From a virus: 38,214 nucleotides of DNA. Both the position numbers and the translations under genes were made by a program. Position 1 is the first letter of the stretch; every line of letters begins with the position of its first letter. Below the pieces are notes generated by a model. The model did not search any database. It was not told the origin of the DNA and saw only the letters and a program-made list of their open reading frames with translations. The stretch covers positions 1-38,214 of the IMG/VR virus record IMGVR_UViG_3300047509_000208; one strand, 5' to 3'. Below are positions 1 through 38,214 of this stretch, in pieces.

Positions 1-127
1 ATCACTATTGCCACTGATTTTTCCTCTGCAAATTATGCTATAAATACTTCTGTAAATATTAATAATACACAGAATTCAGCTTTTGCTTGCTATTATACTC
101 AAGCCGCTGGTAGTTTTATTTTTAATA
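1..127. repeat. Direct copy of the right end (assembly overlap)
   Basis: The first 127 bases are identical to bases 38088-38214. The reading frame of the tail-fibre gene continues perfectly across the junction, so the molecule is circular or circularly permuted, with a unique length of about 38,087 bp. The length of 127 equals a common maximum assembler k-mer, so the repeat is most simply an assembly overlap. Confidence 0.95.
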
Positions 128-195
128 CCGCAAGTTTCGCTGGCTCTGCCACAGATCCAACTTCTTGTGGGTTCGAATGTTTTGGAGATCAATAA
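1..195 (+). CDS. Tail fibre protein, C-terminal end (continues from right end)
   Basis: This is the 3' end of the gene that starts at 35841. The frame is open from base 1 and ends with TAA at 193-195. After removing the 127-bp duplication the joined protein is 813 residues. The C-terminus is rich in Ser, Thr, Ala and Asn and ends in SCGFECFGDQ, a Cys-containing closing segment of the sort seen at the tip of phage fibres. The stop overlaps the start of the next gene (TAATG), so translation is probably coupled. Confidence 0.85.
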   Translation: MTIATDFSSANYAINTSVNINNTQNSAFACYYTQAAGSFIFNTASFAGSATDPTSCGFECFGDQ

Positions 196-710
196 TGTCT
201 AAATGGGTTTATACTAAAGAAGATGGTTCGGTGCATATTGTCATTGCAGCCAAGAAAGAGGATTTAGAAAAAGCATTAGGACCTCTTACTCAAAATGAAT
301 ATGAATCTCATGTCCTAGGAAAAAGCATTCCTAAGGATGCGCTTAATTTAAGACTAATTAATGATGATGAAATTCCTATAGACCGATATTTTAGGGCCGC
401 ATGGGTAGATAATGGAAAAATTGAAATTGATATGGAAAGAGCACGAAAAATTCATTTAGATAAATTGAGAATTATTAGAAATAAAATGTTATCCGATCTA
501 GATATCAAATATGCCATTGCTTTTGAAAGAAATGGTGATCATCAATCTATAGCCGTAAAGAAACAGGAATTAAGGGATATGCCAATTAATTTTCCGATGG
601 ATAAAATTGATACTCCTGAAAAATTGAGAGATTTCATCCCTAATATTTTGGCGGATGGTGTTAAAAGTTATGGTAGCACTCTAGCTGGTTTACATAGGTT
701 AGAACAATAA
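195..710 (+). CDS. Tail-fibre-assembly-like protein
   Basis: A 171-residue soluble, charged protein. ATG 195 is chosen because it overlaps the fibre stop codon (TAATG); an upstream in-frame start at 165 would lie inside the fibre gene. The middle (about residues 78-125) is helical and resembles the segment often found in tail fibre assembly or tail-accessory proteins, with an Arg/Lys-rich helix followed by a conserved-looking LRDMPINFP stretch. Its place directly after the receptor-binding fibre fits a chaperone for fibre folding or attachment. The role rests mainly on position and general resemblance; no catalytic motif is visible. Confidence 0.5.
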   Translation: MSKWVYTKEDGSVHIVIAAKKEDLEKALGPLTQNEYESHVLGKSIPKDALNLRLINDDEIPIDRYFRAAWVDNGKIEIDMERARKIHLDKLRIIRNKMLSDLDIKYAIAFERNGDHQSIAVKKQELRDMPINFPMDKIDTPEKLRDFIPNILADGVKSYGSTLAGLHRLEQ

Positions 711-717
711 ACAAAAA

Positions 718-736
718 TTACATCAGGAAGATGTAA
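718..736. other. Small perfect hairpin after the fibre-assembly gene
   Basis: TTACATC and GATGTAA form a 7-bp perfect stem with the 5-nt loop AGGAA. No T-run follows on the plus strand. On the minus strand the hairpin is followed by TTTTTGT, but no minus-strand gene lies upstream to need a terminator. Its role is unknown; it sits between the fibre unit and the following small-gene unit. Confidence 0.35.
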
Positions 737-743
737 CCATAAA

Positions 744-771
744 TTGCACAAAATAAGTATATTTTTATACA
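744..771 (+). promoter_or_regulatory. Candidate sigma70 promoter for the 836-3123 gene group
   Basis: TTGCAC (744-749) is followed after 16 nt by TATACA (766-771), in a 125-bp gap that is the largest in this stretch. It would drive the small genes starting at 836. The match is moderate and AT-rich DNA gives chance hits, so this is tentative. Confidence 0.3.
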
Positions 772-835
772 AGTTAACATATTGATAATTTAATGCTAAA
801 GTGGATATTGATAATAAACAATATGGAGATGAAAG

Positions 836-1030
836 ATGTCAGAAGATTTAACTTTATTAGAACAGTTTAAAAGCCAGCGTGAAGCATTCATAGCACAAAG
901 AGAGCAAGCAAATGCAAACTTACAACAATTGATAGGTGCAATTTATGCTTGTGAGTTGATGATACAAAAACTTGAATCACAGAAAGTTAATGGCGTTGAG
1001 GATGGATTGGTTAAATTAGAGGATTGCTAA
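836..1030 (+). CDS. Small coiled-coil protein, unknown
   Basis: A 64-residue protein, Gln/Glu-rich and predicted helical over most of its length (LLEQFKSQREAFIAQREQ), consistent with a short coiled coil. GGAG lies just before ATG 836. It begins a run of short genes between the fibre-assembly gene and the structural protein at 1612. I do not recognise the family. The position in the late region suggests a minor virion or assembly factor, but nothing in the sequence proves it. Confidence 0.6.
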   Translation: MSEDLTLLEQFKSQREAFIAQREQANANLQQLIGAIYACELMIQKLESQKVNGVEDGLVKLEDC

Positions 1031-1044
1031 AGGAGAGTATAAAA

Positions 1045-1269
1045 ATGGCAGAGCTGTCTACGAAAAGAAGAAATAAATTAACTAAGTCTGATTTTGGTCT
1101 ACCAGGTCAAAAAAAGTACCCGATGCCAGACCGAGAACACGCAGCGAATGCCAAAGCAAGAGCAACTCAGATGGAAAACAAAGGGAAGCTTTCAGCCTCA
1201 TCGAAAGCTAAAATCGATGCAAAGGCCAATCGAATTCTCGATAAAGGCAAACGTGGAGGAAAAGGATAA
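1045..1269 (+). CDS. DUF6582-like small basic protein
   Basis: A 74-residue very basic protein. ATG 1045 is chosen because AGGAG at 1031-1035 sits 9 nt upstream; the in-frame start at 1024 lies in the previous gene without a ribosome site. The segment LPGQKKYPMPDREHAANAKA (about residues 18-37) followed by a Lys/Ala-rich helix is the pattern I associate with DUF6582, a small phage and bacterial family of unknown function that occurs free or as an appendix of other phage proteins. The next gene starts on its stop codon (TAATG). High Lys/Arg content would suit a DNA- or RNA-contacting role, which is inference. Confidence 0.65.
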   Translation: MAELSTKRRNKLTKSDFGLPGQKKYPMPDREHAANAKARATQMENKGKLSASSKAKIDAKANRILDKGKRGGKG

Positions 1270-1343
1270 TGAAAAAAGATTCTAAGAAAATGCCAAAGAA
1301 AGATACTAAGAAAAAATCACCAATGAAGAAGGATTGTTATTAA
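1269..1343 (+). CDS. 24-residue lysine-rich micro-protein
   Basis: ATG 1269 overlaps the TAA of the DUF6582-like gene. The frame encodes 24 residues (MKKDSKKMPKKDTKKKSPMK then KDCY), about half of them Lys. It is too short for standard gene calling, but the TAATG coupling and the exact continuation of the operon support translation. Tiny Lys/Met/Pro-rich proteins ending in Gly/Cys are seen in other phage late operons; whether this one is packaged is unknown. Confidence 0.45.
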   Translation: MKKDSKKMPKKDTKKKSPMKKDCY

Positions 1344-1382
1344 ATGGCCTATTACGGATAGTTACTGATTGAGGGGATAATC

Positions 1383-1592
1383 ATGGCATACGATGATGTT
1401 CCAAGAAAACCAATTGAGATAAGAGAAGGAAGAAAGGAGGGATTTAAAGGGCATGATCCTTTAATAGATTATGCTGGTGACTGTGGTAAATATGGTGTTC
1501 GCACGGATGCCGCAGCTGAGGGCGTAGGTTATTTAGGTGTTGATGATTTGGACCGGATAAGAAGGAAAAATTTGAAACATAAAACCAGATAA
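1383..1592 (+). CDS. Small hypothetical protein
   Basis: A 69-residue charged protein starting with MAYDDVPRKP, preceded by GAGGGGATAATC. The middle (HDPLIDYAGDCGKYGVRTDA) contains a single Cys and several Gly and Asp; the C-terminus is basic (RIRRKNLKHKTR). It lies between the Lys-rich genes and the structural protein at 1612 and has no homologue I recognise. Same strand and tight spacing point to one operon. Confidence 0.6.
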   Translation: MAYDDVPRKPIEIREGRKEGFKGHDPLIDYAGDCGKYGVRTDAAAEGVGYLGVDDLDRIRRKNLKHKTR

Positions 1593-1611
1593 CTCATAAG
1601 GAGATATTAGA

Positions 1612-2439
1612 ATGTCTATTACAGCCATAGGACGGTATTTTGTAGGCGATCCCAATATAGTAGCAATAGTTACTGATGACAATCTTGCAACAATTACAAC
1701 CGCAGGGTATTTAACAGGAGCCGCCATTGCAGCTGATATCGAAGCTTTACAAAACGGTGAGTTTCAGTGGACTGATACCGATATCGTTTTAATCAATTAT
1801 GCCCCTGATAATCTTGTAAACTGGTTTGTATACGATGCAACAAATGCAACATTCGTTGCAAATCCTGCTGCTGGTGGGTTAAGTAATTCATTGTTAAATG
1901 GACGTATCTTTGTTGGTAATGCCTCTAACATCGCAACAGGGGTTGCCGTAACAGGGGATGTTACTGTATCTAACACTGGTGTTACAGCAATTGGTGCTAA
2001 CAAGGTTTTATCTTCAATGATTAGCCCTCTTGTTAGAAAGTACACAACTGTTGCCATATCAGCTGCAGAATTTAATGCTATGTATGATACTCCTAAATTA
2101 CTTTTAGCAGCACAAGGAGCCAATACATTAATAGTCTTAGATCAGCTTCAGTTAGTAATGACCTATGTTTCTGCTAACTACGCTGACGGTGGTGTTGCTG
2201 CCATACAATACGACTCCACGGCTCATGGGGCAGGCACCATAGCTTCTACAACGCTTTCTGCTGCAACTTTCCAAGCTGCTGCAAGCACTACCTTTACATT
2301 TAATCCTGGCGTTGTTGCGCTGCCGTTTAGTACTACTGTCAACAAGGGATTGTACTTATCAAACTTAACGGGCGATTTTACCACGGGGGATAGCACGTTC
2401 GTGGCGCACCTCTGGTACAGAACTATACCAACTACCTAA
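1612..2439 (+). CDS. Fibre-like virion structural protein
   Basis: A 275-residue protein rich in Ala, Thr, Val, Asn and Gly, with almost no Cys, as is typical of beta-structured phage appendages. It has a strong GGAGATATTAG leader. Around residues 97-130 it has a repeat common in tail fibres (NGRIFVGNASNIATGVAVTG, then DVTVSNTGVTAIGAN). The C-terminal 120 residues look like a compact beta domain (DGGVAAIQYDST, FTFNPGVVALP). It could be a head decoration, a head fibre or a short tail appendage; the sequence does not choose between these. The gene ends in two consecutive hairpins. Confidence 0.6.
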   Translation: MSITAIGRYFVGDPNIVAIVTDDNLATITTAGYLTGAAIAADIEALQNGEFQWTDTDIVLINYAPDNLVNWFVYDATNATFVANPAAGGLSNSLLNGRIFVGNASNIATGVAVTGDVTVSNTGVTAIGANKVLSSMISPLVRKYTTVAISAAEFNAMYDTPKLLLAAQGANTLIVLDQLQLVMTYVSANYADGGVAAIQYDSTAHGAGTIASTTLSAATFQAAASTTFTFNPGVVALPFSTTVNKGLYLSNLTGDFTTGDSTFVAHLWYRTIPTT

Positions 2440-2459
2440 TTTTTAATCAAGTAGTTGGT
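2427..2459 (+). other. 9-bp perfect hairpin over the stop codon of the structural gene
   Basis: ACCAACTAC (2427-2435) pairs perfectly with GTAGTTGGT (2451-2459) around a 15-nt loop that contains the stop codon of the gene ending at 2439. No T-run follows directly. A second hairpin with a T-run begins 5 nt later, so this one may protect the 3' end or assist termination. Confidence 0.5.
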
Positions 2460-2464
2460 TGCAA

Positions 2465-2497
2465 ACTGCGTCATGCTTCTTTGGCGCAGTATTTTTT
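2465..2497 (+). terminator. Rho-independent terminator
   Basis: ACTGCGTC (2465-2472) pairs with GGCGCAGT (2483-2490), 8 bp with one G-T wobble, a 10-nt loop, then ATTTTTT. This is a typical intrinsic terminator and probably ends most late transcription after the fibre-like gene. The T-run abuts the ribosome site of the next gene at 2507, so that gene depends on read-through or another promoter. Confidence 0.7.
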
Positions 2498-2506
2498 AGG
2501 ACTGTT

Positions 2507-2704
2507 ATGCAAATTATTTCAGAAGTATATGCTAGTTCATATGTTGATTTTGATGATGAAAAAGATATTTCCCATTTATTAGATCCTGTTTTTGTCGCAT
2601 TAAACAAAAAAGTTAGATCGCATATTAATGCCGAGAAAAGTAGTGGGAAATTTGATATTGAATTTAGGTTGCAAGTTATCGCACATACTAGAGATGAAGA
2701 ATAA
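2507..2704 (+). CDS. Small acidic hypothetical protein
   Basis: 65 residues from ATG 2507, which has AGGA a few bases upstream; an in-frame start at 2459 would lie inside the terminator stem and is not used. The protein is mixed alpha/beta with an acidic N-terminal half (YVDFDDEKDISHLLDPV) and no recognisable motif. It sits between the terminator and the VRR-NUC gene, 23 nt before the latter, and may form a short unit with it. Confidence 0.55.
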   Translation: MQIISEVYASSYVDFDDEKDISHLLDPVFVALNKKVRSHINAEKSSGKFDIEFRLQVIAHTRDEE

Positions 2705-2727
2705 TGTAGGTTATATCTTGGAGATCT

Positions 2728-3123
2728 ATGCCACTGCAACCAGAGCAGGTAGACCATATCAACATTGTAAACTGGTTTAATTATCAGTACCCAGAATTAG
2801 CAGATGATTTTCATCATTTTGCTAATGAGCGCAAATGCTCCATACAACAAGGAAGATTATTTAAACGCATGGGAGTTAAAAAAGGTGTCGCTGATTTCTT
2901 TCTCGCATATCCTATTCATGGTAAAGCTGGGCTATGGTTGGAGTTGAAAGTTGGTAAAAATAAACCATCTAAAGAGCAAATAGAATTTGGCGAAAGAAAA
3001 ATTCAACGCGGATATCAATTTGCATTCGTTTGGGGCTTTGATGCAGCGAAAGAAATGTTATCTACCTATTTGAAAGATTATATACCAAATAGTGATAAAA
3101 TTATGACAATTTCCTTTACATAA
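2728..3123 (+). CDS. VRR-NUC domain nuclease
   Basis: A 131-residue single-domain protein matching the VRR-NUC subclass of the PD-(D/E)XK nuclease fold. Key parts are the RMGVKKGVADFFLAYP segment (about residues 47-62, catalytic Asp in VADF) and LWLELKVGKNKPSKEQ (about 69-84, E-x-K catalytic pair). Stand-alone phage VRR-NUC proteins are thought to act as structure-specific nucleases in recombination, replication-fork processing or packaging. It is the last plus gene before a convergent region and starts with GGAGATCT upstream of ATG 2728. The family call is strong; the substrate is not known. Confidence 0.85.
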   Translation: MPLQPEQVDHINIVNWFNYQYPELADDFHHFANERKCSIQQGRLFKRMGVKKGVADFFLAYPIHGKAGLWLELKVGKNKPSKEQIEFGERKIQRGYQFAFVWGFDAAKEMLSTYLKDYIPNSDKIMTISFT

Positions 3124-3146
3124 TTTAATCATGTTGTTAGATTAGT

Positions 3147-3182
3147 TTTTGTACTTACAAAGAATGTTTTGTAATTACAAAA
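3147..3182. promoter_or_regulatory. Two tandem palindromes, TTTGTA-N2-TACAAA, 20 bp apart
   Basis: The first site is TTTGTACTTACAAA (3148-3161). The second is the perfect 16-bp palindrome TTTTGTAATTACAAAA (3167-3182). Their centres are 20 bp apart, about two helical turns. They lie between convergent operons in a 166-bp gene-free gap, so they may bind a protein rather than form RNA. This operator-like element differs from the TATGT-N9-ACATA sites used elsewhere. Confidence 0.4.
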
Positions 3183-3280
3183 CTATGCTTATAAATCAAT
3201 GCCCTATCAAAAATAATAATCACTAAGTCTGATTATCTTAATTACTAGACCTTATTTTTCTTGCTGCCTTATATTTGTAT

Positions 3281-3300
3281 GGTGGCATATTAATGCCACC
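3281..3300. terminator. Hairpin at the end of the minus early operon
   Basis: GGTGGCAT and ATGCCACC form an 8-bp perfect stem around ATTA, spanning the stop codon of the minus gene that ends at 3290. There is no clear T-run on either strand, so it may act as a weak bidirectional terminator or a 3' stabiliser between the converging operons. Confidence 0.4.
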
Positions 3301-3499
3301 CTTTACTTAAAACATCTTTCACAGTCAAAACCTCTCCTGCCTTTAACCTGCGTACTGTTTCAGGGTGCACTTTAATTGCCTCTTTGGTAATAGGGTGAAG
3401 TATGTAGGCTATAAGCTCCCCATTCATTGCCGCTTTATGTATCATCTCAGCTTTTTCTTTATTATGCGTGTTTACGTGTACAAGCTTTCCTACGTCCAT
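3290..3499 (-). CDS. Small hypothetical protein, last gene of early operon
   Basis: 69 residues (MDVGKLVHVNTHNKEKAEMI...), with AAAGGATGTAAG before the ATG. It is Lys/His-rich with a predicted helix then a loop, and no Cys or membrane segment. The phrase LHPITKEAIKVHPETVRRLK suggests a compact alpha/beta fold. It has no family I recognise. It is 17 nt downstream of the secreted protein gene and ends in a hairpin, marking the end of the leftward operon. Confidence 0.55.
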   Translation of the reverse strand: MDVGKLVHVNTHNKEKAEMIHKAAMNGELIAYILHPITKEAIKVHPETVRRLKAGEVLTVKDVLSKGWH

Positions 3500-3516
3500 C
3501 TTACATCCTTTCTAAT

Positions 3517-3777
3517 TCATCGATAGTAAAAGAAAAACCTTGTGGTTTTTTCATCATAAAAAACAGCAACCATCACATTTTCAGGTTTGTTATAAAGAAA
3601 GTAATCATTAAGACTCAAGATGGTCTTATCCCAATCCCCCGTATAACATCCATAAACATCTATTCCTGAATAAGTGGGACGATATGCTGCTTTGCAGGTG
3701 AGTATACCCTGAAGGTATGTAGGAAAGGAATGAGCGCTATTACAAAATAAAAAAAACAACATAATGATACGTATCAT
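3517..3777 (-). CDS. Small secreted (periplasmic) protein with signal peptide
   Basis: 86 residues. ATG 3777 is preferred over ATG 3783 because GGGAG lies 8 nt before it. The N-terminus MIRIIMLFFLFCNSAHS is a short signal peptide with a plausible cleavage after AHS. The mature part is about 69 residues, rich in Tyr and Phe, with two Cys that could form a disulfide in the periplasm. No lipobox is convincing. Together with the next upstream gene (a single-span membrane protein) it makes a pair that could act in lysis, envelope disturbance or superinfection exclusion. No homologue is recognised. Confidence 0.6.
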   Translation of the reverse strand: MIRIIMLFFLFCNSAHSFPTYLQGILTCKAAYRPTYSGIDVYGCYTGDWDKTILSLNDYFLYNKPENVMVAVFYDEKTTRFFFYYR

Positions 3778-3808
3778 AGTCATTGCTCCCTTTATAGTTT
3801 AATGGGGA

Positions 3809-3952
3809 TTAAATAATTTCTGATATGCAATAAGAGACTGTGTTTCCATCGGCTTTACATTTTCCATACTCGTAAGACTCAATGCTTAGTAATGCAATAA
3901 TCAGGCCAACTATTAAAAGAGTCCTCAAAGACTCAGGCAAATGCTGTTTCAT
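3809..3952 (-). CDS. 47-residue single-span membrane protein
   Basis: From ATG 3952 on the minus strand, with AAAAGGA about 8 nt upstream, the frame encodes 47 residues. A charged N-terminus (MKQHLPESLR) is followed by one hydrophobic helix (TLLIVGLIIALLSI) and a C-terminal tail with two Cys (KCKADGNTVSYC). By the positive-inside rule the N-terminus may be cytoplasmic and the Cys-bearing tail periplasmic. It precedes the secreted-protein gene by 31 nt in the same operon. It could be part of an undescribed lysis or envelope module; function unknown. Confidence 0.55.
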   Translation of the reverse strand: MKQHLPESLRTLLIVGLIIALLSIESYEYGKCKADGNTVSYCISEII

Positions 3953-3999
3953 TTTTAAAATCCTTTTAAAAATTAAGCCAACATATTAAGTATAGACTA

Positions 4000-4368
4000 T
4001 TAAGTGTCTGTTTTTAGATTTGTCATACCATTTTTTTTAAATCTCTGATAATGTTTTGAGCAAAATCCAAGAGCTTTTTTTGGCATTTCGCAACCATCTA
4101 CCTTGCAAATTGGATTTTTGTTTAATCCATAAGCAGTTAAAAAGCCTTTTCTATTTATTTGTTTATAGTGATATTTACACAAATCCTTTGCATAAAAAAT
4201 TCTTCCGCAATCCTCAAAACTGCAAACACAATTTTTATTTTTTGAATTAATTTGTCCTAGGCCGATTTCATATAGTTTACCGTATTTTTTCCACATGTTG
4301 TAATGTGCTTTACAAAGACCTTTAGCATCTTTTTTTCTTCCACATCCTTCAAAAGAACATATATCCAT
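4000..4368 (-). CDS. Triple CCCH zinc-motif protein
   Basis: 122 residues from ATG 4368, chosen over GTG 4374 because AAGGA is well spaced from it. It consists almost only of three repeats of C-x4-C-x9-C-x2-H: C4/C9/C19/H22, C49/C54/C64/H67 and C88/C93/C103/H106. Each has the GxC(K/S)xHY signature familiar from the N-terminus of HNH and endonuclease VII-like phage proteins, and one copy opens the antisense nuclease at 23502. No nuclease domain follows here. It may bind DNA, may be a helper of a homing nuclease, or may be what remains of one. It lies 14 nt after the helicase gene. Confidence 0.65.
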   Translation of the reverse strand: MDICSFEGCGRKKDAKGLCKAHYNMWKKYGKLYEIGLGQINSKNKNCVCSFEDCGRIFYAKDLCKYHYKQINRKGFLTAYGLNKNPICKVDGCEMPKKALGFCSKHYQRFKKNGMTNLKTDT

Positions 4369-4382
4369 ACACACTTTTCCTT

Positions 4383-6101
4383 TTAGATAAAAATCTTTTT
4401 CCTAATCTTAATTCCCTCATGTTCTTTGCTTAGCTCTAAAGTGATAGGCGTCATCGCGGTTGCTAGCATTTCCTCAACCTTAACCCTATTGTTAATATGG
4501 GGATACCAGGAATGTGCGTTTATACAATGTTTTTTAATAAACTGACCATAGAAGACTCTAGCGGCTTTATCGCTTATTGGTGAGTAGTTCTCATTCACTA
4601 TACCAATCTTTCCATGACTATCTTGGCACTTGTATTTACAATTAATCCTAAATCCATTTTGGGTACCAGAAACTTCATATTTTGCTCCGAGTACTTGGAC
4701 TTCAAATGTTTTCTTTTGGACGCGAGCAAGAGATAGCTTGTCGTTTGGATCTATTAATTCTTGCCCACACTTGTGACAAATTCTTGATGCAATATCATTC
4801 TGGGCGCCACAATTGACGCCTTCAGTTTTATTTATGCACTCCTTAAACTCAAAATAGTAATCACATCTTTTATTATTAATGTGTCCTACGCATCTACGTG
4901 TTGATTCTGTGTTCATCGTTTCGCACGCAGGACATCTAATAACTTGAGGTTTATCTTTATCTATGGTTTTTTTGACGGCATCTTCGAGTATTGGGTTGTC
5001 CCAATCTCTATGGCGCTCTATGTTTCCAGCAAAGTCTAAAACCAAGGCTTCTTTTTTATTCGTTTTGGGCGAGAGTCGCAAGGCACGCCCCATCGTTTGT
5101 ACAAGTAAAACAAGGCTCTCTGTTGGACGAAGGTAGGCAATCGTATCGTACGCAGGGACATCAACGCCAACCGATATAATGGCGATGTTAACCAAATATT
5201 TAATTTTTCCCAAGCGCGCTTTGTCCAATATTTCAGTGCGTTCATGCTGTGGCGTTTCCCCTAAAATGATAGCAGATTCATGAGCAGGCAAATATCCTAA
5301 TATCTCGTATGCATGTTTTTTGGTCGTAGCAAACAAGAAACATCCGAATTTTTTTTGTGATTCCATTATGTGGACTACTTGCTTGCAAATAAGCTCTGTT
5401 AATCTTGTGCTTTTATCAACTACCTCTGATAGCTGCTTTTGATCAAACTGACCGTTTTGCTTAACCTTAACCTTTGAAAAATCCAACACAAGATTATCAT
5501 CAATTTCAAATGTAGGCTCAATAAGATATTTATCTTCTATTAACTGCTCCGTGGTAATGTTACCCACTTGTGATTTGAATAAACAACCTTTACCAACGAT
5601 TGTTGCGCCTTTGAATCTAAAGTTAGTTCCTGTGGCTCCGAGGAGTCGAAGATCGGAATAAATTGATTTGTAATGTCTAAGTATACGAATGAAACAGGAA
5701 CGATGATTGAGATAATTAATAGCGTGAGCTTCATCGACGACAATAAGACTGAACTTAATTTTTGCGATATCTTCATTTTTATTAATCCCATTTAAAATTG
5801 ATTGCGGGGTCCCAAAAACTATAGGACCGCTCGTATCTTTAGAATTAAGTGCCGCACAATAAATCGATGCACCTCCTCCTTCTCCTACAAATGTAGCACA
5901 ATTATTTCTAACTAACTCTGCGTTATTTACAAGACATAATGCGCGCTTGCCAGCGCTTTGTATGGACAATAAGATATTAGCTATCATAAGGCTTTTACCT
6001 GCACCAACACTTGCCATTAACAAGACCGGATCATCATTGCGCTTTAAGGCGTCCCATGCCTCGTTTACAGAATCCTTCTGATATGGCCTCAATTGTTTCA
6101 T
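4383..6101 (-). CDS. SF2 DEAD/DEAH-box helicase with C-terminal zinc fingers
   Basis: 572 residues. The N-terminal helicase core has LRPYQKD (Q-motif-like, 4-10), Walker A ASVGAGKS (30-37), Walker B VVDEAH (121-126), GATGT (155-159) and motif VI QTMGRALR (335-342). Two Cys clusters follow (C390, C393, C404, C413 and C422, C431, C442, C445), like the zinc region of RadD/YejH-type repair helicases. The C-terminal 120 residues are not assigned. It probably remodels DNA during phage replication or recombination, in line with the nuclease, SSB and ATPase genes upstream. Its ATG overlaps the stop of the HNH/AP2 gene (ATGA), which looks like an insertion between helicase and upstream genes. Confidence 0.85.
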   Translation of the reverse strand: MKQLRPYQKDSVNEAWDALKRNDDPVLLMASVGAGKSLMIANILLSIQSAGKRALCLVNNAELVRNNCATFVGEGGGASIYCAALNSKDTSGPIVFGTPQSILNGINKNEDIAKIKFSLIVVDEAHAINYLNHRSCFIRILRHYKSIYSDLRLLGATGTNFRFKGATIVGKGCLFKSQVGNITTEQLIEDKYLIEPTFEIDDNLVLDFSKVKVKQNGQFDQKQLSEVVDKSTRLTELICKQVVHIMESQKKFGCFLFATTKKHAYEILGYLPAHESAIILGETPQHERTEILDKARLGKIKYLVNIAIISVGVDVPAYDTIAYLRPTESLVLLVQTMGRALRLSPKTNKKEALVLDFAGNIERHRDWDNPILEDAVKKTIDKDKPQVIRCPACETMNTESTRRCVGHINNKRCDYYFEFKECINKTEGVNCGAQNDIASRICHKCGQELIDPNDKLSLARVQKKTFEVQVLGAKYEVSGTQNGFRINCKYKCQDSHGKIGIVNENYSPISDKAARVFYGQFIKKHCINAHSWYPHINNRVKVEEMLATAMTPITLELSKEHEGIKIRKKIFI

Positions 6102-6829
6102 GTTTTATGCTTATTCTTGGCTTTCAAATAGGCTTCATGGGCTTCCTGCGCAGTATCAAACCTTCCTAAATTTATTTTTTCTTTTTGAATAGTAATATAA
6201 GCAGTATATTTTTGACCGTATTTTCTAACCCCAGTAAATCCAATTTTGTTTGTTTTTTTATACGGGACTGGAAATTTATTTTTAACCATTTTTTCAATTT
6301 CAATAAGACTTAAATTGTGATCAAACAATAATTCTCTTAAATAATCATAAGCTAATTTTCCAATATCTTTATCTAAGTATCGACCTATATATATCGATTT
6401 TCCGTTTCTTTCACTCCTAACATAATAAGTATCAGCACATTTTAATTTTGCTAAAGTTAATCCTTTTGGTGGCGTGGAATAATTTATATCCCTATAACAA
6501 AGATTTCTTTTTTCTTCACAGATTAGATTTTCAATTTGTGTATTAACTGGATTTCCATCGATATAGGCTATGAAACGCGGTTTTATTTTATGATGGTAAA
6601 TATATACACAATGGGCCATTGATAATGAAGATTTGCGATTTAAAACCCTAAGAGGAATGGATACGATATCTACTGGGTGCCCACTCCTTCTTGAGTACAA
6701 GAAGTGACCAGCCTTATCACCTATCTTTTGTTTACTAGAAACATCCTTTATTACAATCAATTCTCCCTGATGATATCGGTAATGCTCATGTAAATGAGCA
6801 TAGATTAAATCAACCTCATCTTGTGTCAT
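6098..6829 (-). CDS. HNH/AP2-type homing endonuclease, probably degenerate
   Basis: 243 residues. Residues 71-102 (MAHCVYIYHH then IDGNPVNTQIENL) follow the HNH_3 pattern, but the usual Asp-His before IDGN is Ala-Tyr (88-89), so a metal-binding or catalytic His seems lost. Two AP2-like DNA-binding units follow: YYVRSERNGKSIYIGRYLDK (around 130-155) and the clearer TGVRKYGQKYTAYITI...LGRFDTAQEAHEAYLKA (about 199-238). Such genes spread as free-standing homing endonucleases in phages. It overlaps the helicase start by 4 nt (ATGA), which means it is now built into the operon. Activity is doubtful. Confidence 0.75.
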   Translation of the reverse strand: MTQDEVDLIYAHLHEHYRYHQGELIVIKDVSSKQKIGDKAGHFLYSRRSGHPVDIVSIPLRVLNRKSSLSMAHCVYIYHHKIKPRFIAYIDGNPVNTQIENLICEEKRNLCYRDINYSTPPKGLTLAKLKCADTYYVRSERNGKSIYIGRYLDKDIGKLAYDYLRELLFDHNLSLIEIEKMVKNKFPVPYKKTNKIGFTGVRKYGQKYTAYITIQKEKINLGRFDTAQEAHEAYLKAKNKHKT

Positions 6830-6840
6830 TTATTCATCCC

Positions 6841-7104
6841 CTATTCCTTAACCGCATGGCGCATAGCATGTTCTTTTAGAAGTTTACAAAATAAATCAAT
6901 TTCATTGCATTGTTCTTTTACATTTAAAGATGTTTGATGACTAAAAACAATTTTACATATTTCAAATAATGCAGTTATTAAGACGCATCTATCCGTTGCT
7001 TTATTTTCTACATAAGTTGCTATTCCTTCCATCAAATAAGCCGTTAAAAGCATTTCCTCCTCGGTATCGGTAGCGTTCTCTTCTATTTGTAATGTTTCAT
7101 TCAT
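6841..7104 (-). CDS. Small acidic helical protein, unknown
   Basis: 87 residues if started at ATG 7104 (the ATG directly before it, at 7107, is equally possible). Starts further upstream would overlap the previous gene more and lack a ribosome site. The N-terminus is very acidic (LQIEENATDTEEEMLLTAYL) and the rest is predicted helical with several Cys (about four). It overlaps the 3' end of the 7097 gene, so the two are translationally coupled. No known family is recognised. Confidence 0.55.
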   Translation of the reverse strand: MNETLQIEENATDTEEEMLLTAYLMEGIATYVENKATDRCVLITALFEICKIVFSHQTSLNVKEQCNEIDLFCKLLKEHAMRHAVKE

Positions 7105-7453
7105 CATTGATCTCTTTTTCTGGATGAAATAAATAATCATTTAAAATAATTATTTCATTGTTTGATTCTGCCCATGCCTTAAGTACTCTCCATTCATCCA
7201 TTAACCAGGTATGAATTTGTTTTTTGGTTGTTTCATGTTGAACAAATAACAAATTATCGACAGCATTAACGCGCATAGTTACATACTGTAGATTATCCAA
7301 ATCGTAATAAATTTCTTTTATTTCGCAGGGGAAATCTGCAACTGTAATTTCGTCAGTTAAGTTGGGATGAAATGGCAATTCATAATCAAGGCCAACCTCA
7401 ATGAATTGCTCTCTTTCTGGTGCTTGTATTAATAATAATACATAATAATTCAT
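7097..7453 (-). CDS. Hypothetical protein
   Basis: 118 residues beginning MNYYVLLLIQAPEREQF, acidic and aromatic-rich, apparently a small alpha/beta protein. Residues 40-75 (ADFPCEIKEIYYDLDNLQYV) look like paired beta strands and the C-terminal half is helical (WLMDEWRVLKAWAES). It starts 1 nt after the stop of the DUF551-like gene. No motif allows a function; position in the early operon suggests host-takeover or regulation. Confidence 0.6.
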   Translation of the reverse strand: MNYYVLLLIQAPEREQFIEVGLDYELPFHPNLTDEITVADFPCEIKEIYYDLDNLQYVTMRVNAVDNLLFVQHETTKKQIHTWLMDEWRVLKAWAESNNEIIILNDYLFHPEKEINDE

Positions 7454-7663
7454 CTAAAATTCACCTGCTTCACGTTCAATGGGATCGGGTATGCAAAAAT
7501 GGGTAATATTACCTAATTCTATACGACCGCCAACATCAAGGTTTGAAGTATCAAGCCATTTTTCATTAGTGGAAAATTCAGCCACATAAACAAAATCACC
7601 ATCTGTTACAAAATACTCGCCTCCGATTAATGGAGTATATTTTTTTATACTAAACCATCTCAT
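7454..7663 (-). CDS. DUF551-like small protein
   Basis: 69 residues. It follows the layout of DUF551, a short phage and prophage family: an N-terminal Trp (MRWFSIKKYTPLIGGEYFVT), central strands with VYVAEF, a Trp near the middle and ITHFCIPDPIE near the end, where the family has THW-x-PLP. Function of the family is unknown; it is common in early operons of temperate and lytic phages. The match is by pattern, so moderate. Confidence 0.55.
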   Translation of the reverse strand: MRWFSIKKYTPLIGGEYFVTDGDFVYVAEFSTNEKWLDTSNLDVGGRIELGNITHFCIPDPIEREAGEF

Positions 7664-7673
7664 TTTTATATCC

Positions 7674-7967
7674 TTACCTAAAATTCACCTGTTTCATACT
7701 ATCCAAATTTCTCTTTATCCCATCTAAAACACTCTGATATGACTGTACAGTTATTTGCATAATCTCATTGGCACTAACCTCTTTATGTCCTGTATTTAGA
7801 TATTCATCTATGTTCTTTATTGACTCGTTAATCATTTTACAAAGGGACATCTCCATAAAATCATGTATACCACCACGTTCAGCATTATCAAATTTCTCTA
7901 TGAATCCTTTTAGGAATTTATGTGCTTTTATTATTTGTTCATCGGATGTTATTTTTAAATCATTCAC
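7674..7967 (-). CDS. Helical hypothetical protein (GTG start)
   Basis: A GTG start at 7967 is chosen because AAAGGAG is 8 nt upstream and it removes a 44-nt overlap with the preceding gene that the ATG at 8024 would need. The protein is then 97 residues, almost wholly helical (KAHKFLKGFIEKFDNAERGG, then an amphipathic C-terminal half), with one Cys. It has no motif I recognise. Spacing of 13 nt to the upstream gene fits the compact operon. Confidence 0.55.
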   Translation of the reverse strand: MNDLKITSDEQIIKAHKFLKGFIEKFDNAERGGIHDFMEMSLCKMINESIKNIDEYLNTGHKEVSANEIMQITVQSYQSVLDGIKRNLDSMKQVNFR

Positions 7968-7980
7968 TTGTGACACTCCT

Positions 7981-8373
7981 TTATTTTCTAATTCTAAAAA
8001 AAGTAGGGGTATCCTGTTCCTCATAGAGATAATAACCCCAATAAAATTCCATGTATTGGTCTATCCAATCCAGGAAAAGTTCAATCTCATCATTATAGTT
8101 TTTTAAGTTACATATCAATAAAACTCTCTGTGTACCATCTCTTTGAATATGATCTTCTTTATATCGCAAAGAAAAAGGATTGAAATAATAACTACCCATA
8201 TGGCCTATGTGTCTCCATCTTTCGCATTTGAAAAATATATGTTCCGGCAAACTAGTATTTAATTTATTTAAAATACTTCCTTCATCGAAGAAATAATCAA
8301 TCAACTCTTTAATTTCAAGCGGTAAATTGGCTTTTGTCTCACCCTGAAACATAAATTCTGTATACATGCCCAT
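7981..8373 (-). CDS. Conserved phage protein of the MGMYTE type
   Basis: 130 residues, starting MGMYTEFMFQGETK. The pattern of an MGMYTE start, a Phe/Cys-Glu-Arg-Trp segment (FFKCERWRHIGHMGSYYFNP, residues 48-67) and a late LKNYNDEIELFLDWI helix recurs in proteins from unrelated phages and from bacterial genomes, all without known function. ATG 8373 overlaps the nuclease stop (TAATG), so it is co-translated with the Cas4-like gene. It may belong to the recombination module or only travel with it. Confidence 0.65.
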   Translation of the reverse strand: MGMYTEFMFQGETKANLPLEIKELIDYFFDEGSILNKLNTSLPEHIFFKCERWRHIGHMGSYYFNPFSLRYKEDHIQRDGTQRVLLICNLKNYNDEIELFLDWIDQYMEFYWGYYLYEEQDTPTFFRIRK

Positions 8374-9026
8374 TACTTATGGCACTCCTTATTAAATTTG
8401 CATATTTTGCACTGCCACCAATAAGGAGACCCATTAACTTTAGGAGGTTCTATATTGGATTGAGAAATCATTAAGACCTTATCTTCCAGGCTTTTATAAA
8501 AGTCTTCATCAAATGTTACTAATTCATCGTATAGTTCACTATTATCCTTATTTAGTACAAGTATATATGCACTATGAATACCGCTCATTCCCATGTAGCT
8601 TTGAATCTGAGCGTAATATTGAGGATGAGATACTTTTACTCCCTTGTTTACGAAAGTCTTGTAAATCGAATCCTTGGCGGTTTTAACCTCTATAATGGCA
8701 AATGGCTCTCCTTTCTTTAACCAAATAGCATCTACATGACCTCTGAAATTACTTGTTCTTTGTGAATGTAAATCTACCCAGTCTCTTGAAATTTCTAAGC
8801 CACATGCTTCTAACCAATCTAAAACAAGTCCCTCTAGTGTTTTCCCAATAGACCATGTTCGCCTTGTTTTTGTGGGTATTCCAGACGATGGAGTGCCTTT
8901 GTACTCATACCATATTTGCCTTAGACAATCGGAGCCGATGATGCTGGCCCCGATATAATCCCTAACATCATCAATGATAGTCTCTTGATGCTTTTCTATT
9001 AACTTTGTTAATTTTCCTATTGTCAT
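8373..9026 (-). CDS. Cas4/RecB-like PD-(D/E)XK exonuclease with Fe-S cysteines
   Basis: 217 residues. RecB-type nuclease motifs are clear: GHVDA with D99, IIEVKTA with E113 and K115, and Q140-x3-Y144 in HPQYYAQIQSY. One Cys near the N-terminus (C34, in SDCLRQIWYEY) and three at the C-terminus (C206, C209, C215, in WWQCKICKFNKEC) match the four cysteines that hold a 4Fe-4S cluster in Cas4 and AddB-type nucleases. It probably resects DNA ends for single-strand annealing with the neighbouring SSB-like and Sak4-like proteins. AGGACG precedes the ATG. Confidence 0.88.
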   Translation of the reverse strand: MTIGKLTKLIEKHQETIIDDVRDYIGASIIGSDCLRQIWYEYKGTPSSGIPTKTRRTWSIGKTLEGLVLDWLEACGLEISRDWVDLHSQRTSNFRGHVDAIWLKKGEPFAIIEVKTAKDSIYKTFVNKGVKVSHPQYYAQIQSYMGMSGIHSAYILVLNKDNSELYDELVTFDEDFYKSLEDKVLMISQSNIEPPKVNGSPYWWQCKICKFNKECHK

Positions 9027-9034
9027 TTATCGTC

Positions 9035-9604
9035 CTAAAAAGGTACATCGTTCGAATCATCATTTATCTGTTGATTTCTGCTAAAAGCAGAATCAAGGCT
9101 ATCTTGTGAGTTCTTATGAGTAAACACAATGCTTATGCCTGTTTCTGATTTAAAATCCTTTGCATCATGAATCTCAGCCACCCAATTGTATTGACGTCCT
9201 TTATCATTTGGCTCTGTTTCACGGATTTTTATACCAGCGCTCTTTCCAACAAACACAGATAAGTCTGCATCCGTTGGGTCATTAGAATGCTTAGGCTTGA
9301 TATTATATAGTTGATAGATAAGCTTTAACATATTCAAGGCTCTATGGCGCGCTTTCGCGGGATCTTTTGCCATCGTATCGCCATAGACTTTTAGCTTTTG
9401 CTCAACAATCGCACCTTTGAAATCTCCATCGGTAAGCACCCATTCAATCTTTAGAAATCTATTGCCCTCATACTCATCATTTACGAAGGATTCAATTCTT
9501 GCTAATGCGGTTGTACCATCAGGTATTTGCGTTTTAAATTTAGCAAATGCATCGGCAGGATTACCAGTCACCTCTCCAATTTCACTAGTCCAGAAATCAC
9601 TCAT
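9035..9604 (-). CDS. Single-strand DNA-binding-like protein (DUF669 type)
   Basis: 189 residues. ATG 9604 is used because AGGAG sits 8 nt upstream; the GTG at 9613 has no spacing from that site. The middle holds an OB-like set of strands (GTTALARIESFVNDEYEG, FLKIEWVLTDGDFKGAIV), and the C-terminus is acidic and ends NDDSNDVPF, imitating the DDDIPF tip that bacterial SSB uses to recruit partners. Phage proteins of this sort are often encoded next to Sak4-type ATPases, as here (5 nt downstream of it). It likely coats single-stranded DNA in replication and recombination. Confidence 0.75.
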   Translation of the reverse strand: MSDFWTSEIGEVTGNPADAFAKFKTQIPDGTTALARIESFVNDEYEGNRFLKIEWVLTDGDFKGAIVEQKLKVYGDTMAKDPAKARHRALNMLKLIYQLYNIKPKHSNDPTDADLSVFVGKSAGIKIRETEPNDKGRQYNWVAEIHDAKDFKSETGISIVFTHKNSQDSLDSAFSRNQQINDDSNDVPF

Positions 9605-9609
9605 GCTTA

Positions 9610-10260
9610 TCACTCCTCATCGTTAAAGTACTTTTCAACCGCGTCTTTCACAACCAGCAAGTCATTATCAATCACCACATCATCAAACAATCCTATAGGT
9701 GATTTGCAGACATTACTACCATCATTTTGAGTTAAAAATTTATACTCTCCATCCACGACAGATGTTTGAAGGCATACTGAAACCATGGCCTCTAACGTGA
9801 TCTGAGCATCCAGAAGTTTGCCTACTGTTTTTGGTCTTGAGTTACCATTTGCATCAATCTCATTATGAGACAATACGAAACACGTTAAATCTCTCCTTGT
9901 TCTTGTTATAGCAGACATAACCTGCCACATGTGTTGAGCAATTTCTGTAAATTTGTTAAACCCTTTCTCTGAAGCTCTTTCCATAAATTCATTTGCCATT
10001 AAAAAATGGGCATCATCGATAACCAAGGTAGTAATATCAGGTCGCCTTTCACTTATAGCGTTTATATAATTTATTATCGACTTATAATCGTCTGAACAAT
10101 AAAAGTTTTTGTTATCTTCATTGTAAAGATTTTTGTAACCTCTAAAAGGAAGAGGTTTATCAAGCACTGATATTATAAATGTTGATTTTGGGTCTAAATT
10201 CCGAAGGGAAGTGGACTTGCCGCTCCCTGATTGACCTATAACTAATACCGCGTTACTCAT
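9610..10260 (-). CDS. Sak4-like RecA-fold ATPase (AAA_24 type)
   Basis: 216 residues. Walker A GQSGSGKS (9-16), a KPLPFRGYKNLY segment (35-46) and Walker B LVIDDAH (79-85) match the family of phage P-loop proteins that includes the single-strand annealing protein Sak4. Sak4 proteins work with a cognate SSB to pair homologous single strands. Here the SSB-like gene follows after 5 nt and a Cas4-like nuclease after that, giving a complete recombination set. The ATG overlaps the upstream gene by 8 nt. A general phage NTPase role is the alternative. Confidence 0.8.
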   Translation of the reverse strand: MSNAVLVIGQSGSGKSTSLRNLDPKSTFIISVLDKPLPFRGYKNLYNEDNKNFYCSDDYKSIINYINAISERRPDITTLVIDDAHFLMANEFMERASEKGFNKFTEIAQHMWQVMSAITRTRRDLTCFVLSHNEIDANGNSRPKTVGKLLDAQITLEAMVSVCLQTSVVDGEYKFLTQNDGSNVCKSPIGLFDDVVIDNDLLVVKDAVEKYFNDEE

Positions 10261-10522
10261 CTTTCATCCCCTCTAATTCAGCTATTAATGATTCTATAGC
10301 ATTATTCTTGGATGAAAATATTTGATTTTCAGAAAGGTTTGCGCCCGTTCCAAGTTTATAAGTAACTGTACTGCCGTTGCGGCTTTCAGTTACGCTTACA
10401 GTTTCAATTTCTTCATCATGAAATGATATCCATTGAGACCAAGGTCTATTTGGTTTATAACTACTTTCCCCATTTTTAACATAAATAGTTACTACTTTTT
10501 CGCCAACTTTGTATTTGTTCAT
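10253..10522 (-). CDS. Small beta-rich hypothetical protein
   Basis: 89 residues beginning MNKYKVGEKVVTIYVKNGES, with many Ser, Thr and Val and a final acidic helix (NAIESLIAELEGMKDE). The strand-rich first 65 residues with KVGEKVVTI suggest a small barrel (SH3- or KOW-like), which is only a guess. ATGA overlap with the gene before it and 8-nt overlap with the ATPase gene after it show tight coupling. Confidence 0.55.
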   Translation of the reverse strand: MNKYKVGEKVVTIYVKNGESSYKPNRPWSQWISFHDEEIETVSVTESRNGSTVTYKLGTGANLSENQIFSSKNNAIESLIAELEGMKDE

Positions 10523-10941
10523 TTATCTCTCCCGTGGATTACTACACTTTTTTTACCAGGTTTTTTTTCAATTACCTCAAATAGTAAACCTCTGATATCT
10601 ACGGGCGCGTTTTCCCAATACTTATCACAAAGCTTTTTATCAATGGAATAAGACACAGATTGCTTGATAGGATTGAATTCGTGAGGTATGCTTATCTCGC
10701 CTGACTCATATCGTTTTTTATTGAGTGAATAAATACATGGTGTTTTGATTTCGACTTTCCAAACATCATATTCATATTGGCGCTGACCCTCATGACTGTG
10801 ACCGAAAGCGCCAATAATATTTTCTGTTAACTCCTCTTTTCTAAGTAAAAGCTTAGCCAATTTCTTATTTAATGAATCTAATTCCTTTATATTCACAGTT
10901 AAATAATGTTCATTTTCTGATGTTTCGTTATACTCTTGCAT
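10519..10941 (-). CDS. DUF7173-like protein, first gene of leftward early operon
   Basis: 140 residues. The helical N-terminus (LDSLNKKLAKLLLRKEELTE) followed by GAFGHSHEGQRQYEYDVWKV and KTPCIYSLNKKRYE is the pattern of DUF7173, a phage family of unknown function that tends to sit near recombination genes. It is the first gene downstream of the leftward promoter at 10993-11021, with a 5' leader of about 45 nt. Its protein would therefore be among the first made after infection. Confidence 0.65.
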   Translation of the reverse strand: MQEYNETSENEHYLTVNIKELDSLNKKLAKLLLRKEELTENIIGAFGHSHEGQRQYEYDVWKVEIKTPCIYSLNKKRYESGEISIPHEFNPIKQSVSYSIDKKLCDKYWENAPVDIRGLLFEVIEKKPGKKSVVIHGRDK

Positions 10942-10992
10942 TTTATATACCTCTTTACTTTATTTAGTCTACGTCGGTATTGACGTAAATTA

Positions 10993-11021
10993 AGTATATG
11001 TTAAACGTTTACATATGTCAA
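10993..11021 (-). promoter_or_regulatory. Leftward early promoter
   Basis: On the minus strand TTGACA (11021-11016) is followed after 17 nt by TATACT (10998-10993). This is a near-consensus sigma70 promoter aimed at the gene starting at 10941. It is interleaved with the rightward promoter and covered by two dyad operators, so leftward and rightward transcription must compete or be co-repressed. Confidence 0.8.
10997..11015. promoter_or_regulatory. Operator dyad A1 (TATGT-N9-ACATA)
   Basis: TATGT at 10997-11001 and ACATA at 11011-11015 form a 19-bp dyad. It covers the spacer and -10 side of the leftward promoter and the -35 of the rightward promoter. The same arrangement recurs at 11014, 14794 and 14813. 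The likely ligand is the Cro-like protein encoded 55 bp away. Confidence 0.6.
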
Positions 11022-11036
11022 TACATAACATATAAT
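11008..11036 (+). promoter_or_regulatory. Rightward early promoter
   Basis: TTTACA (11008-11013), a 17-nt spacer and a perfect TATAAT (11031-11036) point toward the Cro-like gene at 11070, giving a leader of about 27 nt. The -35 boxes of this and the leftward promoter are almost adjacent on opposite strands. Confidence 0.8.
11014..11032. promoter_or_regulatory. Operator dyad A2 (TATGT-N9-ACATA)
   Basis: TATGTCAATACATAACATA has half-sites TATGT (11014-11018) and ACATA (11028-11032). It fills the spacer between the -35 and -10 of the rightward promoter and contains the leftward -35. Its centre is 17 bp from that of A1. Confidence 0.6.
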
Positions 11037-11069
11037 ATTTTTTAATCATTACAAAAAAGGGTAATTATT

Positions 11070-11255
11070 ATGAATCCTCAGGATGTAAAAGATTTTTTTG
11101 GCACCTTATATAATTTTAGAAAGCAAACTAAAATGGCTCATGCCAGTTTGATTAACTGGCTTAAATGGGGGTATGTTCCCGAAGGGTCACAGTACAAGAT
11201 TGAAAGGCTTACTAAGGGCAAACTGAAAGCGGATTGGAGTTATGAGCATGAGTAA
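11070..11255 (+). CDS. Cro-like helix-turn-helix repressor
   Basis: 61 residues. MNPQDVKDFFGTLYNFRKQT is followed by a helix-turn-helix (about residues 14-32, NFRKQTKMAHASLINWLKWG) and then GYVPEGSQYKIERLTKGKLK, which is the standard recognition-helix and wing region of Cro-type phage repressors (P22/lambda-like). It is the first gene of the rightward early operon and the only plain transcription regulator in the genome. It probably binds the TATGT-N9-ACATA dyads in its own promoter region and at 14794-14831. No CI partner is encoded, so it would time early shut-off rather than a lysogeny switch. Confidence 0.85.
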   Translation: MNPQDVKDFFGTLYNFRKQTKMAHASLINWLKWGYVPEGSQYKIERLTKGKLKADWSYEHE

Positions 11256-11475
11256 AGAAGGTAATATCAAAGAGGCTAAAAACAGTTTAAAGTCTCATAT
11301 TAAGTTTTTTGAATCGTTATTAAAGCATTTAAATGGAACAGATGAAATTATGAAAGGACGTGCAGTGTGGGCATCTTGGTGTATACACCGCTATATAAAC
11401 GATAGGTTGATTGGTGACATTGAAAAAGCCATGCAAGGACAAAGACATGATGATGAGTATGATCCACGCAATTAG
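11248..11475 (+). CDS. Small helical hypothetical protein
   Basis: 75 residues from ATG 11248. This start has GGAG 8 nt upstream, whereas ATG 11242 is only 2 nt from it. The protein is Lys-rich and helical (IKEAKNSLKSHIKFFESLLK), with a Trp-containing middle and an acidic, Arg/His-rich tail. It overlaps the Cro-like gene by 8 nt, so its translation is coupled. No family is recognised; small early proteins in this position commonly target host functions. Confidence 0.6.
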   Translation: MSKEGNIKEAKNSLKSHIKFFESLLKHLNGTDEIMKGRAVWASWCIHRYINDRLIGDIEKAMQGQRHDDEYDPRN

Positions 11476-11623
11476 GCGCTGGTATTGTTTATTTGCGCAT
11501 GAACAAAAGGTAAAAGAGGCCGTTGTCCAGGATAGATTTTTCTCCTTTAAAATGGGTATTTTTAGAGGTTGTCATAGATGCGACATTTGGAAACAACTTC
11601 CAGAAAATCACAACTTAAGATAA
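11459..11623 (+). CDS. Small Cys/His-containing protein
   Basis: 54 residues from ATG 11459, overlapping the previous gene by 17 nt. It has an aromatic N-terminus (IRRWYCLFAHEQKVKEAVVQ) and a C-terminal CHRC pair. The layout C-x3-H-E near the start and C-x2-C near the end is typical of tiny phage zinc-binding proteins. The ribosome site is weak, so it would rely on coupling. I regard it as probably real because the composition differs from chance frames. Confidence 0.45.
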   Translation: MIHAIRRWYCLFAHEQKVKEAVVQDRFFSFKMGIFRGCHRCDIWKQLPENHNLR

Positions 11624-11628
11624 GATGA

Positions 11629-11661
11629 CCTAATGCGAACGTTTGCCGCGAACGCATTAGG
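11629..11661 (+). other. 9-bp hairpin with repeated GCGAACG
   Basis: CCTAATGCG (11629-11637) pairs with CGCATTAGG (11653-11661). The heptamer GCGAACG occurs twice, at 11635-11641 and 11649-11655. A second small hairpin (AGGCT, 11659-11663, with AGCCT, 11670-11674) follows, and a run of seven T starts about 27 nt further on. The 139-nt gap from 11624 to 11762 holds no gene; it may contain an attenuator or a processed small RNA. Confidence 0.4.
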
Positions 11662-11762
11662 CTGGCGAAAGCCTTTGAAAGTGCACCGTGTTTTTTTACG
11701 CGAACCACGATGACTTGATAATATTTTAATCCTATAGGGATATAAAAAGCAAAGGGAGAATT

Positions 11763-11927
11763 ATGAAAATTAATACTCATGAAAAATCTGAGATTTTACT
11801 TAAAGCAATCGCTAATTCCTTGTATGATAGAGACCCAGCTCATGAAAAACCGATTTACTTTAGTATTTCTGAGGTAAACTTAGTAGATAAGTTCTTGCAA
11901 GAAGTTTTAGAGGAATATGATTCTTAA
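11763..11927 (+). CDS. 54-residue hypothetical protein
   Basis: ATG 11763 has GGGAG 6 nt upstream. The frame encodes 54 residues starting MKINTHEKSEILLKAIANSL and ending in an acidic helix (LVDKFLQEVLEEYDS). It is helical and acidic, with no motif I recognise. It is short, but the ribosome site and composition are good, and it fills an otherwise empty stretch of the early operon. Confidence 0.6.
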   Translation: MKINTHEKSEILLKAIANSLYDRDPAHEKPIYFSISEVNLVDKFLQEVLEEYDS

Positions 11928-11995
11928 ATAAGGCCCGCTCGCAATCGTTAAAGCAGACCTTAAGGACTTATGAAAACCAACGGGAGAAGTTTAGC

Positions 11996-12268
11996 ATGGA
12001 AAAAGATTTAAAAGAAATAAGAGAAGAAATAATTCATATGCTTTCTATGCTAGACCTTAAAGAATTAGAAGATTGTTTTAAGAAAAATATGAATGTAGTT
12101 AAAAGTAAAATCATGCGTTTTATTTCTTCCGTTGACTCAGATGACATAAACGAGTCATCTTGGGCTATGCTAGTAATAAAGAATGAAATTGAATTACTTT
12201 TACATTTATCTTCTTTTTTAGATGTAATTTATTTAGTTAAGCATATTTTTGGAATAAAGGAAGTGTAG
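11996..12268 (+). CDS. Helical hypothetical protein
   Basis: 90 residues from ATG 11996, with CGGGAGAAG upstream. It is almost entirely helical, with a charged first third (KDLKEIREEIIHMLSMLDLK) and a hydrophobic C-terminal stretch (IELLLHLSSFLDVIYLVKHI) that could be an amphipathic or weakly membrane-associated helix. No family is recognised. It is the last gene before the structured leader of the replication gene. Confidence 0.6.
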   Translation: MEKDLKEIREEIIHMLSMLDLKELEDCFKKNMNVVKSKIMRFISSVDSDDINESSWAMLVIKNEIELLLHLSSFLDVIYLVKHIFGIKEV

Positions 12269-12284
12269 GGCATCCTGCCCTCAC

Positions 12285-12309
12285 ACCCACTTGCTGCAAA
12301 CAAGTGGGT
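12285..12309 (+). terminator. Hairpin in the leader of the replication gene
   Basis: ACCCACTTG (12285-12293) pairs perfectly with CAAGTGGGT (12301-12309) over a 7-nt loop, then TAGTAGTTTTT. It may be an intrinsic terminator or attenuator, although the T-run starts 6 nt late. GTAGTT/AACTAC, and two copies of TATTAACGG downstream, add further possible structure before ATG 12406. Confidence 0.5.
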
Positions 12310-12405
12310 TAGTAGTTTTTCATGAGGAGAACTACAAATTATTAACGGCCACCAGCCATTAAATATTAACGGGCGTTGCATCCCACTAACGAGGTGAATA
12401 ATATC

Positions 12406-13368
12406 ATGTCTACAAACAAAGTAAACCTAAATAAAGAAATTCTTGCACTATTTTCTGGTCAAGCAAGCGTCATAACAATTCCAAAAATTTATATCACCTT
12501 AACTGAGTCTTATCATAAGGCCCAGGTACTCAATCAAATAATATATTGGCACAACAAATCTGAATGCAAGGATGGTTATTTTTATAAATCTTATGAGGAT
12601 TGGTTTGAAGAAACAAATATACCCGAAAGAACTTTAAGAAGACACTTCAAATTCTTAGAGAATGAACTATGGATTTCAACCAAAGTAAAAAAGGTAGCCG
12701 GTAAAAATACCATTCACTTTAAACCTCATCTAGATAAAATAATTGAATCAATATCAAACTTATTGAGCGAAAATATACCCATTCGGCCAAGCGATCCGGA
12801 TAGTGGAAACGGCCAAGATACCTGTACAGAAATTACCCCAGCCGGCCACGAAGGCCATTCGGAACCGGCCAAATTATCCGAAAGTATATATATAGAAGCA
12901 GATGATTACTTACAGATAAAAACTACTACTGCAAAAACCCAAACCCAAAGTAGTAGTTTTTTTTCTGAAAAACAAAAAACCCAAATCCTAGATTTCAAAT
13001 TACCGACAGATCTGCGCACTGAAGGCGATTTCTTGCAAGAATGTGAAAAACATATTGTTGACCAGAAAAATGAGTTTTCTAAGTTGCAGCGAATTAAGGG
13101 ACTGAAGGATATATTGCAAGACCTCAAAGACGCAGGGAAACATTTCAAAGCAAAATCTTCATCCCAAGAAAAACCCGAGAAAAAGAAAGAGGAAACCCAG
13201 GCAGAAAAACATGCTCGTTGGTTGAAAGAAAGGGAACAAAACGGACTTTCGACTCAAACAAATAGCGGGAGAAAACAATGCTCACAACCGAAGAGTGCCA
13301 AAGAAAACTTTTCAAACTTGGCATCAATCTTGGGGTCTCGCCCAAACTTATCGCAACACGCCTATTGA
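12406..13368 (+). CDS. Replication initiator with N-terminal winged helix
   Basis: 320 residues from ATG 12406, supported by GAGGTG 9 nt upstream; an in-frame TTG at 12376 is not needed. Residues 10-110 form a winged-helix domain of the phage/plasmid replication-protein type (KAQVLNQIIYWHNKSECKDG, then NIPERTLRRHFKFLENELWI). A low-complexity linker follows, then a helical, highly charged C-terminal half that would contact host replication proteins. The arrangement matches lambda O: DNA-binding N-domain, origin inside the gene, protein-binding C-domain. The candidate origin lies at 12784-12961. A second gene starts inside its 3' end. Confidence 0.75.
   Translation: MSTNKVNLNKEILALFSGQASVITIPKIYITLTESYHKAQVLNQIIYWHNKSECKDGYFYKSYEDWFEETNIPERTLRRHFKFLENELWISTKVKKVAGKNTIHFKPHLDKIIESISNLLSENIPIRPSDPDSGNGQDTCTEITPAGHEGHSEPAKLSESIYIEADDYLQIKTTTAKTQTQSSSFFSEKQKTQILDFKLPTDLRTEGDFLQECEKHIVDQKNEFSKLQRIKGLKDILQDLKDAGKHFKAKSSSQEKPEKKKEETQAEKHARWLKEREQNGLSTQTNSGRKQCSQPKSAKENFSNLASILGSRPNLSQHAY
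12784..12961. other. Candidate replication origin inside the initiator gene
   Basis: Four CGGCCA(A/C) repeats start at 12784, 12810, 12843 and 12866. They are followed by TTATCCGAA (12874, 7 of 9 positions of a DnaA box), an AT-rich stretch with TATATATA, and a 13-bp perfect inverted repeat (12918-12930 with 12949-12961) ending in eight T. Order and place resemble the lambda origin inside gene O. The coded protein is low-complexity here (TTTAKTQTQSSSFF), which would let DNA sequence be constrained. Confidence 0.55.
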
Positions 13369-13547
13369 GCCAAGAGGATAAAGACGATATGGTAAAAGAG
13401 CTGTTACCGGATGAGAGCTTGGAGCTTCACGTGAAAGTCTGGATGCAAAATAGAATGCCAGATTACGCAAACGGCCATACAAGCCCATACGTGCCACAAT
13501 CTCCAAAACCCATGTCGAGGTTTAGAGGCAATGGAGAGCGTGGCTAG
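13278..13547 (+). CDS. Small protein overlapping the replication gene
   Basis: 89 residues, starting 91 nt inside the end of the initiator gene in another frame, with a strong GGGAGAAAACA ribosome site. It has a clean helical N-terminal domain (MLTTEECQRKLFKLGINLGV, SPKLIATRLLSQEDKDDMVK) that looks like a compact DNA- or protein-binding helix bundle, then WMQNRMPDYANG and a disordered Pro/Ser/Arg tail. Position matches lambda P after O, but it is far too short to be a P-type helicase loader. A replication helper is a guess. Confidence 0.65.
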   Translation: MLTTEECQRKLFKLGINLGVSPKLIATRLLSQEDKDDMVKELLPDESLELHVKVWMQNRMPDYANGHTSPYVPQSPKPMSRFRGNGERG

Positions 13548-13605
13548 AATCGCAAATTTGGAGGATTTAACGCTATATTTATTACTGGGATATGATTGCT
13601 GTTAA
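13531..13605 (+). CDS. Possible 24-residue ORF
   Basis: ATG 13531 opens MESVARIANLEDLTLYLLLG then YDCC and a stop. It overlaps the end of the gene before it. AGAGG is only 2 nt from the ATG, so initiation would be poor. The gap before the cold-shock gene is otherwise empty. Kept as a possibility only. Confidence 0.2.
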   Translation: MESVARIANLEDLTLYLLLGYDCC

Positions 13606-13620
13606 CTACTAAGGGAATGA

Positions 13621-13824
13621 ATGATGATTAATGGTACAGTAAAGTGGTTTAATGACCAGAAAGGCTTCGGATTCGTAGAATCGTCAGGAAAAGATTACTT
13701 TATCCATTTCAAAGAAATCAACATGCCAGGGTTTAAAAGCCTAAAAGAAGGCGATAGAGTATGCTTTGAACCAACGCAATCCGCTAAGGGCCCAATGGCA
13801 ACCAAGCTTATTCTCGACGAGTAG
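13621..13824 (+). CDS. Cold-shock (CspA-family) protein
   Basis: 67 residues. GTVKWFNDQKGFGFVESSGK (residues 5-24) contains RNP1 (KGFGFV) and DYFIHFKEI contains RNP2, both hallmarks of the CspA oligonucleotide-binding OB fold. Length is that of bacterial Csp proteins. ATG 13621 is 4 nt after AAGGGA; the ATG at 13624 is an equal alternative. It would act as an RNA chaperone or anti-terminator in early infection. It converges with the small minus operon and overlaps its last gene by 17 nt. Confidence 0.93.
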   Translation: MMINGTVKWFNDQKGFGFVESSGKDYFIHFKEINMPGFKSLKEGDRVCFEPTQSAKGPMATKLILDE

Positions 13825-13987
13825 GATAATACAGCTTTATTATATCGTCATTCATTGTGTCAAATAGCTCTTGAAGACTAGGTCTTAACTGCTCTGTTGG
13901 CTTACTTAAAATATTAAATATAGCGCCGTGCGTTCTACCCAACACGTGCGCTACCGACTCTAAATGCTCTTTTATTTTTTCATTCAT
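13808..13987 (-). CDS. Small helical protein, end of minus cluster
   Basis: 59 residues from ATG 13987, which overlaps the previous stop (ATGA) and has GGGGA upstream. The sequence MNEKIKEHLESVAHVLGRTH is helical and the rest is a short helix-loop-helix with an acidic middle and basic end (YYPTRRE). No family is recognised. Its 3' end overlaps the cold-shock gene by 17 bp on the opposite strand, so the two transcripts could pair. Confidence 0.55.
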   Translation of the reverse strand: MNEKIKEHLESVAHVLGRTHGAIFNILSKPTEQLRPSLQELFDTMNDDIIKLYYPTRRE

Positions 13988-14115
13988 TTTGTTCCCCTGG
14001 TGCGCATACAACATGCACATCTGTCATTCGTTGAGGCACTATAGTAACCGTAACGAATGTTATATTCCATCATAAATTTGTGACCTTTTAGTAAACATTT
14101 TAATCTTTTAATCAT
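13984..14115 (-). CDS. 43-residue zinc-knuckle-like protein
   Basis: From ATG 14115 (GAGGAG 7 nt upstream) the frame encodes 43 residues. KCLLKGHKF near the start and DRCACCMRTR near the end give the C-x4-GHK ... C-x-C-C layout of tiny phage zinc-ribbon proteins. The Lys/Arg content is high. It overlaps the genes on either side by 8 and 4 nt. A longer ORF starting at 14205 exists, but that part lies inside the upstream gene. Confidence 0.5.
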   Translation of the reverse strand: MIKRLKCLLKGHKFMMEYNIRYGYYSASTNDRCACCMRTRGTK

Positions 14116-14326
14116 GATAATTCTCCTCAGTCTGCGCCAATAAATCATCAAGGGCCTCTTGCTCAGTTGTACCTTCACCAACAGGGTTATAAGCAGGTGT
14201 ATCATAGTCTATTGGTGTTGGGTCATATCCATCCCATGTAGCAACCCATGGCATACATCCCCAAAACGCTCTTTCTGAATCATATTTAATGTGTGCTATG
14301 TCACCATTTATTTTATGCATTCCCAT
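14108..14326 (-). CDS. Small acidic hypothetical protein
   Basis: 72 residues. It starts on the stop of the upstream gene (TAATG). Trp, Tyr and Asp-rich centre (FWGCMPWVATWDGYD), then PVGEGTTEQEALDDLLAQTE, a turn-helix end that is common in short phage proteins of unknown function. It may be a small beta-alpha fold. No activity can be proposed from the sequence alone. Confidence 0.6.
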   Translation of the reverse strand: MGMHKINGDIAHIKYDSERAFWGCMPWVATWDGYDPTPIDYDTPAYNPVGEGTTEQEALDDLLAQTEENYHD

Positions 14327-14556
14327 TATAAAACCTCACAACGTGCTTTAGCGCTATCGTAAAAATGTAAAAATCTTCTACAAAAGTCAGCAAAAGAGGC
14401 CATTGCGTAAGGGTGTACACCTTCCATTTCATATGAAATATTCCCTTCAGAAGATTCCATATGCAAGTCGAACCCGAAGCTTTTTGACTTCTTTACCCAT
14501 ACATCAATATCCTCTGCCATTAAGTCTTCTAGTGTTATTTTGTTGGTGTCATTCAT
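14326..14556 (-). CDS. Small acidic hypothetical protein
   Basis: 76 residues, beginning MNDTNKITLEDLMAEDIDVW. Acidic and mixed alpha/beta, with two Cys near the C-terminus. ATGA overlap with the gene before it and a TAATG junction with the next one. Nothing in it points to a known family. Member of the five-gene minus cluster controlled by the promoter at 14792-14820. Confidence 0.6.
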   Translation of the reverse strand: MNDTNKITLEDLMAEDIDVWVKKSKSFGFDLHMESSEGNISYEMEGVHPYAMASFADFCRRFLHFYDSAKARCEVL

Positions 14557-14759
14557 GGTTTCTTTCTCCTCTTTGAAATAATTTCAAAAACATAACTTCT
14601 ATCAAATGAATCTCCTTCAAATGGAATATCGCACAATCTAATCCCATTCCCGTTGTCATCAACAGATGCCATTCTTATTCCAACAGCAATTAATATTTCT
14701 TCGTCGGTAAGCCGGTGATCTTTGTAAAACTCCCTCATGTATTTCGTAAATTCTTTCAT
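14553..14759 (-). CDS. First gene of the minus small-gene cluster
   Basis: 68 residues: MKEFTKYMREFYKDHRLTDE is helical, then a short strand region (IRMASVDDNGNGIRLCDIPF) and a basic end (SKRRKKP). The ribosome site is weak (GAGAAAAAG). It is the first reading frame after the TTGACA-N17-CATAAT promoter, with a leader of about 26 nt. No function recognised. Confidence 0.55.
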   Translation of the reverse strand: MKEFTKYMREFYKDHRLTDEEILIAVGIRMASVDDNGNGIRLCDIPFEGDSFDRSYVFEIISKRRKKP

Positions 14760-14791
14760 TTTCTTTTTCTCACTTGTTAGTTAATAAAGAC

Positions 14792-14820
14792 ATTATGTCA
14801 TGACTTAACATACATGTCAA
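14792..14820 (-). promoter_or_regulatory. Leftward promoter of the 14759-13808 cluster
   Basis: On the minus strand TTGACA (14820-14815), a 17-nt spacer and CATAAT (14797-14792). Nearly consensus and placed just upstream of the cluster. Two tandem operator dyads overlap it exactly, as at 10997-11032. Confidence 0.75.
14794..14812. promoter_or_regulatory. Operator dyad B1 (TATGT-N9-ACATA)
   Basis: TATGTCATGACTTAACATA, half-sites at 14794-14798 and 14808-14812. It covers the -10 and spacer of the leftward promoter and is directly abutted by B2. It shares 16 of 19 bases with B2. Confidence 0.6.
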
Positions 14821-14831
14821 CACTTAACATA
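14813..14831. promoter_or_regulatory. Operator dyad B2 (CATGT-N9-ACATA)
   Basis: CATGTCAACACTTAACATA, one mismatch in the left half-site. It contains the -35 of the leftward promoter. Spacing to B1 is exactly 19 bp, about two turns, fitting cooperative binding of a dimeric repressor. Confidence 0.6.
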
Positions 14832-14836
14832 CATAT

Positions 14837-14866
14837 TTGTGTAATTATTTTTATTTGTGTTATCTT
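14837..14866 (+). promoter_or_regulatory. Candidate rightward promoter of the late region
   Basis: TTGTGT (14837-14842), 18 nt, then an extended -10, TGTTATCTT (14858-14866). It is weaker than the divergent promoter, as expected of a promoter needing an activator or antirepression. It would give a leader of about 50 nt, holding a 20-bp palindrome, before the gene at 14922. Confidence 0.4.
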
Positions 14867-14884
14867 AATCCTGTCGGACTGACA

Positions 14885-14904
14885 ATTATTAATCGATTAA
14901 TAAT
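14885..14904. promoter_or_regulatory. Perfect 20-bp palindrome in the late leader
   Basis: ATTATTAATC followed directly by GATTAATAAT, centred at 14894/14895. It is 17 bp upstream of ATG 14922 and just before the ribosome site GGAG. It could be a protein-binding site downstream of the late promoter. As RNA it would be an unstable A-U stem without a loop, so DNA binding is likelier. Confidence 0.5.
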
Positions 14905-14921
14905 AAACATGGAGAAACATT

Positions 14922-15107
14922 ATGAGTGACGTTAAAGATTACACATCATCAGATGGCGCTAGCGGCAATACTCACTATAATGGTGTGCCTTCTGAATATG
15001 GTCGTAGAGTTGAACAGCAAAACAAAATGCAACCTAAATACTGCGAACCTGGTGAGGCTGGTGGCGGCATGGAAGGTGAGAAAAGAAATGAACAAAAAGG
15101 TCCATAA
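14922..15107 (+). CDS. Small hydrophilic Gly-rich protein
   Basis: 61 residues, beginning MSDVKDYTSSDGASGNTHYN, with many Gly, Asn, Glu and Gln and no hydrophobic core; probably disordered. GGAG is 7 nt upstream of ATG 14922. It is the first gene of the rightward region and ends 2 nt before the methyltransferase start. No function recognised. Confidence 0.6.
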   Translation: MSDVKDYTSSDGASGNTHYNGVPSEYGRRVEQQNKMQPKYCEPGEAGGGMEGEKRNEQKGP

Positions 15108-15109
15108 AT

Positions 15110-16291
15110 ATGTCTTTGCGGGACTATAAAAGCGTATTTGTACGAGATTTGGTTAAATACAAGGCTAATTCTCGTACACATTCTGACGAACAGATATCAA
15201 AAATTGTTCGCTCTATTAAGGAATTCGGTTTCACAAATCCTCTTCTTATTGATGAAAATAATGTCATTATTGCAGGACACGGAAGATTGGAGGCTGCATC
15301 ATTTTTAGATATAGACCCACTACCCTGTATTGTTCTTTCCGGTCTAACTAATGCTCAAAAGGCAGCACTTGTGATTGCTGATAACAAGATTGCCTTGGAT
15401 GCGGGTTGGGATATTGATGTTTTATTATCTCAGTTTGATTATTTAAAAGAGTGTGACTTTGATATTACGTTGACAGGTTTTGATGAGAATGAGCTATGCG
15501 ATATATTGCCTGATGAAATCCCGGAGGCATTTTGCGATGAGGATGATGTTCCAATCGAGGTTGAGAATAAAGTTAAATTAGGTGATTTGTGGGTAATGGG
15601 TGAGCATAAGCTATATTGTGGCGATGCAACTGTTGCTACAGATGTTGAGCGTCTGTTGAATGGATCTATTGCTGACATGGTTTTTACCGATCCCCCCTAT
15701 GGCGTTGAATACCAATCAAACATGAGGTCTAAATCTAATAAATTTGATGTATTAAAAAATGACGATATTATTCTAGATTTTTTGCCCAATATTGAATTGT
15801 TCAGTAAGGGTTGGGTGTTTGTTTGGACATCATGGAAGGTTCAAAATAAATGGATAGATACATTTAAGTCTATGGGATATCCCAATAATATGATTGTTTG
15901 GCATAAACCCGGTGGTGGAATTGGTGATTTAAAGAAAACATTCTCGAGTGACTATGAGATAGGATTGGTTTGGAATAGGGGTGCAAATCTTTGCGGCAAA
16001 AGAATTGGATCTGTTTGGACTATAAACAAGGATGGGTCATCCAATTACAAACACCCAACGCAAAAACCAGTGGCCTTAGCCGAGGAGGCCATTGACAAAT
16101 GCACCGTTAAAAATAGTAATATATTAGATTTATTCGGCGGATCTGGTACCACATTAATCGCCTGCGAGAAACTAAAGCGCAAATGCTTCATGATGGAGTT
16201 AGACCCAAAATACTGTGATATCATCATACAAAGATACGAAAACTATAGCGGCAAGAAAGCCGTAAGAGAGTCACAACATGGCAGCTCCTAA
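15110..16291 (+). CDS. ParB-like domain fused to DNA methyltransferase
   Basis: 393 residues. The N-terminus (about 1-95) is a ParB/sulfiredoxin-type domain with GFTNPLLIDENN and IIAGHGRLEAA. The C-terminal two thirds is an N6-adenine/N4-cytosine methyltransferase: catalytic DPPY (194-197), HPTQKP (315-320) and SAM-binding LFGGSGTT (341-348), in beta-class order. Such fusions are frequent beside small terminase genes in phages and probably protect phage DNA from host restriction or mark it for packaging. It overlaps the small terminase gene by 14 nt. Confidence 0.92.
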   Translation: MSLRDYKSVFVRDLVKYKANSRTHSDEQISKIVRSIKEFGFTNPLLIDENNVIIAGHGRLEAASFLDIDPLPCIVLSGLTNAQKAALVIADNKIALDAGWDIDVLLSQFDYLKECDFDITLTGFDENELCDILPDEIPEAFCDEDDVPIEVENKVKLGDLWVMGEHKLYCGDATVATDVERLLNGSIADMVFTDPPYGVEYQSNMRSKSNKFDVLKNDDIILDFLPNIELFSKGWVFVWTSWKVQNKWIDTFKSMGYPNNMIVWHKPGGGIGDLKKTFSSDYEIGLVWNRGANLCGKRIGSVWTINKDGSSNYKHPTQKPVALAEEAIDKCTVKNSNILDLFGGSGTTLIACEKLKRKCFMMELDPKYCDIIIQRYENYSGKKAVRESQHGSS

Positions 16292-16625
16292 ATCAGGTGT
16301 AACAAAACCGCATGAGCCTACCGATAAGACGCGAGGAGAAGTATCTGCGTTGGTAAGCTTTGGTAATACACAACAAGAGATAGCAGACCATCTAGGCATA
16401 TCAATAGACACGCTTGACCGCAAATATCGAGATGAACTAGATAATAGTATCATTCGCGCAAATGCTAAGGTTGCATCCAGATTGTTTCGAAAGGCCACTG
16501 AAGGCGATGACCTAGGTGCCATGATATTTTGGCTAAAAACCCGCGCTAAATGGCGAGAGAAGGATGATGACTCAGGGCCTACAAAGAAAATTGTGGAAAT
16601 GTTAATAGACAAACTGGTTGAATAG
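16278..16625 (+). CDS. Terminase small subunit
   Basis: 115 residues with an N-terminal helix-turn-helix (GNTQQEIADHLGISIDTLDR, about 34-53) and a helical C-terminal part with AIFWLKTRAKWREKD-like ending (MIFWLKTRAKWREKDD). This pattern is typical of phage small terminases that recognise the packaging start site. Its place between the methyltransferase and, beyond a small-gene island, the large terminase supports the call. It starts inside the methyltransferase 3' end. Confidence 0.8.
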   Translation: MAAPKSGVTKPHEPTDKTRGEVSALVSFGNTQQEIADHLGISIDTLDRKYRDELDNSIIRANAKVASRLFRKATEGDDLGAMIFWLKTRAKWREKDDDSGPTKKIVEMLIDKLVE

Positions 16626-16787
16626 ATGGAATCTAACATCATACCCATCCGCGGTGTAGAATATGCAAAGTTTGATTTGCTTGTTTGCGAATGCGGCAAT
16701 GACACATTTTATCTTTGCACTAACCATAAAGCTGTTTGCACTGAATGCAGATATTGGGCAATTGATGTGGATTTAGATGATGAATGA
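16626..16787 (+). CDS. 53-residue zinc-ribbon protein
   Basis: ATG 16626 directly follows the TAG of the small terminase gene. The frame encodes 53 residues with CECGNDTFYLCTNHKAVCTE then C, i.e. C-x-C-x7-C-x3-H-x3-C-x2-C, a plausible zinc ribbon, and an acidic tail (DVDLDDE). It is translated by coupling, without its own ribosome site. It could be a small nucleic-acid or RNA-polymerase-binding protein; this is inference. Confidence 0.6.
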   Translation: MESNIIPIRGVEYAKFDLLVCECGNDTFYLCTNHKAVCTECRYWAIDVDLDDE

Positions 16788-17007
16788 TTTCACAAAAGAA
16801 GAACTAAAATTATTTCTAGATTACGAACAAGAGGCAAATGGTCAATCACCTTTGCATGACAAACTTCAATCCATGATTGATAACTATTGCGACAATGGGG
16901 AATGCCATCATGGGGTTAAGGCAGTAAATTGTTTTGTCTGCCATCAGGAAGAACTTACTTTAGAGGATAGAGAGGCATTACTTAAAGTGCCAAATGAGGA
17001 ATCTTGA
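16780..17007 (+). CDS. Small protein, first copy of a tandem duplicate
   Basis: 75 residues from ATG 16780 (ATG 16777 is equally possible). MNDFTKEELKLFLDYEQE, then LHDKLQSMIDNYCDNGECHH and C-x2-C near the end. The next gene repeats MNDFTKEEL and SMIDNYC, and the DNA shares runs of 23 and 22 identical bases, so this is a recent duplication. A small-helix family of this kind is found in phages without known function. It overlaps the zinc-ribbon gene by 8 nt. Confidence 0.6.
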   Translation: MNDFTKEELKLFLDYEQEANGQSPLHDKLQSMIDNYCDNGECHHGVKAVNCFVCHQEELTLEDREALLKVPNEES

Positions 17008-17282
17008 TGAATGATTTCACAAAAGAAGAGCTAATGAATATTTTATATGCTTTAGAGCACTTATATGAACCTCCTTTTGATTTGCCAAAAATGTATCTAT
17101 TAAGGAATAAAGTTGAATCCATGATTGATAACTATTGTGAGCATGAATCCAATATCTTGAGCCAAGAAGAACGCGAGAGAAAGTTTAAAATTTATCGCGA
17201 AGAAATATTGCCGAAATACGATAATGACCCTGATAAAGTGCCGCCACATTTAGAGCCAGACTTTAATGAGGGATGGAAATGA
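17007..17282 (+). CDS. Small protein, second copy of the tandem duplicate
   Basis: 91 residues. ATG 17007 shares a base with the stop of the first copy (TGATG); the TTG at 17004 is not a likely start. It keeps MNDFTKEEL and VESMIDNYCEHES but diverges between them and after them (QEERERKFKIYREEILPKYD), with no zinc pair. The two copies have therefore specialised after duplication. Confidence 0.6.
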   Translation: MNDFTKEELMNILYALEHLYEPPFDLPKMYLLRNKVESMIDNYCEHESNILSQEERERKFKIYREEILPKYDNDPDKVPPHLEPDFNEGWK

Positions 17283-17317
17283 TAATCAGTGTAAAACTTT
17301 AATACGGGAGTATTTCC

Positions 17318-17509
17318 ATGGCATGCAAGAAATGTGATTGTGAAATGCGCCTGTATATCCAAAACCTAGAACACGACCGTGAAATGGAAGAGCTAGAAAA
17401 TAAATTTATTAGATTGAGGCGTGATATGGCTTATTTTATGTATTCTTTAACAGGAGATATAAAGCATATGCATGGGTGTGAGTTTGAACTAAAAAATGGC
17501 GGTTGGTAA
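17318..17509 (+). CDS. Small Cys-rich coiled-coil protein
   Basis: 63 residues, beginning MACKKCDCEMRLYIQNLEHD. Three Cys at the start, then a charged helix (REMEELENKFIRLRRDMAYF) likely to form a coiled coil. GGGAG is 9 nt upstream. The gene is flanked by two copies of a 27-nt near-identical sequence, starting at 17271 and 17501, as if inserted as a cassette. Confidence 0.55.
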   Translation: MACKKCDCEMRLYIQNLEHDREMEELENKFIRLRRDMAYFMYSLTGDIKHMHGCEFELKNGGW

Positions 17510-17679
17510 TGATAATCAGTGAAAAACAAATCATGCAGTTGATAACTATCGCTAGGTCACTTACTGAATTATTGAATACTTCGGGTGACATGATGAACCA
17601 AGTAAGAGCTACTCAAATAAATTACTTTTTAGATAAAATTAATAACCAACAATCCGAAGAATTAAAGGTGATAGAGTGA
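17509..17679 (+). CDS. 56-residue helical protein
   Basis: ATG 17509 overlaps the previous stop (TAATG). 56 residues: MIISEKQIMQLITIARSLTE is helical and the rest is a Gln/Asn-rich helix (RATQINYFLDKINNQQSEEL). In outline (N-terminal helix, then LDKINNQ) it resembles the duplicated proteins upstream. A vestigial copy of its first codons occurs at 17279-17302. Function unknown. Confidence 0.55.
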   Translation: MIISEKQIMQLITIARSLTELLNTSGDMMNQVRATQINYFLDKINNQQSEELKVIE

Positions 17680-17939
17680 GAACAGCACAAGAATTTAAAG
17701 ATGCAGCCAAAATAATAAAACCTTCTAAATTTCATATACATAGATGTTCTATGTGTAAATATCCTTGTGGTTATGTTTTCTCACCTGATTATGAGTGTGT
17801 CGGTTATGACATCGGGTGTGATTGCACCAAAAGATATATTATCAATCCAAGTTCTTATGATGACATAGAAAGATACTACAACATGCAAAATAATGATGGC
17901 CATATTAAAGAAATGGATGATTTCTGGGGATTTAAATGA
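17676..17939 (+). CDS. Cys-rich protein with GTG start
   Basis: 87 residues from GTG 17676, which overlaps the previous stop (GTGA) and has AAAGGTG upstream. RCSMCKYPCGYVFSP and GCDCTKRYI supply five to six Cys that could bind zinc. The ending is acidic and aromatic (IKEMDDFWGFK). No family is recognised. It is co-translated with the next gene by an ATGA overlap. Confidence 0.6.
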   Translation: MRTAQEFKDAAKIIKPSKFHIHRCSMCKYPCGYVFSPDYECVGYDIGCDCTKRYIINPSSYDDIERYYNMQNNDGHIKEMDDFWGFK

Positions 17940-18232
17940 TATCAAAAATATGTAGTTTCTTTAGCTATGCAGTTGAGCAAAAAGAAGAAGGACCGGCTCC
18001 CATTATTCCAACTATGCAAGATGAAATGAGTTCCTTAGATCTTAATGACACTGCTAGCTCAAATAGTGTTATTCTACATATTAATGAGAAAGGACTAGAA
18101 ACTTTATTTAGAGACCTGCAATTGCCATTAGGTGATTTTGTTATTCAAATGGATGACATTGGAAGAGAACATATCATGGATATACTAGATAGGGTGACTG
18201 CTGAAAGGATGAGGGAAGTATTGGGTATGTAA
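17936..18232 (+). CDS. Hypothetical protein
   Basis: 98 residues. The first 40 are probably disordered (EQKEEGPAPIIPTMQDEMSS), and the rest looks like a small beta-alpha domain (SVILHINEKGLETLFRDLQL, then helices). Starts on an ATGA overlap with the previous gene. No motif of known function. Confidence 0.55.
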   Translation: MISKICSFFSYAVEQKEEGPAPIIPTMQDEMSSLDLNDTASSNSVILHINEKGLETLFRDLQLPLGDFVIQMDDIGREHIMDILDRVTAERMREVLGM

Positions 18233-18249
18233 AACATAGGGAATTGACG

Positions 18250-18420
18250 ATGACGGAAAAGGAAATGGCAGCGCATATAAAGGCATTAACTAAGGTGATT
18301 GAAAGACAGGCACAGCATACAGAATCACTATCAAGAAATTCCATGTATCTGCAAAAACAAATGTCCTACATAATGGCAAGAATTGCTAAACTAGAAGGTA
18401 TAAAACTAAAGGAATTTTAA
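18250..18420 (+). CDS. 56-residue coiled-coil protein
   Basis: ATG 18250 has GGGA about 8 nt upstream. MTEKEMAAHIKALTKVIERQ and the following AQHTESLSRNSMYLQKQMSY form one long helix with heptad spacing, so a coiled coil. It is the last gene of the small-gene island and ends 1 nt before the large terminase start, whose ribosome site lies within its coding sequence. Confidence 0.6.
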   Translation: MTEKEMAAHIKALTKVIERQAQHTESLSRNSMYLQKQMSYIMARIAKLEGIKLKEF

Positions 18421-18421
18421 T

Positions 18422-19945
18422 TTGTCAGAAGATAAGCTTATACGAATACTAAAAAACCTTCCGCTATTCGCTAAGAACTTTCTTGTCATTCACGATAAAT
18501 CAGGCTATGAGCGTAAATTCAAATTCAATCGTGCCCAGCTATACATCCATGAACGTCTTGAGGCGCAATTCATGGCAACGGGCAAAGTTCGCGCACTTAT
18601 ACTAAAAGGTAGACAACAAGGTGTCTCAACGTACGTTCAGGCCAGATACTTTCACAAAATAGTCACACGTCGCGGTAAAAAAGCATTCATACTAACTCAC
18701 CTCTCAGATGCAACTCGAGCCATTTTTGAGATGACCAAGCGCTATAGCGAAAATTTAGATACTGATTTATTCCCACAACCTGACAAAAAGAACGACAACA
18801 CACTCATGTACGATGGCATAGGCTCAGGTTATCGCGTAGGGACCGCAGGAAGCGCTGAAATCGGCCGCTCTATGACAAATCAATACTTACACCTATCTGA
18901 GTATGCATTTTATAAAGATGCAGCATCTATAAGCCTAGGGCTATTACAGACGGTTGCGGAAATTGCGGATACTGAGGTTATTAAAGAGTCTACCGCCAAT
19001 GGACAAAACAATGATTTTTATGCTGACTGGCAGGCTGCTAAGAATGGCTCATCACGCTATCAGGCAATCTTTGTGCCATGGTATTGGCAAGATGAGTACT
19101 GTATTGAAGATCCCAAATTTATCCCCAATCAAGAAGAGCAAGAATGGCTTGATGAATTTGGACCTAATGGCTTAAACCTAGGTCATCTAAATTGGAGGCG
19201 TATAAAGTTACAAGACTTTAAAGGGGACTATAACCAAAAGTGCCGTAAGTTTCGTCAAGAATATCCCTTTACTGATGATGAGGCATTTTTATCATCCATC
19301 GTTGATACCTTTATCCATGTAGATGCTGTTAAAAAAGCGCGCACCAATAAGGTTGAGAGTAAAGCAAATCTTGTTATTGGTGTTGATCCTGCTAGAAAAG
19401 GCGATGACAGAACGGCAATAATTCGCCGCAGAGGAAGGCGCGCTTATAACCTTGAAACGCATTATAACCTGGATACTATGGAGCTTGCAGGCAAGATTAA
19501 GCGCATTATAGAAAAGGAAGAGCCTAAACGTGTTTGTATAGATTGCATTGGAATTGGCGCAGGAGTAGTCGACCGATTACACGAGTTAGGTTATGCTGAT
19601 ATTGTAATAGGTGTAAATGTTGCAAACCGCGCGGAAGAGGCAGACAAATATAAAAATGTAAGGGCTGAGCTTTGGGATAGAGGACGTGAATGGTTCTTGC
19701 AAGAAATGCCCGTTGAAATACCAGATTCTGATGAGCTACAAACCGACTTATGTGGCCTAGGTTATAAGTACGACTCATCTGATAGATTGCAGATTGAGGG
19801 CAAAGAGGATGCTAAAAAAAGAGGGATGCTATCGCCTGATACGTCTGATGCATTTATGTTAACATTTTATGGTGGAGAATATGTTGTTGATGGTGGATAT
19901 CAGGTAAATCGATTGCCTGATCATACCGCGAGAATGCTAATTTAA
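18422..19945 (+). CDS. Terminase large subunit (TTG start)
   Basis: 507 residues. Start: TTG 18422, 8 nt after AAAGGA; no ATG or GTG suits better. ATPase domain: adenine and Walker A region GRQQGVST (63-70) and HLSE with acidic E160 as the Walker B/catalytic Glu. Nuclease domain: GVDPARKGDDRTA with D322, then IDCIGIGAG with D374, and SPDTSDAFM with D473 or D476 as the metal-binding triad. It pumps DNA into the procapsid through the portal and cuts the concatemer. The P22-like setting suggests headful cutting, which agrees with a circularly permuted genome. Confidence 0.92.
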   Translation: MSEDKLIRILKNLPLFAKNFLVIHDKSGYERKFKFNRAQLYIHERLEAQFMATGKVRALILKGRQQGVSTYVQARYFHKIVTRRGKKAFILTHLSDATRAIFEMTKRYSENLDTDLFPQPDKKNDNTLMYDGIGSGYRVGTAGSAEIGRSMTNQYLHLSEYAFYKDAASISLGLLQTVAEIADTEVIKESTANGQNNDFYADWQAAKNGSSRYQAIFVPWYWQDEYCIEDPKFIPNQEEQEWLDEFGPNGLNLGHLNWRRIKLQDFKGDYNQKCRKFRQEYPFTDDEAFLSSIVDTFIHVDAVKKARTNKVESKANLVIGVDPARKGDDRTAIIRRRGRRAYNLETHYNLDTMELAGKIKRIIEKEEPKRVCIDCIGIGAGVVDRLHELGYADIVIGVNVANRAEEADKYKNVRAELWDRGREWFLQEMPVEIPDSDELQTDLCGLGYKYDSSDRLQIEGKEDAKKRGMLSPDTSDAFMLTFYGGEYVVDGGYQVNRLPDHTARMLI

Positions 19946-20021
19946 AATAGGCAATATTGATGTAAGTTGTAATGAAAGTTTGTAAGTAAGGATACTTAAA
20001 CTAGATTACAAGGACTTATCA

Positions 20022-22388
20022 ATGGCTAGAATGAATGAGAAGGTGGCGCGTTCTGCTAGGGTTGCATGTGAAAAATGGCGAGCATATTTTCATCAAAACA
20101 TAGATTTATATCATATCATGCACACCTTCGTGTTAGGCCAACAATGGTCTGATGATGAAGAAGATGACATGATTAAGACTTACCGCAAGGTGCCGCTGAC
20201 ATCCAATAAATTAGGCACCATGTCCAACTCGCTCTTAGGGGAGCAGCAGCAAAACACCCCTCAATTACAAGTTGTCCCTATGACGGGGTGCGACGAAGAG
20301 GTCGCCCACCTTCGTGAAATCATCACAAAAGATATTGTCTTCTCAGCAAACGCAACAACAGCTTATCAAGTAGCCGCAGGCCAAGCAGCAATTGGTGGCT
20401 TTGGCTCTTTTTTCCTTATGACAGATTATTCCCATGCAAAATCCTTTGATTTAGATATTCTCTATGGATATCTAAAAGATGCAACCCGAGGCTATTGGGA
20501 TGTTGGGGCTGACACAATTAACAAAACCGATGGCACGCACTGTGGTTATTATACTAGAATGACGCGCAATAAGTTTCGTGATGTTTATGGCAAGGATGTT
20601 GAGGAGAATATCCTTAAAACATCTAGCGTAGCTGCAACAAAGGAAGAGATAGCGCTCGCTGTACAGCCTGATCAAGGGGATGATCCCTTCAACTGGTCTG
20701 ATGATGAATCCATTACTATCATCGATCACTTTGTTCGAAAGTATGAAAAAGACACTCTCTATAAACTATCCAATGGCAATGTACTAAACCAAGAGGAAAT
20801 GGATGAGCTGATTGAACACTCACGTGAAATTAACCACAAAAACCAAATGATGGAGCTTCAACAGCAACTAATGGGCGGCATGCCCAATGCCGGTACAGGC
20901 ATTCAGATGCCTGGTCAAGATATGGACGAGCAATCTATGCCAAACGATTCCATGGACGGATTTGGTGTTACAGGTGACCACGATATTCTGCCACAAGAAA
21001 ATGGCATGGAGGTTGACCGATATAACAAGAATAGACTCTTCCAGCCACAAGAGGAGGATATTGATAGTGAATCACCTGAAACCATGACCTTATGGGATGG
21101 TAGTGAGATGGTGCGCATTGAGGATAAGCGCCCTAGCAAGAAGCACAAGATTATTCATTATCGGATAGCAGGTAATTACATTCTAGATCAAACCGAATTT
21201 CCATCCGAACAACTACCTTTAGTTTTTGTTGATAACAATTCATACTATGAAAAGAGTGGTAAGCAAGTAACCCGCTCATTTTTTGGTGATTGCAAAGATA
21301 CCCAGCGTTACATCAACTATCTTAGAACACAATCAGCCTATGTGCTTAAGGTTTCAAGGTACGATCAATGGATTGGCTCTAAGAAGAATGTGGCAAGTTT
21401 AGATACGCAACGCAATTGGCGTGACCCAACATCAATACAAGGAATGTTAACCTATGACGAAAGCCCCAACGGAAATAAACCTGAACAAATCAGGCCACCC
21501 GAATTGTCACAGTCTTTGTTCCAACAATACCAACTTGCCATTGAGGACTTGTATACCTCAACTGGACTCTATCCCGCTCGCATGGGAAATAATGGTGATG
21601 AGGCAAGTGGAAAAGCAATTGATGCAAGAACACGACAGGGCTCATATACAACGTATGTGTTTTTTAACTCAATTAACCGAGCCATAGCCGTAGGTGGCGA
21701 GATTGTCAATGAGATGATCCCACGGGTTTATGATACAGAGCGCGTACTAACTCTTATGATGCCAGATGAGGGCATGAAGAACATAACCATCAACAAACAA
21801 GGAGATGAGTATGGAGAGCATATCGAAAATGATATACGCAAAGGTACCTATCAGGTTCGTCTCAAACCAGGACCATCATTCGAAGGACAAAAAGAGCAGG
21901 CATTGCAATCTTTGCGTGAAGTGCTACAAGCCGACCCTACCGCGTTCAATTTAATTGCTGACTTGTACGCAGAAAACTTACCGCTTGCCAATACCATTGA
22001 GATTAAAAATAGACTTAAAACCCGTGTGCCACCTGCTATTGTTGAGGCTGGAAAAACCGGGCATATGCCGCAAAATATGCCACCTTCACCTGAAGAGCAG
22101 GCAGCTCAACAACAAGCCCAAATGCAACAGCAACAAATGCAGATTGAGGCGCAATTTAAACAACAAACTCTTGAGATTAAAAAGCAAGAATTAGCCCTTA
22201 AAGCACAACAGATGCAAATTGATTTAGAGATTGAACATGAAAAACTAAAGGCTGAAGAGATGGCCGTAATGGGAGAAATTGAAGAGGGTAAAATGAGGTT
22301 TATGGCAGAAACAGGGCGCACAGAGGCCGATACATCGATTGCACATGCAAATAATCTTGTGAAGTTGTTAACACATAAAGTTGGTTAA
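20022..22388 (+). CDS. Portal protein (P22 gp1 type)
   Basis: 788 residues. An N-terminal sequence of the P22 portal family (MNEKVARSARVACEKWRAYF and FVLGQQWSDDEEDDM) with conserved-looking LTSNKLGTMSNSLLGEQQQN. The length is close to the 725 residues of P22 gp1, and the long C-terminal region from about residue 690 is Gln-rich and helical (AQQQAQMQQQQMQIEAQFKQ), like the helical barrel of P22. It forms the dodecameric ring for DNA entry and tail attachment. AAGGA lies upstream of ATG 20022. Confidence 0.9.
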   Translation: MARMNEKVARSARVACEKWRAYFHQNIDLYHIMHTFVLGQQWSDDEEDDMIKTYRKVPLTSNKLGTMSNSLLGEQQQNTPQLQVVPMTGCDEEVAHLREIITKDIVFSANATTAYQVAAGQAAIGGFGSFFLMTDYSHAKSFDLDILYGYLKDATRGYWDVGADTINKTDGTHCGYYTRMTRNKFRDVYGKDVEENILKTSSVAATKEEIALAVQPDQGDDPFNWSDDESITIIDHFVRKYEKDTLYKLSNGNVLNQEEMDELIEHSREINHKNQMMELQQQLMGGMPNAGTGIQMPGQDMDEQSMPNDSMDGFGVTGDHDILPQENGMEVDRYNKNRLFQPQEEDIDSESPETMTLWDGSEMVRIEDKRPSKKHKIIHYRIAGNYILDQTEFPSEQLPLVFVDNNSYYEKSGKQVTRSFFGDCKDTQRYINYLRTQSAYVLKVSRYDQWIGSKKNVASLDTQRNWRDPTSIQGMLTYDESPNGNKPEQIRPPELSQSLFQQYQLAIEDLYTSTGLYPARMGNNGDEASGKAIDARTRQGSYTTYVFFNSINRAIAVGGEIVNEMIPRVYDTERVLTLMMPDEGMKNITINKQGDEYGEHIENDIRKGTYQVRLKPGPSFEGQKEQALQSLREVLQADPTAFNLIADLYAENLPLANTIEIKNRLKTRVPPAIVEAGKTGHMPQNMPPSPEEQAAQQQAQMQQQQMQIEAQFKQQTLEIKKQELALKAQQMQIDLEIEHEKLKAEEMAVMGEIEEGKMRFMAETGRTEADTSIAHANNLVKLLTHKVG

Positions 22389-22408
22389 TTAATAAGCGAG
22401 GAAAGGGT

Positions 22409-23323
22409 ATGTCTATAAGCAACATTGATGATTTGTTAATGGGCGGCGTTGGTAATTCGCAGCAACCGAGTACACCTGAATATCAAGATGCACCTGAACC
22501 TGTGGAGGAAATCGAAAATGATGTTGAGTACGATGACAATCCCCCTGTCATTGATGAGGCGCCAGAAGATGAGTCTTCGGAACATCAAGAGGAATTACCA
22601 AAAAATGCAAAAGAACCAACAAAAGAAACAGATGAATATGGCAATGAAAAAGAGCCTGAAAATGAGGCCATACGTGAGCGCCTAGCACGGCAAGCTAGAA
22701 AACATGAGGCAGAGATTAATGAGCTGCGCGCACAACTTGCAGCACAAGGAGCTAGCCGTGAGGTGCAAAAGGCTGCTAAGGATTTTGAATACGACCCGGA
22801 AGCCTCGGGCGATTGGCAGCAACAACTTGCCTCCTTTGTAAAGCAAACCGTCAATACAATGACACGTGAGCAAGAACAGGAAAGGCACCAGCAATTTGAG
22901 ATGGAAGAGCAAAGAAAATTTGAATCAAAGTTTAGAGATGGCATGGAGCGCTTTGATGACTTTAGAGAAGTGATATCCTCCTTGCCATGCCAGATAACCG
23001 ATGCAATGACCCTAGCAACGCGCGGCATGGAAAATCCTGCTGCCTTTTTGTATGCAGCTGCCAAGAGAAATCCTGCCGAGCTTGAGCGAATATCTAAAAT
23101 AAGAGATCCCTTTGCCCAGGCACGTGAGATGGGAAATCTTGAGGCCTCCATGCGACGCAATAAACAAACAACCAAAGCGCCCCGTCCATTAGGCAAAGCA
23201 CCAGAGGATACAACCATTACTCAAAAACCAAAAGAAAAAGATAGAACCGGGGATGACCTATTGGCAGGTGCGGACGCTAAGCGCTTAAGCTCTGTTAAAA
23301 CAAGATTAAGGAGTAATCGATGA
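22409..23323 (+). CDS. Scaffolding protein
   Basis: 304 residues, between portal and coat as in P22. The N-terminal third is highly acidic and disordered (EEIENDVEYDDNPPVIDEAP). The middle is a charged coiled coil (RERLARQARKHEAEINELRA). The C-terminus is basic with a short helix (DAKRLSSVKTRLRSNR), resembling the coat-binding helix-turn-helix of P22 gp8. It guides procapsid assembly and then leaves. AGGAAAGGG is upstream of the ATG. Confidence 0.85.
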   Translation: MSISNIDDLLMGGVGNSQQPSTPEYQDAPEPVEEIENDVEYDDNPPVIDEAPEDESSEHQEELPKNAKEPTKETDEYGNEKEPENEAIRERLARQARKHEAEINELRAQLAAQGASREVQKAAKDFEYDPEASGDWQQQLASFVKQTVNTMTREQEQERHQQFEMEEQRKFESKFRDGMERFDDFREVISSLPCQITDAMTLATRGMENPAAFLYAAAKRNPAELERISKIRDPFAQAREMGNLEASMRRNKQTTKAPRPLGKAPEDTTITQKPKEKDRTGDDLLAGADAKRLSSVKTRLRSNR

Positions 23324-23508
23324 GTATATTACATTATTTTCCACAAGAATTTGCTAACTCAACTATTGATGAGGCAGATGACAGAATAAAAAGAAATCCA
23401 CGAGCTGATCTTAAACTTGGGCTTGATTTGATATTTGGTCTCAAAGACAAGCTAGATAAATTACATCCTCTAGCAACAGAGGCGCTTCTTAGAATAATGA
23501 CTTATTGA
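23320..23508 (+). CDS. Small protein after scaffold
   Basis: 62 residues; ATG 23320 overlaps the scaffold stop (ATGA) and has AAGGAG upstream. Helical (NPRADLKLGLDLIFGLKDKL), with an apparently soluble composition. It converges with the antisense nuclease gene, overlapping it by 7 nt. No function recognised; a minor assembly factor is possible from its place. Confidence 0.6.
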   Translation: MSILHYFPQEFANSTIDEADDRIKRNPRADLKLGLDLIFGLKDKLDKLHPLATEALLRIMTY

Positions 23509-24149
23509 TGCTTTTTGAGATAATCAATTGCGGCTTGGAGTGTTTTAATATCATTCTTGAAATGTCCAAGCCCACTTAAGTAAATTTGATTATTATTTAT
23601 ATCATCAATAGCATCTTCAAGTGTTACGATTGATTCTTTAATTAGGCCAAGAGATATATTGCACTTATTGCATAATAGACCGCGTATTTTTTTCGTTTTG
23701 TGACAATGGTCGATTGATAATCTTCGTTTTACTGATTTATTACATTCATGATTTTTACATATTGCGCAAACATGGTTTTGCTCTTCAAGCATCGATTTAT
23801 ATTTTTCTTTACATAATTTAAATTCACCATTGTTTGAATAGTAGTGCGCTCTTAGCGCGTTGGTATCTCTTTTTGGATTCTTTTCTTTAAATTTCTCATT
23901 GCTAATTTTTTTGCATGCTAGGCATTGAGCCCACTTATAGGACTCTGTTCGGTAGACCTCACTTTCTTTTAACTCTCCATGAATTTTGCATATTTTATAA
24001 ATACCTTCTGGCAATTTATTTTTTTCTGGCAAGTCGTAAGACTTATGTCTGCTATATCTAGTTCTATGCATTTGGCAAATTTTTCTATTCTGTTTTTTAT
24101 CCCTTGGTCTATCGCATCCTTCAATTATACAAATATCTGACTCATACAT
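23502..24149 (-). CDS. Endonuclease VII-type (His-Me finger) homing nuclease, antisense
   Basis: 215 residues from ATG 24149. An N-terminal CCCH zinc motif (C7, C12, C25, H28) resembles the repeats of the protein at 4000. The C-terminal half is the recombination endonuclease VII domain: C128-x2-C131, LSIDHCHKTKKIRGLLCNKC with D147/H148/H150, C160 and C163, and a final helical region. T4 endonuclease VII resolves DNA branches, but free-standing relatives inserted between phage late genes act as homing endonucleases. It lies against the late direction, lacks a good ribosome site, and splits the scaffold-coat pair. Weak minus promoter at 24180-24208. Confidence 0.8.
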   Translation of the reverse strand: MYESDICIIEGCDRPRDKKQNRKICQMHRTRYSRHKSYDLPEKNKLPEGIYKICKIHGELKESEVYRTESYKWAQCLACKKISNEKFKEKNPKRDTNALRAHYYSNNGEFKLCKEKYKSMLEEQNHVCAICKNHECNKSVKRRLSIDHCHKTKKIRGLLCNKCNISLGLIKESIVTLEDAIDDINNNQIYLSGLGHFKNDIKTLQAAIDYLKKHQ

Positions 24150-24179
24150 AAGTTGCACACTAAAAATTATAAAGCGCAA

Positions 24180-24208
24180 ATTATAACCTTTGTTGACAAA
24201 AATTCAAA
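24180..24208 (-). promoter_or_regulatory. Candidate promoter of the antisense nuclease gene
   Basis: On the minus strand, TTTGAA (24208-24203), 17 nt, then a perfect TATAAT (24185-24180). A second TATAAT lies at 24171-24166. The -35 match is weak. Confidence 0.35.
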
Positions 24209-24221
24209 GCCAATCTACTCT
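24193..24221 (+). promoter_or_regulatory. Candidate promoter of the coat gene
   Basis: A perfect TTGACA (24193-24198), 17 nt, then TACTCT (24216-24221), which is a poor -10. It could give coat protein an extra transcript and overlaps the -35 of the opposite promoter. The 5' leader to ATG 24355 is about 125 nt. It contains a weak stem (TCTGG/CCAGA, about 24241-24258) and a 28-codon ORF from 24229 without a ribosome site. Confidence 0.4.
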
Positions 24222-24354
24222 TAAATTGATGCGTATAAATTCTGGTTCCATCGCCAGAGCTAAAAACAAATCGCGCGTATATATGTCTCTCCGCGAAGAC
24301 GAATGGGAAGTTTAATTAATTTTAATCATTCATTTCGATCTTGGAGAATATATT

Positions 24355-25593
24355 ATGGCCAATTTGTTCAGGGAAACCCAGTATGTACTAGATGACGTCT
24401 TTGTGCGCTTTTGGAACTCACTTTCTTTTGCCCGCACAGCTAACAGAAACCTTGAAGGTGACTTCAAAAACCTAAGATTTGCAACAGGTCAAACTCTTGA
24501 TTACCGTTTAGAGGAGCGCTATTTAGCAGGCGAGGGCGCAACAGCTACATCTGAGGCTCGCGTTCAGATTATCAGACCCTTATCCATCACTAAACAGTTC
24601 CGCACTATGATTGAATACACAGGTTTCAACCTGACATTCGACCGTGCTCGCGATGAACCTTACTTAGAGATGGCAAATGCTCCACGTGCTAAGCGTCTTG
24701 CTAACTTGGTTGAAAAGTTCATAGCCTCTGAGTTTCAAACTCAAACTTACCAAGCCGTTGGTACTCCTGGGGTTCCTGTGGATTTCAACACTATTTTAAG
24801 TGCTGATGCCTACATGACAGAGCTTGCAATACCTGAAGATGGCAAACGCTATGCAGGGGTTGGCCCTCGAATTGCTGCTAACTTATCCAATGACTTATTT
24901 AATACTTTCAATAACACTGTTAACACAGGTGCATTGATTGATGGGTTCGTTGGGCACTTATCAGGATTTGACTTCTTTAAAACAAACTTCCTATCACGTC
25001 AAATCTCAGGTGCCGGACAAGCTGGTGGTTCTCCTCCTGCCGGATATAAGCTTGGTGGTACTGTAACAAATGGTCCAATTACAGGTGGTAACACTATCTC
25101 TGTGACAGGCCTTGTACCATCGGTTGTTGCTTTTAACATAGGTGACATCATCGAAATTGATGATTCAGCCGGTGTCTTCATGGTCAATCCTTTGACTTAT
25201 GATGCCCTTCAGCAACGTGCCCAGTTTGTAGTTACTGCAACAGTTGTTGCATCAGGCGGTGGTACTGCTGATATACCTGTGAACCCAACAATCGTTATCG
25301 ATGGTGCTAGACAAAATATTTCAGCTGCTATTCCAAATGGCGCTCAAATTTTGCTTGCAGACGATCATAACGTGTCCTTGGCATATCACACTCAAGCCGT
25401 AGTTTTCGCAGCGCCACCAATTAAAGAGCTTCGCGGAGGTGTCGAGGCTGTCACTCGCTACTCTGACCTTTATAAGTTAGCGATGACCTACTCATTGGGT
25501 GCTGACATTCGTAACTATGAGCAGTTAGACCGTATCGACGTAATCTGCGGGGTCGCAATTAACCCTGAGTTTGCTGTTCGAATAATGTCTTAA
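24355..25593 (+). CDS. Major capsid protein (P22 coat type)
   Basis: 412 residues, close to the 430 of P22 gp5. The N-terminal arm and A-domain are of the P22 coat family (FVRFWNSLSFARTANRNLEG, then GQTLDYRLEERYLAGEGA), and there is a centre rich in Gly, Val, Ile and Thr (GGNTISVTGLVPSVVAFNIG) corresponding to the insertion domain. The C-terminus includes DLYKLAMTYSLGADIRNYEQ. It assembles with scaffold into a T=7-type procapsid. A strong leader (TTGGAG) precedes ATG 24355. The gene ends before a long hairpin. Confidence 0.92.
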   Translation: MANLFRETQYVLDDVFVRFWNSLSFARTANRNLEGDFKNLRFATGQTLDYRLEERYLAGEGATATSEARVQIIRPLSITKQFRTMIEYTGFNLTFDRARDEPYLEMANAPRAKRLANLVEKFIASEFQTQTYQAVGTPGVPVDFNTILSADAYMTELAIPEDGKRYAGVGPRIAANLSNDLFNTFNNTVNTGALIDGFVGHLSGFDFFKTNFLSRQISGAGQAGGSPPAGYKLGGTVTNGPITGGNTISVTGLVPSVVAFNIGDIIEIDDSAGVFMVNPLTYDALQQRAQFVVTATVVASGGGTADIPVNPTIVIDGARQNISAAIPNGAQILLADDHNVSLAYHTQAVVFAAPPIKELRGGVEAVTRYSDLYKLAMTYSLGADIRNYEQLDRIDVICGVAINPEFAVRIMS

Positions 25594-25602
25594 TCTTACA
25601 GG

Positions 25603-25640
25603 CCAATGACACAAGTGCTTTTTTGGGCGTGTGTCATTGG
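25603..25640 (+). terminator. Long hairpin after the coat gene
   Basis: CCAATGACACA (25603-25613) pairs perfectly with TGTGTCATTGG (25630-25640), an 11-bp stem with a 16-nt loop containing TTTTTT. No T-run follows, so it is not a classical terminator. It may stabilise the coat mRNA 3' end or reduce downstream transcription so that coat exceeds the tail factors. Confidence 0.55.
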
Positions 25641-25664
25641 GCTGATTTAAAAGGACGATGAATT

Positions 25665-25934
25665 ATGGACGGAACAACAGCGATTTATTTAGGAAAGATA
25701 GTCGATAAGAAACACTTTAGAGTCTTTGTTTATTCAGCCGATGGCCAAAAGCGCCTTGTTGAATCTTGGAAAGAATTTGAGTCGCTTATGGAAACCGGCT
25801 TATGGTTCGCATCTGAATATGAAGAAAAAAAAGAGGTCAAGAATTTAGACAAGGACTTTGTAGTGCCTAAGGCAAATAAAGTTCAAAAGGATGCACCTAA
25901 GAAATCTCATAGAGATTTGGCATTTGAGGTATGA
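25665..25934 (+). CDS. Small protein between coat and gp4-like
   Basis: 89 residues, MDGTTAIYLGKIVDKKHFRV. It starts with strands (RVFVYSADGQKRLVESW), then a helix, then a Lys-rich tail (PKANKVQKDAPKKSHRD). AAAGGACG precedes the ATG. P22 has no gene here, but related podoviruses often carry a small head-associated protein. A minor head or decoration role is possible but unproven. Confidence 0.6.
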   Translation: MDGTTAIYLGKIVDKKHFRVFVYSADGQKRLVESWKEFESLMETGLWFASEYEEKKEVKNLDKDFVVPKANKVQKDAPKKSHRDLAFEV

Positions 25935-25960
25935 CGATAAATCTAACCTAGGGGCTAAAG

Positions 25961-26905
25961 ATGGCGTCAACGGTAAGAGAATTTATTTTTCAGATGTATC
26001 GCCTAATCTCGGCATCTAATCCGGTTGTCCCATTGCACGGCGATGATGAGCAATTAGCAATACGTGTTATGAACCAAATAATAAATAACTATGCCTCCTC
26101 AGGTCTTATGCTCACGATTGCAAAGACTGTTTCTGTTGATATTAACCTTCCTGTCAAAGAGATTTATTTTACTCCTCCTGATTACATGGGTCCTGTTACA
26201 ACACAAACAGAAACAGTGGGGTTAACAACAGCCTCTAATACTTTTACGGTGGTAAATGGCGCTCTTTATTCCGTAGGGGATTTAGTGACAGGAGGCGGAA
26301 TACCACCTCTTACCTTTATTTCAAATATAACAGTTAACACAATAACCATTACTCACAATGCAACCATTACAGCAAATTCAGTTTTAACATTTTCAACTGA
26401 AGTTCCGCATCCAAATGTTGTTTATATCAAAGAGGGACGTCTTGCTAACCTTGATAGCTCATGGCTTATGCTAGATGGCGTAACCTACCCTTTGATTGAT
26501 AAATCGCGAGATGAGTTTTTAGCTGCATGGAAATATGAGCCGCTGCAGGGATTGCCGCGCTTTATTATTACCTTTCCTGATACTCAGATTGTGAGAGCGC
26601 AATTGTATCCTGCTCCTTCTCAGTTTTTTACCTTTTTTGCGCGTGCTAAGTTTCAAAAAACCATACTGACATCGAACGATACACTAGAGGGATTGCCTGA
26701 GTATTATGAGCTTTTCTTATTGTACGCGGTTGCAAAATATGTATCTAAGTTTAAAGGACGTGGGAGCGCATGGACGCCTGATTTAGAGGCTGAATATAGA
26801 GAGCTTAAGGATGATATGGAGGCTGCATCTGAGGTTAATCTGTCCATTGCCGGAGATGAGCAGTCTCTCTTAAACGGTAGCTGGCGTGTTATGGCAGGGA
26901 TTTAA
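25961..26905 (+). CDS. Head completion / tail accessory protein (P22 gp4-like)
   Basis: 314 residues, much larger than P22 gp4 (166). The flanks match the gp4 type: TVREFIFQMYRLISASNPV at the start and ELFLLYAVAKYVSKFKGRG later, helices that would pack on the portal ring. Residues about 84-145 are an inserted beta module (VGLTTASNTFTVVNGALYSV) that recurs in the product of 28704. It closes the filled head and begins the tail. Position, directly upstream of the gp10-like gene, agrees. Confidence 0.8.
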   Translation: MASTVREFIFQMYRLISASNPVVPLHGDDEQLAIRVMNQIINNYASSGLMLTIAKTVSVDINLPVKEIYFTPPDYMGPVTTQTETVGLTTASNTFTVVNGALYSVGDLVTGGGIPPLTFISNITVNTITITHNATITANSVLTFSTEVPHPNVVYIKEGRLANLDSSWLMLDGVTYPLIDKSRDEFLAAWKYEPLQGLPRFIITFPDTQIVRAQLYPAPSQFFTFFARAKFQKTILTSNDTLEGLPEYYELFLLYAVAKYVSKFKGRGSAWTPDLEAEYRELKDDMEAASEVNLSIAGDEQSLLNGSWRVMAGI

Positions 26906-26907
26906 TT

Positions 26908-28704
26908 ATGGCATCCAACCCAAATGCTGCTCAAATCCAAGACTTACCTATATTTTGTTTTTTCGATAAGCAGCGCTTTTCCCAATTTGGCTCATGCGAT
27001 GCTGCGAATTGGTATGGAATAAGCGTTGATACGGCTAAAAAAAAGCAGGCTTTATATCCTGCAATGGGCCGTGAGCATGTAAGGTTTTTAAATCGAAATC
27101 GCCTTATTTTTAATGGAGAACCGCGCGCTGTCTTTAAGTCTATAAATTTTATGTATGTGATTGATGGAACAACTGTCTATCAGTTTGATAGGTTTTATAA
27201 TCAGCGTGAGCTTTCAATTAATGTTGCTTTAGGTGGGCCATTATGGTTTTCAACTCTTGCTGTTGAAACTACCGTTTATAACATGCTGACAGATGGTCAG
27301 AATATTTTTGTAATTACAGAGCATCCCGATACATCTGTAAGTTCTGCTGTTGTAACCGATCCCAATGCGCCAGGAGGTGCTACAACTGGCGGCAAACCTT
27401 TGTATGTTGCAACCTTTGGCAATCGGTTTGTGGTAAGCGTTGCAAATACCCCTGATTTTTATTTATCACAAATTGATTTAGCAGGAAATGTAAATACTTA
27501 CTTTACTGATCCGGCACTAAACGCAGCCCTTAATGCTAGAGCATCCGGGGTAATAGGGCAATTTGCAGTGCTGCAAAACCAGCTTTATATCATGTGTGAT
27601 TTTACAACCGATGTCTGGGCTAACATTCCAACTCAAATAACAGTAGCAGGCATTACCCGTGAATTTCCCTGGAAAATAAATAGCTCCTACAATTTTGATT
27701 ATGGAATAGCCGACCCAAATAGTCTGTCCATTGATTTTGGCATGATGGTATGGCTTGCTAGAAACGCAAGCGGCCTTGTCACCTTCATGATGTCAGGAGG
27801 ACAAAAGCCTGAGGTGATATCATCACAAGCGGTTAACGTATTATTAGAAAACTCAACCCAAGATAATACGCTAAGCCCCTTTTTAACTAATGAGGTTGAC
27901 GGGTTTTTATACCAATATGAGAATACAATTTTCTATAGGGCGGCAGCAGGGCAATTTGTTAACTTTGGTGATTTAGATATTATCGATAATGCAAACTCAA
28001 TTGAATATAATTTCTCAACCAAAACATGGTCAAGGTGTATAGAATTAAATGGAGAGCGTTCACGAGTTTTAAAGCATGTTTATTTTAATAATGCACATCT
28101 TGTAACAGTAATAGAAGATAAGGCCATCTATCAGATGGCTGGCAATATTTATCATAATGAGTTATTAAATCCTAATAGAACAAGCGATCAGGCAGATGAT
28201 GCATTTTTAAAGTTTCCTATGCGTTATGAGCTTGTTACATCGCAAATATTTCTTGATGACTACTCGGAGTTTATGGATGAATATGTCGAGATTGACTTTG
28301 TATTTGGGAATAAAACGTTCTATCGTAACTGCTCACCTTTTCTTAACACAAAATTTATTGTTACTGAGGGAAGCACTACAGACCACCCTGTTTACATTCT
28401 TTCAGAGGATGATAAATATCTTATTGCCGAGAGATCAAACACACCCTCATTTGATGACAATCACTATTGTAAATTATTTAAACCTTATCTTGAGCTGTAT
28501 TATTCTGATGACGGAGGGGAAACCTTTTTGCCCGCAGATTTAAGAGAATTTAGCCCATTAGGAGCTTACCGATGGCGGATGAGGTGGTATGAAATGGATG
28601 TAAGTAGAAATCGCTGCTATAGGCTTGTATGCGTATCCTCTGCGCCTATTGTCATATTAGGCGCCGTAAGAAACACAAGACGCGTGTCGGGAGGTGCAAA
28701 CTAA
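26908..28704 (+). CDS. Packaged DNA stabilisation protein (P22 gp10-like)
   Basis: 598 residues (P22 gp10 has 472). Core signature segments include DLPIFCFFDKQRFSQFGSCD at the N-terminus and FDYGIADPNSLSIDFGMMVW in the middle, followed by the AVNVLLENSTQDN region. Beta-propeller-like repeated strands dominate (YVIDGTTVYQFDRFYNQREL). In P22, gp10 forms the hexameric part of the tail hub below gp4. It begins 2 nt after the gp4-like gene and ends in a TAATG overlap with the next one. Confidence 0.85.
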   Translation: MASNPNAAQIQDLPIFCFFDKQRFSQFGSCDAANWYGISVDTAKKKQALYPAMGREHVRFLNRNRLIFNGEPRAVFKSINFMYVIDGTTVYQFDRFYNQRELSINVALGGPLWFSTLAVETTVYNMLTDGQNIFVITEHPDTSVSSAVVTDPNAPGGATTGGKPLYVATFGNRFVVSVANTPDFYLSQIDLAGNVNTYFTDPALNAALNARASGVIGQFAVLQNQLYIMCDFTTDVWANIPTQITVAGITREFPWKINSSYNFDYGIADPNSLSIDFGMMVWLARNASGLVTFMMSGGQKPEVISSQAVNVLLENSTQDNTLSPFLTNEVDGFLYQYENTIFYRAAAGQFVNFGDLDIIDNANSIEYNFSTKTWSRCIELNGERSRVLKHVYFNNAHLVTVIEDKAIYQMAGNIYHNELLNPNRTSDQADDAFLKFPMRYELVTSQIFLDDYSEFMDEYVEIDFVFGNKTFYRNCSPFLNTKFIVTEGSTTDHPVYILSEDDKYLIAERSNTPSFDDNHYCKLFKPYLELYYSDDGGETFLPADLREFSPLGAYRWRMRWYEMDVSRNRCYRLVCVSSAPIVILGAVRNTRRVSGGAN

Positions 28705-29171
28705 TGGCACTATTCCTAGATAGAATCGATTCAGCGCCAATTATTACCTCTGATTTTGACCCACAATTTTTGCAATGGCTTTGGGTTTTAATTGACACCT
28801 TAAATGAAACCATTATTGATATCCAAGATGCGCTTAATATTTTAACAGCACAAAGTTTAGCTCTGCTTACAGAGTCAGTAACACTTACAACCGGGAGTCC
28901 ATCGTTTACTGTAGTTGACGGCAGTTTATATAATGTGGGGGATAATGTGATTGGCTCAGGAATTCCTCTTGATACGCATATTGCATCCATTGCAGGAAAT
29001 ACAATTACCCTTACAAAAAATGCAACCTCAACGGGCGCCTCCTCATTAACATTTATTCCAACAACATTAGATGTTAAAAACGGTGTACTATTATACGATA
29101 AGACAAATAATGTTTATGTTGGAATGCAATCAGGATCGCTAGTTAAATTTACTACAACGCCATATCCATAG
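28704..29171 (+). CDS. Tail protein in gp26/gp14 position
   Basis: 155 residues from ATG 28704 (TAATG with the gp10-like stop; GGGAGG upstream). The N-terminal 55 residues are helical with heptad-like spacing (FLQWLWVLIDTLNETIIDIQ), and residues about 57-118 are the same beta module as inside the gp4-like protein (SVTLTTGSPSFTVVDGSLYN). A trimeric helical base with a beta knob would suit a tail needle like P22 gp26, whose gene lies at this place. Other tail-plug roles are possible. Confidence 0.55.
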   Translation: MALFLDRIDSAPIITSDFDPQFLQWLWVLIDTLNETIIDIQDALNILTAQSLALLTESVTLTTGSPSFTVVDGSLYNVGDNVIGSGIPLDTHIASIAGNTITLTKNATSTGASSLTFIPTTLDVKNGVLLYDKTNNVYVGMQSGSLVKFTTTPYP

Positions 29172-29183
29172 GGAGATAAGATT

Positions 29184-29807
29184 ATGAGCTGGTTTTCAAG
29201 TTTTTTACATCCCGAAAGAGGGTATCAAGATGCGCTTAAAGTATTACAAAATTACTATAATGAGGGTAAGGGTTATCAGCAACCTTATCAACAAAATGGT
29301 GTTAACCAGGGTCGGGTTCAAACCTCACTTATTGATGAGTTAACAAATCCTGCGGCACTTAGGGATAAGTGGGAAAAAGGGTATAAAGAAAGTGAGGCCG
29401 CTAAAAACATGGAAAATATGGCAACGCAACATGGTGTTAATGCTGCCTCATCTATGGGACTTCTTGGCTCCAATACTGCTCTTAATGCTATTCAATCTGG
29501 AACATCACAAATTGCTGCACAAGATAAAGAAAACTATTTAAATGACTTAATGGAAAAATATAAAACCGGAGCTGGCCTATCTCAAAACATGTATAACACA
29601 GGCGCTCAAACAGCAGGGCAAATGGGGCAAAATGCTAATAATGTCGGACAAAATGCAGCTGGCCTTACCTATGGCGCAACAAATGCAGGAGGTGATGCAT
29701 TTGGCAGAATTGCAGGAATGGGCGTTAAGGGATTAATTGATTATTTAACGGGTGGATTTGGCAAAGGTGGGTTTGGCCGCGGAGCTTGGTCTACAGGAGG
29801 GGCATAG
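29184..29807 (+). CDS. Ejection (DNA transfer) protein, gp7 position
   Basis: 207 residues. Starts with MSWFSSFLHPERGYQDALKV. The rest is Gly, Ala, Asn and Gln-rich (NAASSMGLLGSNTALNAIQS, AGQMGQNANNVGQNAAGLTY) and ends with GGFGKGGFGRGAWSTGGA. This small, Ala/Gly-rich, membrane-compatible composition is usual for the first of three ejection proteins of P22-like phages. It would leave the virion with DNA and enter the host envelope. Confidence 0.7.
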   Translation: MSWFSSFLHPERGYQDALKVLQNYYNEGKGYQQPYQQNGVNQGRVQTSLIDELTNPAALRDKWEKGYKESEAAKNMENMATQHGVNAASSMGLLGSNTALNAIQSGTSQIAAQDKENYLNDLMEKYKTGAGLSQNMYNTGAQTAGQMGQNANNVGQNAAGLTYGATNAGGDAFGRIAGMGVKGLIDYLTGGFGKGGFGRGAWSTGGA

Positions 29808-29809
29808 TT

Positions 29810-31186
29810 ATGGCGCTTAATTTTAATATTCCTATGCCTTTAAGTGGTATGGATTCATTTGCCAAAGGCTTTGGTCTTACTGATAACCTTATGAAGCAAT
29901 TGCTTAGTCAGCGGGAGTTAAAGCAAAAGGCTGATCAATTTAAGGAGGAGTTGGCCTTGAAGAAAGCGGCAGCTGCCCGTGCTGGTGCTAACTCTGATTT
30001 ACATCGGGCTAAGTTGGAACAAGAAATTTTGGATTTAAAACATAAAAATGACCCAGCATGGAAGTGGAACCAATTTAAAAGTTCTATTGGTGGAATTGAT
30101 ATGGGCGAACAAGGCTCCTCAACTCAAGGCGATCAATATCCTGATTTGCATAAAATGTTTTCAGGACAAGGCGCTTTTCCTGAAGGTGAATTGGCCCATG
30201 GAAATATTAATTTAGGGAATAGACCACAAGTACCTAACCCTGAAACTGGTGGTACAAGTACTGTATATTCTACAAGTTTTGGCACACCAGAAGGTGAGGT
30301 TTTGGCTCCAAGGGTAAGTGATGATGGGCGTATATTATCCGAAGAAGAAGCGCAGGAACAATATAGGAAAACAGGAAAGCATTTAGGTATTTATTCAAGC
30401 CCTGATGAGGCAAATAAAGCCGCTGAGTTTATTCATCAGCAACAAGCTGAGTCCGTTGGTGCTAAGCCTGGTCAGCATCTATTGGATGTATTGAGAAATG
30501 ACCCACTTAAAAGGGCTTTTTTTAAATATTTGTATAAGGTTGATCCTTTGGCTATGGAAAAGGAGACTCCTGAGCAAAAAAGGGAAAACGATATAAAAGA
30601 TGCTGCCGTTAAAGAACAACAAACAATTGATATTAAAAGGGCACAAGATATAAAAGAAGCAGCAAAAGAATTGCAATTATCAGGGTTAGATATTGATGCT
30701 ATTCATGACATTCTCACGGGACCTGACTCATTAAGCACAGGCGTCATAAAATCTGTAATAGGTAAAGTAGGATTTGGTAGCCAGAAATTAGGTGAACTTA
30801 ATGAAAGAGCAATCAGATTGCAGGCGCAAATGACGCACGCATTAAGTTCAAGAGGTGGGGTGGGTGCTGCAAATATAGTGGCATCCGGTAAACCTTCTTC
30901 TTGGAAAGGAACACAGGAAAATCTAGGTATAACTAAAGCTTATGCTGAGCGCATTAAAAACGAATATGATTTATTAAATAATGAATACAAGCAAATAATG
31001 CATAAAGATTTGCCTTACACATTGCCTGAATATGTTCAAAAAATTAATAATAAAATTAACAAACATATAAACTTTAAACCAAAAACTAAATTTTCAAGCG
31101 AAAAAGAATTTCATGATTACATGAAAGGGTTGAAACCAGAAGAAAGAAAATTAACTCTTAAGGTATTAAGGGAGGCATCAAAATGA
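29810..31186 (+). CDS. Ejection protein, gp20 position
   Basis: 458 residues from ATG 29810 (an in-frame ATG at 29786 lies inside the previous gene). Helical N-terminus (LMKQLLSQRELKQKADQFKE), a Gly-rich linker, then residues about 160-215 with VLAPRVSDDGRILSEEEAQE and KTGKHLGIYSSPDEANKAAE. I have seen this small module in internal virion proteins of many podoviruses. The C-terminal part is a long charged helix. ATGA overlap with the next gene. Confidence 0.7.
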   Translation: MALNFNIPMPLSGMDSFAKGFGLTDNLMKQLLSQRELKQKADQFKEELALKKAAAARAGANSDLHRAKLEQEILDLKHKNDPAWKWNQFKSSIGGIDMGEQGSSTQGDQYPDLHKMFSGQGAFPEGELAHGNINLGNRPQVPNPETGGTSTVYSTSFGTPEGEVLAPRVSDDGRILSEEEAQEQYRKTGKHLGIYSSPDEANKAAEFIHQQQAESVGAKPGQHLLDVLRNDPLKRAFFKYLYKVDPLAMEKETPEQKRENDIKDAAVKEQQTIDIKRAQDIKEAAKELQLSGLDIDAIHDILTGPDSLSTGVIKSVIGKVGFGSQKLGELNERAIRLQAQMTHALSSRGGVGAANIVASGKPSSWKGTQENLGITKAYAERIKNEYDLLNNEYKQIMHKDLPYTLPEYVQKINNKINKHINFKPKTKFSSEKEFHDYMKGLKPEERKLTLKVLREASK

Positions 31187-32049
31187 GTTATGTTCCTTCA
31201 GAAGAAGCATTAAACCAATATGAAGAAAAGGAGCCATCATTAGGTGCTAAATATAAAGATTATTTGAAAGGATTGGGGTCGACTTATCTTCAAGAAGGTG
31301 CGATGGGAGGCTATCATCTAGCGAATCTTCCTTCTTATGCGTATGAGGCAATTACAGGTAAACCCCTATATCATTTGCCAAAACCAGATGTTACTGAATT
31401 TATCCCTGAATCTGAAGCGGGTCAATTTGGAAAAGAAGTAGGGAGCACGGCGTCCGATTTGATTCGTCTTATGGCACCATCTAATCTTGCTTTACGCGGA
31501 GCCAATGCTTTGACTAGGTATCATCCGCTTACATCCAGACAAGTCGGGAGACCATTTCGCGAGGTTGAGCATGGAATAGCCAATGCAGAACAAAGACCTA
31601 ATTTTAATATTCCTATGCGTGATGTTTATGAGGCATCTGATTTGTTATCTCATCCAGCATTACAAGCAGGAGGAAGTACTGGTAAAAGCCTTACACCAAT
31701 GGGAATTGCATCATTGATGCAAGGACTTACAGAGAGTGAATATCCAGCAATAATGTCCACTAAATCTTTATTAAATCATTTAACTAGAGCTTTACCGAAG
31801 GGTGGTGAGGGGCATCTAGCGCAAACGCGTGTAAACCCACTTGAGCAACGATTGATGGGGAATGTCTACGAGGGACTTAATAATGCAGGATTGACAGAAG
31901 AAGCAGGTATTTTACAAAGAGGAATGGAAGCAGCTAGAAGGCATTATAAAACAAAAGAAAATATTGGGGAAATAAAGAGAGCGATACTAAAGCCTTTAGG
32001 TATAGGCGCTGTAATGAAAGCGCTTTTTTCTGGAGTAAAAAAGCTTTAA
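31183..32049 (+). CDS. Ejection protein, gp16 position
   Basis: 288 residues. Tyr, Leu, Gly and Ala-rich (AMGGYHLANLPSYAYEAITG), with a basic helical end (KRAILKPLGIGAVMKALFSG). No lytic-enzyme motif is visible, and it is shorter than P22 gp16 (609 residues). Place and composition make a DNA-ejection protein most likely. Its 3' end overlaps a tiny minus-strand gene by 4 nt. Confidence 0.6.
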   Translation: MSYVPSEEALNQYEEKEPSLGAKYKDYLKGLGSTYLQEGAMGGYHLANLPSYAYEAITGKPLYHLPKPDVTEFIPESEAGQFGKEVGSTASDLIRLMAPSNLALRGANALTRYHPLTSRQVGRPFREVEHGIANAEQRPNFNIPMRDVYEASDLLSHPALQAGGSTGKSLTPMGIASLMQGLTESEYPAIMSTKSLLNHLTRALPKGGEGHLAQTRVNPLEQRLMGNVYEGLNNAGLTEEAGILQRGMEAARRHYKTKENIGEIKRAILKPLGIGAVMKALFSGVKKL

Positions 32050-32123
32050 TATGGCTCCCTATCCTCATTATTGTTTGAATTAGATAGAACTAATAAAAAT
32101 ATACCTATGAAAAACCAAATCAT
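32046..32123 (-). CDS. 25-residue membrane micro-protein
   Basis: From ATG 32123 the frame encodes MIWFFIGIFLLVLSNSNNNE followed by DREPY. It is one hydrophobic helix and a short charged tail. TGGAGG lies 7 nt before the ATG, an almost perfect ribosome site, which makes chance unlikely. It follows the minus gene at 32141 by 17 nt. It could be a holin-like peptide, an antiholin or part of a superinfection-exclusion pair. Confidence 0.5.
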   Translation of the reverse strand: MIWFFIGIFLLVLSNSNNNEDREPY

Positions 32124-32140
32124 CACAACACCTCCAAAAA

Positions 32141-32341
32141 TTAAATTAATCCGTACCTATGTAGAGCAACAGGAACTAAAATGGAAAGAACTATCGATGC
32201 GATAACCCAATTAAACTTAGAGTTAATCCCATCTACCTTTTTTTCTAACTTGTCAAACTTGTAATCAATATGTTGGAATAGAGCGTCATGCACCCTTAGT
32301 CTCACTTCATGCTCAATGTATTGTTCCTGTTGGGTATTCAT
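32141..32341 (-). CDS. Small membrane protein with N-terminal coiled coil
   Basis: 66 residues from ATG 32341, preferred over GTG 32347 by its spacing from AAAGGAG. A charged helix with heptads (FDKLEKKVDGINSKFNWVIA) leads into one C-terminal membrane span (IASIVLSILVPVALHRYGLI). The layout is like XhlA- and holin-associated proteins. It sits antisense between the last ejection gene and the tail fibres, where P22 has sieA and its immunity region. Superinfection exclusion or lysis is suggested by place and topology only. Confidence 0.6.
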   Translation of the reverse strand: MNTQQEQYIEHEVRLRVHDALFQHIDYKFDKLEKKVDGINSKFNWVIASIVLSILVPVALHRYGLI

Positions 32342-32367
32342 TTTCACTCCTTTAATCTATTATGGGC

Positions 32368-32395
32368 ATTATATATTGTTTTGGACAAAATGCAA
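32368..32395 (-). promoter_or_regulatory. Promoter of the small-membrane-protein cassette
   Basis: On the minus strand TTGCAT (32395-32390), 16 nt, then a perfect TATAAT (32373-32368), followed by AAAGGAG and ATG 32341. A private promoter agrees with a moron-type cassette expressed apart from the late operon. Confidence 0.55.
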
Positions 32396-32410
32396 GCATT
32401 AAACTATAAT
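32382..32410 (+). promoter_or_regulatory. Promoter of the HNH gene (and tail genes beyond)
   Basis: TGGACA (32382-32387), 17 nt, then TATAAT (32405-32410). A single mismatch to consensus, ending about 44 nt before ATG 32454. It overlaps the opposite promoter, so the pair may be mutually exclusive. Confidence 0.6.
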
Positions 32411-32453
32411 CTATCGTCATCACTAATGAATTAACTAAAATATCGGGATTTTC

Positions 32454-33293
32454 ATGGCACATATTAAATATCAGATTAACGATAAGGTTGGTAATTTTAT
32501 AATTACTGAAGAAGCTGGTAGATATAAGATAAAGGAAACTGATAAAAAGGTTACTAGGTTTGTTAGAGTTAAATGTATTTTTTGCGAGAAAGAACAAGTT
32601 GGTGTAATTGGAAAATTTAATAGTAGAAGCGTAGTTTGTGATTGTGATAAAAAGCCAAAATTTGTGTTGGAATTAAAGAATTATATTGGAGAAGTTCATG
32701 GGCACTATAAAATAATTAAAGATTTGGGTTATTTGCCTAATGAAAAGTGTAAATTAGGAAGAAGCAGATACGTAATAGCGCAATGCGTGCATTGTAATAG
32801 TGAAGCCAAAGGAATTTACAGCGTATTTAGAAAACAAAAAAGAGGGTGCGTTTGTCAGGCAATTGTAGGTGTATCAGGGGACAGGAAACGTATTTATCAA
32901 ATTTATAGCCACATGATGAATCGATGTCATAATGAAAAAAACACAAGATTTGAATCTTATGGGGCAAAAGGGATTACGGTTTGCGATGAATGGAGAAATG
33001 ATAGAGAATTATTTTATAAATGGTCTATTGAAAATAATTATGACTCACATTTATCGATAGATAGGATAAAAAATGAACTTGGTTATAGTCCAAGTAATTG
33101 TAGATGGTCTACTAATGCGGAGCAGGTGCATAATAGATCAGTTTCTTTAGATCTGGAAATTGTAAGAAAAATAAAAATTATGCTTAAAAATGGAGTTAAA
33201 CAGGCTGATATTTGTCGAGAATTTAAATTATCACCTGCTAAAATATCAAATATTAAGACAGGCACATCTTATTCATCTATAATCATTGAATAA
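32454..33293 (+). CDS. HNH homing endonuclease with zinc ribbons and HTH
   Basis: 279 residues. Two similar N-terminal units with zinc-ribbon cysteines (C41-x2-C44 with C62-x-C64; C111-x2-C114 with C132-x-C134). Next comes the phage HNH core: YSHMMNRCHN (151-160), YGAKGITVCDEW (169-180), SIDRIKNELGYSPSNCRWST (201-220) and EQVHNR. A C-terminal helix-turn-helix follows (KNGVKQADICREFKLSPAKI, 245-264). This is a free-standing homing endonuclease that cuts DNA lacking the gene and so spreads. It has its own promoter and sits between the ejection and fibre genes. Confidence 0.85.
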   Translation: MAHIKYQINDKVGNFIITEEAGRYKIKETDKKVTRFVRVKCIFCEKEQVGVIGKFNSRSVVCDCDKKPKFVLELKNYIGEVHGHYKIIKDLGYLPNEKCKLGRSRYVIAQCVHCNSEAKGIYSVFRKQKRGCVCQAIVGVSGDRKRIYQIYSHMMNRCHNEKNTRFESYGAKGITVCDEWRNDRELFYKWSIENNYDSHLSIDRIKNELGYSPSNCRWSTNAEQVHNRSVSLDLEIVRKIKIMLKNGVKQADICREFKLSPAKISNIKTGTSYSSIIIE

Positions 33294-33320
33294 GGGAAAA
33301 TAAAATTATATGGAGATAAG

Positions 33321-35456
33321 ATGCTCTTTACACGAGGTGCTAATCCTATATGGTTGATGGACGATCTTCAAGGTAATATCCTAGATGATAGTTTTTTTAT
33401 TTTCTTTTTACAAAATACAATACCGTACATTCCTGCTACAGTTTATCAGAGTCCTGATGGAACACCTTGGACAAACCCAATTCAATTTCTTGGCAATGGC
33501 ACGCTGCCAAATAATATTTTCTTTGATCCTAATATTTTCTACAGAATTGAAGTGAGACAAGGCCCAGATCAGTCATATCCACTCATCTATGAGGTAAACG
33601 ACTATAAACCTGGATCTAGTGGCAATACTCCCATTGATACACTTGCAATGACAACAAGTAATCAAATAACTAACCCACAATTTGCACTTATAAATTTTGC
33701 ATCACCATTTACTTTTACAGGAACAGACCCAGACCCAATACAAATTGGCCCAGGCTGGTACCTAGAAGCTGCGGGAACAGGTACAGTGACACTCACGCAG
33801 GTACCCCTAACTAGCACTACTCCTACCCCCTCTAATGCGTCTTATGCGCTTGAAATAGAATTAAGTGGATGGAATAGTGGAACAGTCTTCTTAAGACAGC
33901 GATTCGCTCAAAATGGTGTGCTGTGGGCAAACGAAATTGTATCAACAGCCCTTACAGCTAGAGTTGATGGTCTGAATACCTCAATCAGTGCATCTTTTTA
34001 TAATTCAATGGGAATATTAATTGCTACCGTTTTAAATCCTGTAACCGTAGATAGTGAATTTAATGAATACCCTGATCACGCAACATTTCCTGCATCTACT
34101 GATACAGATACGCCACCTAATACTTATATTGATTATAAAATTTCTCTTCCAAGCACTGTTGATATTTATATTACAAGTGTTCAGGTCATTGTTGAGGATA
34201 TGCCTGTTAATCCAGCTTTTGAACAAGATTCAATTGAAAGACAAATTGACCATACATTCCACTTCTATCAACCTCAGATTAACTTTAAGCCTATCCCGAG
34301 CATGCTAGTGGGTTGGGATTTTCCACTAAATCCTGCACAACCCCTTGGGCCTTCAGTCACTATGAACACAACTTCTGCCTACATTTGGGATCAGACTATA
34401 GGCCAAAGCGTAGTTGGTAATATAGCCGTGGTCAGAAATGCCGTTACAGGAGGGTTTCAAGCCACTACAGCTAATGCTGCTGAGGCTTTCTATGTCATGC
34501 AGTACCTATCAGGCGCTCAGGCTAAAAAGATACTTGGAACATCATTATCAGTGAATTTAAATGCATTTAGGACTCAGGCAGGTGGCACCGTAACTGCTAG
34601 AGTTTATCTTTACAGAGGAAGCGCTGCGGCTGTTTTTCCAACCTTACCTTTAACAATAGGCGGGGCAACACCTTTAAGTGCCGGAGGTGTGTTCACTTTA
34701 AATACATCTGCCGGACAAGGACTTAATTGGACTCTTATACCTAGAGGTAATTGGGGCCAAGCTTCCGGGACATTATCTACGGTAAATACTGGGGATTATT
34801 CAACCCTTAATGATGCAACAGATTTACAATTTCAAGGCTGGGAAATCACAGATGCAACACAAATTTCAGACACTGATAAATTTTTAATTGTAGTTACTTT
34901 CCAATGCCCTACCACAGGTAGCGTTGTTGTTATAAATTCAATATCAGTTGTTCCTGGTGATATTCCAACACGTCCTGCACCTCAAACAGCCGATGAGGTA
35001 ATCAGAGAATGCGAGCGCTATTTTGAGATGAGTTTCAATATAGGCTCTGTTCCTGGTACTGCGGTTACTGACGCAGGTTCAATCCTTCAAACACTTACCA
35101 CAACTGTTGGTGGAGGAACCACAAATGTCTATGCAACCCCTTTTACTATAAATTTTAATTCTTACAAACTTTCACCTACTAGCACGGCTATTAAGTTTTA
35201 TTCTGTAATCAATACAGGGGCCGTTGATACAATGAGAGCCGGAATTTACACAGCGGGTAGCGGCATTATTGGATCGGGAGAGGTCACTGCGTCAACATTT
35301 TACAATACACTATACATAGGGCAATCAAATTTTACCCCTACTGGAGCTAATAATTCAGCTATAACAACTGCCGCATCAGGCGCTGTATCTAACGCAGGCT
35401 TTGTACAATTCCATTATACAGCAAGCTCAAGAATTGGGATTGAGGTACTAAGTTAA
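33321..35456 (+). CDS. Tail fibre / appendage protein
   Basis: 711 residues. N-terminal 115 residues (FTRGANPIWLMDDLQGNILD, then TVYQSPDGTPWTNPIQFLGN) look like a virion-binding domain found at the start of phage fibre proteins. It is followed by two beta-sandwich-like domains with Gly/Thr/Asn-rich strands (GTVFLRQRFAQNGVLWANEI; GWDFPLNPAQPLGPSVTMN), reminiscent of carbohydrate-binding modules. No P22-type tailspike endorhamnosidase signature is present. It is likely a receptor-binding or adaptor appendage. Confidence 0.7.
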   Translation: MLFTRGANPIWLMDDLQGNILDDSFFIFFLQNTIPYIPATVYQSPDGTPWTNPIQFLGNGTLPNNIFFDPNIFYRIEVRQGPDQSYPLIYEVNDYKPGSSGNTPIDTLAMTTSNQITNPQFALINFASPFTFTGTDPDPIQIGPGWYLEAAGTGTVTLTQVPLTSTTPTPSNASYALEIELSGWNSGTVFLRQRFAQNGVLWANEIVSTALTARVDGLNTSISASFYNSMGILIATVLNPVTVDSEFNEYPDHATFPASTDTDTPPNTYIDYKISLPSTVDIYITSVQVIVEDMPVNPAFEQDSIERQIDHTFHFYQPQINFKPIPSMLVGWDFPLNPAQPLGPSVTMNTTSAYIWDQTIGQSVVGNIAVVRNAVTGGFQATTANAAEAFYVMQYLSGAQAKKILGTSLSVNLNAFRTQAGGTVTARVYLYRGSAAAVFPTLPLTIGGATPLSAGGVFTLNTSAGQGLNWTLIPRGNWGQASGTLSTVNTGDYSTLNDATDLQFQGWEITDATQISDTDKFLIVVTFQCPTTGSVVVINSISVVPGDIPTRPAPQTADEVIRECERYFEMSFNIGSVPGTAVTDAGSILQTLTTTVGGGTTNVYATPFTINFNSYKLSPTSTAIKFYSVINTGAVDTMRAGIYTAGSGIIGSGEVTASTFYNTLYIGQSNFTPTGANNSAITTAASGAVSNAGFVQFHYTASSRIGIEVLS

Positions 35457-35477
35457 TTATTACAATGGAGAATAAAT

Positions 35478-35813
35478 GTGACCATTTCTTACAATAGTAA
35501 CTACATTGAAACAATGCCTTTTAGCGACACTTGTGTTCAGGTTAATTGCGCCGCTAATGTTGAAAGGACATTCACTGTGCCTGGGACATCAACCCAGCAA
35601 TATCAGGCCTATTTTTCCTATACTCAATCATCAAATGCATTCGTGGGTTTAAATGCAACACCCTCAATTCCTGCATCAGGAACAGTTGGCACACAGCCAT
35701 ATAATGAATTTAGACCTAAAAAGCGGTATGTAAAAGGCGGTGATGTAATCCATTTTATTACACCGGATACTAGTGCTTACATCGGGGTTTCATTGAGAAA
35801 ACTCCAAGGCTAA
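35478..35813 (+). CDS. Small virion appendage protein (GTG start)
   Basis: 111 residues from GTG 35478; GGAG is 7 nt upstream, and the nearby ATG at 35476 is followed at once by a stop. Strand-rich (MTISYNSNYIETMPFSDTCV, AYFSYTQSSNAFVGLNATPS), with two Cys near residues 19-25. It probably forms a compact beta domain that decorates or caps the fibres encoded on both sides. No exact family recognised. Confidence 0.65.
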   Translation: MTISYNSNYIETMPFSDTCVQVNCAANVERTFTVPGTSTQQYQAYFSYTQSSNAFVGLNATPSIPASGTVGTQPYNEFRPKKRYVKGGDVIHFITPDTSAYIGVSLRKLQG

Positions 35814-35840
35814 CATCCATTAATCACAAGGATATGTGAG

Positions 35841-38214
35841 ATGGTTATCAGCACGATTAAGTTTAGTGAATTTGTAGATGGTGGAGACTTATCCAATGAC
35901 AAAACAACCGTCGGCCTTGATGGCGGTAACAATACGCGCTTTAATAACCCATGGACGTTCCTTGCGCCCGGCCCTACAGGTGATAGACCTCCTCCTTCGG
36001 CTGGAATGTATTTTCGTCAAAGATTTAATACAACACTTGACGTATATGAATATTACGACCCAACAATTCCAATTTGGGTAGAATTATCAGGTAGTGGTAC
36101 AGGTACCGTTAACCCTGGGGTTACCAATGATATTGCTTATTATGCTGCAAGTGGACAAGCTGTATCGCCTATTGCTGCAAATGCTAATTCAGTCCTTGTA
36201 ACCAATGGCAGTAGCGTTCCCTCATTAAGCACAACATTGCCCTCAGGATTATCAATTCCTGGTGCTACAATCACAGCCTCTACTGCCGCTTTATTATCAG
36301 GATCGGTAGTAGCCGCTCCTGTTGCTGGAATTGATTTAACGAACAAGACCTATGTTGATGGATTGTTTAGCACAGGCGTTACAAGCGCTACAGGTACAAC
36401 TAATCAGGTTTTGGTCAATGGTGTGGCAGGAGTGCCCACATCTGGCGCTATTACGCTTTCATTACCTCAAGATATTGCAACAGGAAGTACACCTACATTT
36501 TTAGCTGTTAAAATGGGTTCGGTTTATGACTCAAATGGCATGAACGTCTTGTCATTTGGCACCGCTGCAAGTGCTGTCAATTACCTAAGTATTGGAAATT
36601 CTGCAACGGGTGGTGGACCTACAATTTCTCCAATTGGATCTGATACTAATATTCCTATAGCTTATATCACCAAAGGAACTGGTCAGCATGTATTTACATC
36701 TGATAACACTACAACACCTGTTGTTATAAATTCAGGGACAAGTCATCAACATACTACCAATTTTATATTTTCTAATACTTCTGCTACCAGGAACGTAACG
36801 TTTCAAGATGCTTCAGGAACGGTAGCATATACCTCTGACTTAACAGGATTTGTTACATCAGTAAGCGGAACAGCTAATCGAATTACATCAACAGGTGGCA
36901 CTACTCCGGTAATTGATATATCTGCAAGCTATGTGGGGCAAACTTCCATTACTACATTAGGTACCATAGGCACAGGTACATGGCAAGGAAGTGTAATTGG
37001 AGGAACCTATGGTGGTACTGGTGTAAATAATGGAGCATCAACAATTACCCTAGGTGGCTCATTAACTACTTCAGGAGCCTTTGCTTCAACATTTACGATG
37101 ACAGGTTCTACAAATGTAACATTCCCAACATCAGGAACATTATTAACCAGTGCTGGAGCTGTCACATCTATTACTGGTACTGCAAATCAAATCGCTGCAT
37201 CCGCATCAACCGGAGCTGTAACTTTATCAATTGTTAGTAATCCAATATTACCAGGTTCAGCTGGATTTACATTGCCTTCAGGTAATACGGCAGCAAGATC
37301 TGGCGGTGCTGGTACTATGAGGTTTAACAGCCAAACCAATGTATTTGAGGCCACTACAGATGGGGTAGTTTGGGCAACTATTGAAACATCTTTAACTGGT
37401 GTATTAAGTGTATCAGGTACTTTAAATAGAATAACAAGTACAGGTGGTACAACGCCAATAATTGACATTTCTGCAAGTTATGTAGGTCAGTCATCTATTA
37501 CAACCTTAGGAACAATCACTACTGGTGTTTGGAATGGCACAACAATTGCTGTGGTAAATGGAGGAACAGGGTTATCTTCGTTGGCTCAAGGTGATTTGAT
37601 TTATGGAAGTGCGTCTAATACATTTTCAGCTTTAACAAAGGATACGAATGCGACAAGATATTTATCAAATACAGGAACTTCAAATAATCCTGCTTGGGCA
37701 CAAGTAAACTTGGCAAACGGCGTTACAGGAAATTTGCCAGTTACTAATTTAAATTCTGGTACCAGTGCGTCTAATACAACCTTCTGGCGTGGTGATGGCA
37801 CTTGGGCAACTCCTGCGGGCAGCGGAACTGTGACGAGCGTTGCAACATCAGGTCTTGCAACTGGCGGAACTATTACTACCACTGGAACAATAACTGTTAC
37901 TGCTGCCTCACAATCTGATCAGGAAACGGGAACAAGCACTACTACCGCAATCACACCTTCTGTTCAACAGTTTCATCCAAGTGCATCTAAATGTTGGGGA
38001 TTTATTACAACATCAGGTGGTACACCTACATTGCAAGCGAGTTACAATATTACCTCTATTACTGACAGCGGAGTAGGAAATTTTACGATCACTATTGCCA
38101 CTGATTTTTCCTCTGCAAATTATGCTATAAATACTTCTGTAAATATTAATAATACACAGAATTCAGCTTTTGCTTGCTATTATACTCAAGCCGCTGGTAG
38201 TTTTATTTTTAATA
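35841..38214 (+). CDS. Large tail fibre protein (partial; continues at base 1)
   Basis: ATG 35841 follows AAGGA. The frame is open to the right edge and continues at base 128 to the stop at 195, 813 residues in total. The N-terminal about 75 residues ([40 protein letters not shown]) form an attachment domain. Thr/Gly/Ser-rich beta repeats follow; about 42 residues ([20 protein letters not shown]) recur near residues 345 and 527. [17 protein letters not shown] precedes the C-terminal tip. This is the likely receptor-binding fibre; the next gene is its assembly helper. Confidence 0.85.
38088..38214. repeat. Right copy of the 127-bp end overlap
   Basis: Identical to bases 1-127. See the left copy for the argument that the contig is circular and the overlap comes from assembly. 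Confidence 0.95.

Follow-up and report, generated by a model that had tools for sequence, protein, structure and literature searches.

In a large group of uncultured P22-like phages, the pocket that separates the tail fibre gene from the last ejection gene contains an antisense gene for a very small membrane protein, which lies behind a predicted private promoter that overlaps a conserved 18-mer and which is, in the phage analyzed here and in some relatives, joined by a gene for a coiled-coil protein with a C-terminal membrane span. Judging from the anatomy of the locus, we tentatively consider a superinfection-exclusion unit at the position of P22 sieA to be the best explanation. The locus was analyzed in an IMG/VR record of 38,214 bases, which is not classed as a complete genome and whose whole length is called the window here, and in relatives of this record.

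The antisense pocket and its resident microprotein

The window has a P22-like gene order, namely terminase, portal, scaffold, coat, three presumed ejection genes and tail fibre, and its pocket between the last ejection gene and the fibre contains an HNH gene on the plus strand and frames of 66 aa and 25 aa on the minus strand (Table 1). Both small proteins are predicted membrane proteins with one span each; the two antisense frames, their ribosome sites and the promoter all lie where the initial annotation had placed them. The last ejection gene, which has no family match of its own, is convergent with the 25-aa gene, and the stops of the two genes overlap via TTAA.

Table 1 Features of the pocket between the ejection genes and the tail fibre gene in the window
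Feature	Positions	Strand	Details
Last of three presumed ejection genes	31183..32049	+	follows a PHROG 'DNA ejection' gene (29184-29807) and the next gene
25-aa one-span microprotein (gene 2), MIWFFIGIFLLVLSNSNNNEDREPY	32046..32123	-	ATG 32123, stop 32046, GGAGG 32135-32131
66-aa accessory protein (gene 1)	32141..32341	-	ATG 32341, stop 32141, AAAGGAG 32353-32347
Antisense promoter (predicted)	32368..32395	-	-35 TTGCAT 32395-32390, 16 nt, -10 TATAAT 32373-32368
Conserved 18-mer ATGCTTGCATTTTGTCCA, presumed regulator site	32382..32399	-	overlaps -35 and spacer; perfect copy of the element in related pockets
HNH endonuclease	32454..33293	+	PHROG HNH endonuclease, E 1.8e-37; between antisense promoter and fibre gene
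Tail fibre gene, pocket boundary	33321..35456	+	homologues delimit the pocket in relatives

Because relatives must not be chosen by the gene under study, we sampled them by coat protein (alignment A4), which gave 80 loci, with 38 contigs spanning the full pocket; the related records are mostly fragments or unverified genomes. The microprotein is a resident gene of the pocket. Small ORFs were called from ribosome sites, hydrophobicity and position. We scanned for antisense hydrophobic ORFs of 16-60 aa with an ATG, a ribosome site and an end close to the last ejection stop; such a one-span microprotein, 18-57 aa long, terminates at this gene in 26 of 38 relatives, compared with 9 of the 297 ends of other late genes that served as the control (p 3e-22). 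A lax scan, in which any start was allowed and a ribosome site was not required, was positive in 32 of 38 pockets, but its control rose to 71 of 297, and therefore only the strict counts back the claim. Within the whole window, on both strands, the 25-aa ORF is the sole hydrophobic ORF of 16-60 aa with a strong Shine-Dalgarno sequence. In many pockets the microprotein gene and the ejection gene share precisely TTAA at their stops (offset -3). Their sequences are highly variable, as exemplified by L156 (MFWLMLAIIWVLIVIFWP) and L152 (MLMCLFIFGISCLTIAFILEKTSSCCEANASNIKCTCDQY), and for the 40-aa type, with three homologues, pN/pS is 0.18-0.28.

HTH proteins of ~165-198 aa on the plus (late) strand are recurrently encoded directly upstream of the fibre gene in the pocket (L059 13539-14036; L019 3320-3871; L134 19529-20098) and are reminiscent of the regulators of the P22 immI region. 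Just upstream of the fibre gene, many relatives (L081, L087, L088, L092 and others) also encode a very basic protein of 45-50 aa (MPLVKGKKAKTRAGFSENIRREM...). Elsewhere, in G001, the gene for a DUF1003 membrane protein lies immediately upstream of the large terminase gene (L060 14204-14560, which is G001 34204-34560).

The 18-mer over the antisense promoter

Taken alone, the promoter match in the window is not above chance (P 0.16, shuffled sequence), because the -35 agrees at only 3 of 6 positions; it is through comparison with the relatives that the predicted promoter becomes convincing. The upstream regions of related cassettes have ATGCTTGnTTTTTGTCCA in common, with TATAAT placed 16-18 nt beyond the -35, and the -10 matches at 5 or 6 of 6 positions in 32 of 39 aligned sites. 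The 18-mer occurs essentially once per genome, in the antisense direction and in the ejection/fibre pocket. Scored with a matrix that was built with the window left out, the window site reaches 23 bits, compared with 14.5 bits for the second-best site in the window and at most 15.5 bits in shuffles. With this matrix one strong antisense site was also detected in the pocket of each of G004, G007, G014 and G018, none of which had been used in building it; in G014 and G018 the coat identity is only ~30%. Across the coat-protein sample a site of at least 14 bits was detected in 25 of 38 pockets, always antisense, with a matrix partly trained on these loci and about 9 of the 25 positive pockets lying outside the training. 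Apart from these, the 38 contigs that span the pocket had two matches of at least 14 bits and a contig without a full pocket had one, in a total of 1.12 Mb. An exact scan of all IMG/VR for the 18-mer gave 21 matches, at least 13 of which are in the ejection/fibre pocket.

Since the spacer positions (TGTCCA) are conserved beyond what sigma-70 would need, the 18-mer is likely to be the site of a putative regulator. A palindrome, AATGCAAGCATT, was considered as an operator but showed no excess of copies in the window and proved to be part of the 18-mer. On the plus strand of the window, at 32382-32410, there is a good promoter match (TGGACA and TATAAT separated by 17 nt, 11 of 12 positions), which coincides in part with the antisense promoter and points towards the HNH gene. 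The idea of a conserved bidirectional promoter was rejected because a -10 of good quality on the plus strand occurs at only 6 of the 39 sites, which makes it local to a few genomes.

The 18-mer is conserved better than the microprotein sequences, as might be seen if the function under conservation were that of the antisense RNA or of the promoter as such, tuning for example ejection or fibre expression, with the microprotein secondary. Since the gene ends overlap, this RNA would base-pair with the mRNA of the ejection gene, and P22 also has an antisense RNA (sar) in this region. We regard such a function as decidedly improbable, however, as the microproteins retain ribosome sites and a hydrophobic span, the pN/pS of the 40-aa type is that given above, and the Rfam search returned no match.

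The accessory coiled-coil family

The 66-aa protein is composed of an N-terminal motif (EQYIEHEVRLRVHD), a coiled-coil stalk and a C-terminal membrane span, and was predicted by AlphaFold to be a single helix over residues 3-62 (mean pLDDT 82). We collected 50 related loci, 49 from IMG/VR profile scans and one from a metagenome-assembled genome. All family members have EQYIEHEVrLRvhdE or a close variant, so that the head is nearly invariant; the stalk length is very variable, and the C-terminal span mostly ends in LPvvLHxxKLi. The 66-aa frame is kept in relatives that show saturated synonymous but little non-synonymous change (pN/pS 0.20 with L005 and 0.29 with L020), and among pairs of relatives in the family synonymous change is near-saturated with pN/pS of 0.03-0.39; the frame is therefore a real gene. 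To judge from its sequences, the family is new and under purifying selection. BLAST searches with the locus and its proteins against INPHARED phages and PLSDB plasmids gave nothing useful, and Pfam, PHROG, Rfam and PDB-sequence searches gave weak coiled-coil matches at most. The family is often duplicated in tandem, with three paralogues in each of G003 and G029 and as many as six matches in G022. Profile comparison links it (97% probability) to a sister family whose head reads ETRIALLEQSI, and single proteins (L134) bridge the two families.

Copies of the 66-mer family are mainly of two kinds, those antisense in the pocket (the window, L005, L013, L024, L030, L038, L040, L019, L052 and others) and those in early operons, which often come right after a Cro-like gene or have a serine recombinase nearby; a few copies are found at other places in the late region (L004, L018, L032, L037, L047). 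The pocket copies are mostly downstream of the 18-mer element and the early copies are not. In L006, L012, L017, L020, L023, L026, L027, L029 and L039 the early copy lies within a few genes of an invertase-like serine recombinase. In the coat-protein sample the family was present in 8 of 38 spanned pockets, antisense every time; among near-full-length relatives it was found anywhere in the record in 10 of 32, and it or the sister family in 14 of 32. The 66-mer is therefore accessory. This sample ruled out the idea that the 66-mer is an essential partner, and the idea that every relative has some coiled-coil tail-anchored protein failed as well, both profiles together reaching only those 14 records. 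In G007, G014 and G018 the microprotein is in the pocket and the 66-mer relative in the early region, showing that the two genes are separable. The initial annotation had described a fixed two-gene cassette, which is not supported: in most of its occurrences the microprotein has no 66-mer beside it, and members of the 66-mer family are also found in early operons where no microprotein accompanies them.

The early copies behind Cro-like genes or near serine recombinases, the nearly invariant head carried on stalks of widely variable length and the tandem paralogues would also suit a role in anti-defence or host take-over, in which the proteins would act as early membrane adaptors whose YIEHEVRLRV head binds a host membrane complex and shields the phage from membrane-linked defence. 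We think this unlikely, because it leaves the tie of the microprotein to the end of the ejection genes unexplained and has a partner or target that is only putative.

Possible roles in lysis or exclusion at the sieA position

The alternative named by the initial annotation was a holin/antiholin pair. In such a lysis system the microprotein would act as a holin of very small size, with the coiled-coil protein as its antiholin or as a partner resembling XhlA, and would release a cytoplasmic lysozyme whose gene lies elsewhere. Searches by tblastn, PHROG and Pfam PF00959 found no lysozyme in the window, and no endolysin was recognised anywhere in it. A GH24 lysozyme is present in 28 of 38 records and lies, in the relatives examined, between a tail gene and a VRR nuclease gene; the pocket genes are not beside the endolysin, and hence do not have a lysis-cluster location in these relatives. 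The corresponding place in the window (2440-2728) is empty of lysozyme.

In the lysozyme-bearing relatives examined, there is no sequence-conserved membrane protein and no holin beside the lysozyme. Of the membrane genes, moreover, that of the microprotein has the most regular placement, and both findings would fit a holin. In addition, PHROG 'hemolysin' (XhlA) is matched by 7 of 11 members of the ETRIALLEQSI sister family, at a best E of 3e-6, and PBSX XhlA and SPP1 gp24.1 have a C-terminal span and kill only in combination with a second holin (PMC6316719). The XhlA scores are, however, under the Pfam cut-off, and the model gives weak matches in 13 of 14 control genomes; with 0 of 20 records over 34.7 bits, membership of the XhlA family was rejected. 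Moreover, the antisense promoter opposes late transcription, and G018 has, besides the pocket microprotein, an M15 endolysin (PHROG E 2e-22) whose next gene encodes a small membrane protein without a family match. Peptides of 18-25 residues would also fall far below the size of known holins, which to our knowledge are all far larger. As for presence, the counts bearing on a holin are 10 of 32 for the 66-mer family, so that the coiled-coil protein is missing from most relatives, and 26 of 38 (strict) or 32 of 38 (lax, control 71 of 297) for the microprotein. Lysis thus seems to us an improbable function: what stands of the holin/antiholin proposal is the lack of another sequence-conserved membrane protein in lysozyme-bearing relatives and the weak XhlA resemblance, and what weakens it is that the endolysins of relatives are elsewhere and the 66-mer is usually absent.

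Superinfection exclusion is the best-supported reading because the locus agrees with it in position, strand, private promoter and membrane nature, and in having a partner that is patchy and duplicated. Both proteins would be inserted into the host's inner membrane at an early time of infection, their expression preceding the strong late transcription of the opposite strand, which would then override the antisense promoter. A second phage with a similar ejection apparatus would be stopped from passing its DNA through the inner membrane, with the microprotein acting via its membrane helix and the coiled-coil protein widening or sharpening the block via its conserved cytoplasmic head motif, and the linkage to the ejection genes would keep the blocker matched to its target. 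Without an integrase, it is a lytic or non-integrating infection that would be protected, not a classical lysogen. That the 66-mer is accessory, tandem-duplicated and mobile between the pocket and the early operon is as expected for exclusion or counter-defence genes. Several points count against exclusion: the microprotein sequences are so divergent that they hardly suggest any specific partner; what is conserved in the 66-mer family is the cytoplasmic head, whose match to variable ejection proteins is not obvious; and there is neither a SieA sequence or topology match nor, in the 38 records (the window and 37 relatives), a tyrosine integrase, and thus no sign of a prophage state. Accordingly, the term moron used by the initial annotation suits the 66-mer as a patchy accessory gene but lacks support in the sense of a prophage-expressed one.

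A broader proposal, which we hold with more doubt, is that these genes belong to a nearly universal, so far undescribed class of phage genes: one-span microproteins of down to 18 residues, with a private conserved promoter, fixed at the 3′ end of the ejection operon in integrase-less P22-like phages, which would exclude superinfecting DNA in lytic growth and would in some phages be supplemented by exchangeable coiled-coil tail-anchored proteins. If exclusion is true, integrase-less phages guard the host cell against rivals by means of peptides hardly longer than a single membrane helix, encoded beside the genes they would act on, and the locus offers a minimal system for studying how DNA is kept from crossing the inner membrane; if lysis is true, the microproteins would be among the smallest holins. 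On either reading the 18-mer can serve to recognise the locus in the genomes of environmental phages and suggests a putative regulator, and the mobile head-stalk-anchor family is new.

Among known proteins, Borrelia Bdr and the DUF1640/MCUR1-type proteins combine a conserved head, a coiled-coil stalk of variable length and a C-terminal membrane anchor, Bdr being multi-copy and phage-borne; the 66-mer family resembles them in architecture alone, the Pfam scans giving no profile match. XhlA (Pfam PF10779, PHROG 1193) shares a short coiled coil and one C-terminal span, as judged from sequence and AlphaFold, as well as weak profile similarity, whereas the 66-mer is accessory, has its own YIEHEVRLRV head and adjoins neither an endolysin nor a two-span holin. 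According to the P22 annotation, sieA lies on the antisense strand ahead of gene 9, with its own promoter and at a distance of 22 nt to the gene 16 end, in agreement with the position that the initial annotation had assigned to the locus; pocket, strand, private promoter and membrane protein are all alike. SieA itself, however, has 162-164 aa, three spans and a conserved cytoplasmic motif, while the window proteins have 25 and 66 aa and one span each; the motif FxRYPxEAxxFNK is absent from both, and no SieA sequence match was found. SieA is prophage-expressed, whereas the window phage has no detected integrase. Neither window protein is thus a SieA by sequence, size, topology or motif. Imm and Sp are exclusion proteins of the lytic phage T4. 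They differ from the window proteins in gene place and size, but they too are small membrane proteins, and the window proteins would, like them, protect during lytic infection.
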